Positions 1 to 64,000 of a stretch of 64,000 nucleotides of DNA are shown here, in pieces. The DNA is from a virus. The notes below the pieces were generated by a model that was not told the DNA's origin, made no database searches, and saw only the letters and a program-made list of their open reading frames with translations. Location: the IMG/VR virus record IMGVR_UViG_3300022927_000015, positions 1 through 64,000 of that record. One strand, written 5' to 3'. The stretch's first letter is position 1; the number at the start of each line of letters is the position of its first letter. The translations under genes and the position numbers were made by a program.

Positions 1-380
1 TTGTGGTCCTTGTGGACCAGTTTCACCTTGTGGTCCTTGTGGACCTACGTCTCCTTGTGGTCCTTGTGGTCCAGTTTCACCTTGTGGTCCTTGTGGTCCA
101 GTTTCACCTTGTGGTCCTTGTGGACCTACGTCTCCTTGTGGTCCCTGTGGTCCAGTTTCACCTTGTGGTCCCTGTGGACCTACGTCTCCCTGTGGTCCTT
201 GCGGTCCAGTTTCTCCTTGTGGTCCCTGTGGTCCAGTTTCACCTTGTGGTCCCTGTGGACCTACGTCTCCTTGTGGCCCTTGTGGTCCAGTTTCACCTTG
301 TGGACCCTGTGGTCCAGTTTCACCTTGTGGACCCTGTGGTCCAGTTTCCCCTTGAGGTCCTTGTGGTCCTTGAGGTCCAG
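1..380 (-). repeat. 27-bp tandem repeats encoding [18 protein letters not shown]
   Basis: A 27-bp unit recurs across the whole stretch and alternates two versions that differ in the third triplet (GET or GDV). Copies are near identical, differing mostly at third codon positions. The same module is found in the fibre gene at 53228-57097. The plus-strand open frame over this region is a by-product of the repeat. Confidence 0.9.
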
Positions 381-1029
381 TAGCACCAGTTCCACCACCA
401 CTACCACCAGTAGCACCAACATATCTAAAACCTGTTATATAAAGGTCAAATCCACCTGGGTAATTACCACCACTATTGCTACTTATTGCTGCCTGTAAAT
501 CATTGGCAAGGAATAAGAGACCCATATCATAATTAAATACCCAGCCTACATAACCTGGTGTAGCGTCTTGTTCAGCTGTTGTAGTTATTTCAGCAAATGT
601 ACCAGGTGCTCCACTAGGATCTCCACTATATAGTCTTACGGAATAGCCAACTGATGGGTTACCGTTTGATTGAGGTATAGATGCTGGCTGAATCCAATTT
701 TGCTTTACTCCTGATGATGGGGTATTTAGAGTATTGTAAGCAATCCATGTAGCATCAGCACCAACTGTAACTCTACTTAACTGAACAGCGCTGGCGGCAG
801 CAGATAAGTCTTCTATATTTGTTGGATCTGCTACGGCATTTGATTGAGCTATAGCTAAAGATCCTGCAGAAGGTATTAATGAATAGTCAGTTAAAATTCT
901 CTCAGGTAAAACCTTTGGGCTGAATGATAACTTGGACTCATACCACCTTGCACCAGTATCTGCATCAATAACCCCGCCGGCTTGTACCTTAAAGGTTAGC
1001 TTATTTACATCAGTTGTACTAAATCCCAT
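1..1029 (-). CDS. Collagen-like tail fibre protein, 3' end cut by window edge
   Basis: The reading frame opens at an ATG at 1027-1029 and stays open to base 1, so at least 343 residues are present and the C-terminus lies outside the window. Residues 1 to about 210 form a non-repetitive domain beginning [19 protein letters not shown]. From about residue 211 the protein becomes Gly-X-Y triplets, mainly GPQGPQGET and GPQGPQGDV, as in trimeric collagen-like stalks of phage fibres. The location next to other fibre genes supports a virion appendage role. No receptor-binding tip is visible because the end is missing. The fibre call rests on composition and context, not on a recognised family. Confidence 0.8.
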
Positions 1030-1069
1030 CTAATTAGTTTTCTTTTTATATTTATTAAGTTTCAATTGC

Positions 1070-3268
1070 TTAACCTGATTGTGATGTCCCGTCGCTAAAT
1101 ACTAATGTAGCCACGATTTGATCAATTCTTACAGCCGGGTTTACTATTTGTATTTCTACATAAAATCCTTCATACGCGTTACTACCACCAAATGTACCTG
1201 TAATAGTATTACTTGGGGTGGTTCCTGTTCTACACTGTGCAGAACCATTCACAGCATCTACGCTAAGTGGTATTGCACCAGCAGGATCATCTGAATAATT
1301 TCCACTATTAAATGCAGCACCATGTAATGAATGAGGAACTGCACTATGACCAACATTAGTTGAAACTGGCGCAGCGGCTTTTCTTATATAGATTCTAATA
1401 TTTTCATTTACTAAATCATTATACGCATTACCGCTTGCAAAAGAACCAGTAAAGGCTAACTCAAAACTTGCTATAACTTTAAGAGGTTGGGTAGTAGTTT
1501 CAAATAATCTGTGATAAGTTGCAGTATCAGTATATCCTGAGTAATTTGGATTTGCCCCACCTTCGTCAGGCTGATATGCAGTTAGGTTATTGATAATTGT
1601 TGCATATGCTGGACTATTTCCATTATCAGCAAAGAATTTATCAGCTCTTATCAGATTACTTCCTACTACACATGCATCATCAAACGGACTAAGTGAGCCT
1701 GTCTGATTTGATATTCCACTACCTAATGCAGGTACTGAATTCCATGTAGTATATGATGAAGATCCTCTTGTTAACCTAAACTCCTCATCATCAAATCTTT
1801 CTCTTAAAGAATTTGAATTACCTGTTGTACTATAAGTATCTACCAGGATAGCATAAGGGCTACTTGAATCTGTTGGGCCAGTGCCCCAAGGATCATATAC
1901 ATTAGCAGTTGCAGTTGCATCAGTATTACGGAATCTCCAATTACTTGAAGTTATAGCCCAATCATTATAATCATAATTAACGTTCTGTACATTATACTGA
2001 TTAGTCCAATTTACCATTGTCCCAACAGAAGGATTCCATGCCTCTAATTGTAAAGTAGGTAATCCCCAATCAGTACCAATTGTTCTAAAGTTCCATAATG
2101 CTGCATTAGCACGACCCTGTGTATTTGCATTAAAGTTATCTATGTCAGTTACATCAAGTAAAAACTTAGACCCAGCTACATAGTATTCTACCCCACTCAA
2201 GTGTTTACTTATAACGCTACCTGCTTTTTCAACAACAGTTATGTTACCATTAATTGCAGGGGTACTTAAGTTAGTATCAAAGAATACATCAGATTGTGTA
2301 TATGAATGAGTACCTCCGCCATCGGTTGCAGTATCAGTTATCATAGAAGCAAATACATGGTATCTTCCACCATCTCTTCCATTACTGGCCAAGATATCTC
2401 CGGCTATAACCGTTATATCAACCTCAGCCTTCCACTTGGATGTATCTGCTGCATAATTTGAAATTTGAACAGTTATATCGCCACTTAGGCTAGTAAAGGT
2501 CTGGTTCTGATATAATGCATTAACAGTAGACGTATCAAATGTCTCTAGTACATTTACTCCATCAGCATCATATACTGTTACTATAATTTTGGCATCTCCA
2601 CTGGCATCTCCACTAAAGCCTGTTACCTGTTGGGCCGTTGAAAATAATATAGACCCGTTTCCTGAAGTATATGCAGGTTGGTTAGTTCCTGCCCAGCCGT
2701 TTGTTGCAAAAGGTGTACCTTCTGTGGTAGGTGAACTAATTCTAACAATTCTCTCTGTTATATTATCAGTCACAGTACCGTTTGTTGTACCATCGGTCTT
2801 ATTAAAGTGAGATGCAAAGGTTGGAGTAGGAATATAAACATTTACCTTCCCTGGTGTACCACTGTCTTCAGCTAATACATCATCTCCTATAAAGTTAATA
2901 GTTTTATATGTACCTACTGCAATACCTTCATCTTGAACATGAACACCGGCAAACGTTAGTTCATTACTTCCATTAATAATTATATTGGTTTGTGAATTAT
3001 CTAAGTTAATTGATACTTGATCATTGGATCCTATAGTTGTAATATCAATACCAGGACCTGCAATAACAGGAGATCCACCACCGCCACCGGTTGAAGATAT
3101 TGTTAAAGTATCACCGCTTGGAGTAGTAACCTTTGTAATAGTAACATTGGATCCGGCAACAAGTGTAGGGTTATACGCAGAGTCTATGAAGTCTTTTAAT
3201 GACGCTTGTGTCATTAAATCTCCAGCCTCAAAAAGTGCCTCTAATTGATATTTTGGTATTACAGCCAT
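1070..3268 (-). CDS. Large virion appendage (tail fibre-like) protein, 732 aa
   Basis: I do not recognise a named family. The N-terminus (MAVIPKYQLEALFEAGDL) leads into a short beta-type segment and a Gly-rich hinge near residues 60-67 (GGGGGS). The rest is rich in Ser, Thr, Asn and Gly with few charges, a composition typical of beta-rich phage fibre or adhesin-like proteins. It lies between the collagen-like fibre gene and an internal-protein cluster, on the same strand, with a 40-bp gap to the next gene. A fibre or fibre-tip role is inferred from composition and neighbours. Confidence 0.6.
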   Translation of the reverse strand: MAVIPKYQLEALFEAGDLMTQASLKDFIDSAYNPTLVAGSNVTITKVTTPSGDTLTISSTGGGGGSPVIAGPGIDITTIGSNDQVSINLDNSQTNIIINGSNELTFAGVHVQDEGIAVGTYKTINFIGDDVLAEDSGTPGKVNVYIPTPTFASHFNKTDGTTNGTVTDNITERIVRISSPTTEGTPFATNGWAGTNQPAYTSGNGSILFSTAQQVTGFSGDASGDAKIIVTVYDADGVNVLETFDTSTVNALYQNQTFTSLSGDITVQISNYAADTSKWKAEVDITVIAGDILASNGRDGGRYHVFASMITDTATDGGGTHSYTQSDVFFDTNLSTPAINGNITVVEKAGSVISKHLSGVEYYVAGSKFLLDVTDIDNFNANTQGRANAALWNFRTIGTDWGLPTLQLEAWNPSVGTMVNWTNQYNVQNVNYDYNDWAITSSNWRFRNTDATATANVYDPWGTGPTDSSSPYAILVDTYSTTGNSNSLRERFDDEEFRLTRGSSSYTTWNSVPALGSGISNQTGSLSPFDDACVVGSNLIRADKFFADNGNSPAYATIINNLTAYQPDEGGANPNYSGYTDTATYHRLFETTTQPLKVIASFELAFTGSFASGNAYNDLVNENIRIYIRKAAAPVSTNVGHSAVPHSLHGAAFNSGNYSDDPAGAIPLSVDAVNGSAQCRTGTTPSNTITGTFGGSNAYEGFYVEIQIVNPAVRIDQIVATLVFSDGTSQSG

Positions 3269-3279
3269 TTATACCTTAT

Positions 3280-3657
3280 TTATTTTGTTTGAAGAAGATC
3301 CATAAACTTATCAAAGGATAAAAGTAATACTTTCTTCTTCTTTTTCTTTTTTCCTGTTGGGATATCGCCACTACCGACGGTTTGGCTTGCAAAAGAATCC
3401 ATAGAACCAGGATTTCCAGGAAGCTCAACAGCTCCCATACCTTGTACATTCATATTAGGATTTACTGTTACTGCATCCTCGTCTACTTTATCAGGTAAAC
3501 CTTCTTCTTTGGTTTCTGCATAGTCTTTTAAATCTTTCTCTGGTAATTTAGAAAGATCTTTAACTTCATCAGAAACTTCAGATGCAGCAAGCTCCCCACG
3601 TTTAAATTGGAGAGCCAGAGCAAATAGTCTTCTTTGTGCTTTACTTTGTGCCGGCAT
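3280..3657 (-). CDS. Small DUF3008-like protein, 125 aa
   Basis: The N-terminal 55 residues (MPAQSKAQRRLFALALQFKR..., then SEVSDEVKDLSKL...KDLKDYAETKEEGLP) match the pattern of the DUF3008 family, whose members begin MPAKSKAQ and end near a conserved K-x-x-GLP. The function of that family is not established. Residues 102-109 are a run of eight lysines after GDIPTG. The C-terminus (LLLSFDKFMDLL) resembles the FxxF motif seen at the ends of other proteins here. The start codon overlaps the stop of the upstream gene as TAATG, so translation is probably coupled. Confidence 0.6.
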   Translation of the reverse strand: MPAQSKAQRRLFALALQFKRGELAASEVSDEVKDLSKLPEKDLKDYAETKEEGLPDKVDEDAVTVNPNMNVQGMGAVELPGNPGSMDSFASQTVGSGDIPTGKKKKKKKVLLLSFDKFMDLLQTK

Positions 3658-4787
3658 TATCTTAAATTTTTCTTAAGCCATTTGGCTACATATTTTTCTA
3701 ACTCTTTATATGCACGAGGTACATCTTCATACTCGGTAGCAGGGCCATTTTTCCAGTCTTCCCAAGCAGCTTTAATACCATTAAGAGGTTCATCAATTTG
3801 CATTAGTTCAATATACTCTTCATTCAATTCCACACTTTCCTCGATGTTAGCATGTTCGTTTAGAGATTTTAAATTTTCCATCTTTTTACTTTCTTTTACT
3901 GGTTGTAGAATATCTTGTAAAGTTTTATAAAAACTATGTATACTCTTTGGTGTCATTTTCTTAAATGTCTTTTCATCATCTATCTTAAGGGCATTACGAA
4001 CTTTGGATGCTGATATGTTATCATCAGTTCTAAAGATTTCGTATCCACTAAAATCTGGATCTACTCCTAACTGCTCTCTATAAGAATCTTTATTGATCAT
4101 TGAATCATACGCATTCTTTCGGTCAGTTCCATAACCCCACATAACCGGTTCATAAGTTGGCCTAGCAGCAGCAAAGAGAGTATCAATTGCGCCATTAGGA
4201 ACCACGATTGCAGTTTCTAGGAAGGGATACTGTTTAGCCATTTTAGCAAACATAGCCTGCTGTAAAGTTTCATCAAAAGGTCTCTTTTCAGGATCTGGGT
4301 TTTTACCTCTTACTAAAAATACAACTACAGGCAAACCGTTTTCCTTATACATTTTTTCAAATACTTTAACATGACCTAAGGTAAAAGGTTGGAATCTTCC
4401 TACAAACATGTTTACCTTTTTCATTCCAGGTTTTGGATGAGGTACCTTTAGTGCTTCATTTATAGTTTCAGTTTTTGTAGCCTTTCTAATTCTATGTCCA
4501 TAGGGAGAAAGTGAATATCTCTTAATACCGCTTTCATCTTCGCTAATATTAAAAAGACCTAAGTTTCTTTTAAGCCATTTCTTATGAGCTTGGATTTCTG
4601 CAAGAATTGTATTAACCTCATCCTCAGTTAAATGACCATCTGCAACCGCATCTAAAATAGCGTTGCGTACTCTTGCTGATGTTGATACATTTTTTGCTGG
4701 ATACTTTTCTGTATACCTTCTCTTAACCGTTACCTTCTTTTCTACTATGAAGTTATCTAATTTATTTAGATTTTTCATTATATGCAT
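3657..4787 (-). CDS. HIGH-superfamily nucleotidyltransferase (NMN adenylyl-/cytidylyltransferase-like), 376 aa
   Basis: Residues about 123-300 carry the signature of the nucleotidyltransferase superfamily: MFVGRFQPFTLGHVKVF (G-R-F-Q-P-x-x-x-G-H, the HIGH-type ATP site) and a late ISASKVRNAL that corresponds to the ISSTxIR motif. Such enzymes transfer AMP or CMP to substrates such as nicotinamide mononucleotide; the substrate here is not predictable. About 118 extra residues precede the domain and about 75 follow it. The N-terminus (MKNLNKLDNFIVE from the second Met) looks like a capsid-targeting peptide. Further Glu-terminated motifs lie right before the catalytic domain (TINE-A) and after it (SLNE-H, ELNE-E). 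Either Met1 or Met4 (4776-4778) could start it. Confidence 0.7.
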   Translation of the reverse strand: MHIMKNLNKLDNFIVEKKVTVKRRYTEKYPAKNVSTSARVRNAILDAVADGHLTEDEVNTILAEIQAHKKWLKRNLGLFNISEDESGIKRYSLSPYGHRIRKATKTETINEALKVPHPKPGMKKVNMFVGRFQPFTLGHVKVFEKMYKENGLPVVVFLVRGKNPDPEKRPFDETLQQAMFAKMAKQYPFLETAIVVPNGAIDTLFAAARPTYEPVMWGYGTDRKNAYDSMINKDSYREQLGVDPDFSGYEIFRTDDNISASKVRNALKIDDEKTFKKMTPKSIHSFYKTLQDILQPVKESKKMENLKSLNEHANIEESVELNEEYIELMQIDEPLNGIKAAWEDWKNGPATEYEDVPRAYKELEKYVAKWLKKNLR

Positions 4788-4797
4788 ATTTTTTTAT

Positions 4798-7700
4798 TTA
4801 TTTATCATTTACAAACCTTGTTGGTACAGGATTAGAAGGTCGGCCGTCACAACTCCAAGATCCTGCAGAAAATGCAAAATTTAATCTAGCGAGCTTATTT
4901 ACCCCATCTGTTCTATTAACATCAAGACCTTTAGTTTTAGTGTATTTGTATTGTTCATTAACAAACAGCTGTTCATTAACATTTTCATTATACACCGATG
5001 CATACATTTCACCTTGATTAAAATATGACTCCAATTTTTTCTTTAGATTTTCTCTATCTGATCCCTCGCACTTAGGCTTACTAAGAATATTTTCAACAGC
5101 AGAGTTAACTGATTGATCTCTTCTCTTTTTAAAGCCTTCATCATTTAAATCAAAATCATATTTTTCTGCAATTTCTTCGATTCTTTTTGCTGCTTTATCA
5201 ACATCACCGAACATAAGTTCATTATATACTTTATCTTTATCAGATAAATCTGATAAATCATTCTTTATTTCATCAGGACTAATCTTTTCACCTTTCTTAT
5301 TAGTAACTTCATTAAATGAAGATTGATCTGTTTTTACACCAGATGCTGATGCACCACCTGCACCTTTCTTAATAGACCTAGCCTCTACACCGTTATAGAT
5401 TAATTGCATCTTTCGCTGTATTTCTTCTGGTGAATCTTTTTCAAAATCTATTTTCTCGGGAGATATTGATATTATGTCACCTAGTGGATAGTTTGACTGA
5501 GCTGGCATATATACTTCATTACCTTTATTCAATTCACTCATATATGTTACCATTTCAGCAACATCTGCAGTTGCGCTATCAAAAAATGGATCGGCAAACA
5601 TTTCCTCGGTAAGTCTATGCAATTCCTTATCATATTCTTCAGGATCTTTAATATCTTTAAGATTCTTAAAATCATTTAAAATCTTAGTCTGTGATTTTGA
5701 TGGGGCATTTCCTGTCTTTTTAAATTGTTCCTCAAATCCTTCTACTATAGAATCCGCCGTAGCATTTTTTAGCTTATCTCTGTTTTCTGGTGATGAAGGT
5801 GGAGTATTAGGAACCGGTTCTATGATTGACATTTCACCTGACTTAAATGAGTTCATTGCAGAATCAATAATGTTATTTCTTCTCTCTAAAAACTTTTTTG
5901 CCAAATCAGCATCTTCTTTAGAACCATATACCTTTAATAGCTCATCATCTGAAGGTATTTTAGTTTTTTGTATTTTACCACCACCTATTTGAATGCCATC
6001 TTCTAATACTTCAGTTTTTACGTTTACAACTTTTTCTTCACCAAATATTTTAGCAGCTGTCATTTCCTTTCTGCCAATCTTTCCACCTTCAGGTGAGAAG
6101 TTTTCCAATCCAATTTCTTTCATTAAATTGGTTATTTCAGAAGGACTACCAGAACTTGGTACTAAAAGTTTTCTTGGAAGACCTGTTGCTGATGTGTTTA
6201 AATACATTTTTGTAGCCTTTGCAGTTACACTATTTCTTGCAATCAGCCCTGCATCATTTAATGCTTGTATTGCTTCAATCTTATCTTCTTTTGGTGCATT
6301 AGGATCATTAATAACATTTAATGTATCTAATACCTGTTCTGCATTTTCTTTTTTATCTGGATCTTTAATCTTTTCTATTTCATCACCTACTCTATTAGAT
6401 AATTTAGATATCTTTTCACTTGCACCTTCTTGTGGCTGTTCGTCTGCCTCCTTATCTTCTTTACCTTTAGGCTCTACTATTTCATGCTTTTTAGGGTCTG
6501 GATTTTTAACTTCGTACTCATCTCCAGTTTTCTTATTTCTTACTAAGGTTTTGCCATCTTCCTCTACAATAACTCTACCTAAATTGATAAACGAATTGTA
6601 ATTAAGTACCTTTTCCTCAACTATCATTTCTTCAGCTGTTGGTAAAAGAGATTCATTGGTTGACTTAATCTTTAAATAATCATCAAAAGTCTTAAACGAA
6701 TCATCGTCATTTGGTTGTATGACATCAATTACTTTATCTACCATTTGGTTAAAATCATTAATGACAGATGGTGTCATAATGTTTCCTCCGTTTTTTCTTT
6801 TCTTTTTTAATGATCCTAACATTATCTTAAATAGATCTTTAAGTTGTGGATTTTCATTAAGTATATCTTTAGTTCTTTGACTTGGTATTAATTCTACATT
6901 AAGATCAAATTCATCACCTTTTGCAAACTCGGCTTTTTCAATATCAATCTTTGTAATATCCTTACCTCTCTTAGTTACATAGTCATTAAAAATATTTGAC
7001 ACCATTTCAATGTATCTCATATCTTCAGTATCTCCTAAGATCTCATGTTTCTTAATTCCTCTTTCTTCAATAAATGCTAAAAGATCCAATAAGATAATTT
7101 CATTAATATCAGCGGGTGCCTTTCTTAAATCAATAGGTTCCTTATCTTTCATAAGGTTAACTGTATAAGGGTCTATTAGCTTAGCTGCAACGTTTTGTCT
7201 AGTCCCGGCCTTATAGAACTTAAATATTATTGATTCAATTGGTTTCTTTAAATCGTGTTGTAAAGTAGTAGATTGGATAGAAGGATTTAAAATTCTTAAA
7301 AGATATTCTGCAAATGAATTAGTATTAAAGATTTCTGCATGATCCTCTTTAGGTGTATTTAAGAACTCTTTGATTTTTTGTTTCTGATCATCTGTTAGAT
7401 AACCTTTAAATAGAGGCAATAGTGGAGTAACACCTAATGCATTTGACCAGTCATTAATAACTCTAGGATCTTCAATAACTTTCATAACATTACCGCTAGG
7501 TGCCATAACCTTAATATGAGTAAGAACCAGATGATTCTTAGGCATTCTATCATATGTTATTACACTGGGTTGATTATTAACAAAATATTGAAAACAGAAT
7601 TTCCAGTTTTCAGGTATACTATTAAAGTTTTTAGAAACTACCGATTTAATGTAACTGATGGGTTTTTCATAATAGACCATAAGTGTCCTATCAATTAGGT

Positions 7701-7866
7701 TAATAGGTCTTTGGTTTCCACCTTTATAGAATTCCACGCCATCACCCTTTCGTTGAAAAGAAAAAGAAGATCCGGATAATTTTTCTGTTACTACAAGGTA
7801 GTCCTTAAAAAGATCATCTATAAGTTGCTTTCCTGAATCTTTATAAATCTGAGTTAACTCTTTCAT
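4798..7866 (-). CDS. Large protein with N-terminal nucleotidyltransferase (RNA/DNA ligase-like) domain, 1022 aa
   Basis: Residues about 20-235 show the motif order of covalent nucleotidyltransferases: motif I VTEKLSGSSFSF with candidate nucleophile Lys29, a motif III-like KFCFQYF near 89-95, motif IV-like ESIIFKF at 211-217, and motif V-like AAKLIDP at 227-233. This resembles RNA ligases of the Rnl2/T4 type more than DNA ligases, and no OB fold is obvious. The remaining about 780 residues are highly charged, with little that I recognise. Motifs of the prohead-protease type (STNE-S, NVNE-Q, FVNE-Q) occur in the middle and near the C-terminus. A promoter motif sits 22 bp upstream. It may be an internal head protein; the ligase activity is inference. 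Confidence 0.5.
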   Translation of the reverse strand: MKELTQIYKDSGKQLIDDLFKDYLVVTEKLSGSSFSFQRKGDGVEFYKGGNQRPINLIDRTLMVYYEKPISYIKSVVSKNFNSIPENWKFCFQYFVNNQPSVITYDRMPKNHLVLTHIKVMAPSGNVMKVIEDPRVINDWSNALGVTPLLPLFKGYLTDDQKQKIKEFLNTPKEDHAEIFNTNSFAEYLLRILNPSIQSTTLQHDLKKPIESIIFKFYKAGTRQNVAAKLIDPYTVNLMKDKEPIDLRKAPADINEIILLDLLAFIEERGIKKHEILGDTEDMRYIEMVSNIFNDYVTKRGKDITKIDIEKAEFAKGDEFDLNVELIPSQRTKDILNENPQLKDLFKIMLGSLKKKRKNGGNIMTPSVINDFNQMVDKVIDVIQPNDDDSFKTFDDYLKIKSTNESLLPTAEEMIVEEKVLNYNSFINLGRVIVEEDGKTLVRNKKTGDEYEVKNPDPKKHEIVEPKGKEDKEADEQPQEGASEKISKLSNRVGDEIEKIKDPDKKENAEQVLDTLNVINDPNAPKEDKIEAIQALNDAGLIARNSVTAKATKMYLNTSATGLPRKLLVPSSGSPSEITNLMKEIGLENFSPEGGKIGRKEMTAAKIFGEEKVVNVKTEVLEDGIQIGGGKIQKTKIPSDDELLKVYGSKEDADLAKKFLERRNNIIDSAMNSFKSGEMSIIEPVPNTPPSSPENRDKLKNATADSIVEGFEEQFKKTGNAPSKSQTKILNDFKNLKDIKDPEEYDKELHRLTEEMFADPFFDSATADVAEMVTYMSELNKGNEVYMPAQSNYPLGDIISISPEKIDFEKDSPEEIQRKMQLIYNGVEARSIKKGAGGASASGVKTDQSSFNEVTNKKGEKISPDEIKNDLSDLSDKDKVYNELMFGDVDKAAKRIEEIAEKYDFDLNDEGFKKRRDQSVNSAVENILSKPKCEGSDRENLKKKLESYFNQGEMYASVYNENVNEQLFVNEQYKYTKTKGLDVNRTDGVNKLARLNFAFSAGSWSCDGRPSNPVPTRFVNDK

Positions 7867-7888
7867 TTGCTTATTTTTGATTATCAGT

Positions 7889-7897
7889 TTATATATT
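7889..7897 (-). promoter_or_regulatory. Late-type promoter motif AATATATAA
   Basis: On the minus strand this reads GAATATATAAACTG and ends 22 bp before the ATG of the 1022-aa protein. It is one of about a dozen copies placed upstream of transcription-unit first genes. Confidence 0.55.
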
Positions 7898-7918
7898 CTT
7901 TAGATTATAACCATATAG

Positions 7919-7946
7919 AAAAAGGGCGGTTATGTAGTCGCCCTTT
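7919..7946 (-). terminator. Rho-independent terminator after the ligase-like gene
   Basis: On the minus strand an 8-bp stem (AAAGGGCG / CGCCCTTT, at 7939-7946 and 7921-7928) encloses a 10-nt loop and is followed by a T run (TTTTTC). It ends the transcript that includes the gene stopping at 8033. The A run on the other side makes it potentially bidirectional. Confidence 0.8.
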
Positions 7947-7989
7947 ATCATACTTTATAGCAGTTAGAGTATATACCCAAAACTCAAAT

Positions 7990-8015
7990 GTTGGCTCCCT
8001 CTAGAGGTAAGCAAT
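7990..8015 (-). other. Short structured element in 3' leader, related to one at 58785-58803
   Basis: Between the stop of the 423-aa gene and the terminator, the minus strand contains TTACCTCTAGAGGGAG, including the palindrome CCTCTAGAGG (7998-8007). A related sequence (TCACCTCTGGTGGGAG) lies downstream of the DNA ligase gene. Function unknown. Confidence 0.3.
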
Positions 8016-8032
8016 ATAAGAATCCAGTCTAT

Positions 8033-9304
8033 CTATCTTCCGTACTTAATAATACCTAATAATTGATTAAGTGGAGCAAAAGCACCAGTTAATTTATATA
8101 GCTTTCCGTTATATCTAAAGACAATACCTTCGCTTGGATAAATTGAATCAAGGCCACCGATTCGGTCAAGTTTAGCCAATTGGTCTTCAACCTTTTTAAT
8201 TTGATCAACACCGCCACCTTTTCTAATTTTAGTAGTTTCAGTATCAAGATAAGCTCTTAATCTTTGTGCTTCATCAGATGGGTTTGCCGCAACAAAATTA
8301 CTTGCATTCCTAATAATAGTAGCACCAAGCTCCAGGAATAGATCTTCAAAAGGTCTAATGTTTTCTTTATACTTTTTCTTAACATCTTCTTTATCATACT
8401 TCTTAACTAATGCAGCTTCATCTTTTCCGATTTGCTTTTCAAGAGATCTCATATTTAAGCTTTTCTTATCGCCGTACGCCCATCTCCGTAAAAGCCCTTC
8501 CTTAACATCTTGTGAAAGGTTAGGAAAGTCTGCATCAATCAATTCTCTCCACCACATTTCATGGTAACGAGAAACTTCATCACCGTCATTTAAACCATAA
8601 CGATTTTGTAATGCAATAACTTTATCTTCAAACCTTTTCTTATTAGCGCTAAAATCAACATCTCTTTGTAGTTGAAGTATTCTAGGTGGAATAATCTTAA
8701 ATGTTTTACCTATATCAGATTTTACTTTGGCTAAGATTTGTGGAATTTCTTTAGCAGGTCTACTATCCGTATCTAAGATATTCCCATCACCATCTGTTTT
8801 TGTAATATTATGAAATTGAATAACATCAGTATCATAGTTAATTACATTAGGATTTTTAGAATAGATAAGCTCCATATTCATAAAGTTCTTACCATTATCA
8901 AAAATCTCTTCTTGTTTTGGTTTAGGCAATTTAACTAAAAGACTAGCAAGATCTTTAGCAGCAAAAGTAAATGTATCTCTTACCATAGGAACATCATGAG
9001 ATTCAAACTTTGATACGAATTGACTAAGACTCATAGGATCTTTTGTATCACCTGTATTTCTGGCAAACATAACATTACCATCTTTCATAGTAACAAATAA
9101 GTTTTGCCCATCGGTCTTTTCAATAGGATCCTCTTCAAAGTTCAATTCCCCGCGAAGTCCTGCATCAACGATCTTTTTAAAGTCACCGAAGGTTAATCCT
9201 TTATCATCATACGGATGGCTCATATGACCAGCTGCTCCGCCTTCAAAAAGAAATGGCTGGCTTTTATCGGCCAGCCATTCTTCAAACAATTTAATATGTT
9301 TCAT
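8033..9304 (-). CDS. ATP-dependent ligase-like covalent nucleotidyltransferase, 423 aa, with capsid-targeting-like N-terminus
   Basis: Motif I is IEKTDGQNLF (residues 61-70, candidate adenylated Lys63 in K-x-D-G). A motif III-like FMNMELIYSK lies at 141-150. Motif IV is SEGIVFRYNGK (391-401) and motif V is the adjacent LYKLTG with Lys404. These are the hallmarks of the DNA/RNA ligase superfamily. The long helical insert between motifs III and IV (about 230 residues) and the lack of a clear OB domain are unlike the canonical phage ligase, which is encoded separately at 58818-60140. The N-terminus (MKHIKLFEEWLAD) resembles the T4 capsid-targeting peptide, so it may be packaged in the head. The substrate (DNA, RNA or protein) is unknown. 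Confidence 0.65.
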   Translation of the reverse strand: MKHIKLFEEWLADKSQPFLFEGGAAGHMSHPYDDKGLTFGDFKKIVDAGLRGELNFEEDPIEKTDGQNLFVTMKDGNVMFARNTGDTKDPMSLSQFVSKFESHDVPMVRDTFTFAAKDLASLLVKLPKPKQEEIFDNGKNFMNMELIYSKNPNVINYDTDVIQFHNITKTDGDGNILDTDSRPAKEIPQILAKVKSDIGKTFKIIPPRILQLQRDVDFSANKKRFEDKVIALQNRYGLNDGDEVSRYHEMWWRELIDADFPNLSQDVKEGLLRRWAYGDKKSLNMRSLEKQIGKDEAALVKKYDKEDVKKKYKENIRPFEDLFLELGATIIRNASNFVAANPSDEAQRLRAYLDTETTKIRKGGGVDQIKKVEDQLAKLDRIGGLDSIYPSEGIVFRYNGKLYKLTGAFAPLNQLLGIIKYGR

Positions 9305-9318
9305 GTAATTAGTTTATG

Positions 9319-10716
9319 TTATCCCATTGAAGATTGTAACGCCCCAACCATAGCACCGTAATCTCCGCTATACTTAGATTTTAAACCGTCAATAACTTCT
9401 TTTGCTTTGGCTTCATCAAAATCATCGCCGTGAGCATTTTTTAGAATTTCAGTTGCATATTCTTCAAATTCCTTATCAGACTTAATTTCTTTTTCTGATA
9501 CTTTAGCTTCTTCAACAGTTTCCTCTTCTTCAGCTTCTACTTCTTCTTCTTCCTTTACAACAACAGTACCTTGTACATCGGCTTCATCTTTTGCAGTTTC
9601 TGGTGCAGTGGTAATGTTTTGGTCTTTAGTAACCAATTCTTCACCCTTTGAATCAGGCTCTTCTTCAGGCTTACCCATATCCATAATATCACCTGCAATA
9701 CCTGCGGCTGATTCAGGACCGTCACCTTTTGCAACCTTAATCACAATGCCGTTTTGATCAGCCGTTTCATCTTTTAATTCAGGACCGTTATCAACTTCTT
9801 CAGTAACCTCATCTTCATCAGATTCTTCTACCTCTTCGTCTTCTTTAGAACCGTATGCTTCATTAACAAATTTAGAGAAAGACATAATTCTTGATTCGTC
9901 TTTCTTGTGATGCATATCCTCATCCTCTAATTCGTCTTCTTCTTCCTTATCATCAGCAGCATCTTTTTTCAAATCTTCTATATGAGCATAGTCATCTTTT
10001 GCTGCGTCTTTATCATGTTCAATTTCTTCTTCTTCATCTTCTTCAGCTAACGGATCAGCAGAAGCAGCAATAGGAGCAGCGTAATCTTCTGGCTCCTCAT
10101 CATCATCATGATACTTAACATTCTTATTAACAGTAACTTCCTTTTCTTTAATGAAATCTTCAAATGCCATTATTCTACGAGTAGCAGCAGGAGTATCTTC
10201 TTCCTCTTCTACATCAATACCTGATTCTTCGTCATCACCTTCAGCAGGTACTTCATCAGTAACAGGTTGATCATCAGTAACATTTTCACCGGCTTCATCT
10301 TCAACGTCTTTAGGTTCTCCTATTGCATTTACTTCATCCTCGATGTCTTCAGCAGTATCTTCTTCAACTTCATCCTCTTCGGCAACTTCGCCGGTTCCAC
10401 CTACTTCTTTATCTTCTTCTTTTTCGCCTTCTTCGCCTTCTAATGATTTAGGTTCGCCTTTGGCTTTGCTTTCATCTTCAATATCCTCTGCTCTATCTTC
10501 TTCAATTTCATCTTCAGATATATCTTGCTTTGGAGTAAAGTCTTTTAGTAATGCTTCTAATTTAGACAAAAGATTCTTTTCTTTCTTTAATTCTTCGACA
10601 CTTTCGTAACCCATCTTTTTAACAAGATCCATTACGGCGTCTTGATTGACTTTAGCAGATTCATTAAGCGAATCAGTTGCCGTAGCAATCGTTGAAAACT
10701 TTTTGATTGGTTTCAT
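9319..10716 (-). CDS. Hyperacidic protein with repeated capsid-targeting-like motifs, 465 aa
   Basis: The sequence is dominated by Glu and Asp (long runs such as EEDEVEEDTAEDIEDE) with near-repeats of AEDIEDE-x-(K/N)-A-x-GEPK. Three segments break the acidity: the N-terminus (MKPIKKFSTIATATDSLNE), RIMAFEDFIKEKE encoded at 10144-10176, and RIMSFSKFVNEA encoded at 9855-9890. The last two share the form RIM-A/S-F-x-x-F-I/V-x-E. A folded C-terminal segment of about 60 residues (VSEKEIKSDKEFEEYATEILKNA...) ends the protein. Acidic composition and probable Glu-x cleavage sites suggest a prohead core/scaffold or internal polyprotein; this is inference. A promoter motif lies 28 bp upstream. Confidence 0.55.
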   Translation of the reverse strand: MKPIKKFSTIATATDSLNESAKVNQDAVMDLVKKMGYESVEELKKEKNLLSKLEALLKDFTPKQDISEDEIEEDRAEDIEDESKAKGEPKSLEGEEGEKEEDKEVGGTGEVAEEDEVEEDTAEDIEDEVNAIGEPKDVEDEAGENVTDDQPVTDEVPAEGDDEESGIDVEEEEDTPAATRRIMAFEDFIKEKEVTVNKNVKYHDDDEEPEDYAAPIAASADPLAEEDEEEEIEHDKDAAKDDYAHIEDLKKDAADDKEEEDELEDEDMHHKKDESRIMSFSKFVNEAYGSKEDEEVEESDEDEVTEEVDNGPELKDETADQNGIVIKVAKGDGPESAAGIAGDIMDMGKPEEEPDSKGEELVTKDQNITTAPETAKDEADVQGTVVVKEEEEVEAEEEETVEEAKVSEKEIKSDKEFEEYATEILKNAHGDDFDEAKAKEVIDGLKSKYSGDYGAMVGALQSSMG

Positions 10717-10744
10717 GTTAATTTATCTTTTTTTGATTCTTTTT

Positions 10745-10753
10745 TTATATATC
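10745..10753 (-). promoter_or_regulatory. Late-type promoter motif (GATATATAA variant)
   Basis: The minus strand reads GGATATATAAAAAAAG, 28 bp before the ATG of the hyperacidic protein. The first base differs from the common AATATATAA form. Confidence 0.45.
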
Positions 10754-10780
10754 CATGTCCCATGTGAAAGATATTCTATA

Positions 10781-12283
10781 TTAGAATCTAACATTCTGAA
10801 CTTCAAATGGGAATTTTTCTTCTTTATATATTTTTCGGCGTTCCATACCATGACGATAAATGTAATTCATCCAATCATGGTCATCAGCTTTATATCTAAA
10901 GTCATCAATAAAATCATAAATCTTAACAGTATCTTTAGATGCATGCTTTCTTAATCCACGACCAATTGACTGTCTGATAATGACTTCAGATTTAAATGAC
11001 TCGGTAAAAAATATGTTATGTATGTTTTTAATAGAAATACCTGTAGAGAATGTTCCGTATGAAGCTACAATAATAACATCATCATTCTTTTCCATTCTGC
11101 TTTTAAACTCTTCTCTAAAATCAGACTTTACTGAACCATCTACATAATAGACCTTTTTATCGGTTATAGTTCTAAGCTTTTGATATATCTTTTCACCGTA
11201 TGCTATTTTATGGAATAGCACTAATGAGTTGGATGTTGACTTTTTAATTACTTGGCAAATAAAGTCTAATCTTTTTTCACTTTCATTAATAAAGTTCTGT
11301 TCTAGACTAAACAGTTTTTGTCTATCATAAGGGTTTTTAGATAGAGATGAAAATGCTTCCTTTTGCGCATCGGTTGCATATTCCATGTGGATTTGTAGTA
11401 CTTTACATTTTGCAATATAACCTTCATCTTGTAAATGAGCGGCTTTTACTTGAGTAACTAAAGGGCCCATTGCTGACATTAAACTTAGCCTATTAACAGT
11501 TCCTCTTTTAGGAATAGTTCCACTAAGACCAAATCTATAATCACAATGCCAGCACATATCCATAATCTTTTGGATTGAATTTGCTTTGGCTTTATGAGTC
11601 TCATCTACAAAGACCGCATCAAATTGGCTAAAGTATTCTTCATCCTTTTTGGTCAATGACTGATATGTACCAATTACAACATTAGAACTTTTTCGTATCT
11701 TAACGCCTGCGTATATCTGTTGAATCTTAATAGGTACCCTACCTTTATTGTATTCTTCAAAATCACCAGTTGCCTGTACAACCAAACTAACATTAGGCAC
11801 AATCATTAAGATTTTCTTTTTACCTAACTGTTCCATCATGTAAGCAACAACCATAAAAGAGATAAGGGTTTTACCTGCAGATGTAGCTAATTCAGCAAGG
11901 CATCTTCTATACTTAAGAATTTTTAACGCGGCATCAATTTGATAGTCTCGTGGTTTAATATCAGAGTTCTTAAAAAAGTCATCAACCCATTCCCTAAAGA
12001 CATCCTCAGTAATAGAAGTATCAAAGATATCAGTTATTCCATTTAAGGTAAACTGGTAATCATATTCTTTACAAATATCAATAACTTCTTTCCATAAACC
12101 TGCAGGAATTTTATTTCTTTTTATGAATGAGATATTTCCATCCCAAACTTTCTTTTTGACTAATGGGTGGAATCTCCATCCTTCAATCTTCTTTGTAAGA
12201 CTAGATTTTAACTGCTCATATTCCATCTCGGTACATGAGTCAATTACTAAAAACTTTTTATTTTCTGATAACGAAAGTTCCAT
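10781..12283 (-). CDS. uvsW: UvsW-like superfamily 2 DNA helicase, 500 aa
   Basis: T4 UvsW is an SF2 helicase that unwinds branched recombination intermediates and R-loops and switches T4 from origin-dependent to recombination-dependent replication. The motifs are complete: Walker A ATSAGKT at 133-139, DETH (motif II) at 227-230, SGT (motif III) at 254-256, and motif VI QSIGRGLRKH in the C-terminal lobe. About 110 N-terminal residues precede the helicase core, as in UvsW, and the length (500 aa) is close to T4 UvsW. The start codon abuts the uvsY-like stop (one-base overlap), reproducing the T4 uvsY/uvsW adjacency. Confidence 0.92.
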   Translation of the reverse strand: MELSLSENKKFLVIDSCTEMEYEQLKSSLTKKIEGWRFHPLVKKKVWDGNISFIKRNKIPAGLWKEVIDICKEYDYQFTLNGITDIFDTSITEDVFREWVDDFFKNSDIKPRDYQIDAALKILKYRRCLAELATSAGKTLISFMVVAYMMEQLGKKKILMIVPNVSLVVQATGDFEEYNKGRVPIKIQQIYAGVKIRKSSNVVIGTYQSLTKKDEEYFSQFDAVFVDETHKAKANSIQKIMDMCWHCDYRFGLSGTIPKRGTVNRLSLMSAMGPLVTQVKAAHLQDEGYIAKCKVLQIHMEYATDAQKEAFSSLSKNPYDRQKLFSLEQNFINESEKRLDFICQVIKKSTSNSLVLFHKIAYGEKIYQKLRTITDKKVYYVDGSVKSDFREEFKSRMEKNDDVIIVASYGTFSTGISIKNIHNIFFTESFKSEVIIRQSIGRGLRKHASKDTVKIYDFIDDFRYKADDHDWMNYIYRHGMERRKIYKEEKFPFEVQNVRF

Positions 12284-12732
12284 TAAAATTCTTTATCATC
12301 TAAGCTAATACGATTCCTAATAGCAAAGGCCATATTATCCAGCGTTTTGATACATTCATAGTAATAATCAATATGAGATTGTAACATGTCTATTTGGGTC
12401 CTAAGCGAGGCTAAGTCTGCTTTAATGAATTGATTTTTTTCACCGTTGGTTAGCTTAATATCATAGTTAACAGAATATTCTCTATACTGTGATTTGTAAT
12501 ACTTATCCCAAGTAGCGTTTCTTTTATATATTGTTGTCTTAAAATCAGTAACCTTATCTAAGAGTATCTGTCTATAAGATAGCATTCTTACTTGGCATTC
12601 TGATAATTCGTTCATGTTTTTAAGCTTACTTACAAGATCTTTGATCTTTTCTTTCCAATCTTCACGATCTTTAGTTAGTCTTTGTTCTAACTGTTCGTTA
12701 GCTTCTTTAATTTGTGTATCGTCAAATGCCAT
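12283..12732 (-). CDS. uvsY: UvsY-like recombination mediator, 149 aa
   Basis: UvsY loads the UvsX recombinase onto gp32-coated single strands. The protein matches T4 UvsY in size (137 aa) and in layout: a helical N-terminal half with a basic segment and a C-terminal helix pair (ADLASLRTQIDMLQSHIDYY then IKTLDNMAFAIRNRI) that aligns by eye with the UvsY end (KVDTSLQYWGILLDF...LDAIKSRGFAIKHI). Its position directly before uvsW and after a primase and an SSB supports the call. Identity is low, so the call leans on both pattern and synteny. Confidence 0.7.
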   Translation of the reverse strand: MAFDDTQIKEANEQLEQRLTKDREDWKEKIKDLVSKLKNMNELSECQVRMLSYRQILLDKVTDFKTTIYKRNATWDKYYKSQYREYSVNYDIKLTNGEKNQFIKADLASLRTQIDMLQSHIDYYYECIKTLDNMAFAIRNRISLDDKEF

Positions 12733-12947
12733 TAAAATATACCTTTATCGTTGTTAGTCTTTTTATAATTCTTAATCTTAGGTTGAAACTTTTTCTTAGG
12801 CTCAGGTAATGTAAAGCTAGTATCAAATGAATCTACTTTCATCTTACCAAATTTAGTAAAGAGTTTAAGTTTCTTTTTTGAAGTTTCAAAGTCTTTGTAA
12901 AAATCATCAAATTGTTCAGTCACAAATTCATTATAATTTTTTATCAT
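12732..12947 (-). CDS. Small Lys-rich protein with capsid-targeting-like N-terminus, 71 aa
   Basis: The N-terminus MIKNYNEFVTE matches the capsid-targeting form, with a probable cut after Glu11. The remaining 60 residues are basic (for example SKKKLKLF, PKKKFQPKIKNYKK) with no acidic tail, which fits a DNA-binding internal head protein. It overlaps the primase stop by 4 bp (ATGA) and the uvsY-like start by 1 bp, so it is co-translated with replication genes. No family is recognised. Confidence 0.6.
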   Translation of the reverse strand: MIKNYNEFVTEQFDDFYKDFETSKKKLKLFTKFGKMKVDSFDTSFTLPEPKKKFQPKIKNYKKTNNDKGIF

Positions 12948-14020
12948 ACGAAAATTAAATCTAAATGATTATTTGTAAAATATTTATCCAACTGACTTAG
13001 ACACCCAGTTCTATGTTTGTATTCATACATAACCAGATCGTTTAAGTCTTTAACCTTTTTTGATGGTATTCTAAAATCCTTTAAAAACTTATCCCACATA
13101 AAGACAGTATTACCTGACTTTAGTTTTTCAATCATTCTTGTCTTTCCTTCTATATCATTATCAAAGAAATACCTAACTGTTGGAATATCATTAAAATCCA
13201 GTATTTGCTTTTTTACACCGGTTAAACCGATTGTGTTTGTCATAAACATAGCATCTATAGGACCTTCAAATACAGTAAAGTCTCTACTCATATCTGCAGT
13301 AAGAATTCCAAAGATCATAGATATCTTATTTAGAGAATCCATTTCTTCTTCAGATACATTAAGTGGTTTTTTAAGCCTATCATAAATCCTTTCAATATTC
13401 CAGGTTTTATATTTAGGACCACCACCCTCTCCTGATAAATCCCTAGTCTGAAAACCTATAATCTTATTATCAGAAGTTAAGTTAAAAACATACAGCTCCT
13501 TTCGTCTAGGATCATACCCAAAGTATTCTGTTTTATGATGAAGTAATCTACTCTTAAGATAAGGATATGCTCTGTAGGTAAGAGAGTTAATTGGATAGAC
13601 ATTAAAGCCTAATGCAATTTCATCAAATGTTAATGAGAGATCTTTAATTTTTTCAAAGAGATGAAATTCTAAAGTTTCACCTAATGAGAAGCTTTTTCGG
13701 TTTTCTTTAATGAAGTTTAAAACATCAATACGGTCTTCTCCTTCAAAATTTAAATTATGATCCTTTAGAAAAACATCTAAACTTACATGAGCTGAGCAGT
13801 TGTAACAGTGAATGTATAAATCATTCCAATAAAGGTTACCTCTTTTCTTTCTTTCATTATCAGTAGAATCACCACAGTAAGGGCATGCAAAATTTAAACG
13901 TTCTCTTCCCTCTAAGACTCTTCTTTTTTCAGGATGAGAATGGGTTTGATGAAGAACTCGGACTACCTTATCGATAATCCGAGCCTTCATCTCAGAAGAT
14001 ATTACTCCTTCTGTTCCCAT
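12944..14020 (-). CDS. gp61: DNA primase, T4 gp61-like, 358 aa
   Basis: The N-terminal zinc-binding region has CPYCGDST (about residue 47) and HCYNCSAH (about residue 73), as in DnaG/gp61 primases. The catalytic TOPRIM-like part shows FEGPIDAMF (the conserved Glu) and, further on, FFDNDIEGK (the D-x-D motif). Primases make RNA primers for lagging-strand synthesis together with a replicative helicase, which is not encoded in this window. The length is close to T4 gp61. It is separated from the SSB stop by 4 bp and overlaps the next gene by 4 bp. Start chosen at the first ATG; Met11 is an alternative. Confidence 0.88.
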   Translation of the reverse strand: MGTEGVISSEMKARIIDKVVRVLHQTHSHPEKRRVLEGRERLNFACPYCGDSTDNERKKRGNLYWNDLYIHCYNCSAHVSLDVFLKDHNLNFEGEDRIDVLNFIKENRKSFSLGETLEFHLFEKIKDLSLTFDEIALGFNVYPINSLTYRAYPYLKSRLLHHKTEYFGYDPRRKELYVFNLTSDNKIIGFQTRDLSGEGGGPKYKTWNIERIYDRLKKPLNVSEEEMDSLNKISMIFGILTADMSRDFTVFEGPIDAMFMTNTIGLTGVKKQILDFNDIPTVRYFFDNDIEGKTRMIEKLKSGNTVFMWDKFLKDFRIPSKKVKDLNDLVMYEYKHRTGCLSQLDKYFTNNHLDLIFV

Positions 14021-14024
14021 AGGA

Positions 14025-14924
14025 TTAAAGATCTAATCCGTTAATGAAATCATCAAAGTCATCTCCACCTGAAGAGCTTTCGGTAGATGAAGCAGTTTCG
14101 GTTACAGCTTCAGCAGCCTTTTCAGCCTTCTTAGGTTCAGGTGCAGCTTGTGGTTTGGTAACAGTTTCAATAGCCTCACCTGGATTACTGAACTGAGAAA
14201 GAACGTTCATAACTTTAGTTCTCTGTTCATCATTCCATGGTCGGTAATCGAAGTTAGCCAATTCAGGTGCATCCTTAACATAATCCAAAATTGCAGTTCT
14301 CCCTGCGTCATCAGCGGTTACAGATTCTCCGTTGATTGTCATAGCAGAACGAGAGCCTTGGAATTTACATGAATCGTAGTTAGGATAACCACCTTTCTTA
14401 GAAATAATCAATTCAAAGTTCTTACCTTCGAATGGATCAAACACTTGTGTAGGTTCATCAAACTGTGGGTTAAGTTCCTCATCAATTTTAGCTTTAATTT
14501 TGTAGCCAAATTTCATTACTTTAATTTGACCTTCAAGCTCCTTGTTTTGTGGATCTTTAACAATTTGTACCAGTGCGTAAAATACTTCTCTACGCTTAAG
14601 TCCCTCTGACATCTTTTTATCTACAGCCGATTCAGAGTTTCTAAGTTTGAAGAACATATCCTGTACCGGACATTTGTCTCCAACGGTAGATGGTGAATCT
14701 GCGTAGAATCCGTTGCCATCTCGGTCTTCTAACCAATAGACATACTTACGAACGAAAGGTTTGCGTGGATTTTTTACGTTAGGTAGAAACCTAATTAATG
14801 AACGGTAGGTACCGTCTTGTCCCTGATCGGGTTTTGGTGAATACAGATCGCTACTTGGTGCGGGTCTGTCTCCAGTGTCAAGGTCATTGACGCTTACACT
14901 GAAAATGTCGAATTCATTTGCCAT
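14025..14924 (-). CDS. gp32: Single-stranded DNA-binding protein, T4 gp32-like, 299 aa
   Basis: The order of segments follows T4 gp32: SLIRFLPN corresponds to the gp32 VIRFLPS strand, then GDKCPVQD, KDPQN-x-ELEGQIKVMKFGYKI (gp32 [22 protein letters not shown]), VFDPFEGKNFELIISK, and a low-complexity Ala/Ser/Glu linker ending in an acidic tail (GGDDFDDFINGLDL) that in T4 recruits partner proteins. The length (299) is nearly the same as T4 gp32 (301). Three of the four T4 zinc ligands appear to be replaced: only the first Cys of CPVC is kept (CPVQ). It has its own promoter and a 146-nt leader. Confidence 0.9.
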   Translation of the reverse strand: MANEFDIFSVSVNDLDTGDRPAPSSDLYSPKPDQGQDGTYRSLIRFLPNVKNPRKPFVRKYVYWLEDRDGNGFYADSPSTVGDKCPVQDMFFKLRNSESAVDKKMSEGLKRREVFYALVQIVKDPQNKELEGQIKVMKFGYKIKAKIDEELNPQFDEPTQVFDPFEGKNFELIISKKGGYPNYDSCKFQGSRSAMTINGESVTADDAGRTAILDYVKDAPELANFDYRPWNDEQRTKVMNVLSQFSNPGEAIETVTKPQAAPEPKKAEKAAEAVTETASSTESSSGGDDFDDFINGLDL

Positions 14925-15070
14925 TTTAATTGCCTTTTTTTAAGTTTTACTTTTTGTTAATTTAAAAGCCATAACTTAGCATTGCCTATTTGCGTGCCCG
15001 GGAATTGCCAATATACTTTGCCTTGTTAGTGCCAGTTTAAAAGTCCCTGAATAATCAGTTCCTTTGTTAT
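14925..15070 (-). promoter_or_regulatory. Long 5' leader of the gp32-like gene with repeated GGCAA
   Basis: The transcript from the promoter at 15071-15079 would carry about 140 nt before the ATG, far longer than other leaders here. On the coding strand GGCAA occurs at 15018-15022, 15005-15009, 14982-14986 and 14930-14934, the last close to the ATG, and again over codons 1-3. A small CTGA-TTAT-TCAG hairpin is near the 5' end. T4 gene 32 is autoregulated through binding of gp32 to its mRNA leader, so a similar operator is a reasonable hypothesis. Confidence 0.5.
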
Positions 15071-15079
15071 TTATATATT
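15071..15079 (-). promoter_or_regulatory. Promoter motif AATATATAA upstream of gp32-like gene
   Basis: The minus strand reads ATGAATATATAAATAAC, in the 190-bp gap between the SSB gene and the gene at 15117-15875. It is 146 bp from the ATG. Confidence 0.5.
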
Positions 15080-15116
15080 CATATCTATACTTAGTTTCAC
15101 ACTAACAAGAAAAAAA

Positions 15117-15875
15117 TTAAAAATGCCAAATCCCATCACCGTCTCCTTTAAACGCTAATATTTTCCAATCTAAATCAGTTGATACTATCTCATTTTTCCA
15201 GAGCCAGTATCTAATGATCCTTTCATTACTTTTAGAAGTATTCTGTGTGTTATCTTTAATGTATTCCCAAAACTCTATAAAATCATTAAGTCTATTAATA
15301 CCAAAAGAAAAACAAAAACTCGCAGTCCAATTCATTTCATATTCTGTCTGACCAGGCAACATCATATCAGGATAAGCTAGTATTGTATCATATGGATTAT
15401 CATAATCCCATATTCTCTTAAAGTAAACTCCATCTTTATCATTTAAACCACTACCACAATTATCGCTTAAGTTATATCTACCTGATAGTTTTGTCACAAA
15501 GTCGTATTCCTTTAGTTTATGGCTATAATGATTTAAGAATGTAGAATATAAGACAGCTTCGCAGTGTGATTTATTATGATGTGTATTTATAACCTTGGCG
15601 GCATCTTTATTTAAGTTTTCAATTCTTATACATTCTAAATCTTTATATCCCCAGATATTTATTATAAAAGACAAATGAAGATCAGCAGAAGATTCTTTTA
15701 ATGATCCATCTACTAAATAAACCTTTGCATTTGGATACAGTAAGTAAACTGAATTTATTGCTAATAAAGTCTCTACCATTCTTTCTTTATCAGTTTGAGT
15801 ACTCCTGGTATCCATGTAATCAAATCTCCCTTTACTAGGTGAGACTACAGATCCTATTATAAATACATGTTTCAT
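15117..15875 (-). CDS. Putative GT-A-like glycosyltransferase, 252 aa
   Basis: No clear family match. The N-terminal strand MKHVFIIGSVV, the segment YPNAKVYLVDGS and the central YDFVTKLSGRYNLS (a K-(L/I)-x-G-R-Y motif seen in several GT-A-like capsule/LPS transferases) suggest a nucleotide-sugar glycosyltransferase. The C-terminal part is aromatic-rich (FWEYI, IRYWLW). It overlaps the upstream co-chaperonin-like gene by 4 bp (ATGA). It could modify phage DNA, virion proteins or host surface glycans; the sequence does not say which. Confidence 0.4.
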   Translation of the reverse strand: MKHVFIIGSVVSPSKGRFDYMDTRSTQTDKERMVETLLAINSVYLLYPNAKVYLVDGSLKESSADLHLSFIINIWGYKDLECIRIENLNKDAAKVINTHHNKSHCEAVLYSTFLNHYSHKLKEYDFVTKLSGRYNLSDNCGSGLNDKDGVYFKRIWDYDNPYDTILAYPDMMLPGQTEYEMNWTASFCFSFGINRLNDFIEFWEYIKDNTQNTSKSNERIIRYWLWKNEIVSTDLDWKILAFKGDGDGIWHF

Positions 15876-16144
15876 GAATCAAGAATAATTGCAGTTATAT
15901 CATTCTCACGGATACTGAAAATCTTTTCTCCATTAAACTCAAATTCAGTTCCTGCCATGTCATGAAAGAATACTTTAACACCTACTTTAAAATCACTATC
16001 CTTAACCTCATCGCCTACTGAAATGATTGTACCTGAATACGGTGGAGCATACTGCCCTTCGGTTTTTGGCATGTATATACTTCCGATTTTTTCAGGTTGT
16101 TCATCTTTTTTAAGAAATATTCTATTTTTTATTGCCTTTACCAT
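15872..16144 (-). CDS. GroES/gp31-like co-chaperonin, 90 aa
   Basis: The whole protein follows the Cpn10 fold order: KNRIFLKKDE, a mobile-loop region (EKIGSIYMPKTEGQYAP), YSGTIISVGDEV, FKVGVKVFFHDM and ENDITAIIL (compare GroES SESDILAIVE). T4 gp31 replaces GroES so that GroEL can fold the major capsid protein gp23. No GroEL is present in this window, so it presumably acts with the host chaperonin. The length (90) matches GroES rather than the longer gp31 (111). Confidence 0.82.
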   Translation of the reverse strand: MVKAIKNRIFLKKDEQPEKIGSIYMPKTEGQYAPPYSGTIISVGDEVKDSDFKVGVKVFFHDMAGTEFEFNGEKIFSIRENDITAIILDS

Positions 16145-16273
16145 GATTTTCTGAAACTAAGTTCTAAACTCTATATATAAAATTTAACTGATTGATTGAA
16201 AGAAAAGTATCTATTTACTAGCATTTAAGTATTATGTGGTTTTAGGATTGTGGATTGTAAGTATACTGTGATC

Positions 16274-16933
16274 TCATCCTTTTTCTTTATTTGCATTTAA
16301 AATAAAATACGCATCTATTAAATCATCCAAAGGCTTGGGGATCTTTTCTGAAAAGTCTTTACCTTGAGTCCACTTCCACAATTCAGTTTTTCTCAGGTTC
16401 TTATCATTAAGTACATCATCTTGAAATGCCTTAGCCATATAGTGCTTGTTTGCATTACCTTTACCTGCTAGCTTTTTAATATGAGAAGGTTGGTAAATTG
16501 ATATCTTATTGACACCCCATGCATTAACTAGCCTATTTCTTAAGAATGTGTTATACTGTACAATGTCAATAAATGAATTACCTTTAGAACCGTAAGAGAA
16601 CCCTTCAAGAGAAACTTTATGTGAGTCTGTTCCAAAGAGTGTTATTAAGATATTTCCAATAAGATCGGCTATAGATTGACCGTCTGTCATTTTCTCTCGT
16701 TCTCTAAGTAAAAAATCCTTACTTGCTACATGCCTATAATAAGGAAAGCCTATTATGGTTTTACTGTCCATCAATTCTTTATGAACTGAAAATGCTTTAG
16801 GTATTTTACGGCCTTCTTCATCCCAGATACGATTACCGTAATTAAAGAAAGTTATAAACTTATATTCACCTTGATGGTTCTGTACACAAACACCTGGGCT
16901 ATTGAGAGAAAAATCAATTCCTGTATAAATCAC
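16274..16933 (-). CDS. RuvC-like Holliday junction resolvase, 219 aa
   Basis: The RNase H-like fold is indicated by Asp7 in TGIDFSLNSPG, Glu110 in KVSLEGFSYGSKG, a HIKKLAGKGNANKHYM segment (compare RuvC VKK-x-x-x-G-x-G-x-A-x-K) and a C-terminal acidic cluster PLDDLIDAYF (Asp203, Asp204, Asp207). RuvC enzymes cleave four-way junctions; in T4 this debranching job is done by the unrelated endonuclease VII (gp49). The start is GTG at 16931-16933, since no ATG is available before the conserved Asp. It lies 10 bp downstream of the CTS-type gene and upstream of a 129-bp gap. Confidence 0.8.
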   Translation of the reverse strand: MIYTGIDFSLNSPGVCVQNHQGEYKFITFFNYGNRIWDEEGRKIPKAFSVHKELMDSKTIIGFPYYRHVASKDFLLREREKMTDGQSIADLIGNILITLFGTDSHKVSLEGFSYGSKGNSFIDIVQYNTFLRNRLVNAWGVNKISIYQPSHIKKLAGKGNANKHYMAKAFQDDVLNDKNLRKTELWKWTQGKDFSEKIPKPLDDLIDAYFILNANKEKG

Positions 16934-16943
16934 TTAGATAAGA

Positions 16944-17294
16944 TTAAAGTCTCTTACCAAGAACCGCACCTAATGCAGCTCCTACTAATCGACTGGTTAG
17001 AAGATCATATAGAGCACCCTTCTCAATTCCTAATACTTTAGCAATTGCTTTACCTACCGCCTTTCCTAAAGCAAAACCAGTAAGACCACCTAATACTGAA
17101 CCTAAGATACCCTCATTAACAACTTCTTCCATTACTTCTTCAAGATCACGACCACTTTCATGTTCTTTCATTATGCGATCAACCGCTTCATCGATTGCAG
17201 CTTCCTGCTCGTGGGTTAATGATTCGTTTAACAAAGCCTCAATATCTACTGAGTCATTATGGTTTTCGGTAAGGTAATCTTTAAATGTTTTCAT
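16944..17294 (-). CDS. Probable internal head protein with glycine-zipper C-terminus, 116 aa
   Basis: The N-terminus MKTFKDYLTE is very close to the T4 capsid-targeting peptide MKTYQEFIAEA. Two further Glu-terminated sites of the same type follow: ALLNE-S (after Glu24) and EVVNE-G (after Glu61). The first half is acidic and helical. The last 55 residues (GILGSVLGGLTGFALG..., KAVGKAIAKVLG..., RLVGAALGAVLGKRL) are hydrophobic, Gly/Ala-rich and cationic, like a membrane-active or pore-forming peptide. If the prohead protease cuts at VNE-G, this segment would be released inside the capsid. No family is recognised. Confidence 0.6.
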   Translation of the reverse strand: MKTFKDYLTENHNDSVDIEALLNESLTHEQEAAIDEAVDRIMKEHESGRDLEEVMEEVVNEGILGSVLGGLTGFALGKAVGKAIAKVLGIEKGALYDLLTSRLVGAALGAVLGKRL

Positions 17295-17313
17295 TGTACT
17301 CTATTTCCTTTGT

Positions 17314-17322
17314 TTATATATT
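17314..17322 (-). promoter_or_regulatory. Late-type promoter motif AATATATAA
   Basis: The minus strand reads CTAATATATAAACAAAGG, 19 bp before the ATG of the 116-aa internal-head-type gene and overlapping the stop of the tail-tube-like gene. A good Shine-Dalgarno (AAAGGAAAT) follows. Confidence 0.55.
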
Positions 17323-17875
17323 AGGTAAGATTAACTGCTATATTAAGTATGTTATATGTGAAGTTAATATCAAAGGTTTGGAATTCTACTGTATTGCTTG
17401 AAAAGTTTAAATCTAATGCACTTACACCGGTCATTATCATATCTTTTAGCTGAACGGTAACAAAAATATTTCCTTCGCCGTCTAACATTTGCAAACCTAC
17501 ACCTTCTGGTACGAACGGATCTTTACCTGATAGCTTATAGTAATAGTCAAAAGTTTCAACAGCCATCCAATAATTTATCCACCCATCAAATGCTTGCATG
17601 GTAACAGTTAAAGTTTTATCAAATAGCTCTTGTGTAGGTAAGCTACTTCTAAAGCTCCTAGTATTACCTGGGAAGTCATTTTGTGTAACAGGATCAAAAG
17701 ATGGGCCTGGTAAATTCATTGACTGTATTCCGTAATTAAAATAGTCAATAGGTTCCTTTATAAGACCACCAGGTATCCTATTTAGATAAGGCCTATACTT
17801 ATTTGAAATTTCCTTTGGAATAAAAGTTCTAGGAAACTCAAACCTAAATTGATTATTTCTTGCGCTTAATATCAT
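17321..17875 (-). CDS. Tail tube-like protein (gp19 family fold), 184 aa
   Basis: The order of segments resembles T4 gp19: an early strand (FRFEFPRTFI), FNYGIQSMNLPGPSFDPV (gp19 FQCKATALPAG), DKTLTVTMQAFDGWINYWM (gp19 DWTVTVMND...RQKFVDW), then VTVQLKDMIMTGVSALDLNF and a closing VEFQTFDINFTYN (gp19 IQTFEVTLALDYW). Tail tube proteins stack as hexamers inside the sheath. The length (184) is near gp19 (163). Baseplate tube initiators (gp48/gp54) share this fold, so it could be one of those. It follows large structural genes and precedes a head-type gene. Confidence 0.6.
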   Translation of the reverse strand: MILSARNNQFRFEFPRTFIPKEISNKYRPYLNRIPGGLIKEPIDYFNYGIQSMNLPGPSFDPVTQNDFPGNTRSFRSSLPTQELFDKTLTVTMQAFDGWINYWMAVETFDYYYKLSGKDPFVPEGVGLQMLDGEGNIFVTVQLKDMIMTGVSALDLNFSSNTVEFQTFDINFTYNILNIAVNLT

Positions 17876-17878
17876 ATC

Positions 17879-18808
17879 TTACTCTGCTATGAACCCGCCG
17901 CTGCCGCTCCTAGATTGGCTAAGACCTGATGCAACATTTAATTTTCCTGTTACTGGAGTTCTTTTAGTATTAAATTCCTGTAAATTATTAGCGGCCTGTT
18001 TGAAGTATCTTTTTTCTTTTTTCTTTGATGTTTGAATTTGTGCCTTTTTCCGTATTGCAGTAACCTGTTCCCTTTTCTTTTTATTTGCATCAGCTAAAGC
18101 CTGGGCTTCTTCCGCTTCCTTTAGAGCCAGTTCAGATTCTGCAGATCCTAGCTTATCGGTAAGAGTTGCTACTTCATTAGTGAGAGATAAGTTAGATGCT
18201 TCTAATGCTTGTATAGTTGCAATTTGTTCTTCATCCAAAGATATCATTTCAGCTAATTGAGTATTAAGCCTTTCTATCTCAGACTGTAATTTAGCAAGTT
18301 CTTGTGAATATAGCAATGCCTGTTCATTTAACTTAGAAGTCATTGTTTGTTTGGCAGCATCATTTAAGCCTAAGAATGTACCTGTGTACAAAACGCTTTC
18401 ATCACTTACACCGCTTTCATCCTCCATTCTTGTAGAGATATAAAAGTTATTATTATCCAATGATAAAATCTTCTTTGAATTTTCTTTATCAATTTTAAAG
18501 AGTACTTGACCCTGGGAAGGATCCACTTCTTGTACCCTTGTAAAATTAGGAATTCTTATTTCATCATTTTCACCAACAAAAACTAAAGTAAGAGTACCTA
18601 CATTACTTAAGTCAATCGGCTTATCCACCAATTCACTATTTTCACCAGTCTCATCAAACAGCGTAAAGATAATGTAATCATCAAATGGTGATATTCTAAT
18701 AACACCATCACCCTGTGGTAACGGCTCGGCCGTAGGATTGAGAGTCGTAAACTTTTTATAGTATTCTCTTTCCTTTTTTGTTACTGATATGTTAGTCTGT
18801 ACTGCCAT
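17879..18808 (-). CDS. Structural protein with coiled coil, 309 aa
   Basis: Residues 1-155 appear to be a beta domain (GDGVIRISPFDDYIIFTLF, TLTLVFVGENDEIRIPNF). Residues about 160-235 form a long heptad-rich coiled coil (ELAKLQSEIERLNTQLAEM ... LSLTNEVATLTDKLGSAE). The end is Lys-rich (KKKREQVTAIRKKAQ, SKKKEKRYFK) and then Ser/Gly-rich. The 17-bp overlap with the preceding gene suggests coupled production of partner proteins. The layout fits a virion rod or connector component, but no family is recognised. Confidence 0.5.
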   Translation of the reverse strand: MAVQTNISVTKKEREYYKKFTTLNPTAEPLPQGDGVIRISPFDDYIIFTLFDETGENSELVDKPIDLSNVGTLTLVFVGENDEIRIPNFTRVQEVDPSQGQVLFKIDKENSKKILSLDNNNFYISTRMEDESGVSDESVLYTGTFLGLNDAAKQTMTSKLNEQALLYSQELAKLQSEIERLNTQLAEMISLDEEQIATIQALEASNLSLTNEVATLTDKLGSAESELALKEAEEAQALADANKKKREQVTAIRKKAQIQTSKKKEKRYFKQAANNLQEFNTKRTPVTGKLNVASGLSQSRSGSGGFIAE

Positions 18809-20168
18809 CGTCTTCGGTTAATGTTTGTATTTTTGCTGGTGAAATTGCAGCCTTTACATTTAATCTATCCCTAAATGAAGTAACATACTTGGTCTTAACT
18901 ACTAATTGCTCTACAATTTTTTCTGATGTTTCCCCTGGTCTAGTTCCAGAATTTCCATTATTAACTATGATGTTACTTCCATCATCTTTAGATATCTGAT
19001 TATAGACATTTGCAACTGTAGGTACTACACCTAAGTTTATCTTCATTAATCTTCTTCCGTATTTCTTAACATCAAATGAAGTTAAATTTGCTTGTTTAAT
19101 TATCTGTGTATTATCAGCTCTATTATAAAGTCTTAATAAGTAATTTATTGAAAAGGATGCAGCAATTGAACTATTTAGTACAATAGGTCTAAATAGGATA
19201 GGATTATCAAAGTTTGTGGTTTGTGTATATACCTGAGTACTGGTTTTGGTAAAGTTAGTACCTATCTGTTCACTTACATTAATTTCATGGAATACAACAT
19301 AGTCACCACCTGATGAATTAAGTTGTGCAATGAAATTAGAAAAAGTAGAACCGGTCACCATCCCAGTTAGCTCAAAGTAATCTCCACTATCCGATTCAAC
19401 CACACTTGCATAAAGATCATCATAGATGTCTCTGTTTGCAATAGTAACTGAATTAATTTCTTCTACATTATAATAGCTATAACTGTTTTCAACTATAGTT
19501 TCATAAATCCCAGTAGCCTTAAGTGTAATAGTAGGAGTACCTAAAAAGCCTTGTCCTTCTGTTAACTTATAACCTAGACCGTTAGGTACAGCATTATTAA
19601 ATCCATTATTCATAAAGTAAAGAGAAGGTACACGCCATTCAATATAAGTAGCATATAACTTGTCATTAATTAGAATTGGATCAGGATTAAATACAGGTGT
19701 ATCCGTCTTTAAGAAATTTATAGACGATAAGTTTAGCATCTTACCATCTCTTCTAGGAACTAGTGTTTCAAAAATAATTCCATCAAATCCAGTAAAGCTA
19801 AATCCTGAAATAAAATGGACCCTTATCTTATCATATGCAATCAGCTGCTGTGGGCTAAAAGATTGTAAAAGACTTGCACTATCTGTTAAGAGTGGGTCAA
19901 AATCATTATAAGGAACACCTATGTCAGTATCTAAATAAGCATACTGTGTTTTATTTTCATTGATGGCAGCTACAGATATATCACGATAGTTACCCATCTC
20001 AGCTGCAACCGCATCAGTATTAAATAAGTAACTACCACCCGTATGACCATCTCTCATGATCTCAATAGGGTATGTTGCTGTACTAAACTCTGTTGGATTA
20101 GACTGGCTAGTGTAAATATACTCAATAAGTATACCGTCTGATATTTGTATAAACTTAGATGATTCCAT
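18792..20168 (-). CDS. Probable baseplate or fibre-associated structural protein, 458 aa
   Basis: No named family. The protein opens MESSKFIQISDGILIEYIYT and has alternating hydrophobic beta strands throughout, with an N-terminal domain mentioning YPIEIMRDGHTGG and a C-terminal segment (KIVEQLVVKTKYVTSFRDRLNV). It is encoded between fibre genes and a coiled-coil structural gene with which it overlaps by 17 bp. A structural role is inferred from size, composition and neighbours only. Confidence 0.45.
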   Translation of the reverse strand: MESSKFIQISDGILIEYIYTSQSNPTEFSTATYPIEIMRDGHTGGSYLFNTDAVAAEMGNYRDISVAAINENKTQYAYLDTDIGVPYNDFDPLLTDSASLLQSFSPQQLIAYDKIRVHFISGFSFTGFDGIIFETLVPRRDGKMLNLSSINFLKTDTPVFNPDPILINDKLYATYIEWRVPSLYFMNNGFNNAVPNGLGYKLTEGQGFLGTPTITLKATGIYETIVENSYSYYNVEEINSVTIANRDIYDDLYASVVESDSGDYFELTGMVTGSTFSNFIAQLNSSGGDYVVFHEINVSEQIGTNFTKTSTQVYTQTTNFDNPILFRPIVLNSSIAASFSINYLLRLYNRADNTQIIKQANLTSFDVKKYGRRLMKINLGVVPTVANVYNQISKDDGSNIIVNNGNSGTRPGETSEKIVEQLVVKTKYVTSFRDRLNVKAAISPAKIQTLTEDDGSTD

Positions 20169-20181
20169 TCTAACTATTTAT

Positions 20182-20952
20182 TTACCATTGCAAAAACTTA
20201 GGAGTATAACCTAGACCTATACCTACATACGGTGTAAATCCATTGCTGCCATACCCAACGCCTAGCTGTAATCCAATGCCTAATGTTTTTCTATTTTGTT
20301 TTTGGAGATCTAAAAAACCTTTACTCGTTTGGTCTATTAGTATTCCTTGTGCGCTATTAAAAGTTGTTCCTGGGTAATCAGTTTCAAGATTTACAAAAAC
20401 CTCTTTGGTTTCTCTATCTCTCAATATAGAAGCAGTTAACCAAATGTTCTGGTTAAGATCAATAGTAGCATTACCTAGATCTATTGTACTGTCATGTGCT
20501 TCATAAGGTACAATAATACCAATCTCTCTAGAGCTATTACCCCAAGTAGCAGAGTCCTTAATTTGAAATGCTGAACTAAAATTACCAATGATAGTATCAA
20601 CCACGGTAACAGGTACTTCAACAATAACCTCCTTAATAACAGTCTTGGTTTCTATTATTGTAATAGGTGGTTTATTTTTTTCATACTCAAGTGTTTTCCC
20701 TAGCTCATCAATAGTTAAGGTTAGTGCCATGATCTCAGCTTCAGCATTACCCTTCTCATTAATGTAGTTTTCAATTTCATCCAGTGAAGCTTTCCAATTA
20801 TTCTCTATTCTTGTAGCTTCTCCTTTAGCTTCAGTCGTAGCTTGACACTGTCTTAAAAACAAAATACATAGCACAACAATACCACCTAGTAAAAACATTC
20901 TAGTATTTTTAGGATCAGTAATTACGCTTAATATGTTTTTAAGTATTATCAT
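20182..20952 (-). CDS. Membrane-anchored coiled-coil protein with C-terminal beta-hairpins (spanin-like?), 256 aa
   Basis: A single transmembrane segment lies at about residues 19-34 (MFLLGGIVVLCILFL). A short coiled coil follows (about 44-95), then a Val/Ile-rich extended stretch (ITIIETKTVIKEVIVEVPVTVV). The C-terminal 35 residues (GIGLQLGVGYGSNGF ... YVGIGLGYTPKFLQW) look like outer-membrane beta-hairpins ending in an aromatic residue. Similar N-in/C-outer-membrane designs occur in hypothetical proteins of Bacteroidota phages; one role could be linking the two membranes during lysis. The small coiled-coil gene upstream overlaps by 4 bp. Function is inference. Confidence 0.45.
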   Translation of the reverse strand: MIILKNILSVITDPKNTRMFLLGGIVVLCILFLRQCQATTEAKGEATRIENNWKASLDEIENYINEKGNAEAEIMALTLTIDELGKTLEYEKNKPPITIIETKTVIKEVIVEVPVTVVDTIIGNFSSAFQIKDSATWGNSSREIGIIVPYEAHDSTIDLGNATIDLNQNIWLTASILRDRETKEVFVNLETDYPGTTFNSAQGILIDQTSKGFLDLQKQNRKTLGIGLQLGVGYGSNGFTPYVGIGLGYTPKFLQW

Positions 20953-21191
20953 ATACCCTCTTCATAGATCTGTAATAGCTTATAAGGAGTAACATTACTT
21001 TCTCCGTATTTTTCTATTAAGCTATCCATAAACTTTTTTTCCTTTCCTTTCATTTGCTCAAGCTCAGTAAAAAGACTATCTCTCTTTTCCGCCAAACTTT
21101 CAATACTCTTTTGCATTAGGTCAATAGAAGTTTCAATTTCCTTATACCTGTCTACAAATTCTTTAAGCTCTTTTCTTTCTTTTTTATTCAT
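20949..21191 (-). CDS. Small coiled-coil protein, 80 aa
   Basis: Residues 1-55 are a charged heptad-type helix (KKERKELKEFVDRYKEIETS ... SIESLAEKRDSLFTELEQM). A short C-terminal segment (YGESNVTPYKLLQIYEEGI) follows. It overlaps the fibre gene stop... start arrangement by one base upstream and the membrane protein by 4 bp downstream, so it probably acts with that membrane protein. No signal or membrane segment. Function unknown. Confidence 0.5.
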   Translation of the reverse strand: MNKKERKELKEFVDRYKEIETSIDLMQKSIESLAEKRDSLFTELEQMKGKEKKFMDSLIEKYGESNVTPYKLLQIYEEGI

Positions 21192-24013
21192 TATGGTAAC
21201 ATATATTGTATTGTAAATCTAACACCACTACCATTATTACTAACGGTACTTGCGTATGGGTTCCCGACCCAAATACCACTACCCCATTTAAAGGCTAACC
21301 CATTTGTACCAGCAGCGAAGGCTTCTACTGGCATCATCCGAAATGCATAAGATCCACCTGCACCAGAAAAGAGTGTACCACTTCCGTGTAGAACTGTAAT
21401 GTTGCCTGATGATGGCTTAAGCGGTAATGGCCATATACGCTGAGTAGCATTAGATCCACTAGTCGTAGCAGTTCCGCTAAATGTAACATTACGACCTACT
21501 CTTATCCATTGCCCTGTTATAGAACCTCCACCCGTAATTGTATTAGATGGTCCAAATTCTCCACTTGCAAAAATACCTCTAGTTCTCTCAGGGTTAGATG
21601 CATATAATGGTGTTGAAGGCGGTGTGATCGCGCTGGTGTGATCTATATGAATATTACCTTCCGCATACCAAGTAAACTGTTGCCCATTATAATTAGTGGC
21701 TTCATTAACACCATACGAAAGTAGTTGTAACTTGTCATCATCAGCATCCATTCTTATACCTACAGGTCTGGATTTAGGGGCTATAACTAACCCATTAGTA
21801 CCAGCAGCTGTAGCGGTACCCCTATTAATAATAATGTTATCATTATCATTAGACAGTGGTGAATAATCATCAGTACCTACCTGTGTATGAAATTCTATTG
21901 CTTTATCATCAGTACTATTTGTAAATTTAACAGCACCGTTTCTTGCATCACCTTGTACTGATGAATGATTACTTGATACTGCTAAAGTATAACTTTGCGC
22001 GGTAATTGGAATATCAGCATCAGCTGGTTGTTTGATATAAACCCAACCCCTGCTGGATCCGCTAGAATCACCGAAGTTAACATGGGATGAATACTGATAT
22101 GTAGAGCCATACGGCTCGTACCCCAATATAACTCTACCATTAGACGAAATTGCAGACGCTTTTATACCACCAGATATATAAACATCCCCACCACTTTGTA
22201 AAGCTGTAGCATCACCACCTAAAATAGCTACCTGACGACCTATACCTGATAAACCAAAACCAGTAGCAAGTGAATTTCCTGACCCACCTTTAATAGTTAA
22301 CATATCTCTTGAGGCAGGTGCTGATGAACCAGCTACAGGTCCAATTATTGTAGGCGATGTCGCTGTAGCCGAACCGGGTGTACCAAACTCTATCCATGAA
22401 GCCGTTGCTGCACTTCCTGAGCCTATAGGTTTAATACTCATCACTGACTCAGAATTAATCATGCTTAATCCTGTGCCAGTTTTACCGTAACCAACAAAAA
22501 CACCATTTTGCGTCACAGTTAATCCTCTGGCTTCATTACCTGTATTTTCTACATAAATCTGAATTCTATTGCTTAACCCACTAACCCCAGTCGGTACGTC
22601 TTCTAATGCTATTCTATTATCAACATTACCATCAAAATAGATTCTCTCAATACCTGATCCATCATCACCAATAAACTTATTTCCTGACATGGCTACCAAT
22701 GCACCGGTATCCTGTATTTCCCATGTACTTGATTGTATACCTGCAGTACCATCCCATCTAACTATTCTATTATTAGTGCCAGTATCGGATGTTAAGCTTG
22801 TGCCGTTCCAGCCTAGTATACCTGGGCTAAAACTACCACCTGTTGATAGTGTTCCTAGTTTACCACTAGAACTTATACCTAATAAACCGGCTGGTGTAAT
22901 AGGCACAGATTGAAGTCCTGGGAAATTCCACTCACCACTTAAAGATTCTATATTAACTAGGTCTTTTGCTATTAGCTTCACCTTACCACTATCAAGTACA
23001 ATGCTACCTTCTTTAAGTGTTGCGACTGGCAACGTAACATTACCTGCAGAAATAGATGCATCCTTGCTACCTAAAATATTCATTTCATATTTAGGAAGCT
23101 TAGATGAATTAACCACATTTAGATTAATAGTAAAATCAGATACATCAAGCGGACCTGTAAGAGTAGGCCCCAGAGTACCAGTAGTAAATGAAATTGATCT
23201 ACCTGCCCTAAAACTTTGTCCTTTTTGTAAAGTATAGAGGTTAAATCCATAAGTATCTTGTAAAGATCCAATTGTTCCTGTAACAGATTTAGGTACATTT
23301 ATAACAATAGAATCATCAATACCTAAACCTATTGAAGATAGATTAGCTAAAGCCGATTGTTCATAATTATCAGCAGCAACTGCCCCACCACCCATAAATT
23401 TAATCGCAGACGCCGAACTATCTTTTTGATGAACTAGCATACTTACGACAGATGCATCGATACTACCAGCCATTGTATTGTTAAGCTGGAATGCAGGAGT
23501 AAATGGAATTCCTGGATTAGCAGAAACATCGCCTGGGCCAACCGCGCCTATTAGAGTAGCAGCAACACCTTGGTTACTAACTGTTATTCCTGTTGTTATT
23601 GGAGCTGGGTATAAAACATTTTGGTAAGTAGCTGCATAATTAGGATATGGGTTATTTCCAAACTGTGACCACCCAACTGATGCACCAGAAGGACCAGCTG
23701 GTCCTACTAGGTTTATTCCAGTATTAGTCCAAGTTAATCCTGTAAATTCCCATACATCACCGTTACTCTGTAAGTAGTAATCAGCAGTTAGCGGGGTTAA
23801 AGTAGGTGGCACAACATTAGGATCGGCAGTACCTTCATACCACTCAGTTCCTCTTTCTCCTCTACCGCCTATAGGTCCTGGAGGTCCTAACGGTCCAGCA
23901 GGTCCAACTGGCCCACCGCCGTTAAGTAGTAATTGATCAAAGTTAAAATTGATCTTATCAACTACTTGCGAAATAGTATCGGAGGCAAGTAATTCCTGTA
24001 TTGTTATTGCCAT
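21191..24013 (-). CDS. Tail fibre protein with short collagen-like neck and receptor-tip-like end, 940 aa
   Basis: The N-terminal module MAITIQELLASDTISQVVDKINFNFDQLL is a form common at the base of phage fibres; a variant starts the gene at 34750-35397. A short collagen-like neck follows at about residues 34-53 (GPVGPAGPLGPPGPIGGRG). Most of the protein is Ser/Thr/Gly-rich beta structure. The C-terminal part contains GQWIRVGRNVTFSGTATT, a W-x-R-x-G-x-x-V-x-x-S-G pattern frequent in distal fibre domains. It is therefore probably a long or short tail fibre with a host-contact tip. The receptor is unknown. Confidence 0.7.
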   Translation of the reverse strand: MAITIQELLASDTISQVVDKINFNFDQLLLNGGGPVGPAGPLGPPGPIGGRGERGTEWYEGTADPNVVPPTLTPLTADYYLQSNGDVWEFTGLTWTNTGINLVGPAGPSGASVGWSQFGNNPYPNYAATYQNVLYPAPITTGITVSNQGVAATLIGAVGPGDVSANPGIPFTPAFQLNNTMAGSIDASVVSMLVHQKDSSASAIKFMGGGAVAADNYEQSALANLSSIGLGIDDSIVINVPKSVTGTIGSLQDTYGFNLYTLQKGQSFRAGRSISFTTGTLGPTLTGPLDVSDFTINLNVVNSSKLPKYEMNILGSKDASISAGNVTLPVATLKEGSIVLDSGKVKLIAKDLVNIESLSGEWNFPGLQSVPITPAGLLGISSSGKLGTLSTGGSFSPGILGWNGTSLTSDTGTNNRIVRWDGTAGIQSSTWEIQDTGALVAMSGNKFIGDDGSGIERIYFDGNVDNRIALEDVPTGVSGLSNRIQIYVENTGNEARGLTVTQNGVFVGYGKTGTGLSMINSESVMSIKPIGSGSAATASWIEFGTPGSATATSPTIIGPVAGSSAPASRDMLTIKGGSGNSLATGFGLSGIGRQVAILGGDATALQSGGDVYISGGIKASAISSNGRVILGYEPYGSTYQYSSHVNFGDSSGSSRGWVYIKQPADADIPITAQSYTLAVSSNHSSVQGDARNGAVKFTNSTDDKAIEFHTQVGTDDYSPLSNDNDNIIINRGTATAAGTNGLVIAPKSRPVGIRMDADDDKLQLLSYGVNEATNYNGQQFTWYAEGNIHIDHTSAITPPSTPLYASNPERTRGIFASGEFGPSNTITGGGSITGQWIRVGRNVTFSGTATTSGSNATQRIWPLPLKPSSGNITVLHGSGTLFSGAGGSYAFRMMPVEAFAAGTNGLAFKWGSGIWVGNPYASTVSNNGSGVRFTIQYMLP

Positions 24014-24020
24014 TTTGTTC

Positions 24021-27000
24021 TTATTTTTTAACTATAGTTATACTAAACCCAAATGATTCAGTAAACCCTGTCCTTTTGTTATATATTAGGCTCAGATCAA
24101 ATAGGTTGGTATTAAGTAGCTTTGATCCAACCGCCGTGTTAATAGTTAATCCGCTGGCTGCCTTTTCCGAATTTGTTAATGCAGCAGTTGAATAATTTAA
24201 CGGTAGATTTTCTCTAGTACTCTTAACGTAAAAATCAACATTTGCTATTTTGTATAATTGTAAGATATTTTGTCTAATGTATCTTTCAACATCATCATCT
24301 AAAGTTTCAATATCTGCATAACTAAATTCAGGCTTAATATACTTTTTAAACTGTTCTTTAATAGGTCCAAAGAGATACTCAATTAGTCTCTTCTGAATAA
24401 ACATATAGAACTTAACATAAGTATCATTTTCCTCTGTCATAAAGTTACCTTCTATAAGAGACGGTTGTTTAATAGCATCTTTAATAAATTCCTCAGAATG
24501 TATAAAAGTTTCAAGTTCAATTTGTTGTGGGACCTTTAAATACTTAGAACCAAAGAATGATTTTCTTTCAGTCATTGCTCTTGTACCAATAACTGATTGT
24601 ATTTGGGATTTATCAATACTCTTTCTAAAATATGCAGGTTCCCAGTTTGAAGAGAATGTATAAAAATCTCTACTAAAAATACCTACTTCATTAATAAGTG
24701 GATATAAACTTAAGTATGCGCTATCAGTAGAAAGCTCTAATACTGTTGAAGGATCTTCCTCATTAACTTTATGATAAAAAAGATTTCTAATTTGTCCAAA
24801 CCTTTCAGTGTCGCTACTATTGAATTGTGTGTTTGCATATCTACACAACTCCATAACTTTATACTTGTAAACTTCATCAGGTATTGGACCACCTGTACTA
24901 CCCGTTCCAGTACTACCCGTTCCAGTGCTACCTGTTCCAGTAGATGTATCAAAGTCAATATTAATATAAGGGTCTCTAAAGAAGAATATATCTAACGAAG
25001 TTGGCTCATAATAACCGGCATGTCTACCAATAGGTGTAACTCTAGGTTTAGTTTGTAATGATAAGTCATATCCAATAATATCAGTCAAGTTAAACACTGT
25101 AGGTTTGGCAGGATCCGGTAAGACACCAATGTATACAGATTTAATAATATCTTCTTGTGCTCTAAGTTCAATAGAAAATGTTTGTGCTAAATCTCCATTA
25201 TTATCTAGGATCCTATTACCTTCTTTATCAATAGTTTCATAGACAATATTAGGTGCACCTTGATTAACATTTTTAAAAATAGAAGCAAAGCCAACATCGG
25301 TTAATCTAGACGTATATGCATTAAAACCGCCGCCGACCGTAAAGTAACTTGATTCTAATAACTCCAACGAACTAGGGGTTGGGCCACCAGGTATATAAGG
25401 GGACCCGTTAAGAGTAATGGTTGTAGCAAAAAACTGTGAATCAGAAACAACCCTCTGTATTCCACTAATCTCATATATGTCGGATCCAATTTCAAATTTT
25501 ATTGGATTAAATTGTCCATCACTACCTATTGTAATATCACGCAAAAATCTAGGAGGTATACCATTTACATCAACCACACCCTGTACAAGATAGGCTTGTA
25601 CCGTAGGATTAAATGAAGTAGCTAAAAAGCTTATTGCACCCTGTACGATACCACGCTCATATAAATATCCTTGTCCTGATACCTGGATAGGTTGGCAGTC
25701 TTGTGTTTGATAATCACTTTCAAATGAATACAAAACCGTTCTATCAATACTCTGTGAACCCTTATTAACACACTTGTTTTCTAGTGTAAGAAAGATTAAC
25801 ATTACAACAGTTTTCCACTTATCATTCTTGATAAATTTAATTTGTGTCTCAGGCTTATCAGGTGCATTTGGTATAAGCATTACCGAAAACCTATAATCAT
25901 TAAATCTACCATCATTAACATATGATAATGATTTTGCATTAAAGTTAGGTTTCTTGTTTATATCTGCTTTTGGTTTTGCAATTATTCTAACACCTCTTAA
26001 AAAAGCTTCAGCAAAATTCTTTTCATCGCCTCCACTAAATCTCCCATATCTAAGTTGCTTATCTATTAAGTTTATCTGACCGCCGGTAGTAAACTTATCA
26101 ACTATAAAGTAATCATTAAAGTAATCCTTGTCAATTTTCTGGAATGTACCTGGTGAATATACTGAACCTGTGAAAGGATTTTCTTCAGTAGAATCTACTG
26201 GTGCATTATCTATATAACTCCATGAACTCTTAATGGCTTCATTATCAAAATAATCAGGAAACTCACATAAGTAATACCATTCATGTGTGAAGCCTAGTGG
26301 ATCTTGCCCTATAGAATATTTTGACGGCGCAAAATTATTTTGCCCGAATGCTTCGCTTAAGTTTAAACTATACGGAAGATTTCTAACATTCTTACCGTCA
26401 TTTAAGTATGACCATTTGTTTATGTAAGGGATTACTCTAGATGCAACGGCCTGTTGTTTTAAATAGTTTTCTTCAAGCCTATCATACTCAGAATTAATAA
26501 TAGAATCAAAAGATTGATCTGGATCTGAGTCTTTTAGCAATCCTATAAGTGTAGCAAAGCCACCATCATCATAATAAAACTCTCTAATTTCAGGATTACT
26601 TCGCCCAAATAAGCTATTTTTGTAGTAGTATTCTTCATAAGATAGCTCACCCATTTGGCTAAACATTGTGCTATAGAAATCATAGTCAAAATCTCTTATA
26701 GGAAATATTGAAAATCTACCAAACGAAGGTCTATAATCAGAATACAGTGCAACTTGACCACTTCGCGTAGTTTCAATTTGATTATCGTTAAGAGTTATAA
26801 TTACATTCGTGTCAATATTATTATAACCAATAATTTTACCACTACTGTTTTTTATCGGCTCCTCTAAATAAGGCACCCAATCACCTATCTGGGCAAATCC
26901 ATCTTTAGACTGAACATAGTTACCTTTTACGAACCGATCCTGATCTCCTGCTGTAACTTTAAGTAAAGAACCGGTTACGTCATTTCCACCTACAAAGTTT

Positions 27001-28652
27001 TCATTAGGATTATTTACCGATGTTGATGGGTAGGTTGATATAGCATTAACCATTAACGGATAATCAGTAAAATCTAATTCAAAATTAAGTCTATTAAATC
27101 TTGATCCACTAAATCTTGACTCTACATAAACCGTATCATTATTATATGAAGCTTCAAAGAATCTCTTCTCTTTAGGTATACCTATATTTATAGCATTTGT
27201 TATGGCTTTTGCAATTTCTTGCGGGGTTCCATTAGGATTAAAGAAATGATATTTACTTTGTCCTACATTAGGTACTTCGATTGAACTAGCAGCCACTTCA
27301 CCAACTCTATTATTGCTATCATAAAAAGTAATCTTAAAACCATCCACTAATTCATTAGTAATCTTAAAGCTACATGTTGATTGCCCTTTTCTCTGTATTA
27401 TGCTAGCATTGGCATAGGTATCAGGTGTTTTAAACCCTGCAAGTTTTGATATATCAATTGTTTTGTCAAACAATCTTATTTGATTATTTCCCCAAGTTGA
27501 ACCCTTCTTGATAGTATGAAAGTCGTTATTCTTATCTTTAACATAAAATATGGATTCAACTTCATTAACTCTATTAGGGGTGGGTAGACCAGTAACGGTT
27601 GTAGTTTTTGAAGGGTCAAGAAAAACTAATACACCGTTACTATTTTCAATCTCAAACGGCGTGTTTAATTGTTCAGATACTTCTTGGATAGTTTTAATTT
27701 TCGGTAGCTGTGTCTTTTCGGTATTCTTAAAGAAGCCTTCTCCTGATATATCAAACCTACCTTCTTCTACTTCATTTACATATAATCCAAAATATCTATT
27801 AATAGAATAATCAGGCGCGTCTTTATCGGAAAACAAAAATTCAAGGTTAATTAAGTTTGCTAAAAGAACACCGTTTCTTTCAAATCCTTGAGTAAAGAAA
27901 AATTCATTTTGAATAATCGTTGAATCCTGTGCAACAAGATCATCGTATGAATAGCTACCTGCTGAGGTAAAGCCACCTTTCTTATAATTAATACCATTCC
28001 ACTGTATCGGTTCATCCTTTCTCCAGCTAACGGTCAACGGCGACTTAGGGAACGATTCTAGGTTACGGTAATTTCTAATATAAGATCCAAGTAAACTATT
28101 AGAGCTTAAGTCAAATGTTTTAATTGCTGTACAATTCTCTAATACATTTTTTGTAAAATTAGCTGATGTTTGTGCATTAAGATAATCTGCGTTTTCTAAT
28201 TCAGCATTAATGTTATTAACGGCTGCAGGATTATCAATTCTAAATACAACAAAGTAATTGGGTATTTGTTCATTTAGCCATAAAGGCGCTAACATACCTA
28301 GATCCTCAGTATATGCCAATGAAGACACTGATCTTGTACCGGCTGAATAGAACATTTCATATTGATTCTGATACTGAGATAAGACCGAAACGTCTTGATA
28401 TTCTTGGAAAACTTCGTAAGCTAAATCGGTAGGAAATTTACCGCCTTGAAAAAATCTAAAGACATCTTTATCATAAGTATCCTTTCCACTTATCTTAAAT
28501 GCTTTAAATGTAGAAGATGCCAATTCAGTATTTGCACTGAATGATTCTAAGTAAAGATTATCGCCGTTACTAACTAACTTAACATTAGCTGTTAATTTAG
28601 GATTAGTTCTAACAATACTATACGATGCTTTGTCAAAAAGTCTTTCGGCCAT
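24021..28652 (-). CDS. Giant baseplate/tail structural protein, 1543 aa
   Basis: The largest protein in the window, opening MAERLFDKASYSIVRTNPKL. It is Asn/Ser/Tyr/Phe-rich, with no transmembrane segment and no catalytic motif that I recognise. A flexible GTGSTGTGSTGTGSTGG linker sits near residue 1240, encoded by tandem 15-bp repeats, and separates a C-terminal helical domain of about 290 residues (residues with VYKYKVMELCRYANTQF, then EQFKKYIKPEFSYADIE). It is in a row of four very large structural genes downstream of the gp6/gp7-like wedge genes. A baseplate periphery or fibre-attachment role is inferred. Confidence 0.55.
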   Translation of the reverse strand: MAERLFDKASYSIVRTNPKLTANVKLVSNGDNLYLESFSANTELASSTFKAFKISGKDTYDKDVFRFFQGGKFPTDLAYEVFQEYQDVSVLSQYQNQYEMFYSAGTRSVSSLAYTEDLGMLAPLWLNEQIPNYFVVFRIDNPAAVNNINAELENADYLNAQTSANFTKNVLENCTAIKTFDLSSNSLLGSYIRNYRNLESFPKSPLTVSWRKDEPIQWNGINYKKGGFTSAGSYSYDDLVAQDSTIIQNEFFFTQGFERNGVLLANLINLEFLFSDKDAPDYSINRYFGLYVNEVEEGRFDISGEGFFKNTEKTQLPKIKTIQEVSEQLNTPFEIENSNGVLVFLDPSKTTTVTGLPTPNRVNEVESIFYVKDKNNDFHTIKKGSTWGNNQIRLFDKTIDISKLAGFKTPDTYANASIIQRKGQSTCSFKITNELVDGFKITFYDSNNRVGEVAASSIEVPNVGQSKYHFFNPNGTPQEIAKAITNAINIGIPKEKRFFEASYNNDTVYVESRFSGSRFNRLNFELDFTDYPLMVNAISTYPSTSVNNPNENFVGGNDVTGSLLKVTAGDQDRFVKGNYVQSKDGFAQIGDWVPYLEEPIKNSSGKIIGYNNIDTNVIITLNDNQIETTRSGQVALYSDYRPSFGRFSIFPIRDFDYDFYSTMFSQMGELSYEEYYYKNSLFGRSNPEIREFYYDDGGFATLIGLLKDSDPDQSFDSIINSEYDRLEENYLKQQAVASRVIPYINKWSYLNDGKNVRNLPYSLNLSEAFGQNNFAPSKYSIGQDPLGFTHEWYYLCEFPDYFDNEAIKSSWSYIDNAPVDSTEENPFTGSVYSPGTFQKIDKDYFNDYFIVDKFTTGGQINLIDKQLRYGRFSGGDEKNFAEAFLRGVRIIAKPKADINKKPNFNAKSLSYVNDGRFNDYRFSVMLIPNAPDKPETQIKFIKNDKWKTVVMLIFLTLENKCVNKGSQSIDRTVLYSFESDYQTQDCQPIQVSGQGYLYERGIVQGAISFLATSFNPTVQAYLVQGVVDVNGIPPRFLRDITIGSDGQFNPIKFEIGSDIYEISGIQRVVSDSQFFATTITLNGSPYIPGGPTPSSLELLESSYFTVGGGFNAYTSRLTDVGFASIFKNVNQGAPNIVYETIDKEGNRILDNNGDLAQTFSIELRAQEDIIKSVYIGVLPDPAKPTVFNLTDIIGYDLSLQTKPRVTPIGRHAGYYEPTSLDIFFFRDPYINIDFDTSTGTGSTGTGSTGTGSTGGPIPDEVYKYKVMELCRYANTQFNSSDTERFGQIRNLFYHKVNEEDPSTVLELSTDSAYLSLYPLINEVGIFSRDFYTFSSNWEPAYFRKSIDKSQIQSVIGTRAMTERKSFFGSKYLKVPQQIELETFIHSEEFIKDAIKQPSLIEGNFMTEENDTYVKFYMFIQKRLIEYLFGPIKEQFKKYIKPEFSYADIETLDDDVERYIRQNILQLYKIANVDFYVKSTRENLPLNYSTAALTNSEKAASGLTINTAVGSKLLNTNLFDLSLIYNKRTGFTESFGFSITIVKK
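24891..24942 (-). repeat. 15-bp tandem repeat encoding Gly-Thr-Gly-Ser-Thr
   Basis: Three to four near-identical 15-bp units encode the GTGST linker of the 1543-aa protein. The copies differ by one or two bases. Confidence 0.75.
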
Positions 28653-28704
28653 TTAATTTTCACTTTTTTTATTTATTCACCAAGATGGAAGTGAAAATCA
28701 AAGA

Positions 28705-31700
28705 TTAAAAGGAACTGCCTTCTTGCGCAAACCCTTGCGTTATACCACCACGGCTAGAAGATCCACCAGATCTAACAACATCATTTACTCTAGTGGCAGT
28801 AACAGAAGGGCTTAACTTAGTTAAAACTTTTTCTAAATCATTTAAACCTTTGGTAACTGTCTTTGATGGGAATACATCTAAATTAAGGTTATCTGAACGG
28901 AATTTAGCAAACACCTCAACATCATATTGATAGACATCCTGATTATCAGGGAATATATCAAATCCTATTCTTTTTGCATAAGTAACATTAACCGTTGAAC
29001 CTGTACTATCACCTGCAATATTTCCAAATCCACCTGCACTACCAGAACCAGTTCCAAAGTAATCGGTCATTCTATATTGAAATACCATCGGGATATTTAT
29101 AGAATTCTGTTGACCAAATCCAACAATCGTAGCAGACTGTATTGAATCACCACCTACTTGAATATTGTTATGGTCATCTGAAGAAATGAACAGATAAGAT
29201 CCGCAACTTTCTTTACCTAAAGTATATTGATCAAATGTTTCAAACGCAGTTTTAACATTTCTACTATACCCAGCGCCGCCATTAACACTTTTTAATGCAA
29301 TAAGAGATGATGCGGTCAATGAAGGGCTAGGTTGAATTAATTGACCTGTTGTAAAGCTTTGCCCAGCTAAAGCACCTGTAGTTGTTAATGTTTCTAATTC
29401 AACAATATTTTCATTTAGGTAAATTGCCTGTTGCTTCCCCTTTGCCTGATCAGACTGTAATGGAATAAATTTTGAATGTCTAAATAAAACATTAGCAGTA
29501 CCATTACCGTTAGAAGTACAATCTAAAGCACCTGGTATAGGGTCTCCTACATTTCCTAATGTTGTAGTATCTCCTGTAAATTGGATATATGCAGCTCTAA
29601 ATGCATCCAAATTTTGTATATATGGGTGAGTAATATGAATCTCTAGTGTTTCGTCACCAGTAGCAATTGGGTAAGTCCCTGCGGTTGTTGGTGCACCAGT
29701 AGCATCAAACCCACCACCCCAAATAAATTCAGCCGGATCAATTGAAACTGTCCCTGTATCTCTACCGTAGAAATTTTCAGCAGAATCTAAATTAAATGTA
29801 AAGTCATTGTCTGGGTTGCGGTAATTGTAAAAGTTTTCCTCAGAAGAAACATCGCTATATCTACTATTAATAAATTGATTTTTATTCTGTGTTGATTGGA
29901 AAGGTGCTAAAGATGTGGTCTGACCGTAACTCCAGTTACCATCCACAGTAGGATTAGTCAAAAGAACCGGTGTTAGGTCATATTTTCTAACAGTATTATA
30001 ATCAGCATCGTCTGAAGTAAACGTTGCAACACCACTACTTTGATTAACCGAACTGTTATCTAACCATGAATAAGTAGCAGGTAAAATAGTACTACCCCCA
30101 GTTACCTCACTTATTGTGTAATTAGGATTTTCTGATTGTTTAACCATGCGGCCTCTGTTACCGGCAATCCTAGAAATTAATCTTAGTCCAGTTTGTTCAT
30201 TATTGGCTAAGTTAATAAAGAATGTTTTAGATATAATAGCCCCTCTAGGATCATCTAGGTTAGATACTTCTTGGGAATAAAAACCAGCAAAAACTTTAGT
30301 TAAAGAATTTCTCTTAAGGTTAGTTACATTACCTTGATCATCAATTAAAGTAACAACCAAATTACCTTGAGCATTTCTAAGTATTTCAGCAAACTCGTCT
30401 AAACGATTTTGCATTTCTTGTAGCTTAGTAAATAGATCAATTGGCGTTTGGTTCTCAGATAAGAAACCTGATGCAATAACCGGTGTTGAGTGAGCAAAAT
30501 AAGTTTCGTTTGCAGTAAATGAACTACTTAAATGCTGGTCAATACCTTTTGCATTTAGATCTTCTTCAAGACTTACTTTAGCCAAATCTTGTTGGTTCTG
30601 ATTTAGTATTGCCTCGGTTGCATTATCCGAACTTAAGTCAGCTGGGAATTGAATTATAACTGGATTAGACCAAGAACTCTCTAATGGGTTTGATGGCCAT
30701 CCTGCTTCACTTATTGATTTAACCTGTACCTCTACCTGTTCACCCTTTCTAATTGGTATGTCTAACTGGTTAATATTTACTGAATCTGCATTATCTGCAT
30801 CAATTGCAATCCATTCATATGTACCTGTGATTGGGTTTCTTTCTCTAGGCCTAAGGGTACTTTCAACTATATTATAATTAGAAAATGCACCTTGGCTTTT
30901 TCCAGACCCATCAGTAAAAGTAAACTGATCTACCGGGTTGGCTGCACCATCACTTGATAGGTATCGGTATCTTATCTTAAACTTAACGATTGACTGTGTA
31001 CCGGTAGCTGGTGTAGATTTTTCCTGTGGCATTGGCCAAAAACCTCTAGCCCTATATTTAGGTGTTATGCTTGATACTGAATTATCTTTAGATTTAGCAT
31101 CTATCTCCTTTACAACGGATGAATACAGTTGCGCCTGCGAAGATCTCTCTGTAATTAAACCTTGTAATGCATTCTTATCAGCATCTCTTTCAACCTCAGT
31201 AGAATAATTAGTTGTTTGTATCTTTGTTCTACTCTGTGCTATAGCACCATCTAATTCTTTAAGAGTAGCTTCAATGGTATTCTTTTGATTATTTAAATCT
31301 GTTAATTCTATAATTGCTGGAGAATCACTAACTTGCCCATTAATTAACTTAACATTAAAATCGTCAATCGTCAATTCAGGCGCATTTGGAATAATACCCT
31401 CCCTTGTTGTTGGAATCTTATCATCAGCAAAAGATAATAGCATCGAACCAAAATCAATTGCACTCTGTTGGTAATATTCAGCTAAAGTCTGTTCTACACC
31501 TGCGGCATTTATGGTAGTTAATGTATTTGTATAAAATGCACTACCCGGTGACCAATTAACAGATGGAATTTTTGAATCTGGATCTATAGGCTTAACGAAA
31601 GTAACACATCTTTCATTAAATCCTACCGTTACATCAACCTGTACATTATCTTCTAATGCAGAAGATATTTTTAAAATGTCAGCACCAATTCTAATAGGCT

Positions 31701-32589
31701 CGGATCCTTCAACCAATTCCAATATAACTGTATTTGTACTAGAATCAATTTTAGTAATTCTATATCTTGTATTAATAGGATCGGTAATAACCTCAAGACT
31801 ATCTCCTACTGCAAGCTGTACCGTGTCGTCAAAATCGGCCTCTGCATCAGTATAAAAAAGTTTATTTAGTTTATATTGTTTCTTTTGAGAAGTGACCGTA
31901 ACACCGTTAATTTCCTCTGTAACAGTGGCATCTGATATTCTAACGACGCTGAAGTTGCCAGTATATCTTTTAACTCTAGGTGGTAGATCAACAACAGCTT
32001 CATCCAATACATATGAAATATTTCTCTCTACAATTTGTTGTAAAAAGGTATCATAATTAATGTCTGCCCGACCTTCAAAATTATTAGTAAAGTAATTAAC
32101 TTTAGCTTGTGTATTGGTATTAAGAATAAATCTTTGTATGATTGCTCTTTCAGTATCAATAGGTACCTGTCCAGTTAAATCAAATGAAATGTATAAGAGT
32201 GGGTTGATTAACTCTTCAAAAAACCAATTAGGTTTAATGTTAAAGTTTTCAATTGAATTAATAGATGTTAAGCTATTTGCTTCTGTTGGTAACTTTGCTA
32301 AAACTAATTTTCTAAATGTACCATCGGAAAGTCTAATTGAACTGTTCGAACCATTGACATTAGTAATTGTATTAATATTAGATTGAAGTCTATCTACAGA
32401 GTTCTTAAGAAAACCGAAACTAGGAATAGTAACCCTGGAATTTGTACCATCATTATTTTGAATATTGATAGTAACCGATTCATTACTAGAAGTAATGGCC
32501 TGATTAACCTTCTCAAAACTTTCTAAAGAATTATTGAATAACCTTAAAAGTTCAGGTAAGAGAGTTGATATAGAATTATTTTCAGCCAT
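28705..32589 (-). CDS. Giant structural protein with coiled coil and fibronectin III-like domain, 1294 aa
   Basis: The N-terminal 80 residues are helical (LPELLRLFNNSLESFEKVNQ). A coiled coil of about 65 residues lies at about 435-500 (LNNQKNTIEATLKELDGAIA ... KNALQGLITERSSQ). A fibronectin III-like domain follows, ending VQVKSISEAGWPSNPLESSW. Another short coiled coil (LFTKLQEMQNRLDEFAEIL) precedes a long beta-rich C-terminal part, which ends with a Ser/Gly-rich tail. It is flanked by other large tail genes with gaps of 26-52 bp. It is probably a baseplate wedge periphery or fibre-network protein; no T4 counterpart is recognised. Confidence 0.55.
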   Translation of the reverse strand: MAENNSISTLLPELLRLFNNSLESFEKVNQAITSSNESVTINIQNNDGTNSRVTIPSFGFLKNSVDRLQSNINTITNVNGSNSSIRLSDGTFRKLVLAKLPTEANSLTSINSIENFNIKPNWFFEELINPLLYISFDLTGQVPIDTERAIIQRFILNTNTQAKVNYFTNNFEGRADINYDTFLQQIVERNISYVLDEAVVDLPPRVKRYTGNFSVVRISDATVTEEINGVTVTSQKKQYKLNKLFYTDAEADFDDTVQLAVGDSLEVITDPINTRYRITKIDSSTNTVILELVEGSEPIRIGADILKISSALEDNVQVDVTVGFNERCVTFVKPIDPDSKIPSVNWSPGSAFYTNTLTTINAAGVEQTLAEYYQQSAIDFGSMLLSFADDKIPTTREGIIPNAPELTIDDFNVKLINGQVSDSPAIIELTDLNNQKNTIEATLKELDGAIAQSRTKIQTTNYSTEVERDADKNALQGLITERSSQAQLYSSVVKEIDAKSKDNSVSSITPKYRARGFWPMPQEKSTPATGTQSIVKFKIRYRYLSSDGAANPVDQFTFTDGSGKSQGAFSNYNIVESTLRPRERNPITGTYEWIAIDADNADSVNINQLDIPIRKGEQVEVQVKSISEAGWPSNPLESSWSNPVIIQFPADLSSDNATEAILNQNQQDLAKVSLEEDLNAKGIDQHLSSSFTANETYFAHSTPVIASGFLSENQTPIDLFTKLQEMQNRLDEFAEILRNAQGNLVVTLIDDQGNVTNLKRNSLTKVFAGFYSQEVSNLDDPRGAIISKTFFINLANNEQTGLRLISRIAGNRGRMVKQSENPNYTISEVTGGSTILPATYSWLDNSSVNQSSGVATFTSDDADYNTVRKYDLTPVLLTNPTVDGNWSYGQTTSLAPFQSTQNKNQFINSRYSDVSSEENFYNYRNPDNDFTFNLDSAENFYGRDTGTVSIDPAEFIWGGGFDATGAPTTAGTYPIATGDETLEIHITHPYIQNLDAFRAAYIQFTGDTTTLGNVGDPIPGALDCTSNGNGTANVLFRHSKFIPLQSDQAKGKQQAIYLNENIVELETLTTTGALAGQSFTTGQLIQPSPSLTASSLIALKSVNGGAGYSRNVKTAFETFDQYTLGKESCGSYLFISSDDHNNIQVGGDSIQSATIVGFGQQNSINIPMVFQYRMTDYFGTGSGSAGGFGNIAGDSTGSTVNVTYAKRIGFDIFPDNQDVYQYDVEVFAKFRSDNLNLDVFPSKTVTKGLNDLEKVLTKLSPSVTATRVNDVVRSGGSSSRGGITQGFAQEGSSF

Positions 32590-32614
32590 TATTATCTTTA
32601 CGTTCTTTTATTAT

Positions 32615-34732
32615 TTATTTAATGATATCATATACGAAATTCAGAGTACCTTGTTCTGTACATATAAATTCAATTATAGGTTTCTCTGTAATATCAGAGT
32701 TTGTAATGACTCCCATAGATACTCCAAATGAACCGTTATTTAGTCTACTTGGTGCATCAGTCCAAACACGAATATTCCTAGAACCTATATTAAGATTATT
32801 ATTGAATGTTAATCTAAGAGTTTGACCAGTCTTCCATTGTATATCAGTATCATCAATGTAAATATTCAAATCACCGCCTGCTTGATTTACAGTATCTAAT
32901 CTTAACATATTAGTATAAGTAACTAAATCAGCAAATACTTGTGGAATTGCTTGATTAAGATCAAGAGGGTTAGCAGTTGTTATAGTAACCTCATCTGCGT
33001 TGTAAGGTATCATAAAATTGTATTCCTGTGTTGCTAATGAAATAGTAACAAGATTAGGTGTGTTAGTATCAACCTTAATACCAGTACCTTGTCTAATTAC
33101 ATCAGTGTTATACTGTAAAGTAATTGGTACATTACCTGTAGCCAATGCCTGTATTTCATCTGAGTTTTTAGCAATAAGATCTAACAAAACAGTATCATTA
33201 GCAAAAGCAAGATTAGCTGCATCCAATTGATCCTGGACACTGTTAATCTGAGCCTGTAATGAAGTCACATCGGATACGTTGGCAATTTGATTTTCTAGAG
33301 ATTGTACCTTTTGGTCAATCTTTGATATTTCTAATTGCTGCGTCTGGAATATTTTTGCAGATTCTTGTAATTGTGCAGTCGCTTCACTGAAGAGCTGCAT
33401 TGAAAATGTATTATAGTCATTAACGATTGTGTCGATACCGGCCGTTCCTGGTGAAGCATCAAATCGTAAATTAATTTTAAATCCATAACTGTTTCCGTTT
33501 TGCCCGGTAACTTTATTTGGTTTAAACTTAGGATATCTCTGAATGTAACCACCATCAGTTGTTGGAGTAATGTTATCAACAAGAAGAATACCGTATAGGT
33601 TAGTAACCGTATTTGAAGTATTACTTGTATCAACTAAATCATAATAGACCAACACGGTATTAAATTCAAATGTACCTGCAAGATCAGTTCCATTAAATTG
33701 TGCAATAGTAGATATTGTAGGGTCCGATGCAATTTGCTCATAATCACCTGGTGTGAAGTCTACTGAGATACCATCAAGCTCAGATCTAACGTAAGCAGAT
33801 CCACTATATCCAGCAGGACTTCCATAATCTGCCGGGTATTTTCTAATGTTAGCATTGTTAGCACTAATAAACGAACCAGGTTCAGTAAAATATGAATCTG
33901 TTGATGTTGGCGGATTAGGCTCATTCATCCAGTTTGCATTGGGATCGGTATACCCACCGTTAATACCTGGGCCTAAGAGAGGTTGATCATAATCATAGAA
34001 TGCATTAATACTTAACCCTTGTGGATGTATTGTACTAGCATTTCTACCTAATATAAATTCATCCTTGCCTTGTATTCTTAAACTAGGCTGGTAATTTAAA
34101 TCTGAAATTGAGTCAAACAAAACAGTTGGAGTTTTACCAACTTCAGTAGGAACATTAATATAAAGTTCAGTGTAAGCTTCTCCTGCTTTATCAACATTAT
34201 TAACAATATCAATATCTCCTATGTATTGTACAACCTTTCTATATTGTCTAGGTCCTGTTAACTGTTGATCTTCTTCAACAAATAAAGGCCTTGTAATACT
34301 TGGTGTTTTTTCAAGATTAGTGGCTTCTCTAAATCGGATAGCACCAGTTTCTTTTAGCCACTTAAAGAAAACACGTTCGGCAACAGATCTTTGGATAGTA
34401 TTATCATATCCTGCATCACTTATAATTAACTCTTCTAAATTTAGCGCATAATTTTGAAGGCTTTCTGTAAAGTTAACATTAGGATCTCCTTTTAACCCAC
34501 CACTTGCAATCATACCGTCTATGGTATCAAATTGCATATAGTTTTCATAATTACTAAATGTATTAGGATCAAGTCTATCAAAGTCAGGCAAATTCAAAAG
34601 CACAAACTTAGAAAAGACTAACTTAAGGCTGTCATTATTAAGTGTCTTTGATAAATCTCGTGCAGAAGAAGAGAAGGTGTAAAAAGTACCTCCTTCAGCC
34701 TGCGGCGTTTTAATTAAAGGCGTGGTTGCCAT
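32615..34732 (-). CDS. Structural protein with central coiled coil, 705 aa
   Basis: The protein opens MATTPLIKTPQAEGGTFYTF. An N-terminal part of about 430 residues is followed by a coiled coil (about 430-510: ESAKIFQTQQLEISKIDQKV ... LQAQINSVQDQLDAANLAF) and a beta-type C-terminal domain (ITEKPIIEFICTEQGTLNFV). The N-terminal half has FxxNYENYMQFDTIDGM and several aromatic-rich loops. It sits between the 1294-aa and 215-aa structural genes. The trimeric-coil plus beta-tip layout fits a fibre or baseplate spike, but the family is not recognised. Confidence 0.55.
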   Translation of the reverse strand: MATTPLIKTPQAEGGTFYTFSSSARDLSKTLNNDSLKLVFSKFVLLNLPDFDRLDPNTFSNYENYMQFDTIDGMIASGGLKGDPNVNFTESLQNYALNLEELIISDAGYDNTIQRSVAERVFFKWLKETGAIRFREATNLEKTPSITRPLFVEEDQQLTGPRQYRKVVQYIGDIDIVNNVDKAGEAYTELYINVPTEVGKTPTVLFDSISDLNYQPSLRIQGKDEFILGRNASTIHPQGLSINAFYDYDQPLLGPGINGGYTDPNANWMNEPNPPTSTDSYFTEPGSFISANNANIRKYPADYGSPAGYSGSAYVRSELDGISVDFTPGDYEQIASDPTISTIAQFNGTDLAGTFEFNTVLVYYDLVDTSNTSNTVTNLYGILLVDNITPTTDGGYIQRYPKFKPNKVTGQNGNSYGFKINLRFDASPGTAGIDTIVNDYNTFSMQLFSEATAQLQESAKIFQTQQLEISKIDQKVQSLENQIANVSDVTSLQAQINSVQDQLDAANLAFANDTVLLDLIAKNSDEIQALATGNVPITLQYNTDVIRQGTGIKVDTNTPNLVTISLATQEYNFMIPYNADEVTITTANPLDLNQAIPQVFADLVTYTNMLRLDTVNQAGGDLNIYIDDTDIQWKTGQTLRLTFNNNLNIGSRNIRVWTDAPSRLNNGSFGVSMGVITNSDITEKPIIEFICTEQGTLNFVYDIIK

Positions 34733-34749
34733 GTATTACTTTCTTTTTA

Positions 34750-35397
34750 TTAACTAATTGTATATCCTACTCCACCAACTAAGTACCAATCACCATTTCC
34801 TGTTCCATCATCAACACATACAAGGTGAACCGATTGACCTTGAGCATCTAATGTCAAGGTTGGTGTACCGCCTGCACCAGGAAGAATTAAAGGATTAACT
34901 GCACCTTTAATATCTACTGCTCCAGTTTGTGCTTCAGAATAGACAAAGAATATTTCTTGACCAATGACACCATCATTAAGTAAAACTGTAATAGCTGTAC
35001 CTGTGGAATTACCTACTCTTTCAATAGTATACGGTGGAACTGCTGTGCTTGTTCCAACATTAATAGGTGATCCTCCAGCAAAAGTATCATTTAATGTTTG
35101 TGGATCCACATCGTTTCTAACCAAACCTCCACCGTTAAGGTTAAGATTTCCTGTCATATTAACATTGGTTAAAACATCAAAGGTGGATGCATTAATGTCT
35201 AAGTAGATTGTACTCAAACCAACTCTTAATGATTCTGTTTTAAGATCATTAAGATTAGTAATAGTACCAGCAGTTGGGTTAAAGTAAACCTCCATTGCAT
35301 TAATCTCACTTGTCAAGATATTAAAGTTATCGTTTAATACCAGTCTAGATCCGGATAATGAATCTGTTCCAAGAATTTCTGTTACGCTAATTGCCAT
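34750..35397 (-). CDS. Small fibre/baseplate protein, 215 aa
   Basis: The N-terminus MAISVTEILGTDSLSGSRLVLNDNFNIL matches the form of the 940-aa fibre N-terminus (MAI-x-x-x-E-(L/I)-L-x-x-D...N-x-NF). A beta region with NVNMTGNLNLNGGGL follows, and the end is a compact domain (VGQEIFFVYSEAQTG in similar words, then VDDGTGNGDWYLVGG). It may be a short fibre or an adaptor between baseplate and fibre. It lies directly downstream of the gp7-like gene. Confidence 0.5.
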   Translation of the reverse strand: MAISVTEILGTDSLSGSRLVLNDNFNILTSEINAMEVYFNPTAGTITNLNDLKTESLRVGLSTIYLDINASTFDVLTNVNMTGNLNLNGGGLVRNDVDPQTLNDTFAGGSPINVGTSTAVPPYTIERVGNSTGTAITVLLNDGVIGQEIFFVYSEAQTGAVDIKGAVNPLILPGAGGTPTLTLDAQGQSVHLVCVDDGTGNGDWYLVGGVGYTIS

Positions 35398-35404
35398 TTC
35401 TTTG

Positions 35405-38400
35405 TTATTTTATTACCAGGATATTCCTACCCTTTTTATATTTATTCCCGTTCGTGTCTGTAAGTTCAAGAGTGATCTCATATTTACCTGGATGCTTAAA
35501 CAGATAAGTCAAGTATTTACTCTCAAAATATATATCGGCCACTCTAGAGTTAGTAGTATTCTTAATTATCCATCTAGGATTAGCCTTACCAGGTATCTTA
35601 CATTTATCATAAACAAACATCAACCAAGTCATCTTAGGTAATGTCTTTCCGTTATTTATAAACTTAGCAGTATTCCATGTTGGGTTACTTGCTTTATGTA
35701 ATCCTTTTCTATAAATTAAACTAGGACACCCAGTAGATCCAGTAGATCCAGTTGATCCAGTATTTCCTGTAGATGGGCATACTCTACTACCATCTGCATA
35801 TACAATATCAATGTATGTCCAATCACCATGTACTCCAAAATATCTACATACAGCTTGTATAAATTTTTGATTATTGCTTGCATCATATACTACATTATAA
35901 ACATACTTATTAATGATAGGATCTTTACTAACATTTAAACTTGATGCAGCTTGTGCCAATGTAGTAGTACTTAAATCAAAATAATGCTCGGCAGTATTAC
36001 CTTTAGTGTCAGTGATCTTAAGATAAGTATCAGGTATTACTTCAGAAAATTGGAAAAACGCCGGTGTATCCCCGGTTGTACTAGTCATATCCCACCATAA
36101 GTGATAGGTATCATTCCAACCTCCTATATCTAAGTTATCCCAGAAATACGGTCCTGAAAAACTAGCCTTACCATCATCTTGGTAATTAAGTAATTGGAAG
36201 TCAGGAGATGACCCTAATCCAAAATTATTCAGTATAGCATTAACACGATCTAACGATTCATATAGGCTAGGAGTTTCTTCTTCCCAAGTAATTGCAGGCT
36301 CTATAGGCAAATTCCAGTATGAACCATAATCATTCCACTTAAATTTTCCTTCGCTTGACCATGTATAATTTTCTTTACGTGATTGATACCAACCTGAGTA
36401 TTCAACCTCCCTGCTTTCAACACAAATAAAATCAGTCTTAACCTTAGAAGATATGTTATTATACAAATCATATAATTTCATTTCAACCGTATAGGTTCCT
36501 ACATAAGGTAAGATTACAGGTAATTTGCTATAGTCTGCAATAGGTCCTCTTATGACTTCAAAATATGCAGGAGATATATCAGTCTCGTCTTTAAATATAG
36601 TCCATTCTATTTCATCAAAATTTCCACGCTCAATAGCATCCCAGGTAAATAAAGTCTCCCCTGGTAACTGCTTAAATAATAATTGTGATCCAACAACAGA
36701 TTGACATGTTACTTTTAATCTATCTACGTTTTGGCCGAATACTCTAACCACATCACCAGTAACAGTATTCTCTTTACTTATATCCCAAAATACCCAAGGA
36801 TCAACAAATGAAGTTTTAAGAGCAATCAATTGACTATATAAATTATTAACTACATCAGTATCAGTATCTCCACCAACAGCAGTATATGTTGCACCTGTAT
36901 TAGTGTCAGGATCATTGATTGTAAATATGTCACCTGCTGCTATACCTTGTGGGTCTATATCAAATGAAAAGAATTTATTGGCATCATTTAATTGATTCCA
37001 TGTTAAGTCAATATTGTTCCATGTTAATGTATTAAATGAAGTATTCTCTAATGTTGTTAATGCACCAACAGGAATTCCAGGTTTGTCAGGTAGATACCAA
37101 GAAGATTCGCCATCGGGCCATGCACCTATTTTATTTAACTTAGGGGCATACCTAGTAAAGTATCCAACGAAGGCATCAGCCAATGCTTGCACTGTTACAT
37201 TGGCTCCATCAAACGGTGCTCCCATAGGATCATTAAAATCAGGTCCTATAGGCGGTGGTGGGTATATAGTTCCAGTGTTAACTGGGCCTGCTATAATATT
37301 TCTACCAACACCAGTTGTGAAAGGGGCTACATAAGCATTACAGAAATTAACAATGGCTTCATCTACTATTGCTTCACTTCCCAAACAAAAAGAAGAAAAA
37401 CTTCTAAGATCTTCTATGTAAATACAATCATCAGTTGACAGTTTAAAATTTGCATCTATACCAGCAACTATTTCTCTCTTATCATTTCTACTTATTGTAT
37501 TTACTACCTCCAATAAACCAAAGAAATCTGCCTCACCAGTAATATCCTTAATATGAGCATTAAGTGGTAAGAATTCTTTTTCTAATTTTTTCTTAAGACC
37601 GAATAGCTTAATTAAGATTTCTTCAATAGTAAAATCAAAGTTTTCTTCAGTTATTGGTAAATCTTCAATATCATATTTATCAGGTACAATATTATTGATT
37701 CTATAAACAAGACTAAATAGGCTAGTTTTTCTAAACCTCTTATTAGGTAAAGTTATACTCTTGTCATTATAATTAACAGTTGGATCAAATACACTAATGT
37801 TATTACCTTGAACATATTTTCCAAACTGTGGAGAATTTGCATCTACATTTTTCCAGAATTCTTTTACTTGTAATGTATCATAACCAAAAAACTTAATAGC
37901 ATTTACCAAACCTTTATATGAACCTATGAAAGGGTATACATTAGAACCTTCTAACATTATCTCCTTTCTCTTTAGGTTAACCTCCATGTAATCAGGTAAT
38001 AGTTCTTTAATGTTAGTATCTCTAAATACACTACTATCAGATTCCAATATATTATAACCCATATTCTGTGTCATAACCTTTAAGCGCTCATCTTCTCCAA
38101 CAGTTTCACCCCATACTAAAATTTCTGCAATAACTGCATCAGTACACTTATCCTTAATTAAAAGAGTTCTTTTAAAAGTATTTTCAGTTTCAGATCTGAT
38201 TGCAAAATTAATTTGTAATGCCTCTGATGTAATCTTATCTGTAATGGTTAATCCGCTTGGGTCTACTGTTTCTGTAGGATCATAATCTAATGGAATGTCT
38301 AATGCACTTATGATTTCTAGTGGTGGCCCATCCTGTTCCATCTCTAATGATGTCTGGGTTCCGGTATCAAAATCCATATCAAACTGGAATAAAAAGATTT

Positions 38401-38689
38401 CCGTTGGGTCTGATGTTTGCCATTCAGCTACCCATTCACAAACGCCATTAGTTGCACCTGTAGTTCCACTAGGTACTTCAATACCATGAGGGAATCCGAA
38501 TTTCTTAGTGCTTGTATTTGAATCTATAAATTCTTCAAGTATAAATAATTGACCCACTTCAAATAACCCGATAGATACCTCAGGAAGGTAAACGGTACCA
38601 GTCCATTTATCTGAAGAAGCATCATAATCAAAATTATAATACTTCCCATTCTTATCAAAGAAATTTAAATATTGCCAATTATTAGCCAT
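35405..38689 (-). CDS. Baseplate wedge protein, probably gp7-like, 1094 aa
   Basis: In T4 the wedge genes run gp25, gp53, gp6, gp7 in nearby clusters; here this gene follows gp25, gp6 and a small ORF, and its length (1094) is near T4 gp7 (1032). The N-terminus MANNWQYLNFFDKNGKYYNF begins a beta domain, and about residue 230 has the conserved-looking MLEGSNVYPFIGSYKGLVNAIKFFGYD segment (described here in pieces: EGSNVYPFIGSYKG then VNAIKFFGYDTL). Beta-sandwich-like modules follow, with VGTYTVEMKLYDLYNN and GKYEITLELTDTNGN, the latter at the very end. A Ser-Thr-Gly linker lies near residue 990. The gp7 call rests on synteny and size. Confidence 0.55.
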   Translation of the reverse strand: MANNWQYLNFFDKNGKYYNFDYDASSDKWTGTVYLPEVSIGLFEVGQLFILEEFIDSNTSTKKFGFPHGIEVPSGTTGATNGVCEWVAEWQTSDPTEIFLFQFDMDFDTGTQTSLEMEQDGPPLEIISALDIPLDYDPTETVDPSGLTITDKITSEALQINFAIRSETENTFKRTLLIKDKCTDAVIAEILVWGETVGEDERLKVMTQNMGYNILESDSSVFRDTNIKELLPDYMEVNLKRKEIMLEGSNVYPFIGSYKGLVNAIKFFGYDTLQVKEFWKNVDANSPQFGKYVQGNNISVFDPTVNYNDKSITLPNKRFRKTSLFSLVYRINNIVPDKYDIEDLPITEENFDFTIEEILIKLFGLKKKLEKEFLPLNAHIKDITGEADFFGLLEVVNTISRNDKREIVAGIDANFKLSTDDCIYIEDLRSFSSFCLGSEAIVDEAIVNFCNAYVAPFTTGVGRNIIAGPVNTGTIYPPPPIGPDFNDPMGAPFDGANVTVQALADAFVGYFTRYAPKLNKIGAWPDGESSWYLPDKPGIPVGALTTLENTSFNTLTWNNIDLTWNQLNDANKFFSFDIDPQGIAAGDIFTINDPDTNTGATYTAVGGDTDTDVVNNLYSQLIALKTSFVDPWVFWDISKENTVTGDVVRVFGQNVDRLKVTCQSVVGSQLLFKQLPGETLFTWDAIERGNFDEIEWTIFKDETDISPAYFEVIRGPIADYSKLPVILPYVGTYTVEMKLYDLYNNISSKVKTDFICVESREVEYSGWYQSRKENYTWSSEGKFKWNDYGSYWNLPIEPAITWEEETPSLYESLDRVNAILNNFGLGSSPDFQLLNYQDDGKASFSGPYFWDNLDIGGWNDTYHLWWDMTSTTGDTPAFFQFSEVIPDTYLKITDTKGNTAEHYFDLSTTTLAQAASSLNVSKDPIINKYVYNVVYDASNNQKFIQAVCRYFGVHGDWTYIDIVYADGSRVCPSTGNTGSTGSTGSTGCPSLIYRKGLHKASNPTWNTAKFINNGKTLPKMTWLMFVYDKCKIPGKANPRWIIKNTTNSRVADIYFESKYLTYLFKHPGKYEITLELTDTNGNKYKKGRNILVIK
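35730..35765 (-). repeat. 9-bp tandem repeat encoding Gly-Ser-Thr
   Basis: Four copies of a 9-bp unit (GGATCTACT-like on the coding strand) encode a GSTGSTGST linker in the gp7-like protein. They are a likely site of replication slippage. Confidence 0.7.
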
Positions 38690-38690
38690 C

Positions 38691-38960
38691 TTAATTTATT
38701 TTTTGATAGTCTTTAGGTACACCAAAGTTATAATAGATTCTAAGGTACTTTACTTTGTTTATCCAAAACAGCATAATAGGTCCTAAGTAATCATTTAAGA
38801 AATCGGCTAATCTATGATTCCTAAACATGTAATTTGAAAAGGAATTTTTCATTAAGTTTTCGTTATAGTCATTACCTAAATTTTTTAGATCCCACCCTTC
38901 TTCATAAGTAGCTTTATAAACACTAGGCATTCCCTTTCTTCTTTCTGTAAATGTATTCAT
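38691..38960 (-). CDS. Small protein between gp6-like and gp7-like genes, 89 aa
   Basis: The protein is rich in Tyr, Asn and aromatic residues (KNSFSNYMFRNHRLADFLND then LGPIMLFWINKVKYLRIYYN). No domain is recognised. It is separated by 1 bp from each neighbour, so it is translated with the wedge proteins and probably takes part in baseplate assembly or structure. Confidence 0.5.
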   Translation of the reverse strand: MNTFTERRKGMPSVYKATYEEGWDLKNLGNDYNENLMKNSFSNYMFRNHRLADFLNDYLGPIMLFWINKVKYLRIYYNFGVPKDYQKIN

Positions 38961-38961
38961 A

Positions 38962-40818
38962 TTACTTTCCTCTTATAGCTTTCAATGTTGGGCTATCCTG
39001 TAGCCTTCCAGTATTTGTACTTCTTGCATTACGTGAAGTTGCAATTGTAGTTCCACGAGTTCGCTTAAGATCATTAAACTTGCTCTGTTGTGTTTTATTG
39101 TATAGGTTATTTGGAATAGCGCCTTTAAAGAATATGTTAAGCGAACTTATAGTATTCTTTTGTGGAATAGGTTCATAGTAAGTTCCATTACGATCTTCCC
39201 ACCCACCTCTGATTATTGCTAAATCATCAGGGCCTATAACCACATCGCCAAATTCATCTAACCCTAATTGTGGATCTTCACCTTCTGCTAATGGTACCTT
39301 TTTATTTTCAATAAGTACCTTTTGGTCAGTTACAGGATCGGTACCATAAACTGGAACTACATAAAAGCCATCGGTAATTGCCTTTTCATTTTCTGCTGAT
39401 ATAAAGAATACATTAACAGAGTCAACACCATCCACATTTTCAATAATTGAAATTATATCAGATCTAGGAATACGATCCCTTCTATTGATTATCATAAAGT
39501 AAGTACTAAGATTTTCTCTAATCTCTGCATGAATCTCTTCTTTATCAAAACCGTCTACGTATCTTAATACAATATTAAGAGCATACTTTTTAATTATAGG
39601 ATCATTTATTCTAACCTCAGCTGTAACAATCTGCCTGCCGCTTTGGTTAAGAATATCATATACCATTTCTTTTTCATCTGCTGTCATAACAAATTCATCC
39701 TCAGATACACTAAAGTAATCTGTGTCACTTGTTATCTTTTTAGCAATATCAGGGATTAAGAAAAGGTAAACAATATTGTCATCATCTAAATACTGATCAT
39801 CTTTAGTATTATATGCATCTATAAAAGAAAAGTAATCATACTTGCTTAAATAGTAAATGTAATTATTAGGGTTAGCCAATACAAAAGAATTACTTTGATA
39901 TGGGGCTATTAGTCTGGTAAATGCAGGATCTTCACTATCTGATCCAAACATTGGATTTCTTACAATGTTTAATGATAGGACTTCATTAAGATCTACGTCG
40001 TTACCTTGTGGATCGGTACCAGGTTCTTTAAACTTAAGACCTAAATTTTTACCTCCAATGTTACCAGCAGTACCTCTTGTCTTTATATATGTTACCTTAA
40101 TTATTGAACCTAATGCAGGCGGTTGACCAAATTGATTATTACCAAAGAAAACAGTTAAGCCACCGTTTACACTAGTTTTAACCATAGCAGCTTCTTCACC
40201 GTTATTCATATCATAAAGAGAATCTACCTTTTTCCATTTTTTACCATCTACATAAACCTCAACCATGTATTGATCAGTAGGCTCCTTTGTGGTTAAGTTA
40301 TAACTCTGTAATGCCAATCCGGTACCAGTAAAGGTTTGGTCTTCTAGTTCTCCTTGTATTAGCTGAACATTAGTAAACTGCCGAGTGGTCTTTTCTAATC
40401 TAATATAATCACTGTCAAATTTTATAAAATAAGAAAGGCCATTCTGAGAAATTTCAAGAGGAGCCATATTTAATATCTGTACATAATCTCCTTCTACGAG
40501 GGTTGATGCCGAGGTGTTTAGTCTTAAACCAATTATTCCTTGTGCAGATATCCCTCTCGTAGGATCGTGACCAGTTAACCTAGAAAGACCATAGATTGAT
40601 TCAATGTTACGTGCTCTTGATATATTAAGCTCTGTTGCAACAGCTTCAATGTAAAACATTATAAGCTCGCCTAAGTTAGCAACTACAGTAAGTATCTGAC
40701 CAAACGGGGACGCAGGCGTAAACACTTCACCGGCCTGGTCGTATTGTCTTTGGAGATATTCAAATGCGTCATAGAATAACTCCGTTGCTTTTATTCTTGT
40801 TTTACTGAAGAATGACAT
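38962..40818 (-). CDS. gp6: Baseplate wedge protein gp6-like (gpJ family), 618 aa
   Basis: T4 gp6 (660 aa) forms the core ring of the baseplate, and its central domain is shared with P2 gpJ. This protein has the gp6-type N-terminal helix region (FEYLQRQYDQAGEVFTPASP, FGQILTVVANLGELIMFYIE), the AATELNISRARNIESIYGLS-type segment that follows, and a gpJ-like alpha/beta segment (DIISIIENVDGVDSVNVFF). It lies directly downstream of gp25, as expected for the contractile-tail gene order gp25-gp6/J. A 14-bp gap separates it from gp25. Confidence 0.85.
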   Translation of the reverse strand: MSFFSKTRIKATELFYDAFEYLQRQYDQAGEVFTPASPFGQILTVVANLGELIMFYIEAVATELNISRARNIESIYGLSRLTGHDPTRGISAQGIIGLRLNTSASTLVEGDYVQILNMAPLEISQNGLSYFIKFDSDYIRLEKTTRQFTNVQLIQGELEDQTFTGTGLALQSYNLTTKEPTDQYMVEVYVDGKKWKKVDSLYDMNNGEEAAMVKTSVNGGLTVFFGNNQFGQPPALGSIIKVTYIKTRGTAGNIGGKNLGLKFKEPGTDPQGNDVDLNEVLSLNIVRNPMFGSDSEDPAFTRLIAPYQSNSFVLANPNNYIYYLSKYDYFSFIDAYNTKDDQYLDDDNIVYLFLIPDIAKKITSDTDYFSVSEDEFVMTADEKEMVYDILNQSGRQIVTAEVRINDPIIKKYALNIVLRYVDGFDKEEIHAEIRENLSTYFMIINRRDRIPRSDIISIIENVDGVDSVNVFFISAENEKAITDGFYVVPVYGTDPVTDQKVLIENKKVPLAEGEDPQLGLDEFGDVVIGPDDLAIIRGGWEDRNGTYYEPIPQKNTISSLNIFFKGAIPNNLYNKTQQSKFNDLKRTRGTTIATSRNARSTNTGRLQDSPTLKAIRGK

Positions 40819-40832
40819 TCACTATCATATTT

Positions 40833-41198
40833 TTAAAATAGAGCACCAATTACTCTTTGTTCATTAATGTAAATATCTACTAAAGCACCATTTCTTTCAA
40901 CCGTGCTATAGAACTGTACTCTAGTATCTACTCCAAAACTTCCATCGCTACTGTTTAAGCAATAGGTTTGGATCTGTGTATTGATTCGTTGAGCAATAAC
41001 AGATTCATTTAGCACTAAAGAAAAGATAAGATCATCAAGATTACACCCTACATTAGGGGCTCCTAATACATCACCTCTCCTAGTAAATAATACATTCTCT
41101 ATTTTAAGGATAAGTTGCTGTAGCTTATCAGTCACTTCGATAATGTCATCATTATACTTAGGTGCATCTATGTCTCTACTATAAATTTCCTTAATCAT
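40833..41198 (-). CDS. gp25: Baseplate wedge protein gp25-like, 121 aa
   Basis: The GPW/gp25 family is recognised from the central ILKIENVLFTRRGDVLGAPN, the CNLDDLIF helix and the C-terminal strand pair (VQFYSTVERNGALVDIYIN). gp25 joins the wedge and sheath in all contractile injection systems. The length (121 aa) is normal. A promoter motif lies 16 bp upstream, so this gene starts the wedge transcript gp25-gp6-gp7. Confidence 0.88.
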   Translation of the reverse strand: MIKEIYSRDIDAPKYNDDIIEVTDKLQQLILKIENVLFTRRGDVLGAPNVGCNLDDLIFSLVLNESVIAQRINTQIQTYCLNSSDGSFGVDTRVQFYSTVERNGALVDIYINEQRVIGALF

Positions 41199-41214
41199 GG
41201 AGAATATTCTTTTA

Positions 41215-41223
41215 TTATATATT
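41215..41223 (-). promoter_or_regulatory. Late-type promoter motif AATATATAA
   Basis: The minus strand reads GAGAATATATAATAAAAG, 16 bp before the ATG of gp25-like. Confidence 0.55.
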
Positions 41224-41253
41224 CTCTACATTTTTTGAGGGTCTTAGATTATA

Positions 41254-42105
41254 TTAACCGGTGAAGAAGTAGTCAACACCTTCGTCGCCTTTAATCTCTT
41301 CAACAATCCTATCAATCTCTTCACGCCCCTCTCCAGCTATTAAATCGTAGTTTATAGTAATATTACCAGGTAGGTTAAATTGGAAAGTTCCTAGTATTCT
41401 AGATAGCTGTATTTTGGCCATACCGATACAGTAACGGATAAAGGCTTCATCTTGAAATAAATTACAATCAGGAATAGTATTGTAAACCTGGAAAACACAA
41501 GCTCCTCGATCCGGTAATTTTCCCATAAATCTAAGCTTCTTTGTTAACCTATTATAGTTATAGGAAATCTGAGCCTGTAAAACCTGTCTAGCATTATCAA
41601 TAAACTTAGAATTAATTACATAATACATAAGTTCTTCCGAACCGATACCAGCACCATAGACATCAGAGTATATAAATTTATCTAATGCAAAATCTGGGTC
41701 CATACCAGAAAAAGAATAATCCCCAAAGCCGCCATCTTCACCAGAAAAACCGTTCAATTCAAAAACATTATTAACTGCCCATATAGTATCTGGCATTTTA
41801 ACCACACCTCTTGAGTTATTTACATCTGCTTCTGATAAAGTATTACCTCCACTATTATGGCTGATTCCTTGTCTAAAATCCTTTTCGGCCCAAGCAGATG
41901 CAGGTAAAGCAATAAACATTTCTTCTACACTATCTTCATAGATTTTATAAAAGTAATCCTTTGCCCTATCTATAATTCTAGCCAATTCTTTTTTAGGAAC
42001 TGTAAAAGGTATTTGACAACCTACAGTTAAGTCATCATTAATCTGTTTGATCAAAGCATCTAAACATTCAGCCGCATCCGGGTTACACCAACTTTTGTTT
42101 GCCAT
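41254..42105 (-). CDS. Structural protein of unknown type (neck or baseplate), 283 aa
   Basis: The protein opens MANKSWCNPDAAECLDALIK, then has a helical region (VPKKELARIIDRAKDYFYKI) and a mixed C-terminal part (RYCIGMAKIQLSRILGTFQF then INYDLIAGEGREEIDRIVEE). It is predicted to be soluble, with no catalytic signature. It sits between the amidoligase-like gene (2-bp gap) and the promoter of gp25. The size and position would suit a neck, sheath terminator or baseplate protein, but I cannot assign it to a T4 gene. Confidence 0.45.
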   Translation of the reverse strand: MANKSWCNPDAAECLDALIKQINDDLTVGCQIPFTVPKKELARIIDRAKDYFYKIYEDSVEEMFIALPASAWAEKDFRQGISHNSGGNTLSEADVNNSRGVVKMPDTIWAVNNVFELNGFSGEDGGFGDYSFSGMDPDFALDKFIYSDVYGAGIGSEELMYYVINSKFIDNARQVLQAQISYNYNRLTKKLRFMGKLPDRGACVFQVYNTIPDCNLFQDEAFIRYCIGMAKIQLSRILGTFQFNLPGNITINYDLIAGEGREEIDRIVEEIKGDEGVDYFFTG

Positions 42106-42107
42106 CT

Positions 42108-43406
42108 TTATTTAATTTTTTCTATCTCTATTACTTCAGTATCTTTACTGAATCTTGCAAAATTTGTAGCTCTACCTTGTCTAAATATGCCACCTACCAT
42201 CTCACCGCTAAATACACCTCTTTTACCAAAGACGTAACTATCTTCACATACTACATTTTTGCTAACATAAGATTCCTCAATTTTACAATCCTCAACTACA
42301 GTAGCTCCAAATAAGTTAGATTCAAATACTGAGCTATTTTTAATGTCACATCCAAAGATATCACAGTTAATTATATTACCTTGAATAACAGAATCTACAA
42401 TATCAATTCCTTTAACTTCAAAGCATCTCATAAGCTTGGCATCCTTAATTTGTATTCTACCACTATCGGCGTCATAATTAATTAAACCTTCTTTCATATC
42501 GGCTTTAGTTAATAGCTCAAATATCTTTTCTCTTATGCGAGGATAAAACATTTCCACTATTTGGTCTTCTGTTTTAAGATCAATCATTAAATGAATATCT
42601 GGGAACTTTTCCTTGAATGCCTTATATGTCTTATAGGACTCTATTACATGTCTGTGTTTTTCTAATACAGAATCCAAAAGCTTCAAATCATCTTCAGTGT
42701 AATTAGGATTAACAAGAGTTTCATAGAGTGAGGTAATAAAATGCTCGGTCATTGAAAGTATAGTGGAATACTTCTTTTCATAATCCTTTCCACCTAAATA
42801 CCTAAACTCAATATACCCTTTAGGTATCTTAGTAAAGTTTATACCATAATACTTGTCATTAACAAATGCGTAATTTCTCCAAATGTTTTTACCTGGTGAT
42901 GACTGTGTCATTCCACTTAAAGGTACAATAAACTTTATTGACTTTGCATAAACAGAATCCTTTCTATTAGGAAAGGCTTCATAAACACGGTCTTCATCAA
43001 AATTAAGAACAAATTTACCAATATCTAATTTAGACATATTGGTAATAGGTCCTAATTTTTTACCGTCAAACGCAAGATTGACATGGATAGAACACCTTTC
43101 ATTAGTAGTACCGTTTTCTCTTATCCACTTTAATGTTTTGGCCATTATTAATTTTGCCTCAACAAAAGGTAAAGGCCCTGTGACCAATTCAATCATCCCT
43201 GTACCACCAGAGTTATCCGGCTCCATTTTAAAGACATCCTCGGTTGGAGCAAAATCACTATGGGCTTTTTCCTCTATTCTAATTTTCTTATTAAGAGTTC
43301 TAGAAAGACTCTCTTTGGCTGAATCTATACTTTCATTTGCAAAAAATTCAAATTCAAATCCAACCTTAGAGGAATGAATAGCATTAAGTTCTTCGTTAGA
43401 ATACAT
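42108..43406 (-). CDS. Amidoligase-like enzyme with C-terminal beta-helix repeats, 432 aa
   Basis: Residues 14-215 follow the pattern of the amidoligase (COOH-NH2 ligase, glutamine-synthetase-like fold) family: KVGFEFEFF (acidic pair Glu18, Glu20), EPDNSGGTGMIELVTGPL at 62-79 (D-x-S...E motif), RCSIHVNLAF with His108, and GYIEFRYLGGKDYE near 205. Such enzymes form amide or peptide bonds using ATP. From about residue 325 a pentapeptide/left-handed beta-helix-like repeat follows (GNIINCDIFGCDIKNSSVFE, then DCKIEESYVSKNVVCEDSYV). Its place among tail genes, with its own promoter, suggests a virion-linked or assembly-linked modification. The enzyme call is by motif pattern only. Confidence 0.55.
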   Translation of the reverse strand: MYSNEELNAIHSSKVGFEFEFFANESIDSAKESLSRTLNKKIRIEEKAHSDFAPTEDVFKMEPDNSGGTGMIELVTGPLPFVEAKLIMAKTLKWIRENGTTNERCSIHVNLAFDGKKLGPITNMSKLDIGKFVLNFDEDRVYEAFPNRKDSVYAKSIKFIVPLSGMTQSSPGKNIWRNYAFVNDKYYGINFTKIPKGYIEFRYLGGKDYEKKYSTILSMTEHFITSLYETLVNPNYTEDDLKLLDSVLEKHRHVIESYKTYKAFKEKFPDIHLMIDLKTEDQIVEMFYPRIREKIFELLTKADMKEGLINYDADSGRIQIKDAKLMRCFEVKGIDIVDSVIQGNIINCDIFGCDIKNSSVFESNLFGATVVEDCKIEESYVSKNVVCEDSYVFGKRGVFSGEMVGGIFRQGRATNFARFSKDTEVIEIEKIK

Positions 43407-43422
43407 ATTTATCCTGATTTGT

Positions 43423-43431
43423 TTATATATT
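43423..43431 (-). promoter_or_regulatory. Late-type promoter motif AATATATAA
   Basis: The minus strand reads TTGGAATATATAAACAAATC, 16 bp before the ATG of the amidoligase-like gene. Confidence 0.55.
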
Positions 43432-43448
43432 CCAAACCAGGATAAAGG

Positions 43449-44621
43449 TTATACTAAGTTCATTGTAATCTTACGATCTGCTGTATTGATACTTTGGATC
43501 TTAACTTGAAGCATGTCTCCTTTAGTAACTTCAGTATCTTTAAGTTTGGTTTTATGTATAAGTCCACTAATACCTTTTTCCAATTCAACAAATGCGCCGT
43601 ACTTAGTAACCTTGGTAACTTTACCTTCAGTAACCATCATTGGTTTATACTTTTCTTCAGCACCGTCCCATAGATCAACCTTAGGACCTTGTTGACTTAA
43701 AATGATTTTCTTTTCTGAAATAATTTCTTTAGTCCAAAAACTAATTTCATCACCCGGTTTAATTTCACGGTTTTCAAATTTGGCTAAAGTCTCTTCATCT
43801 ATTTCATTTTTAGGAATTAATCCAGTGAGGCATTCATTAAATTCAGCAAAGATACCAAATTTAGTGGTACCTGTGACAAAGCCGGTAATATGATCTTTGA
43901 TATTTTCTCTTAACGACTCAACAGTGGAAGGTATCATAGTTCTTAAATATTCTCTATGAGAAACTACGATAGTTTGTTTTTCGTTTGAATATGTAATAGG
44001 CATTACAATAAGCTCTTTACCAACCAATACATTAAAGTCATAAAGCTTATTTAATCCACCTAAGGATCCTGGCATAAAACATTGGATTCCACCAACTTCA
44101 ACCCAGTAACCACCATGTATTAGTTCTTTGACATAACCAGTAAATCCTACTGTCTTATCTCCTATTGCAGCATAGATTTCATTTCTCTTAACTTCATCTA
44201 ATGCATCTGCAATTGAAGCATAAAGAACCCCTCTTGATTGTCTCTTTACTTTTATATCAACAGACATCCCAACCTCTAATTGGTCTACGATTTCTTTAGG
44301 TTCTTTTGTTAACACACAAACAGCAGTATTCTTCTGTGAAATATCAATAAGTGCTTCAATTTTAGTTTCAACTTCCACATCATCTATGATTTGCTTAATC
44401 TTCTTAATGTGGACTATTTCACCTTGTGTTATGTAATTATTTGCTTCTTCTGATTTTTGAAGTCGGACAACTTCCTCATCGGCTAGTTGATACATTTTAA
44501 TAGCCTCAGCTGTATATGATTCGTTACATAATAGTTTTGTGCCTTTAGGTACCTGTACCTTTACTGTCTTTGTGTCAAATGGATCGTCGCTAAGCTGGAT
44601 CGTGATTTCTTGTTCAATCAT
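43449..44621 (-). CDS. Ribosomal protein S1-like RNA-binding protein, 390 aa
   Basis: Three S1 (OB-fold) domains are clear: about 150-220 (TVGFTGYVKELIHGGYWVEV), about 238-310 (HITGFVTGTTKFGIFAEFNE) and about 325-388 (VTEGKVTKVTKYGAFVELEK, ending RKITMNL). A fourth, degenerate domain may lie at 60-125. This is the arrangement of bacterial ribosomal protein S1, which recruits mRNA to the 30S subunit; bacterial S1 usually has four to six domains. A phage copy could steer host ribosomes toward phage mRNA with weak Shine-Dalgarno sites, or act in RNA stability. Single-gene unit with its own promoter. Confidence 0.8.
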   Translation of the reverse strand: MIEQEITIQLSDDPFDTKTVKVQVPKGTKLLCNESYTAEAIKMYQLADEEVVRLQKSEEANNYITQGEIVHIKKIKQIIDDVEVETKIEALIDISQKNTAVCVLTKEPKEIVDQLEVGMSVDIKVKRQSRGVLYASIADALDEVKRNEIYAAIGDKTVGFTGYVKELIHGGYWVEVGGIQCFMPGSLGGLNKLYDFNVLVGKELIVMPITYSNEKQTIVVSHREYLRTMIPSTVESLRENIKDHITGFVTGTTKFGIFAEFNECLTGLIPKNEIDEETLAKFENREIKPGDEISFWTKEIISEKKIILSQQGPKVDLWDGAEEKYKPMMVTEGKVTKVTKYGAFVELEKGISGLIHKTKLKDTEVTKGDMLQVKIQSINTADRKITMNLV

Positions 44622-44649
44622 TTATTTTTTATTAAAGCGTGATTATAGA

Positions 44650-44658
44650 TTATATATT
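44650..44658 (-). promoter_or_regulatory. Late-type promoter motif AATATATAA
   Basis: The minus strand reads GTAATATATAATCTATAATC, 28 bp before the ATG of the S1-like gene. Confidence 0.5.
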
Positions 44659-44703
44659 ACTCTGTTGACTTATAATAGTTATACACCTAAGTATTCTAAT
44701 TGT

Positions 44704-45006
44704 TTAAACAATGATAGCAGGTGGTGATGGTGCTGTTGTGGCACCGGCTTGAGCAGCAGGGCTACCTGCAGTAGCAACGGCTTGTCCTGGTGGTATAGTA
44801 ATTGTTTGAGATCTTATATATGCATCAATAGCAGGTGTAGCTAATTTAGCAAACACAACAGATGAAGAAGTAACTGCTGCTGTTAGGTTAGCCGCGCCTG
44901 AATCCAAACCTAATGGGTTAGCTTTAATAACAGCAATAAAGTCGGTTAATGCTGCTGCATATGCTGCAGTCAATGCGGTTTCTAAAGTTGGGGGTACTAA
45001 TGCCAT
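44704..45006 (-). CDS. Small Ala/Thr-rich protein next to the spike gene, 100 aa
   Basis: The first 70 residues are Ala-rich and probably helical (ALTAAYAAALTDFIAVIKAN), the rest is Pro/Ala-rich (PPGQAVATAGSPAAQAGATT, ending PSPPAIIV). It follows the gp5-like spike gene by 25 bp and has its own promoter motif. No PAAR-type metal-binding residues are seen. It may be a spike-tip or hub accessory, but this is only positional inference. Confidence 0.45.
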   Translation of the reverse strand: MALVPPTLETALTAAYAAALTDFIAVIKANPLGLDSGAANLTAAVTSSSVVFAKLATPAIDAYIRSQTITIPPGQAVATAGSPAAQAGATTAPSPPAIIV

Positions 45007-45024
45007 AATGTATTGTTTATCAGT

Positions 45025-45033
45025 TTATATATT
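45025..45033 (-). promoter_or_regulatory. Late-type promoter motif AATATATAA
   Basis: The minus strand reads CTAATATATAAACTGATAA, 18 bp before the ATG of the 100-aa gene and overlapping the end of the spike gene. Confidence 0.55.
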
Positions 45034-45949
45034 AGTCAGTAGTATTCTTCTTGCTATATGCAGGTTCAGGTGACGGTACCATGGGAGGACTAGTTGGAGC
45101 ACCTAAATTACCAACGTGAGTATGACTATCAACCCAAGCTCTAAAAGTATCACCTTTAATAACAGACTCGGCAGCGGCTTCACCTAACTTGATTCTAGGT
45201 GAATTAACATGTGTTTCACCAGACGCATTAATCTTAGCATCAATACAATTAACAACAGTATTCGTATCTGCATTAATTACAGTATCTGCTCCACTATTAA
45301 TTGTAAATTGAGCTGAATGTGTAAATGTAATATTACCGTCATTAAGCATTACGATAGAGTCACCGTTTGCATTAATAATCTCAACCGAGTTATCGGGTTT
45401 AATGTTAACTGTAGTTGGACCTTCTGTGGTTGTATAATCCATCATCAGTCCCTTTTCCTCAGTAAAGAAAACCTTTATATGTTCACCTTCTCTTTCATTT
45501 GTTACCTCAGGGTTCCCAGATTGTAGGTCAGCAGTTAAACCAAATGCTGTATCATATATTAATACATGGGAGTTAGGATAAGCGGCCTCTATCTCCGCCT
45601 TCGTCTCATCAGAAGGGTATAGGGACTCATGATACACGGGTGAATAGTAATTACCGTTATCAAAAGTTACCCTTAATATGGTGCCGAGTTTAGGTACCGA
45701 AAATGTACCACTTCCTGAATTACTTCCACCTGAAGATGCAACTGATGGCCTAGCCCACGGCAAAGAAGCAGTTGGCATAATGTAAGCGCTCTGTGGATCT
45801 TCTGGGTCTTGGCGTTGATCCATTTTACCGAAGACTCTAATCTTAATCCTCCCTTCAAATAGATCATCGTTAGTATCCTCAACGATACCAACCCAATTGC
45901 TCCCTTTAAGATTATCAGCTTTTAAATCCCTTGTGGTTAATTTACCCAT
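45032..45949 (-). CDS. gp5: Central spike protein, gp5/gpV-like without lysozyme domain, 305 aa
   Basis: An N-terminal OB-like domain (WVGIVEDTNDDLFEGRIKIR, then GTFSVPKLGTILRVTFDNGN) is followed by a repetitive beta-helix (SVEIINANGDSIVMLNDGNI, FTINSGADTVINADTNTVVN, ASGETHVNSPRIKLGEAAAE). The C-terminus contains WVDSHTHVGNLGAPTSPP, typical of gpV/gp5-type spikes. Unlike T4 gp5, there is no lysozyme domain between the OB fold and the helix, so cell-wall digestion must come from elsewhere. It lies 3 bp downstream of a baseplate/tube gene. Confidence 0.8.
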   Translation of the reverse strand: MGKLTTRDLKADNLKGSNWVGIVEDTNDDLFEGRIKIRVFGKMDQRQDPEDPQSAYIMPTASLPWARPSVASSGGSNSGSGTFSVPKLGTILRVTFDNGNYYSPVYHESLYPSDETKAEIEAAYPNSHVLIYDTAFGLTADLQSGNPEVTNEREGEHIKVFFTEEKGLMMDYTTTEGPTTVNIKPDNSVEIINANGDSIVMLNDGNITFTHSAQFTINSGADTVINADTNTVVNCIDAKINASGETHVNSPRIKLGEAAAESVIKGDTFRAWVDSHTHVGNLGAPTSPPMVPSPEPAYSKKNTTD

Positions 45950-45952
45950 ATG

Positions 45953-47323
45953 TTATCCAAATATATTAGTTGAATTGAGCGGTGGTCCAGAAGGCTGTGG
46001 TGAAAATAATGTTGTTGAATTTAATCCTCCTGTAAATGAAGGGGTTTGTCCAGCAAAAATATTATCATCAATACTTTGGTTAATACCTTGCGCAGATTGA
46101 CCAGCAAAAGCTTGTATTGCGGCACCATTCAATGAATTAATTAAACCTTGCGGATTACTAACAGTATTAACTAAATCATTTCTTAGACCAAAGACATTAC
46201 CTAAAGCTAGCCCTTGTGTAAATGAATTAACCGTTCTCTCTGCAAAATTCTTAAATCCTTTAACCGCATTATCCTTAAGGTTTTCAAATTTAGATTCCGC
46301 TAATCCACCTAATGATTGCTTCTCTAATAGTTTATTCTTAGTACTTATTTGACCATCTAAAGTTTTAGGTTGAAGATTTGCAGTATCTTTTAATGCAGAG
46401 TCATAACCAGAGAACTGGGATTCTACTTCAACATTACCATAAGACCATTTCATTGAAGATGTAGCAAAAGCAGCACCTCCTCCACTAACATTAGTAACAT
46501 TTGCAAATACAGTACCGCTTGCAGTGGCATCCCATTTACATTCTGTAAACTTAAATGTTATCATTGATGTATTTTCATTTACAAATTTAGTTAAGTCATT
46601 CTCTGGTGAATTAGGATTACCTGCAGTAGCAGCTTTTCTAACTTTATGAAATTTTCTAATCTCTAATACATCTACATAAACATTAAAATACATTAAGTTT
46701 ATCGGCAATACCGTTCTTCTATATTTAACATCATAACATGCAGCTTTATATAGACTAAAGAGAGCAGACATTTTTAAATCTATAGCCTCAAGTAAACCTA
46801 CAGTAATACCTTCTCCATCGGCAGACCCAACAAAGGGTGTCATTGTAACTGTCTTATTCCACGCTTCAGTAATACCTTCTATTGTTTGGAAGTAATAAGG
46901 TCTCTTCTTTTCAATTTCTCTCATACCTTGAATAAATCCTCTAAGATAGGTTGCTCTAGTAGTTTCACCAACCGTTTCTAAATACCCAACAGCTGATTCG
47001 CCATTAGGAGTATTAATTTGTCCTGCTTCTGGTGCACCACCTGAACCAGCAGTATTAGGTACCGATGGGCTACCTTCTTCAGCACCGTTGAATAATGGGC
47101 TATGTGCATCAAATCTTATATTAAAACCTAAGTATGTTGGATCATCTAAAGTAGTAACACCATTACCTCCACCCTGTGCATTAGTTGCAGGAGTAACAAA
47201 AGTTTTGGCAAAATCATAAGAACTAGGAAATTGGCCAGTAATGTTACCTAACCTATCGGCATTAAGGTAATCCTGCGGTACCCCCTGTGGATTCAATGGG
47301 TTATATAACTCTAATGTAGGCAT
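45953..47323 (-). CDS. Probable baseplate tube-initiator protein (gp48/gp54-like fold), 456 aa
   Basis: The middle part (about 140-330) has tube-like segments: YLRGFIQGMREIEKKRPYYF, FQTIEGITEAWNKTVTM, KYRRTVLPINLMYFNVYVDV and MITFKFTECKWDA. These resemble the strand order of tail-tube-fold proteins. The N- and C-terminal regions are Asn/Gly/Ala-rich and low in recognisable structure. The gene sits between the hub (gp27-like) and spike (gp5-like) genes, where a protein joining tube and baseplate is expected. I did not find a decisive family signature. Confidence 0.45.
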   Translation of the reverse strand: MPTLELYNPLNPQGVPQDYLNADRLGNITGQFPSSYDFAKTFVTPATNAQGGGNGVTTLDDPTYLGFNIRFDAHSPLFNGAEEGSPSVPNTAGSGGAPEAGQINTPNGESAVGYLETVGETTRATYLRGFIQGMREIEKKRPYYFQTIEGITEAWNKTVTMTPFVGSADGEGITVGLLEAIDLKMSALFSLYKAACYDVKYRRTVLPINLMYFNVYVDVLEIRKFHKVRKAATAGNPNSPENDLTKFVNENTSMITFKFTECKWDATASGTVFANVTNVSGGGAAFATSSMKWSYGNVEVESQFSGYDSALKDTANLQPKTLDGQISTKNKLLEKQSLGGLAESKFENLKDNAVKGFKNFAERTVNSFTQGLALGNVFGLRNDLVNTVSNPQGLINSLNGAAIQAFAGQSAQGINQSIDDNIFAGQTPSFTGGLNSTTLFSPQPSGPPLNSTNIFG

Positions 47324-47346
47324 ATAAGATTTATTTTATTTATTCA

Positions 47347-48828
47347 TTAAGTAGATGGAACCACTTCTCTTCTACGTAAATGTAATCTCTGTCTAAGACC
47401 ACCTGGTTTTGTAAGTATATACTCAATCCCTGTTATAACATAAAAGCCTGTAAGATATTCATTAATAATTCCGTTTTGGCTAGTCTTATCACTTGCTACA
47501 TTATCAGGTGATTCCTTTCTTCTTTGTGAATCATTAGGTACATCCTCGTCATTCTCTGGGGCAGTAAGAGTACTTTTAACATTTGAAGCAAACTCTAAGA
47601 TTTGACAATAAATTCTACTATACCTTAACATAGCAGGATTGATTGTATCTAACTCTAAGACCATTCCAAATTTATTCATTTCTGCTAAGTTTTGAAAATT
47701 TAAGATAGATGCATAGTAATAGTTTCCATGAACATTATCACCCTGTGTTCCTAAATACTTAAACTTAACTTGATCATTTCTTGGTCCTTCTACTTCACCA
47801 TTAATAACTCTGCCTTTTGTTGCAGGTATCATACCGGGTGTATCGTTTGTTAGCGGATCAACAAATTCACTAACAAATTCCTTTGCTTCTAAATCCCAAT
47901 ACTGTGTATATCTTTTATAGCCATTATTTTTACTAATCTGACCGCTCTTATTTACCTGCTGATATTTTGAAATGTATCTAGCGGTTCCTTGAAACTGTAT
48001 CATATTACTAAGCATATTAGGAAATTCATAATCGCTTTCAGCTTCATCACCACTTCCCATCGTATCCATTGCATTTTGGCTAAACATTTGACTGGTTTCT
48101 AAATCATCTTCTTGACCAAACAACTTATTAGCATTAACAAAGGTTAAGTAATAGTAAGGATCAATATATGCTGTAAAGAAAGAATCATCATTAAGATATG
48201 AATTAGATGTAATATCTTGTATGAAAGTTTCAGCAGTATCATATGGGTTTGTCCAGGTTTGTTGATCTGCAGTATCTTCTTCATTTGATGCAAAACCTAA
48301 TTGTAATTCTTCTGCTACAGAAAGTAAAGAATTCCAACTAGTGTTATCTTGAAACTGAACCTTCTCTGTAAATAGGTTAGGTACATGCATTCTACCTTCA
48401 ATCATTAATTGTGAAGCTGTATTCGTAGATCCTCCACCACCTAATGGCTTAATATCTTCAACCGTAAAATCAATTCTTATTGGTTTAAATGTGGTTTCAT
48501 TACCCTGTGATCTAATGTATACCTGAATAATATCACCATCCTTTGGATAATACCTTGCAGTAAACATACCGTCCCTATCATAAAAAGAAAATCTACATGT
48601 AGGATAAAAACCAGTACAGCTAAGCTCAAACATTTCCAATCTATCCCCCTGTACATCATAACCATTTACTCTAATGATAGGTATCATTGAAGTAAACTTT
48701 GTAGGTTTTTCTTTCATTGATGTTCCTTGTGAGTTTTCAGTACCACTTTCTACATCAATAACTTCTAATTCATCAAGTTCTATTGTCGGTTCTATGACCG
48801 TTAATATGTTTCTTTCTACCGCTGACAT
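47347..48828 (-). CDS. Baseplate hub protein, gp27-like, 493 aa
   Basis: Hub proteins (gp27 / gpD family) form the trimeric torus that holds the spike. Here IPIIRVNGYDVQGDRLEMFE and PTCRFSFYDRDGMFTARYYP, followed by DGDIIQVYIRSQGNE, resemble the first tube-like domain of gp27/gpD. DNTSWNSLLSVAEELQLGFA matches the helix that follows the first domain in such proteins. The end (YLTGFYVITGIEYILTKPGG then RQRLHLRRREV) returns to a beta strand layout. It is placed between the LysM/gp53-like gene and the tube-initiator and spike genes. Confidence 0.65.
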   Translation of the reverse strand: MSAVERNILTVIEPTIELDELEVIDVESGTENSQGTSMKEKPTKFTSMIPIIRVNGYDVQGDRLEMFELSCTGFYPTCRFSFYDRDGMFTARYYPKDGDIIQVYIRSQGNETTFKPIRIDFTVEDIKPLGGGGSTNTASQLMIEGRMHVPNLFTEKVQFQDNTSWNSLLSVAEELQLGFASNEEDTADQQTWTNPYDTAETFIQDITSNSYLNDDSFFTAYIDPYYYLTFVNANKLFGQEDDLETSQMFSQNAMDTMGSGDEAESDYEFPNMLSNMIQFQGTARYISKYQQVNKSGQISKNNGYKRYTQYWDLEAKEFVSEFVDPLTNDTPGMIPATKGRVINGEVEGPRNDQVKFKYLGTQGDNVHGNYYYASILNFQNLAEMNKFGMVLELDTINPAMLRYSRIYCQILEFASNVKSTLTAPENDEDVPNDSQRRKESPDNVASDKTSQNGIINEYLTGFYVITGIEYILTKPGGLRQRLHLRRREVVPST

Positions 48829-48829
48829 A

Positions 48830-49369
48830 TTAGTTTGCTTTAGTGTTTCTACTGTTTAGGTTAGTTCCTAACTTAATCTTACCGCCTTCATACTGTTTGG
48901 TTTCTTGACCAGGCTGTAACATATTAGGAGGCATAGGTTGTTTAACACCAGCTTTACTAGTCTTTGCTTTTTCAATAAGTCTCTGCATTCTTCCTTGATC
49001 CTTTTCGCTCTGTCTACCTGTATCAATATAAGCTTCTTGTGTTGAATTAGGTCTGGATGCAGGATTAGGTCTAGAGTAAACAAGATCTTGTCTAGATAAA
49101 TTAGGTATGACAAGAATATCACCTTCGGCAATAGTAAAAGGGTTAAAGATATTGTTAACTACACAAATAGCATCTATGAATTCACCGCTACCAAAATAGA
49201 GTTCCGATATCTTATCAATTCTACCTACTTGGTCAATCTGTACATAATGCAATGCCTTAACACCTAAGTCTGCGTTATATGTAAATGACGGTGCAGTTAG
49301 GTCATAATAAAACTCACCAGTTCTTTCCTCTGTCAATTTATTCTTTAATGCTAACGATTTAATATTCAT
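48830..49369 (-). CDS. gp53: Baseplate wedge protein with LysM domain, gp53-like, 179 aa
   Basis: Residues about 42-90 form a LysM-type domain (ALHYVQIDQVGRIDKISELY, then FGSGEFIDAICVVNN and FTIAEGDILVIPN). In T4 gp53 a LysM-like fold locks adjacent wedges together; equivalent small LysM proteins are found in all contractile tails. The C-terminal half is polar and probably flexible. It lies 1 bp from both the hub gene and the upstream tail gene. Confidence 0.75.
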   Translation of the reverse strand: MNIKSLALKNKLTEERTGEFYYDLTAPSFTYNADLGVKALHYVQIDQVGRIDKISELYFGSGEFIDAICVVNNIFNPFTIAEGDILVIPNLSRQDLVYSRPNPASRPNSTQEAYIDTGRQSEKDQGRMQRLIEKAKTSKAGVKQPMPPNMLQPGQETKQYEGGKIKLGTNLNSRNTKAN

Positions 49370-49370
49370 A

Positions 49371-51167
49371 TTACGAGTCTATCATCATACTAACCAGATT
49401 AGAAGTATATGCAGCATCATCATCGGTGAAAATGTTTGCATTTGATTGCTTCTTAATGTTAGATATTTTATCATTTTTTATATCAGCAGCTTGATTCCCT
49501 TGTGTAGGGGATAAGCTAACGTTACCAGCCTTAACCGATCCGTATGTTGCTACATCTTGTCCTGCTAGGTTAAGAATATCTTCTTCGCCTGCAGCAGATG
49601 CATATATTCTACCACGCCCAGCATTAAACATATTTTCTATATCACCTTTATCTCTAGGCTTACCGTGTTTAAGGGTTACTTCAAATTTAACCTCCATCGG
49701 AAAATCATCATATCCTAAACCATGTCCTAGAGTCATAGTAGCATTATCACAGAACATATTACCCATCATAACAATTGGATTAAGAGGATTTCCCACAGTT
49801 ACATGCCAATCGCCAGTAGGCTCTCCGCTTACAAAGGTTTTAGTAGCTTGTGTACCTGAAACAGCTCCTACATTTTCACTTAAGAATCCACCTAACATGT
49901 TACCTAATAATGTTTTACCAACTTTAAGTAAACCATCTAATCCATTTTCTAAATTAAATTCACCGGTACCTCCACCGAATACATTTTTAAAACCAGTCTC
50001 CACATCAGTAACAACACTTCCAATATAACCGCTAAAGTCACCTTGCTTAAGTTTATTAATATCACCAAACTGACTGGCAACGGCACCTGCACTACCATAG
50101 TACCTTTGGCCACCACCAAAGAATTGACCGTTATTATAAGTCATGGTTAACATATTACTTATAATATCAATCATTGCAATTTTAGGATTAACATAGTTAA
50201 GAGATTTGAGCTCATATTCAAAATTAAGCTTCATATCTTGACTAAAGTTTAAACCTCTATCCCTAATATTAGTTTTATTAACAACATTAACAGGACCTAT
50301 TACAAAGTTAGCATAAGTAGTTCCTAGCTGATCACCGGTACTATTTAACTGACTTGCAAATTTTTGTCTTGAACTAATTCCTTTGAACGCATCAGCGGTT
50401 GCTCTACCAATACCTCCCATCTTACTATAAAAAGGCTGCTGTGTATATCCACCATCACCACTGTCTACGGATTCCATCTCATTGGTGATTTCTTTATAGG
50501 TTAAACCATAAGACATGGTTAAGAGGTCTTCTAATTTATTACCAGCCTTTTCTCCCATATAAGTAACTGCAGTTACACCTGCTGTTTGCGTTGCATCAAC
50601 TGCCTCAGAGGTAGTAGCGGTATTGCCATCTTTTGAACCTGGTGTTTTACTTAGGTCAAAAATATTGTCTTCTACAGGAACTGGGAATCTTCTTAGCGTA
50701 ACTAAATGATTTACAGGAATCTGCTTATAGTATTTATTGTATAAAAAGTCCTGTGGCTTATATGATATTCTTGGATAGTTTTCATTATAGAATTCCATCA
50801 TCTTTGCAATGGATATATTCTTTGCATCAGTTCCACCCATTAATGAATTATTGGGGCTATCAAAAAAGTCTTTACTAACATCACCGGTTAAACCACCATA
50901 CATACCTCTGAAATTAAATAGAGCAAACCTATTAAATATAGATCTAGGTATTTCAATGTTTTGCATACCCTCAGAAACACCAAACTGGTCAGGGAGTGCC
51001 CTACCTGAAAAAAACGTCTTAGCAGTTTCTAGCTCTATTTCATGAGCCATGCCAACAGACTCCCCACCATAAACTCCTAATCTAACCGCACTGGGCGAAT
51101 TAGGGTTAGGTGGAGTATTTGCATTTACACTACTATTACTTAAAGTTTCGGTCTTGTATGATGACAT
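49371..51167 (-). CDS. Tail/baseplate tube-associated structural protein, 598 aa
   Basis: Two stretches look like tail-tube-fold elements: MKLNFEYELKSLNYVNPKIA (about 325) and, near residue 465-510, WHVTVGNPLNPIVMMGNMFC followed by DDFPMEVKFEVTLKHGKPRD. A hydrophobic Gly-rich section (LLKVGKTLLGNMLGGFLSEN) lies between them. This could be a gp48-like protein at the tube-baseplate junction. A promoter motif lies 18 bp upstream, making it the first gene of the hub transcript (this gene, gp53-like, hub, initiator, spike). Confidence 0.5.
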   Translation of the reverse strand: MSSYKTETLSNSSVNANTPPNPNSPSAVRLGVYGGESVGMAHEIELETAKTFFSGRALPDQFGVSEGMQNIEIPRSIFNRFALFNFRGMYGGLTGDVSKDFFDSPNNSLMGGTDAKNISIAKMMEFYNENYPRISYKPQDFLYNKYYKQIPVNHLVTLRRFPVPVEDNIFDLSKTPGSKDGNTATTSEAVDATQTAGVTAVTYMGEKAGNKLEDLLTMSYGLTYKEITNEMESVDSGDGGYTQQPFYSKMGGIGRATADAFKGISSRQKFASQLNSTGDQLGTTYANFVIGPVNVVNKTNIRDRGLNFSQDMKLNFEYELKSLNYVNPKIAMIDIISNMLTMTYNNGQFFGGGQRYYGSAGAVASQFGDINKLKQGDFSGYIGSVVTDVETGFKNVFGGGTGEFNLENGLDGLLKVGKTLLGNMLGGFLSENVGAVSGTQATKTFVSGEPTGDWHVTVGNPLNPIVMMGNMFCDNATMTLGHGLGYDDFPMEVKFEVTLKHGKPRDKGDIENMFNAGRGRIYASAAGEEDILNLAGQDVATYGSVKAGNVSLSPTQGNQAADIKNDKISNIKKQSNANIFTDDDAAYTSNLVSMMIDS

Positions 51168-51185
51168 ATAGGGAGACTATTTTTT

Positions 51186-51194
51186 GTATATATT
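51186..51194 (-). promoter_or_regulatory. Late-type promoter motif (AATATATAC), in a 24-bp repeated block
   Basis: The minus strand reads GCTGAATATATACAAAAAA, 18 bp before the ATG of the 598-aa tail gene. The block 51176-51199 is identical to 57708-57731. Confidence 0.55.
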
Positions 51195-51757
51195 CAGCCT
51201 AAGCTGTTTAGATACTTATCAATGTCAATATCTCCTTTTTGGAATTTATCAGTCCATCCTTTTTTAAACCGTACATCAAATTCTTGTGTACTATCAGTTG
51301 ATAAAGAACCCTTAAAAAATGGCCTAGCTGAAGTCTCTCTAATTTCTTTAAGATTTTTTGATATGATATAAAACTGAACCTTTTCAAACAGATCCTTTAA
51401 ATCATTCTTAGTCTTTTTACACATCACAGATTCTACAATTACATAAAATCTTTCACGGTCTTTTTCGTCAAACCGCTCCTCTAAAGATCGTGTATTTGTA
51501 AAGTCTTCTTTTTTAAGTGGCATCTTTCTAGCACGGTTATCAAACTCATATTTAAAATTCATATCAAAGAAATACCTTTTTAGATATTTCATGTTATCAT
51601 ACATTTTAATAATGCGAATCTTATAGAGTGGATTAACTGGATCCCATGATGTATCTACAATAAGACCTTTTATTGGCAATAAAATATTAGGCCTACTATG
51701 AGATGATAGTAGGCAGTATACAGTTTGACCCTTTGTAAATATGCGGTGTGCTTTCAT
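51194..51757 (-). CDS. Unknown protein, 187 aa
   Basis: The N-terminal half begins MKAHRIFTKGQTVYCLLSSH and looks like a small beta barrel (LPIKGLIVDTSWDPVNPLYK, IRIIKMYDNMKY). The second half is charged and helical (TRSLEERFDEKDRERFYVIV, LKDLFEKVQFYIISKNL). No family is recognised. It overlaps the upstream gene by 4 bp (ATGA), as the third of a run of small coupled genes between fibre and tail genes. Confidence 0.5.
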   Translation of the reverse strand: MKAHRIFTKGQTVYCLLSSHSRPNILLPIKGLIVDTSWDPVNPLYKIRIIKMYDNMKYLKRYFFDMNFKYEFDNRARKMPLKKEDFTNTRSLEERFDEKDRERFYVIVESVMCKKTKNDLKDLFEKVQFYIISKNLKEIRETSARPFFKGSLSTDSTQEFDVRFKKGWTDKFQKGDIDIDKYLNSLG

Positions 51758-52143
51758 TCAAATTCTACCACGTTCTCAAATAACTTTGCTGCCCCGTTTA
51801 CATTGATATCAGGTGAATGATAAATGTTATATTCTATATCTCTATCTGTTAAGGTTTCAACATAATTTTTTACACCTACTACAGTTCTTTCATTAAGATT
51901 ACCTAATACATAAAACACTGATGTAGTTGTAGTCCTTTCTAAAATAGTCTGTAACTGTTTCATAAGATAGGAAGATACTACTGCATCAGATGGTTCAAAT
52001 TGGTAAAAGTCGTTTTTAGTTAGCTTATTAAAAATATCCATGTAATTAATACATTCAATATTTCTAGGCACCTTTCCTAAAAAACTTTTAATCCTAACGG
52101 CATCTTTAGAATATATGAAATTAAATTCTATCCTTGTTTCCAT
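51754..52143 (-). CDS. Unknown protein, 129 aa
   Basis: The protein begins METRIEFNFIYSKDAVRIKS and includes a helical middle (AVVSSYLMKQLQTILERTTT) and a strand-like TSVFYVLGNLNERTVVGVKN. It might be a small alpha/beta domain. It overlaps the preceding gene by 16 bp and the following gene by 4 bp. No function can be assigned. Confidence 0.45.
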   Translation of the reverse strand: METRIEFNFIYSKDAVRIKSFLGKVPRNIECINYMDIFNKLTKNDFYQFEPSDAVVSSYLMKQLQTILERTTTTSVFYVLGNLNERTVVGVKNYVETLTDRDIEYNIYHSPDINVNGAAKLFENVVEFE

Positions 52144-52457
52144 TCCTTTAGCAAATCAATCTCAGCCTGGAGCTCTCTTATTTTACTCTCTACTTCCTTT
52201 TTGTTAGGCTCATAGTGAGTTCCCCAAACCGTATCAAACTGCAGGACATTCTTGTCAAATTTATTACCACACTCTAAACCTAAGTCTTCACAAAGTTCAA
52301 AGAAGAATTTCATGATGTACTCATATCTATTTGAGTCTGAATCTGATTCTTCATAAACATCGGTTGAAGTCCACTGTTCTTTACCTCCACCATGATTATC
52401 ATCAATGACTCTCTTTATGACACCATTTCTAGCTGGTTCTAGAACTATCTTAACCAT
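52128..52457 (-). CDS. Unknown protein, 109 aa
   Basis: I chose the ATG at 52455-52457 (MVKIVLEPARNGVIKRVIDD), which overlaps the upstream stop by 8 bp; a longer frame to 52484 would overlap by 35 bp. The protein has a His/Gly-rich loop (DDNHGGGKEQW), a helical segment (YEYIMKFFFELCEDLGLEC) and a C-terminal coiled coil (KKEVESKIRELQAEIDLLKE). No family is recognised. Confidence 0.5.
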   Translation of the reverse strand: MVKIVLEPARNGVIKRVIDDNHGGGKEQWTSTDVYEESDSDSNRYEYIMKFFFELCEDLGLECGNKFDKNVLQFDTVWGTHYEPNKKEVESKIRELQAEIDLLKEWKQG

Positions 52458-52656
52458 TGGCCTCCTTTTGGTCTTGTTCTTCACCTTGTGCGGATATAGC
52501 GCGATCTACATTAGCTGCATGGATTTCTTTTCCTGCTTTAATGTTTTCACGAACATATTCTGCCCATTCTTTGAGTGATGCTTTTGACTTGGCTTTAAGT
52601 ATACCTTGATACTTTAACATTTGTCTGCGCTGTCTACGATTTGGAATCTGTGTCAT
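52450..52656 (-). CDS. Small basic protein, 68 aa
   Basis: The first 30 residues are strongly basic (NRRQRRQMLKYQGILKAKSK), then a helical segment (KEWAEYVRENIKAGKEIHAA) and an acidic tail (GEEQDQKEANG). This could bind nucleic acid or act as a small assembly factor, but there is no family match. A promoter motif is 13 bp upstream, so it leads the four-gene run down to 51194. Confidence 0.5.
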   Translation of the reverse strand: MTQIPNRRQRRQMLKYQGILKAKSKASLKEWAEYVRENIKAGKEIHAANVDRAISAQGEEQDQKEANG

Positions 52657-52669
52657 ATGATTAATTTTA

Positions 52670-52678
52670 TTATATATT
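52670..52678 (-). promoter_or_regulatory. Late-type promoter motif AATATATAA
   Basis: The minus strand reads GTAATATATAATAAAATTAA, 13 bp before the ATG of the 68-aa gene. Confidence 0.5.
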
Positions 52679-52684
52679 ACTATG

Positions 52685-53176
52685 CTAGTCGGCCTGGTAT
52701 CTGGACTTAATCAGTTGCTTAATACTTTCAAATAAGCTATCCTTTACTAGATCTTCTGATATTTGATCTTTAATATAAGATTCTAATTCTTCATTAACTT
52801 CATCCAAGTCAAATGATGTGCTAATAATTTCATATATAGCTTTTTTAGGTACATCTATTGGAAACGTAAGATTAAGCTTTACACCATCATTCTTTTTCTG
52901 TTTATCAAAAAGAGTTCTAATAGGTGATGTTACTTTAGGTTGTGTAGTTACCTTTTCTTTATAAGTCTCGGCAGCTTTAGTTAATGCCGGGTTTGGTGGA
53001 TTAAAGTCAAGAGGTTCACCATCAATTGGCATTAAGAATTCACTAATAAGAGATGTTGCAATCCTAGAGCCACTTTCAAAAGTAGTCCATTCACCATCAT
53101 TTCCACTAATGACTTCAACAGTACCTATCTTATCACCCTTTATCCACTGAAGCTGTTCCTTTTCCAAATTATCCAT
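52685..53176 (-). CDS. Unknown protein, 163 aa
   Basis: The N-terminus MDNLEKEQLQWIKGDKIGTV leads into a small domain with GEWTTFESGSRIATSLISEF, a Pro-rich linker near residue 55-85 and a C-terminal helical region (VNEELESYIKDQISEDLVKD, SLFESIKQLIKSRYQ). The Shine-Dalgarno AAAGGAT is present before the ATG. It lies between the collagen-like fibre and the small-gene run. No family is recognised; a role in tail or head assembly is possible by position. Confidence 0.45.
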   Translation of the reverse strand: MDNLEKEQLQWIKGDKIGTVEVISGNDGEWTTFESGSRIATSLISEFLMPIDGEPLDFNPPNPALTKAAETYKEKVTTQPKVTSPIRTLFDKQKKNDGVKLNLTFPIDVPKKAIYEIISTSFDLDEVNEELESYIKDQISEDLVKDSLFESIKQLIKSRYQAD

Positions 53177-53227
53177 ACTATTATCCTTTAGTAATTATTA
53201 TACTAGGAAAAAGAAAATTGTTTACGA

Positions 53228-56200
53228 TTAAAGAGGGTTGTCTTCAGCCCATAGCTTCCAAACTAAACTCCAAGGCTCAGTACTAGCAATATCTCCAGTA
53301 CCAGCCCACCCAATAACAAGCCTATCATTAACAGCGCTAGTGATTGTGCCTGGTGTAAATGTTAAAGTATCACACTTATACCAAAGGGCATCATTTTGGT
53401 TTGTCCAGTTTCCGGTATTATCTGTCGATCCTATTTGGCTTAATTGGAAATCATTACCACTACTAAACTGACCACATGTCCACTTAAATAAACCTACATA
53501 AAGATTAGGTGGATTTGTAGTACCAACATGAGTACCTGTTATTCTTAACTTATAAACAGTACCATCTGCACCAATATCGTTAATTATTGGTATCATATGA
53601 GTTCCGTACGATCTACTTAATACTGGCGGAACCCCTGATAGAGAAGGAATTGCATTAGTCCAATCGTATGCACTCCAACCTTCCGCAGCACCACCACCTG
53701 ATTGGAAACTTATACCACCTGTATACGGAGTTACTCCACTTTTAAAATAAATAGCCCCTTCTGCGATTGGGTTTTCATCTCCATAGGTTGAACCGCCAGA
53801 TCCTGCAGGACCAGTGGCTCCAATAGGTCCTTGTGGCCCTTGCGGTCCGGTTACACCTGTACCAATTGGCCCTTGTGGCCCTTGAACACCTTGTATACCT
53901 TGTGGTCCTTGTGGACCTTGAACACCAGTGGCTCCAGTAGGTCCAGTTGCACCGCTCTTAGCTACACAGTAAATAGTTTCAGTGGAAGTAGTAAATGTTT
54001 GGTTAGGTCCGGCTGCATGAGAGACTGTTAAAATAATTGCACCTGGCGAACCTCCAATTGGAGTAATCGCAGTAACATCATATGTATCAGGATTACTTGT
54101 TCCTTGGGTAAGAGATACAATATCTCCAGGTAAAGGAAGTTCATTAGTTGATCCTGCTGAATTACTTATAAAGATTTGAGTTACGCCTGATGCCGTAGAA
54201 CTATTGACCGCAAATGTACCAGCAACAGATCCACCAACCCTAAAGACTGATGATGGAATTACTTCACAACCTGCACTAACTATTTGAGCACCAGCTGCTC
54301 CAGTTGGTCCTTGTGGTCCTTGCGGTCCAGTTTCACCTTGTGGTCCCTGTGGTCCAGTTTCACCCTGTGGTCCTTGTGGTCCAGTTTCACCCTGTGGTCC
54401 TTGTGGTCCAGTTTCACCTTGTGGTCCTTGTGGTCCTTGTTCTCCCTGCGGTCCTTGAATTCCTCTTGGACCTTGCGGCCCAGCTTCACCTTGTGGTCCT
54501 TGTGGCCCTTGAATACCAGTAGCTCCTATTGAACCTTGTGGTCCTTGTGGCCCTTGAACACCAGTAGCTCCAGTTTCACCACCCGGTCCTTGAACACCAG
54601 TTGCTCCTATTGAACCTTGTGGTCCTTGAGGTCCTTGAGGTCCTTGAATACCGGTGGCACCAGTTTCACCTATACCGGTAGCACCTATTGATCCTTGAGG
54701 TCCTTGAACACCTGTTGCCCCTATAGGTCCTTGAACACCAGTAGCACCTGCACCAGTAGCTCCAACTGGTCCTTGAACACCAGTAGCACCAGTTAATCCA
54801 TTACCTACAACTTTAGTTAGGTTAAAATTAATATTATGACTCGTTAATGCAGGAGTTCCACTATCAACTTTAAATCTTAAATCAATAACATCACCTGCAG
54901 TTAAGTCCACTAAATCAGTAGTTGAAAATGAACCTATACTATTATTAGACATTGAACGACTAGAAACAGTTGATGAAATTGGATTACCGTTTTTATGTAC
55001 GGCAACCGTTAGCTTGGCATTTGCATTAAGAGAAACTGTATAAGCAGCAGATATTTGATATACTCCACCTTCTCCTGCTGAAATAACCAGTGTATCACCT
55101 TGCGGTGGTCCACTAGATGCTACATAAGACATTTGATTTAGTTCACCCTGTATTGCTTCATCCCAGCCTACATAAGAAGTACTTAAGTTAAGAGTATTAG
55201 CGCCCTCAGGATCTACTTGGTACATTTCACCATAAGCAATTGATCCGCTTATTACACCAGCAGGCCCAGTAGCACCAGTAGGTCCTTGAGGACCTTGAAT
55301 ACCAGTAGCCCCATCTGCACCAGTAGCACCAATTGAACCAATCCCGGTTGCCCCTATAGGACCCTGTTCACCCTGTGGTCCTTGAACACCTTGAATACCT
55401 TGTGGTCCTTGTGGTCCTTGCGGTCCAGTTGCTCCAATTTCACCAACACCAGTAGCACCGGTTAGACCTTGTGGTCCTTGGATACCAGTGGCACCAATTC
55501 CTCCAGCACCAGTGGCACCAATTGGTCCTTGCGGTCCTTGCGGTCCAGTTGCTCCAATTCCACCAGCACCAGTGGCCCCAGTTAAACCCGTAGCACCAGT
55601 AGCTCCAGTTTCTCCCTTATCACCAGTTACAACAAATGAAACAATTACTTCTTCATCCATAGTAAACGGTGAAGATGCTGTAGATGCAATTGGAACTACG
55701 TCTATTTCCCACCATCCGGTATTATCAGTAAGATCACTTATTTGAAATAATATAAATTCTGTTGCATCAGCAGAAGAGCTAATTCTAACATGCCCTTTTG
55801 GTATTGATGTTGATGCATCTATTGTTTGTAAGAATGTTGAAATATCTCCACCACCAGTATATGCCGTATCGTTGATAGACATTATAGTAGAGGTATTTTG
55901 TGTTGCATTATTTAATGACACATACCCAAACCCAGGATCTGCTACAGATGTAACAGTATTAAAGTCATATGTAAATGAAGCTCCGCCAAAAGTACCATCT
56001 GCACCAGTAGCACCAGTAAGACCAGTAGCACCTGGAGGCCCATCAACACCTGGAGGCCCTTGCGGACCATTACCACCTATTTCTCCCTGTGGTCCCTGTG
56101 GTCCCTGTGGTCCATCAACACCAGTAGCTCCAGTTTCACCTATGCCAGTAGCACCAATAGGTCCTTGGGGTCCTTGAACACCAGTGGCTCCAGTTGGACC

Positions 56201-57097
56201 TTGGACACCAGTAGCCCCAAACCCGGTAGCTCCAACTGGCCCAGTAGCACCAGCTGGTCCTTGTGGCCCAGTGGCACCAGTATCTCCAGTTAACCCAGCT
56301 GCAGCAGGTGATATGTTTATCCAATTACTTCCATTCCATTGTAAGATATCGGAATTTGATGGTGAAGGTGCATTAACATTAGAAAGCATACTTATAGTAG
56401 GAGATCCACTGTTAAGGTTAGCTAAATCTACTTCACTTTCATCAAAATTATAAACTACATTATTATTAACCCCATCTAAATTAGCGGTTAGCGGAGTTCC
56501 TGTTGTATTAGTAGCAGTTAATCCTCTAAAAGTTAGTGTAGTGCCGGACATACCAGCAAAAAGATTATTACCACCAACCCCAATATTAGTACCTTGGTTA
56601 ACTTCACCGCTTGCACCTGTGTTTATAAGCTTTATAGAGTTTGTCGTGGTATCATATTGTAAACTCATACCAGGACCTGCAATTAATCTAAATGTGTCAT
56701 TAGGTGTTGTTGAAAAAAGAGTCCCATCATCGGTTGTTTGAAAAGACCCTGTTGCTCCAGTATAGTTAAGTACAACTTTACCAAACCCTGGGCTAGCTCC
56801 TACTGTAATATCTCCGGATCCAATACCTCCAATGATATCCCATTCATTTTGATCAAATACACCTCTCGTGGTTCTCTTATTAGCTCTCCACCAAACTAAA
56901 GCTTCTGATGATACACTTGTACCGCCAGTAGGTTCAATGACCTCTACTGGGTGATATACAATATGACCTTCTTCATAAGTTCTATCGTCAACCCACGGGT
57001 TTGCTACTGCTTTAAAATTATCATCCACTTCTCCGTTAAAAAGTTCTCTTTTAACTTCTGTTCTATAGATGATATATTCTTTTAAATTGAATGCCAT
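53228..57097 (-). CDS. Giant collagen-like tail fibre, 1289 aa
   Basis: The N-terminal 260 residues form a base ([20 protein letters not shown], then [16 protein letters not shown]) and a beta region. Four collagen-like Gly-X-Y stretches follow, encoded at about 55995-56304, 55255-55625, 54290-54800 and 53800-53965. They are separated by three compact beta domains of about 110-170 residues (such as [20 protein letters not shown], which resembles a TNF/C1q-like jelly roll). A C-terminal domain of about 190 residues ([20 protein letters not shown] and so on) probably forms the tip. The stalk plus globule layout implies a long trimeric fibre. It is unusually long for a collagen-like phage protein. 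Confidence 0.8.
54290..54800 (-). repeat. Collagen-like coding repeats, including 27-bp GPQGPQGET units
   Basis: From about 54305 to 54440 the 27-bp unit encoding GPQGPQGET recurs nearly unchanged. Further to 54800 the triplets become more varied ([15 protein letters not shown]). The 27-bp unit is the same as in the fibre gene at 1-380. Confidence 0.85.
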
Positions 57098-57117
57098 TTA
57101 CTTTAGTCTTTTTTTAT

Positions 57118-57627
57118 TTATTCTGGCGGTTCATTAATAATGTTAGCATCATCATAAGGAAATTCTGCTACATTATTATTAGAAGTTAACGCTAATCTTA
57201 GTTGGTTGAGATACCATGTACCTTCCGACCAACCAGGCTCGGCATAACACGGTGAATAAATCCCAGTTTTATATATCCTATAAATTTCATTATAGTACTT
57301 CCTATAGTCCTGTACTGCTTTATCAATGAAAGCTTTTTGTCTCTTAGTTAAAACTGCTCTTTGTGTATTTCTCTGTAAATCAAAGTCTGAACCTGTAGTA
57401 AGTCTAAAGTCACCTGTTAAATCAGAGGCTCTGTATTCTGTAATAAAGTCATACAAATCACTAGCGGCTAAAAATAACTCAATTGAAACTATGTCACCAA
57501 CAAAACAGTTATCAAAAGGAATGTAATGCTCCTGGTAAAAAGCATTCAATTCCTCTACACTGTTAAAGTCAGTGAATTCTGTTTTTTGACTAGCCTCATC
57601 ATAAAAGCCTAGTCTAGTCTTTGACAT
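57118..57627 (-). CDS. Unknown protein upstream of the collagen-like fibre, 169 aa
   Basis: The protein starts at the ATG at 57625-57627 (MSKTRLGFYDEASQKTEF), preceded by AGGAT; a longer frame would need a TTG at 57697-57699. It contains FVGDIVSIELFLAASDLYDF, a helical KRQKAFIDKAVQDYRKYYNE and a Trp/Tyr-rich C-terminus (GWSEGTWYLNQLRLALTSNN). It is translated just before the 1289-aa fibre, so a fibre-adaptor or folding role is possible. No family is recognised. The leader is about 90 nt and contains an eight-codon open frame. Confidence 0.5.
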   Translation of the reverse strand: MSKTRLGFYDEASQKTEFTDFNSVEELNAFYQEHYIPFDNCFVGDIVSIELFLAASDLYDFITEYRASDLTGDFRLTTGSDFDLQRNTQRAVLTKRQKAFIDKAVQDYRKYYNEIYRIYKTGIYSPCYAEPGWSEGTWYLNQLRLALTSNNNVAEFPYDDANIINEPPE

Positions 57628-57717
57628 ATTGATCCTATTCTTCTTTAAGTAAACAAAAAAGTCTAGGGTTAATTTAAAAGTTAATGCTTCAACGACCAAG
57701 AGGACATACTATTTTTT

Positions 57718-57726
57718 GTATATATT
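57718..57726 (-). promoter_or_regulatory. Late-type promoter motif (AATATATAC), second copy of the 24-bp block
   Basis: The minus strand reads GCTGAATATATACAAAAAA. The identical block at 51176-51199 precedes the 598-aa tail gene. It overlaps the stop of the dCMP-deaminase-like gene and lies about 90 bp from the ATG at 57627. Confidence 0.55.
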
Positions 57727-58199
57727 CAGCCCTTTATAGAATGGTAGTCGTTTATAAGTTTAGAAATATTTCCGTGTGTGATGTTGCATCTATCAAAGAT
57801 TACTAAATGATCCATGTCTCGGTAATCATCAATCCAATATACATGTTTAAATCCAGCATTTACTAGGATCTTTGTACACATCTTACATGGGGAGAGGGTA
57901 AGCAGAATGATATAGTTTTCAGGATCATATTCCTTAAACTTAGCAATCATATTTACCTCAGCATGGATAAACCCACTTTCACCAGGTGTGAGAGACTCTT
58001 CTTCTGTTCCTGTTACATCATTAATGCCAGCTCCGCTATAAGATCCATTATAACCAAAGCTAGCAATTTTACTAAAGTCTTTTCTTAATGCCATACACCC
58101 AACCTTTGTTGTGGATGAATTAGATAAATTCCTAATACTCTTAAGAATATCAGTAAATGCTTCTATCTTTATTTGAAGTCGTCGAATTTTGGTATCCAT
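57726..58199 (-). CDS. dCMP/cytidine deaminase-like enzyme, 157 aa
   Basis: The zinc-dependent deaminase motifs are complete: HAE at 79-81 (GFIHAEVNMIAKF, His zinc ligand and catalytic Glu) and PCKMC at 104-108 (two Cys zinc ligands). The length and the segment KVGCMALRKDFSKIASFGYN fit dCMP deaminases, which make dUMP for dTTP synthesis; T4 Cd is the known phage example. In an AT-rich phage such an enzyme would shift pools toward dTTP. It overlaps the HAD gene by 31 bp. Substrate specificity cannot be read for certain. Confidence 0.82.
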   Translation of the reverse strand: MDTKIRRLQIKIEAFTDILKSIRNLSNSSTTKVGCMALRKDFSKIASFGYNGSYSGAGINDVTGTEEESLTPGESGFIHAEVNMIAKFKEYDPENYIILLTLSPCKMCTKILVNAGFKHVYWIDDYRDMDHLVIFDRCNITHGNISKLINDYHSIKG

Positions 58200-58756
58200 T
58201 TCTGCTTAATTAGAGTGGCGTCCATTTTAATGTCTTTATTCTCTCTTGCCAACCTTTTTGCAATATTGACATTTTCCTTATCATCATCAAAGAAGGTAAA
58301 GTTTCTAAAGCCCATTTGGACAAATTTCATAAAGGCTTCTTTTTTCTTTTGGGCAGTAGATCCAGTAAAACCTAGATTAGGATCATTAATAGCAAATATG
58401 TAATCTGGGTTAATGTTAATTCCATGATGAGATAAGAAATCATAGATGAGGTCAGCACTATCCCTTGCTGTGATAATACCTACTGGCTTACCTTTTGCTA
58501 TTGTTCTTTTTAAAATATTGAACACCCATTCAATAATCATACCACCTTTAAGTATATTAGGATTTTGAAAATCAGAAAAATCCATCTTATCATTAGGCCT
58601 CTGCTGAAATGTATTGAATTCTTGTGGTGTAAGCTCTGTAGAAAAACCGGTTTTAGGATTATGAACTTTAATCTTGCTCTTAGTTACAACAAGAGTATCA
58701 TCAACATCAAATATAGTGATGTCTTTATTGTTCATATATCCTTCATATAGTTTCAT
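58169..58756 (-). CDS. HAD-family phosphatase, 195 aa
   Basis: HAD motif I is IFDVDDTLV (Asp17, Asp19), motif II-like is GIITARDS and the C-terminal acidic motif is FFDDDKENV. A Lys-rich stretch (AQKKKEAFMKF) lies before it, at the position of motif III. The fold and size resemble the 3'-phosphatase half of T4 polynucleotide kinase and similar phage HAD phosphatases, but the kinase half is absent. It lies directly downstream of the DNA ligase, so a DNA or RNA end-healing role is plausible. Substrate remains inference. Confidence 0.7.
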   Translation of the reverse strand: MKLYEGYMNNKDITIFDVDDTLVVTKSKIKVHNPKTGFSTELTPQEFNTFQQRPNDKMDFSDFQNPNILKGGMIIEWVFNILKRTIAKGKPVGIITARDSADLIYDFLSHHGININPDYIFAINDPNLGFTGSTAQKKKEAFMKFVQMGFRNFTFFDDDKENVNIAKRLARENKDIKMDATLIKQKWIPKFDDFK

Positions 58757-58784
58757 ACAATATATTTATTAGTGCGTAAGTGTT

Positions 58785-58832
58785 CTCCCACCAGAGGTGA
58801 GATATGGTATAGACCGGTTAACAGTCTCTACC
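58785..58832 (-). other. Two hairpins in the gap after the ligase stop
   Basis: On the minus strand a 9-bp stem with one mismatch (GGTAGAGAC / GTCTATACC at 58806-58832) spans the ligase stop codon. A second, short element TCACCTCTGGTGGGAG lies at about 58787-58802. No T run follows, so this is not a clear terminator. Confidence 0.35.
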
Positions 58833-60140
58833 ATTCTCGTATATGTGTTTCACTACCGGGAAGCGGAGCGAATAACCACCCATCTGATTTTGCGATTCCT
58901 CAAAGTATTGAACAGTTACAGTCTTACCGATGAGTTCATCATGGCGAGTAAGATAGTATTCTCGTTGTTCTTTAGAGAACCCAGATCCTACTGATACCCG
59001 GTACCCTTTATGTTCAATAATGATATTACTTAGACCTTCCTTTTCAATCTGTTGACCGTTTTCAGTCCATCTCATGGTGCCGTTAGCACATTCCAATACC
59101 GTGTATTCAGCATCATGGAATTTCTTAACCTTCAGTAGGTTGTGGCTTCTCTTACCTTCATAACCGATATCCTTACGAACCATGATACCTTCAAACCCAG
59201 CCTCTTCGGCTTCTTTGACCATTTCGGTAAACTGTTCTTCGGTAGTCAATTGAACCTGTGGTAAGAATTCCAACATATCAGAGTTAATATTTTCTGGTAG
59301 GCGGTCATATCCGTTGCGGAGTCTTTCAGTAAGAGGTGTGGTACCAACCTTATCATCAAATTCATCTAAGGTTAAGTAATCAAATACAAAGAACTTAGGA
59401 TTTTCAATTTGATGATTCTTCTTTCGGATCTGTTTCATAATTCCTTGGAAGTCTTCATTACCATCTTTATCCACCATACAGATTTCTCCATCTAGGATAA
59501 AGTCTCCACCTATCTTAGAAATTTCATCGGCAAGTTTACCTAGAGTTTCAAATTCTTTTCCGTTCCTTGAGAAGAATGTAACTGTGTTCATTTCCTTACG
59601 GCAGATACAACGGACACCATCCAATTTTCTAGAACCGTACCATTCTCCACTTTGAAAATCCACTCTGTTTGGGTTGTAGGCATTTGCCAAAGCCACCTTA
59701 AAGGTAGGAATAAGTTCTGGGTGGATTGCCTTATTGATAGAGGTAGTGCCACAGCCCATATTCAGATCCCGGTTAAGAATTGAATAAATAACGGTCTCCC
59801 ATTCTGGCCATTCTTGAATGAAGCGGTTTACATTAGCAATTGCAGAGTGACCAGTACAGACCCGGTTTCTAAGATCGTCTAATAATGTGAAGATACTACC
59901 GTAAGTAAAGCGATGTCCTAGAAGATCCGAATTCTTTCTACAGTTCTTTGGGGTAACATTGTACTTATAGTAAGGATTGTAGGTATAGAAGAAAACCTTT
60001 TGAAGAAATTCTCTATCCTCATTCTCCTCAGAATTGTCAGCATATTTTTTGAGGGTTGCAATTTTATGATTCCCTGAAGAAGATGATTGCATTTCTTCTA
60101 GGAAGGATTGCAGATAATTGAGATTTGTGTATTCAGTCAT
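58818..60140 (-). CDS. gp30: ATP-dependent DNA ligase, T4 gp30-like, 440 aa
   Basis: The catalytic motif I RKLDGVR carries Lys172, the residue that is adenylated. Motif III-like FILDGEICMVD, motif IIIa FFVFDYLTLDEF, motif IV FEGIMVRKD and motif V LLKVKKFHD follow in order, with a C-terminal OB domain (TVTVQYFEE). An N-terminal helical domain of about 165 residues matches T4 gp30 and eukaryotic-type ligases. It seals Okazaki fragments and repair nicks. The length is slightly under gp30 (487). An inverted repeat lies just upstream. It is distinct from the two ligase-like proteins at 4798-9304. Confidence 0.92.
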   Translation of the reverse strand: MTEYTNLNYLQSFLEEMQSSSSGNHKIATLKKYADNSEENEDREFLQKVFFYTYNPYYKYNVTPKNCRKNSDLLGHRFTYGSIFTLLDDLRNRVCTGHSAIANVNRFIQEWPEWETVIYSILNRDLNMGCGTTSINKAIHPELIPTFKVALANAYNPNRVDFQSGEWYGSRKLDGVRCICRKEMNTVTFFSRNGKEFETLGKLADEISKIGGDFILDGEICMVDKDGNEDFQGIMKQIRKKNHQIENPKFFVFDYLTLDEFDDKVGTTPLTERLRNGYDRLPENINSDMLEFLPQVQLTTEEQFTEMVKEAEEAGFEGIMVRKDIGYEGKRSHNLLKVKKFHDAEYTVLECANGTMRWTENGQQIEKEGLSNIIIEHKGYRVSVGSGFSKEQREYYLTRHDELIGKTVTVQYFEESQNQMGGYSLRFPVVKHIYENGRDC

Positions 60141-60151
60141 ATTCCGTTTAA

Positions 60152-60179
60152 ATTTGTATATTATAAATATAATACAAAT
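60152..60179. promoter_or_regulatory. Inverted repeat upstream of the DNA ligase
   Basis: Perfect 8-bp arms ATTTGTAT and ATACAAAT flank a 12-bp A/T centre, 12 bp before the ligase ATG. It could be an operator or part of a promoter distinct from the late-type motif. The plus-strand centre includes TATAAATA, but that faces away from the ligase. Confidence 0.35.
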
Positions 60180-60223
60180 AATTGGGAATTGAAAATTTTT
60201 CTAGGACTTTTTTCAAAAAGTTA

Positions 60224-61099
60224 TTAACAATTTTCAACTAAGTCTTTTATTCCATCCTTATACAAAACATCAAGTAAATGCAAATCTTTTTTAGCTTGGT
60301 TAAAGTTATGTATGATCGCAGGCATACAGGAATCGTAATATTCTTTTGTCAATTTATTACTTGTTAAAATATCATAAATCTCATTAACGTTCTGAAAAAA
60401 TATCATACCAGAAGTATCGTAATGTTCCCACTGTGGGTGGTGTTCCGTTGACCATATAATAGGAATGGTACCAGTTAAAAAACTATCATTGCATTTTTCT
60501 GTTATAATAAATGAATCTTCGTTGTCTATTACCACTTCATACATATAATCTTTTAAGCCATCGATCTTTTCTTTAGGATTATTAAATTCTATTAAGTTAG
60601 ATCTATCGGCACTAACTAGGTTTCTTATTTCTTGTCTAAGAGTATGTCCAGTTAGACCAAAGTTCTTATGAGACCAAATAGCAGTAACTAACTTAGTTTT
60701 ATTGTAAATTTTTTGATCATTTTCACTAATCCATGTTTCACCGCTTAGTTTATAGTATTTATGTTTTTTGTAACTATCACTCCACCTAAACATTGCAGGA
60801 TAATGACTAAAGATAAGATCAAATATATCACCGTTATAATGTACCCATCTATAAAAATCTATCATTAACGGCTGCGGTTCAAGCATAACTAAAACATTAT
60901 GTTTATGCCCTAATGATTTAACATACTCTCCTAGTTTTTGTGGGGTATTAATTGGGTGAGAAGGTATTCCATAATCAATAAAGATACCTAAGTCTACTTT
61001 TTCATTAGTAAAATCAATATACTTGCTTTCATGCTTATATGACCATGCTCTTTCTATTACTGATGGCCAATATAAATTTGCTTTAATCTTTTTATCCAT
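60224..61099 (-). CDS. GT10 (fucosyltransferase)-like glycosyltransferase, 291 aa
   Basis: Residues 186-216 match the donor-binding motif of family GT10 alpha-1,3-fucosyltransferases: YEVVIDNEDSFIITEKCNDS followed by FLTGTIPIIW (family form: F-x-x-x-x-EN-S-x-x-x-D-Y-V-T-E-K-x-x-D-A-x-x-A-G-x-V-P-V). The N-terminal half is variable, as in that family. Such enzymes transfer a sugar from a nucleotide donor. Targets could be phage DNA, virion proteins or host glycans. It overlaps the downstream... preceding small UVR-type gene by 8 bp. No signal peptide or membrane segment is visible, so it is cytoplasmic. Confidence 0.65.
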   Translation of the reverse strand: MDKKIKANLYWPSVIERAWSYKHESKYIDFTNEKVDLGIFIDYGIPSHPINTPQKLGEYVKSLGHKHNVLVMLEPQPLMIDFYRWVHYNGDIFDLIFSHYPAMFRWSDSYKKHKYYKLSGETWISENDQKIYNKTKLVTAIWSHKNFGLTGHTLRQEIRNLVSADRSNLIEFNNPKEKIDGLKDYMYEVVIDNEDSFIITEKCNDSFLTGTIPIIWSTEHHPQWEHYDTSGMIFFQNVNEIYDILTSNKLTKEYYDSCMPAIIHNFNQAKKDLHLLDVLYKDGIKDLVENC

Positions 61100-61343
61100 T
61101 TTTCAGTTGATCTTGTATATCTTTTATCTTAGCACATCTTTCATAGTCTTCCTTTTCTTCAAAGTGTTTTAAGATTCTATCTAAACTATGGATCTTATGC
61201 TTAGCAGTTTTTTCATCGTAGTGCAATACTTGGTCAGGAAACATAGTGATTACATTGTAACATAAGATCATATAATGGTCCCAGTCTCCATGTTCAAGTT
61301 GAGCCAATAGGGCTTTTAGAAATTCATCATCATTAAATGCCAT
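61092..61343 (-). CDS. Small protein with UVR-like motif, 83 aa
   Basis: The C-terminal half (LDRILKHFEEKEDYERCAKI, then KDIQDQL) fits the UVR motif (L-x-x-x-M-x-x-A...-FE-x-AA-x-x-RD) that mediates UvrB/UvrC and McsA interactions. The N-terminal half is helical (DDEFLKALLAQLEHGDWDHY). It overlaps the DnaJ-like gene by 11 bp and the glycosyltransferase by 8 bp. A protein-interaction role is likely, but the partner is unknown. Confidence 0.5.
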   Translation of the reverse strand: MAFNDDEFLKALLAQLEHGDWDHYMILCYNVITMFPDQVLHYDEKTAKHKIHSLDRILKHFEEKEDYERCAKIKDIQDQLKNG

Positions 61344-62139
61344 CTTGTATATCTTTCATTCTTTTAACTAACTCCTCTTGTTCTTCTGTTAAGCTTTGTG
61401 GTATATCAACTAAAACATTAACAAAGAAGTCACCATATACGTTAGGATTATGATAACTAGGAAAACCTTTACTTTTAATTCTTAGCATTGTTCCATTCCT
61501 TACACACTTAGGTATAGTATAGCTTATGGTTTTGTCAAATACTTTAATCTCGTCTTTCGTTCCTAGTAAAGCATCATAAAGATTTACGTGCTTTATTGTA
61601 TGTAAGCCTTTTTGGTCCAGGTAAAAATTTGGATCATCTTGGATAAGAACAGTTAAGATAAGATCCCCGTTCTGCTCTTCTGTCATTCCTCTTTGGCCTA
61701 ATCCTTTAAGCCTCATCTTTTGACCTGGCTTAACACCACGACTAATATTAACACTTACTGTTTTTGTACCTAGTCTTATTTCTCTCCTAGTACCTAAATA
61801 AGCTTCTTCTAATGTAATATAGACTTGAGCATTTACATTACCCCCTTTACCATTAAAGCCATACCTCTGATTGAACATATCAGAAAACCCACCACCGTTT
61901 GCATTCCTAACAAACTCATCAAAGAATGCATCGTCAAAACTGCTAAAAGGGTTTGAATTAAATCTTGCTTTTTTCTTAGGGTCAGTTAATACATCATAAG
62001 CCTCAGCTATATCTTTAAACTTAGACTCGTCACCACCTCTATCAGGGTGATGCTCTTTTGCTAATTGCCTATATGCTTTTTTAATATCTGCATCAGATGC
62101 ATCTCTGCTAATTCCTAGTATTTGATAAGGATCTTTCAT
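61333..62139 (-). CDS. DnaJ/CbpA-like co-chaperone, 268 aa
   Basis: A J domain is at residues 1-60 (DPYQILGISRDASDADIKKA, HPD at 31-33, FKDIAEAYDVLTDPKKKARF). A short Gly/Phe region and the two beta-barrel client-binding domains follow (SRGVKPGQKMRLKGLGQRGM, GDLILTVLIQDDPNFY, GDFFVNVLVDIP). There is no CxxCxGxG zinc finger, so it is of the CbpA (type II) kind. It would stimulate host DnaK. I chose the ATG at 62137-62139, which overlaps the upstream stop as ATGA; a longer frame would need TTG at 62145. Phage DnaJ proteins are not common. Confidence 0.88.
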   Translation of the reverse strand: MKDPYQILGISRDASDADIKKAYRQLAKEHHPDRGGDESKFKDIAEAYDVLTDPKKKARFNSNPFSSFDDAFFDEFVRNANGGGFSDMFNQRYGFNGKGGNVNAQVYITLEEAYLGTRREIRLGTKTVSVNISRGVKPGQKMRLKGLGQRGMTEEQNGDLILTVLIQDDPNFYLDQKGLHTIKHVNLYDALLGTKDEIKVFDKTISYTIPKCVRNGTMLRIKSKGFPSYHNPNVYGDFFVNVLVDIPQSLTEEQEELVKRMKDIQDGI

Positions 62140-62480
62140 TTCCAAAATATCTGTACACAGACCAAAGCCATCGCTAAAAGTAGAGACACTATTGTTTTTA
62201 AGTTAATACCTTCACCTAGAAAAATGTAAGTGCATAAAGCAAAGACAACTATTCCACTTGAAAACCCAATAAACCTACCAGGCCAAAGCACCCCACCGAA
62301 ATGGGTAACCACAGCTGCTGTTGCTTTAATAAAAATGTAACTAGCCAAAGTCCCAAATATGATTGAGATAGTCCATGGGTTTTCTTTAAACCAAGGCCAC
62401 ACAAATTGACCGTTAGATTGGAACCATATTAGACATTGTCCAATAAAGAAAAGAATAAATGCAAGTATTAAATTATTCAT
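62136..62480 (-). CDS. Small multi-spanning membrane protein, 114 aa
   Basis: Four hydrophobic segments are visible: LILAFILFFIGQCLIWF, TISIIFGTLASYIFIKATAA, FIGFSSGIVVFALCTYIFLG and IVSLLLAMALVCVQIFW. The layout resembles half of a DMT/EamA or SMR transporter, but I cannot name a family. The start at 62478-62480 lies in ATGAATAA, which overlaps the upstream stop by 8 bp. Charges at both ends are few. Function unknown; it may alter the host inner membrane. Confidence 0.55.
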   Translation of the reverse strand: MNNLILAFILFFIGQCLIWFQSNGQFVWPWFKENPWTISIIFGTLASYIFIKATAAVVTHFGGVLWPGRFIGFSSGIVVFALCTYIFLGEGINLKTIVSLLLAMALVCVQIFWK

Positions 62481-62751
62481 TAGTGTAATATTTGTAGCCG
62501 TCACGTTCTGCATGACTTAACCACATATCTAAGTCTTTGGCAGTTATCCAACTTGAGTTACTAAAATCATTATCTCCTTTTTTCTCTGACCTATAGATGT
62601 TCATAAACCATCTTTCATCAGGATCCTTTTTATCTATCTCCCACCAATACCACACTCTTTGCCAAGATCTAGGTTTCTTTAGGTAGCATTTTTTACCTTC
62701 ATCTAAAGCTTTAAGAAATTCCTCCTTACTTATCGGACTGTCTTTCTTCAT
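62473..62751 (-). CDS. Unknown Trp-rich protein, 92 aa
   Basis: Residues 20-90 are rich in Trp, Tyr and Lys (RSWQRVWYWWEIDKKDPDER then SSWITAKDLDMWLSHAERDG). The N-terminus ISKEEFLKALDEGKKCYLKK may be a helix with a short strand. No family is recognised. It overlaps the coding regions on both sides by 8-26 bp, as in a coupled small-gene unit. Confidence 0.45.
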   Translation of the reverse strand: MKKDSPISKEEFLKALDEGKKCYLKKPRSWQRVWYWWEIDKKDPDERWFMNIYRSEKKGDNDFSNSSWITAKDLDMWLSHAERDGYKYYTNE

Positions 62752-62923
62752 TGAGCTTTTTCATTTGTAATGTTTTAAGCTTTTCATCAAGCTTAAACTT
62801 CTTTTCTTCTAATAGGTTAGCCTTTTCCATCTGAGAACTAATCTTTTCCAAAACAGACACGAGTTTAGGAATATCCGATTCGTAGTATTTTCGGCCCATT
62901 GAGGTTCTAAAAAAATCTGACAT
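62726..62923 (-). CDS. Small coiled-coil protein, 65 aa
   Basis: The start is placed at the ATG at 62921-62923 (MSDFFRTSMGRKYYESDIPK), because the longer frame to 63175 overlaps the divergent gene 62995-63498. The rest is a charged helix (VLEKISSQMEKANLLEEKKF, DEKLKTLQMKKLNEERQ). Function unknown. It is the first gene of the minus-strand unit next to the divergent gap 62924-62994. Confidence 0.5.
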   Translation of the reverse strand: MSDFFRTSMGRKYYESDIPKLVSVLEKISSQMEKANLLEEKKFKLDEKLKTLQMKKLNEERQSDK

Positions 62924-62969
62924 AATAAGTTGTTTATTTTTATATGTTATTTCATGACTTAGTTTCATG

Positions 62970-62978
62970 AATATATAA
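62970..62978 (+). promoter_or_regulatory. Late-type promoter motif AATATATAA on the plus strand
   Basis: The plus strand reads CATGAATATATAATCAAAAT, 16 bp before the ATG at 62995. This is the only plus-strand gene start in the window with an intergenic region, and the motif has switched strand with it. Confidence 0.6.
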
Positions 62979-62994
62979 TCAAAATAACTATCAT

Positions 62995-63498
62995 ATGAAA
63001 AAAGTACCATTATTTGAAGATTTTGTACCGGTAGGATTTGGTGGAGATAATGCTGCATCGTTTTCTTTAGGCGGTGTAAACAATGTAGAGACCGGATATA
63101 ACATGGATGCCATCGTAGGTCCTGTGGATCAATGCTGTAACCATGTAGCTGAACAGGCAAATATGTATGAGACAAATGATAACCCAGATCATACAGCAGA
63201 ATCTTACATTAAAGAAGCCAAGAAACACATTAACGATAAGATTGATGAAGCATGTGAAAACTATAGTGCAACTAATGAAGGTACTATTAATGAAGGTACT
63301 GATATTGGTTCTTGGAATCAAGGTGGAGTTAGAGGTAACGAAAATGTTTTAGTAACTACTTTTGCTGGCCCTAAAGATATTGAAGATTTTGGCTTAGGTA
63401 GAAAATGTATGCAAATAAATGTAGGGAGAAGCTATGTACAATTAAACCCAGCAGATATTGTAGAACTAAAAGAACTTCTTAAAAACTATAAAGTGTAA
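62995..63498 (+). CDS. Unknown protein with capsid-targeting-like N-terminus, 167 aa
   Basis: The N-terminus MKKVPLFEDFVPVGFGG has the K-x-(4)-F-x-x-F-V form of the other head-type proteins but lacks the final Glu. Later, TNEGTINEG (about residues 93-101) offers two Glu-Gly sites like prohead-protease sites. The middle has GPVDQCCNHVAEQANMY and AESYIKEAKKHINDKIDEA. The C-terminus (CMQINVGRSYVQLNPADIVE) looks like a small beta-alpha domain. No family is recognised. It begins the divergent plus-strand unit. Confidence 0.5.
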   Translation: MKKVPLFEDFVPVGFGGDNAASFSLGGVNNVETGYNMDAIVGPVDQCCNHVAEQANMYETNDNPDHTAESYIKEAKKHINDKIDEACENYSATNEGTINEGTDIGSWNQGGVRGNENVLVTTFAGPKDIEDFGLGRKCMQINVGRSYVQLNPADIVELKELLKNYKV

Positions 63499-63500
63499 TT

Positions 63501-63698
63501 ATGAGCATACCTAAATTTAATGAATATGTAAACGAAGCAATGGTTCAGGTTGCTGGTGATAAGAAACCTGCAGGTGCAAAGATTTTAGCAAGTGAAATTG
63601 TTGATAAATTAGAAAGCGCAAAAATGCTTAAACCTGGTGCTAATATCAACGCTGTTAAAAACGCAGTACAAATGATCATCATGGATACAACATTTTAA
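63501..63698 (+). CDS. Small protein with capsid-targeting-like N-terminus, 65 aa
   Basis: The N-terminus MSIPKFNEYVNEAMVQ carries the F-x-x-Y-V-x-E form with a probable cut YVNE-A. The rest (AGDKKPAGAKILASEIVDKL, NINAVKNAVQMIIMD) is a short amphipathic helical protein. It starts 2 bp after the preceding stop and ends 3 bp before the next start, so the three plus-strand genes are one unit. Confidence 0.55.
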   Translation: MSIPKFNEYVNEAMVQVAGDKKPAGAKILASEIVDKLESAKMLKPGANINAVKNAVQMIIMDTTF

Positions 63699-63701
63699 GA
63701 G

Positions 63702-64000
63702 ATGGCATTTAGAAGAATATCATATACAAACGGAGACCCATTAATCAACGAAAACTGGGCATACTACTTTTCTGAATCTTCTGAGGGTGCGGAGTATGAA
63801 ATTTTATATGAAGATACCGCCAACACCTTAATTAATACAAACTCGGATTTAGTTCTAAATAAGTATCAAGATTTCTATAACTCACTATCACCCGGTTTAA
63901 GTGTTTTGTTAATTGGTTACGGTATTGGTAACCCGGTAGATACAATTGCAGCTAATGGTTGTACTCTAACAATCATGGAGAAATATCAAGCGGTGATAGA
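63702..64000 (+). CDS. Methyltransferase-like protein, cut by right window edge
   Basis: The frame opens at the ATG at 63702-63704 (MAFRRISYTNGDPLINENWA) and stays open to base 64000, so at least 99 residues are present. SLSPGLSVLLIGYGIGNPVD followed by NGCTLTIMEKYQAVI looks like motif I (G-x-G-x-G) and the acidic motif-II loop of class I SAM-dependent methyltransferases or spermidine synthases. The rest of the domain is outside the window, so the substrate cannot be inferred. Confidence 0.5.
   Translation, partial: MAFRRISYTNGDPLINENWAYYFSESSEGAEYEILYEDTANTLINTNSDLVLNKYQDFYNSLSPGLSVLLIGYGIGNPVDTIAANGCTLTIMEKYQAVI

Follow-up and report, generated by a model that had tools for sequence, protein, structure and literature searches.

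The window analysed here, a viral DNA stretch of 64,000 nucleotides within a virus record of 72,312 bases, encodes at 16944-17294, on the minus strand, a 116-residue protein that is likely to enter the prohead and to be cleaved there by the phage head protease. This assignment is proposed because the protein has a T4-like tag and conserved cleavage sites, because relatives encode the corresponding protease, because the same junctions occur in capsid proteins, because the pro-region copies the capsid-protein arm in some lineages, and because the gene has a promoter-like motif in common with portal, protease and tail-tube genes. The protein belongs to a widespread, previously undescribed family, which is a well-bounded variant of the T4-type head-packaged, protease-trimmed proteins.

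The gene content of the window is that of a contractile-tail T4-like phage, with baseplate wedge and hub genes, a tail-tube-like protein, gp32 and a primase, together with UvsW/UvsY-like proteins, RuvC and GroES. The quoted sequence of the 116-residue open reading frame was confirmed, and a Shine-Dalgarno-like AAGGA can be read upstream of it (17306..17310, minus strand). On the same strand, the gene is flanked by a tail-tube-like gene (17321..17875; phrog_45, E=4e-7), a second copy whose main counterpart lies elsewhere in the related 181-kb contig G015, and by a RuvC-like resolvase gene (16274..16933; phrog_159, E=6e-12). Relatives were found in at least 228 candidate stretches of IMG/VR and in 16 phage records, namely all 15 of the 15 Lak megaphages and LR756500 (462 kb), where the gene carries no annotation; the GTDB contigs searched contained no relative. 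A second LR756500 match (E=2e-4) is confined to the pro-region and was left out of the count. In total, 120 distinct open reading frames of the family were gathered from T4-like huge phages, so that the search for the same design in related phages, suggested with the original prediction, gave a positive answer: the architecture is conserved across huge phages.

Among 83 distinct loci, the tube-like gene lies directly upstream of the family gene in 79 and RuvC directly downstream in 76. When the tube-like neighbour is taken as an anchor, down to about 31% identity, the family gene is present in 76 of 78 loci, and this near-universal retention suggests a core role for the protein. Two tube-like loci, L208 and L216, have no adjacent family gene, RuvC-like gene apparently coming next in L208. 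In several lineages among L205-L228, other small genes with MKTF- or MEIPNF-type tags stand between the tube-like and family genes, as if the interval served to accommodate accessory genes for head-packaged proteins. In most lineages the family gene adjoins tail genes, not head genes; in Lak its position is different, some 4 kb upstream of the gene for the head maturation protease (phrog_207, E=2e-30).

The N-terminus of the window protein, MKTFKDYLTE (residues 1-10; 17265..17294, minus strand), resembles a capsid-targeting tag ending in L-T-E and aligns to MKTYQEFIAE of T4 IPII. This likeness to a T4 tag had been pointed out beforehand and is borne out; the comparator is T4 ipII, which a query beginning with MKTYQEFIAE matches at 100%. 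In the T4 tag, residues 4 and 7 contribute to targeting and residues 8 and 10 to processing (PMC9026906). The window protein has F4, Y7, L8 and E10, the positions important in T4 being thus conserved in kind, and MKTFKDYLTE counts as a tag when this is defined by an aromatic or hydrophobic residue at positions 4, 7 and 8 and E at position 10. Across 61 near relatives, mean conservation is 0.97 for residues 1-10, 0.58 for residues 11-20 and 0.94 for residues 21-25, which end in LNES. The window has 5 tag-like starts where its shuffles give 0.8; G015 has 8 where shuffles give 2.8 and reach up to 8. Since this enrichment over whole stretches is weak, the argument rests instead on the conserved sites and on the capsid junctions.

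The gp21 protease of T4 cleaves after L/I-x-E (PMC9026906). The three glutamate sites put forward for the window protein, E10, E24 and E61, are correctly placed, and a cut after E61 leaves 55 residues. Near relatives retain L-x-E at both E10 and E24, and the second predicted site (L-N-E24 / S25; 17220..17231, minus strand) reads LNES in 58 of 61. The third, V-N-E61 / G62 (17109..17120, minus strand), falls in a coil between helices in the structural model; its E61-G62 pair is invariant in the 120 distinct reading frames, with N at P2 in 114. At P3, the residue is I, V or L in 73 cases, Thr in 37, Met in 9 and Asn in 1. Thr at this position departs from the T4 L/I-x-E rule; capsid proteins of four contigs of the Thr-P3 sub-lineage retain L-x-E, and an upstream [LIV]-x-E is present in 120 of the 120 frames. 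Residues 1-61 form an acidic pro-region (17112..17294, minus strand; computed net charge -14). In the family as a whole, pro-regions span 52 to 282 residues with a mean charge of -12 and are unrelated between lineages. No other single argument speaks as strongly for the C-terminal piece being released as this invariance of E61-G62 behind sequences that are unrelated. Thus, the idea of a cleavable head-type protein stands as far as the tag, the sites and a design kept across huge phages are concerned; it is the Thr at P3 in 37 of 120 members that does not fit.

A gp21-type protease is encoded by LR756500, by Lak, by G015, where it lies at C1:18182-19903 and whose family member is 68% identical to that of the window, and by 8 of 10 further large contigs. 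No such gene was found in the 72-kb record holding the window, nor in other fragments of similar size; judging from the large relatives, the phage of the window very probably encodes one beyond the available stretch. In G015, the junction LNE|S recurs in the capsid protein, within its N-terminal arm, and in the protease itself, close to the C-terminus, and other capsid proteins from related contigs read LYE|N, LYE|D, LNE|N or LNE|D at the corresponding place. Genome-wide, [LIV][NT]E[GSA] occurs 57 times in G015 against 17.5 expected. Family members with a long pro-region carry NGMG-x-V-S-L-P...GSGD, a motif of the capsid-protein N-terminal arm that, in all the sequence examined, has no other occurrences than those in major capsid proteins and in a further protein of the window. 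In several of these long pro-regions, the NGMG motif follows a site of the NE|N or NE|S type, with about the spacing seen in the capsid protein. The long pro-region thus has the look of a capsid-arm copy, and two unrelated kinds of pro-region both point to the head. The additional window protein, of 125 residues (3280-3657, minus strand), contains a sequence closely resembling the major-capsid N-terminal arm (NPNMNVQGMGAVELPGNPGSM...GSGDIP) and, after it, a run of lysines; it is likely to be a head protein too.

At 19 nt upstream of the gene stands AATATATAA (17314..17322, minus strand), a putative late promoter. It occurs 12 times in the window against 4.2 expected, examples being 17314-17322, 41215-41223, 43423-43431 and 62970-62978. 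Placement 9-33 nt upstream of starts is observed for 8 of the 12 window copies and for 22 of 30 in G015, where about 3% would be expected, and the G015 genes behind it include those of the portal, the protease, the tail tube and the family member. The T4 late promoter TATAAATA, unlike AATATATAA, is not enriched. As its consensus suggests, AATATATAA is a candidate late promoter distinct from that of T4.

The predicted mature peptide (residues 62-116; 16947..17111, minus strand) has a net charge of +5 and predicted helices at 63-88 and 94-113. AlphaFold2 gave a mean pLDDT of 75 for the peptide alone; for the whole protein the value is 62, and the model breaks at 61-62. In the family, the C-terminal piece measures 55-60 residues, with GILGS, GLLGS or GFLGS as predicted starts at G62, and its net charge ranges from +1 to +7, never being negative. 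Helix 1 (17031..17108, minus strand) bears a glycine stripe, G65, G69, G73, G77 and G81, each glycine being kept by 84 or more of the 86 distinct peptides, as is Gly62; the zipper spacing, for which a check had been proposed, is therefore conserved. The window peptide contains 7 G-x3-G pairs against 2.3 in shuffles (p=0.0004). L88, G89, T100, S101 and A107 are invariant among the peptides, and an LTSR motif is near-invariant. Helix 1 is apolar in its first half, and in its second half lysines run along one side. Glycine spacing and positive charge are thus as originally predicted, but hydrophobicity is only moderate: the best 19-residue Kyte-Doolittle mean is 1.41, with an octanol energy of +1.3, against 1.93 and -7.9 for a real transmembrane helix in the same window, and neither scale revealed a clear transmembrane segment in the hairpin. 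The hydrophobic moment is 0.40; magainin and melittin reach 0.51-0.55. Charged residues replace the glycines of the second helix in the L196-L204 group, where the helix sequence is SAALAQELTKKLF or close to it, and in Lak the peptide carries a net charge of only +1, with Glu in its second helix; because of these two cases, a hairpin with two transmembrane helices is not a general property. A holin was considered and rejected on account of the head tag and the absence of a convincing transmembrane segment.

Taking these properties together, the following scheme may be envisaged. The proprotein, expressed late, would enter the prohead by means of its N-terminal tag, where the gp21-type protease of the phage would cut it at the L-x-E sites and at E61. 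Of the products, the acidic pro-region would be discarded, and the cationic 55-residue glycine-zipper helical hairpin would stay in the head. It would then leave with the DNA, pack or oligomerise at the host envelope and aid genome entry. The chance that this scheme is right from end to end appears slightly below even. Taken by itself, action of the hairpin on a membrane after ejection ranks first among the uses of the peptide, as a tentative proposal. It was part of the original prediction, where the peptide was called antimicrobial-like; the likeness is one of composition, and the membrane role agrees with a cationic, amphipathic, glycine-striped peptide and less well with the lack of a clear transmembrane segment, the charged second helix and the charge of +1 in Lak. 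The fold searches gave no structural match that would support a pore. It is doubtful that the idea can be carried to its full extent, in which the heads of huge T4-like phages would carry a protease-released, glycine-starting hydrophobic hairpin as a core component, ejected with the genome and inserting in the host inner membrane. If true, it would provide a tailed-phage counterpart, in principle, of the protease-activated fusion peptides of viruses. We know of no described mechanism for the passage of the very long genomes of the largest phages through the inner membrane, and the family is a near-universal, well-bounded candidate for this step, with a mature N-terminus predicted to the residue.

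The second-ranked use would be in assembly. The hairpin would tether the prohead core to the inner membrane, and the cut at E61 would free the prohead, with no role in the next infection. This is a serious rival, since T4 proheads arise at the inner membrane and come away from it after proteolysis by gp21, while giant-phage proheads remain attached without proteolysis (PMC9026906). A core tag, cleavage sites and a membrane-prone hairpin, in this order, would suit a cuttable link, and the family gene is conserved as a core gene would be. However, the T4 portal itself makes the membrane contact (PMC9026906), the missing transmembrane segment weighs here too, and only a location at the portal vertex would put the hairpin on the right side of the shell; we consider a tether unlikely. 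A third possibility, likewise unlikely, is structural: the cleaved hairpins would form a helical oligomer, packed by their glycine stripes, on the inner capsid wall, portal or neck, and would not touch a membrane. Tight helix packing would account for the stripe and for the near-invariant LTSR motif, in some lineages the second helix is amphipathic and charged, and docking on the shell is suggested by the capsid-arm mimic of the long pro-regions. Yet the first helix is conserved, cationic and very hydrophobic, and no known structural analogue was found. Finally, it is quite improbable that E61-G62 is only a domain boundary, with a head-targeted protein trimmed at E10/E24 or left uncut and the hairpin still attached: the Thr at P3 in 37 of 120 members and the position of the pair exactly at the predicted inter-helix break would agree with this, but not the keeping of one polar residue, E, in 120 of 120 while all upstream sequence varies.

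Comparison with known systems helps to situate the preferred reading, that of a processed prohead protein whose hairpin is ejected. Like T4 IPI, IPII, IPIII and Alt, the protein is small, head-targeted and provided with a 10-residue tag ending in L/I-x-E (PMC9026906). The T4 internal proteins are, unlike the family, basic, poorly conserved and accessory (PMC9026906); the family occurs almost throughout its phage group, and the product it conserves is a glycine-zipper hairpin, for which no similarity to T4 was found. With the T4 core proteins gp67, gp68 and gp22, which are cut into fragments, it shares an acidic sequence and several gp21-type sites (PMC9026906). Fragments of the T4 core are mostly expelled, whereas the C-terminal fragment of the family is its most conserved part and is cationic. 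The ejection (pilot) proteins of T7, P22 and giant phages are borne in the head and exit with the DNA, the role proposed here, and in SPN3US the head protease processes some of them (PMC8954989, PMC5694885); they are mostly much longer, and neither sequence nor fold similarity to the family was found. Pfam glycine-zipper families have the G-x3-G stripe in common with the window protein, at E values of about 0.001-0.07, over a match of 11 of its residues; Gly-zipper_Omp (PF13488) scored 17.5 bits and Rick_17kDa_Anti (PF05433) 13.5 bits, below their gathering cut-offs of 25 and 24.2 bits. PHROGs returned only weak, unnamed matches (best E 2e-4), from two families and to the glycine-rich part. 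A PDB profile search gave no match, and comparison of the medium-confidence model with viral models and the PDB gave nothing below E=1. In the literature, nothing relevant was found on glycine zippers in phage virions, and no report was found of internal head peptides in Lak-type megaphages.

The rule [L/I/V]-x-E | N/S/A/D/G, together with the capsid-arm mimic, may be used to list other head-packaged proteins of huge phages. Three more window proteins have T4-tag-like starts, at 8033-9304 (minus strand), 12732-12947 (minus strand) and 63501-63698 (plus strand). These starts, MKHIKLFEEWLADKSQPFLFE|GG, MIKNYNEFVTE and MSIPKFNEYVNE, end in L/V-x-E or have an E|G junction nearby. In LR756500.1, at about 418.6 kb (L176:18577-18837), a tag-like start and VINE are followed by a glycine-rich stretch (WLIGLGYGTGAG), possibly a second protein of similar design.

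Follow-up and report, generated by a model that had tools for sequence, protein, structure and literature searches.

A predicted glutamine synthetase-fold amidoligase with a C-terminal beta-solenoid in the tail region of very large phages

The gene located on the minus strand at positions 42108-43406 of the window (the 64,000-nucleotide stretch of viral DNA analysed here) belongs to a subfamily of amidoligases of the glutamine synthetase (GS) fold which carries a C-terminal solenoid and has a constant location among the tail genes in one group of very large phages. The assignment comes from Pfam, AlphaFold, Foldseek and VIA-align. Our preferred reading of its function, to which we give a probability of about 0.4, is that of an active, late amidoligase which would modify or cross-link a tail or baseplate protein, the solenoid serving as a docking module. 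Phage amidoligases are common and of unknown function, and the obligate place of the present one in a baseplate operon, together with its solenoid, narrows the question to the formation of an amide bond on a tail protein.

The source IMG/VR virus record is 72,312 bases long, displays features of the T4 superfamily (gp32 and UvsW, by Pfam), encodes gp25-, gp6- and hub-like baseplate proteins (Pfam/PHROGs) and contains no second copy of the amidoligase. The open reading frame keeps the limits originally assigned to it, starts with ATG and encodes 432 amino acids. Its product matched no PHROG of known function and no NCBIfam family, and a Megablast search of phages with the 40-64 kb part of the window returned zero matches. 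To our knowledge, a protein joining an amidoligase to a beta-helix is not among the components of T4.

Fold and conserved residues of the two domains

The family set was obtained by reducing 199 matches to 191 full-length proteins (380-520 amino acids), of which 102 are distinct and 57 remain at 90% identity; removal from these 57 of five rows derived from the "phages" collection and of L007, L068, L172 and L175, and addition of the window protein and L164, yielded the 50-member alignment A2 that was the input for AlphaFold. The resulting model of the whole protein has a mean pLDDT of 89.9 and a pTM of 0.82. The catalytic GS-like domain, delimited by the model, the fold matches and family conservation, extends over approximately residues 1-300 (42507..43406, minus strand); Foldseek places only glutamine synthetases at the top of its solved matches (E 4e-5), and VIA-align matches it to glutamine synthetase 4bax with Z 12.3 over 186 residues at 3.6 A (model range 1-235). 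The likeness to glutamine synthetase concerns the catalytic half, whereas sequence identity is only about 9-15%; since the matched ranges of the GS chains begin near residue 101-141, the N-terminal part of GS is left unmatched. In a sequence search of the solved structures most matches were solenoids (E about 0.005) and none was a glutamine synthetase.

The Pfam model Amidoligase_2 scores the isolated protein just below its curated cut-off (21.3 bits vs 22, E=2.8e-4) and the open frame above it (23.5 bits) when the latter is scored together with neighbouring matches; 17 of the 50 family members are matched at E<=0.1, and none of eight records from huge phages or their relatives exceeds the cut-off, which indicates that the family represents a divergent branch. 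This divergence, with the score of the isolated protein, might be taken to mean that a former enzyme has been retained merely as a scaffold; such a pseudo-enzyme is highly improbable, given that the full set of acidic, His and Arg residues is present in all 103 proteins, even where identity falls to about 31-35%.

The motifs of the catalytic domain are G16-x-E18-x-E20, K60-x-E62-P-D64-x-SGG, E73-L-x-T-G77, H108-x-N110, K185-Y-x-G-x-N190 and E200-F-R202. Within the 103 distinct family proteins E18, E20, K60, D64, S66, E73, K90, T101, H108, K131, K185, N190, E200, R202, N310, R409 and G411 are invariant, E62, N110, R148, K155, K158 and G406 each vary in a single protein and H49 in two. These motifs comprise what we take to be the metal- and ATP-binding residues expected of an amidoligase, namely GxExE, the acidic pair, the His motif and ExR, all of which are present; by motif correspondence, as opposed to superposed coordinates, E18/H108/E200 and E20/(E62 or D64)/E73 presumably represent the two metal sites of GS. 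The sequence-only reading had proposed an amidoligase-like enzyme and had made this proposal dependent on a GS-like or amidoligase fold and on conserved acidic and His residues; GS is in fact the best solved fold of the predicted structure by both Foldseek and VIA-align, a family profile leads to a phage amidoligase (see below), and E18, E20, D64, E73, H108, E200 and R202 are found in 103/103 proteins. The GS fold and its pairing with a beta-solenoid are thus predicted with near certainty, and the fold and the residues taken together make it very probable that the protein is an active ATP-dependent ligase.

The right-handed beta-solenoid corresponds to residues 302-432 (42111..42503, minus strand), as defined by a separate model, periodicity, matches to Pentapeptide_4 and conservation. 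When these C-terminal 131 residues are modelled alone, a beta-solenoid is predicted with a pLDDT of 95.4, whose fold matches (Z 8-10) place pentapeptide-repeat proteins on a par with other right-handed beta-helices. The hydrophobic period of 5 in residues 326-382 of the window protein was equalled by only 8 of 5000 shuffles, there being no signal for periods 3, 4, 6 and 7; the same five-residue periodicity reaches the 5% level in 39/50 family members, and Pentapeptide_4 matches 23/50 at E<=0.1. A cap motif is conserved around GGIFRxG (G406, R409, G411). The fused beta-helix with pentapeptide-like repeats that had been suggested from the sequence is therefore upheld, the pentapeptide-like core being confined to approximately residues 326-382. 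The domain resembles the pentapeptide-repeat proteins AlbG, MfpA, QnrB1 and NP275/276 in being a period-5 solenoid (fold Z 8-10) and differs from them in being short and fused to an enzyme; moreover, other beta-solenoids score equally.

Relatives, distribution and selection

The carriers of the gene are large marine and freshwater phages. In the phage collection six of 50,697 records match, all from uncultured phages of 462-735 kb, which share 32-43% identity with the protein across 93-100% of its length; they include two records of 735 kb with identical match coordinates. IMG/VR contains relatives in at least 566 stretches, although many of the loci are near-duplicates and the searches that gave them overlap in contigs, so that counts of loci do not represent independent events. 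The species-genome collection yielded no cellular relatives with the single protein as query, and with the alignment as query a single match, a phage contig within a Bacteroidetes MAG. Bacteroidetes hosts have been predicted for the clade comprising the four largest huge-phage genomes (PMC7162821). Both domains are kept in the huge-phage relatives of 462-735 kb and in the phage contig of the MAG, and the solenoid fusion is present in all clades of the family. Among 12 close members, chosen by hand, the median pairwise dN/dS is 0.12 for residues 1-300 (44 of 66 pairs having finite dS) and 0.21 for residues 305-432 (65/66 pairs). The sequence comparisons thus indicate that the gene is under purifying selection, with retention of both domains. 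Weak second matches of the family profile occur in two of the huge-phage records, of 735 and 642 kb (LR756501.1 380837-381298 and LR756502.1 208705-208980; E 4e-6 and 1e-5).

Two viral proteins are of particular relevance for comparison. The family profile finds the sole PF12224 protein of Agrobacterium phage Atu_ph07 (AUZ94978) at E 3.8e-22, this target being itself above the Pfam cut-off. The GS-like cores of the two can be aligned, with the PD, ELV, HxN and EFR motifs in register (hhalign 98.4%), but the match to the Atu_ph07 protein covers the core alone (30-258 of 442), whereas the present family lies near the Pfam cut-off and possesses the C-terminal solenoid. In Atu_ph07 the amidoligase gene faces a convergent nucleotidyltransferase gene and adjoins the portal gene and that of an 845-aa, tail-lysin-like protein. 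AUZ94978 is most likely identical to A0A2L0UZM1 (same length and only PF12224 match in the record), which in BFVD is among the many viral matches named amidoligase. The same two-domain architecture is seen end to end in a second BFVD entry, A0A6J5PQ40 from an uncultured Caudovirales phage, there called "Uncharacterized protein", which matches our model with a TM of 0.89 over 445 columns at 27% identity.

Phage-encoded Amidoligase_2 enzymes are also found in the amidoligase-GATase sets of LUZ24-like phages and of the OM43 phage, and for such systems, e.g. those of phiEco32 and Marvin, a modification of the cell wall has been proposed (PMC10580990; PMC3890496). Belonging to the same superfamily, the present enzyme might likewise act on host cell-wall peptides or on a small metabolite, thereby blocking superinfection or remodelling the envelope, in which case the position in a tail operon would fix only the late timing of its expression. 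A GGACT-type cyclotransferase gene (PF06094) does exist in three of seven huge-phage or MAG records (W02, W03 and W04), not adjacent to the amidoligase; it is absent from W01, W05, G003 and the MAG. On the other hand, the usual partner GATase_6 (PF13522) is missing from 6/6 phage records, all 14 control genomes being positive, and the two copies of the Bacteroidetes MAG lie on contigs other than that of the amidoligase. Thus, unlike the LUZ24-like and OM43-phage enzymes, which belong to genomes with a GATase, the present one resides in a tail operon without GATase_6. Furthermore, the LUZ24-like operon (amidoligase, COOH-NH2 ligase, GATase, ATP-grasp, GGCT) was not found around the gene; phage UFV-P2, which also has ATP-grasp and GGCT genes, in its early module, encodes an amidoligase that has no direct HMM or hhalign link to the family profile. 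The fusion to a solenoid likewise points to a macromolecular partner, and an action on the cell wall or on a metabolite appears rather unlikely. Within the literature covered, most subscription journals lying outside it, nothing evidently describes a phage amidoligase with a pentapeptide repeat or one associated with a baseplate, a virion or a huge phage.

The tail-region setting and the possible substrate

In the close clade the order of the genes is S1-like, amidoligase, Ad2-like, gp25, gp6. In the window, where all of them lie on the minus strand, these correspond to a 390-aa ribosomal-protein-S1-like protein (43449..44621; NCBIfam S1 models, E down to 5e-39), separated from the amidoligase by a 42-nt spacer; to the downstream neighbour (41254..42105), assigned by PHROGs to "head-tail adaptor Ad2" and lying after a gap of 2 nt; and to the gp25-like (40833..41198) and gp6/J-like (38962..40818) baseplate wedge proteins, both recognized by Pfam and PHROGs. 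A gp5/V-like baseplate hub (OB) protein (45032..45949; Pfam, PHROGs) and a further baseplate wedge subunit (48830..49369; PHROG 7145) are encoded on the other side. Farther along, 53228-57097 encodes a protein of 1289 aa that contains triple-helix repeats of the collagen type (Pfam Collagen 1.4e-44) and is probably a tail fibre, and a highly repetitive plus-strand frame (LWSLW...), a sign of tandem repeats, occupies positions 1-498.

To avoid circularity, the Ad2-like downstream protein was used as bait, which gave 80 loci: 73 extend upstream by 1400 bases or more, and in every one of these the amidoligase lies no more than 250 bp away; all 71 having more room also carry the S1-like gene upstream. 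The amidoligase is therefore an obligate member of the baseplate operon in the close clade, and the location within a tail gene cluster, already perceived from the sequence, holds for the hub, gp25-like, gp6-like and further wedge neighbours as well as for the 73/73 loci. Gene content and order are the same in the 462 kb phage, apart from insertions.

The association is looser in the distant clade, for which 34 loci were placed (the fragment L200 being left out). Homologues of the window genes 48830-49369 or 49371-51167 lie no more than three genes from the amidoligase in 25 of these, or in 28 with the inclusion of c3, a cluster of unknown function, and the remaining six (L004, L005, L170, L174, L195 and L196) have neither c1-c3 nor another tail cluster within three genes. 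In most cases the distant-clade amidoligase is oriented away from the tail genes c1-c3 and runs in the same direction as a DHH phosphoesterase gene. The latter is found at most three genes away, in either orientation, in 29/34 loci (e.g., L178 11840-13690); DHH was rejected as a fixed partner, being located elsewhere in W01 and W04, and four of eight records lack it by Pfam. In the contig of the MAG the amidoligase is flanked by genes for two proteins that look tail/fibre-like by eye, one of 689 aa, 7 bases ahead of its start, and one of 842 aa, 23 bases beyond its end, and the same contig also carries a gp6 gene; in the genomes of 634-735 kb gp6 is far from the amidoligase. The orientation away from c1-c3, the six loci without tail genes and the remoteness of gp6 count against a tail function.

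The constant upstream neighbour in the close clade offers a different possibility, i.e. that the enzyme modifies the translation apparatus, either the S1-like protein itself or host ribosomal proteins, in favor of phage translation. RimK-type ligation of amino acids to a ribosomal protein would be comparable in its effect. An S1-like homologue is present in 8/8 huge-phage or related records, and in huge phages bearing rpS1-like genes identifiable Shine-Dalgarno sites are rare (PMC7162821). However, only in the close clade and the 462 kb phage are the two genes near each other; they are about 30 to 440 kb apart in the phages of 634-735 kb, in G003 and in the contig of the MAG, while tail genes stay near in most of the distant loci; the linkage is thus local to one clade, which weakens this explanation, and we consider it improbable. 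The same neighbour is instructive in another respect: an S1-like protein is hardly a tail part, so that non-structural genes can sit in the baseplate operon, and operon position does not prove tail function.

The constant position between the hub and the wedge genes and the frequent occurrence of beta-solenoids among tail proteins could also be accounted for if the protein were itself a component of the virion, a tail-borne enzyme acting at adsorption or after injection. A GS-like enzyme, however, requires ATP, and there is none outside the cell; a virion-borne enzyme seems distinctly improbable.

The rigid solenoid present in all clades, the obligate position among baseplate genes in the close clade with proximity to tail genes in most distant loci, and the absence of GATase_6 favor a large, late, tail-linked substrate. 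That this substrate is a tail or virion protein is suggested by position and architecture, and we hold it tentatively, at somewhat below even odds. In the GS family ATP activates a carboxylate and the acyl group then passes to an amine. By analogy with the family, a late amidoligase modifying a tail or baseplate protein, as preferred here, would be co-produced late with the baseplate proteins, bind Mg-ATP, convert a carboxylate into an acyl-phosphate and join the latter to an amine through an amide or isopeptide bond. As position and architecture would have it, either the carboxylate or the amine might belong to a tail or baseplate protein, and the rigid solenoid could dock the enzyme on its substrate or drive oligomerisation, so that a tail protein would become tagged, capped or cross-linked. 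A narrower version, in which the enzyme would be a protein ligase dedicated to the tail, seated by its solenoid on a baseplate intermediate and either forming amide or isopeptide bonds between tail proteins or adding amino acids to them, is in our opinion unlikely; if it held, the contractile tail would undergo covalent maturation by an enzyme that is conserved among the largest phages known.

The element upstream of the gene

The sequence-only reading had placed a late-type promoter before the gene, and only part of this claim stands. The T4 late promoter TATAAATA is not found at the gene, and in the window it occurs 9 times vs 13.8 expected; what precedes the gene is a conserved, late-promoter-like element, ATATATAA, at 43423-43430 (minus strand), recognized in the alignment of the spacers. 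This alignment (A4) contains 18 of 24 representative spacers, the window's own replacing that of L007 and six visibly different ones (L001, L151, L154, L165, L166 and L167) being omitted, and ATATATAA is invariant throughout the 18. Of 44 distinct upstream stretches, 43 contain TATA[AT]A. Of the minus-strand matches to ATATATA[AC] in the window, 10/18 lie 14-29 nt upstream of the start of a minus-strand gene, such stretches making up 5.0% of the window, and the plus strand has four matches; as ATATATAA was chosen after viewing the spacers, this enrichment is a descriptive figure. A scan for sigma-70 promoters gave 44 matches, i.e. fewer than the 63.6 found in shuffles. As far as can be judged from the sequence, ATATATAA may represent a late promoter specific to this lineage.

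The element is enclosed in an inverted repeat (43408..43446, minus strand) with 14-bp arms at 43433-43446 and 43408-43421, within the 42-nt spacer. In 12 of the 18 aligned spacers the repeat beats shuffles at p<=0.02, the other six lacking it; the arms differ in sequence between phages, yet pair in these 12. Among the 18 copies of the ATATATAA element on the minus strand of the window, two display a hairpin at p<=0.05. The ATATATAA copy preceding the gp25-like gene, at about 41196-41225, likewise lies inside an inverted repeat.
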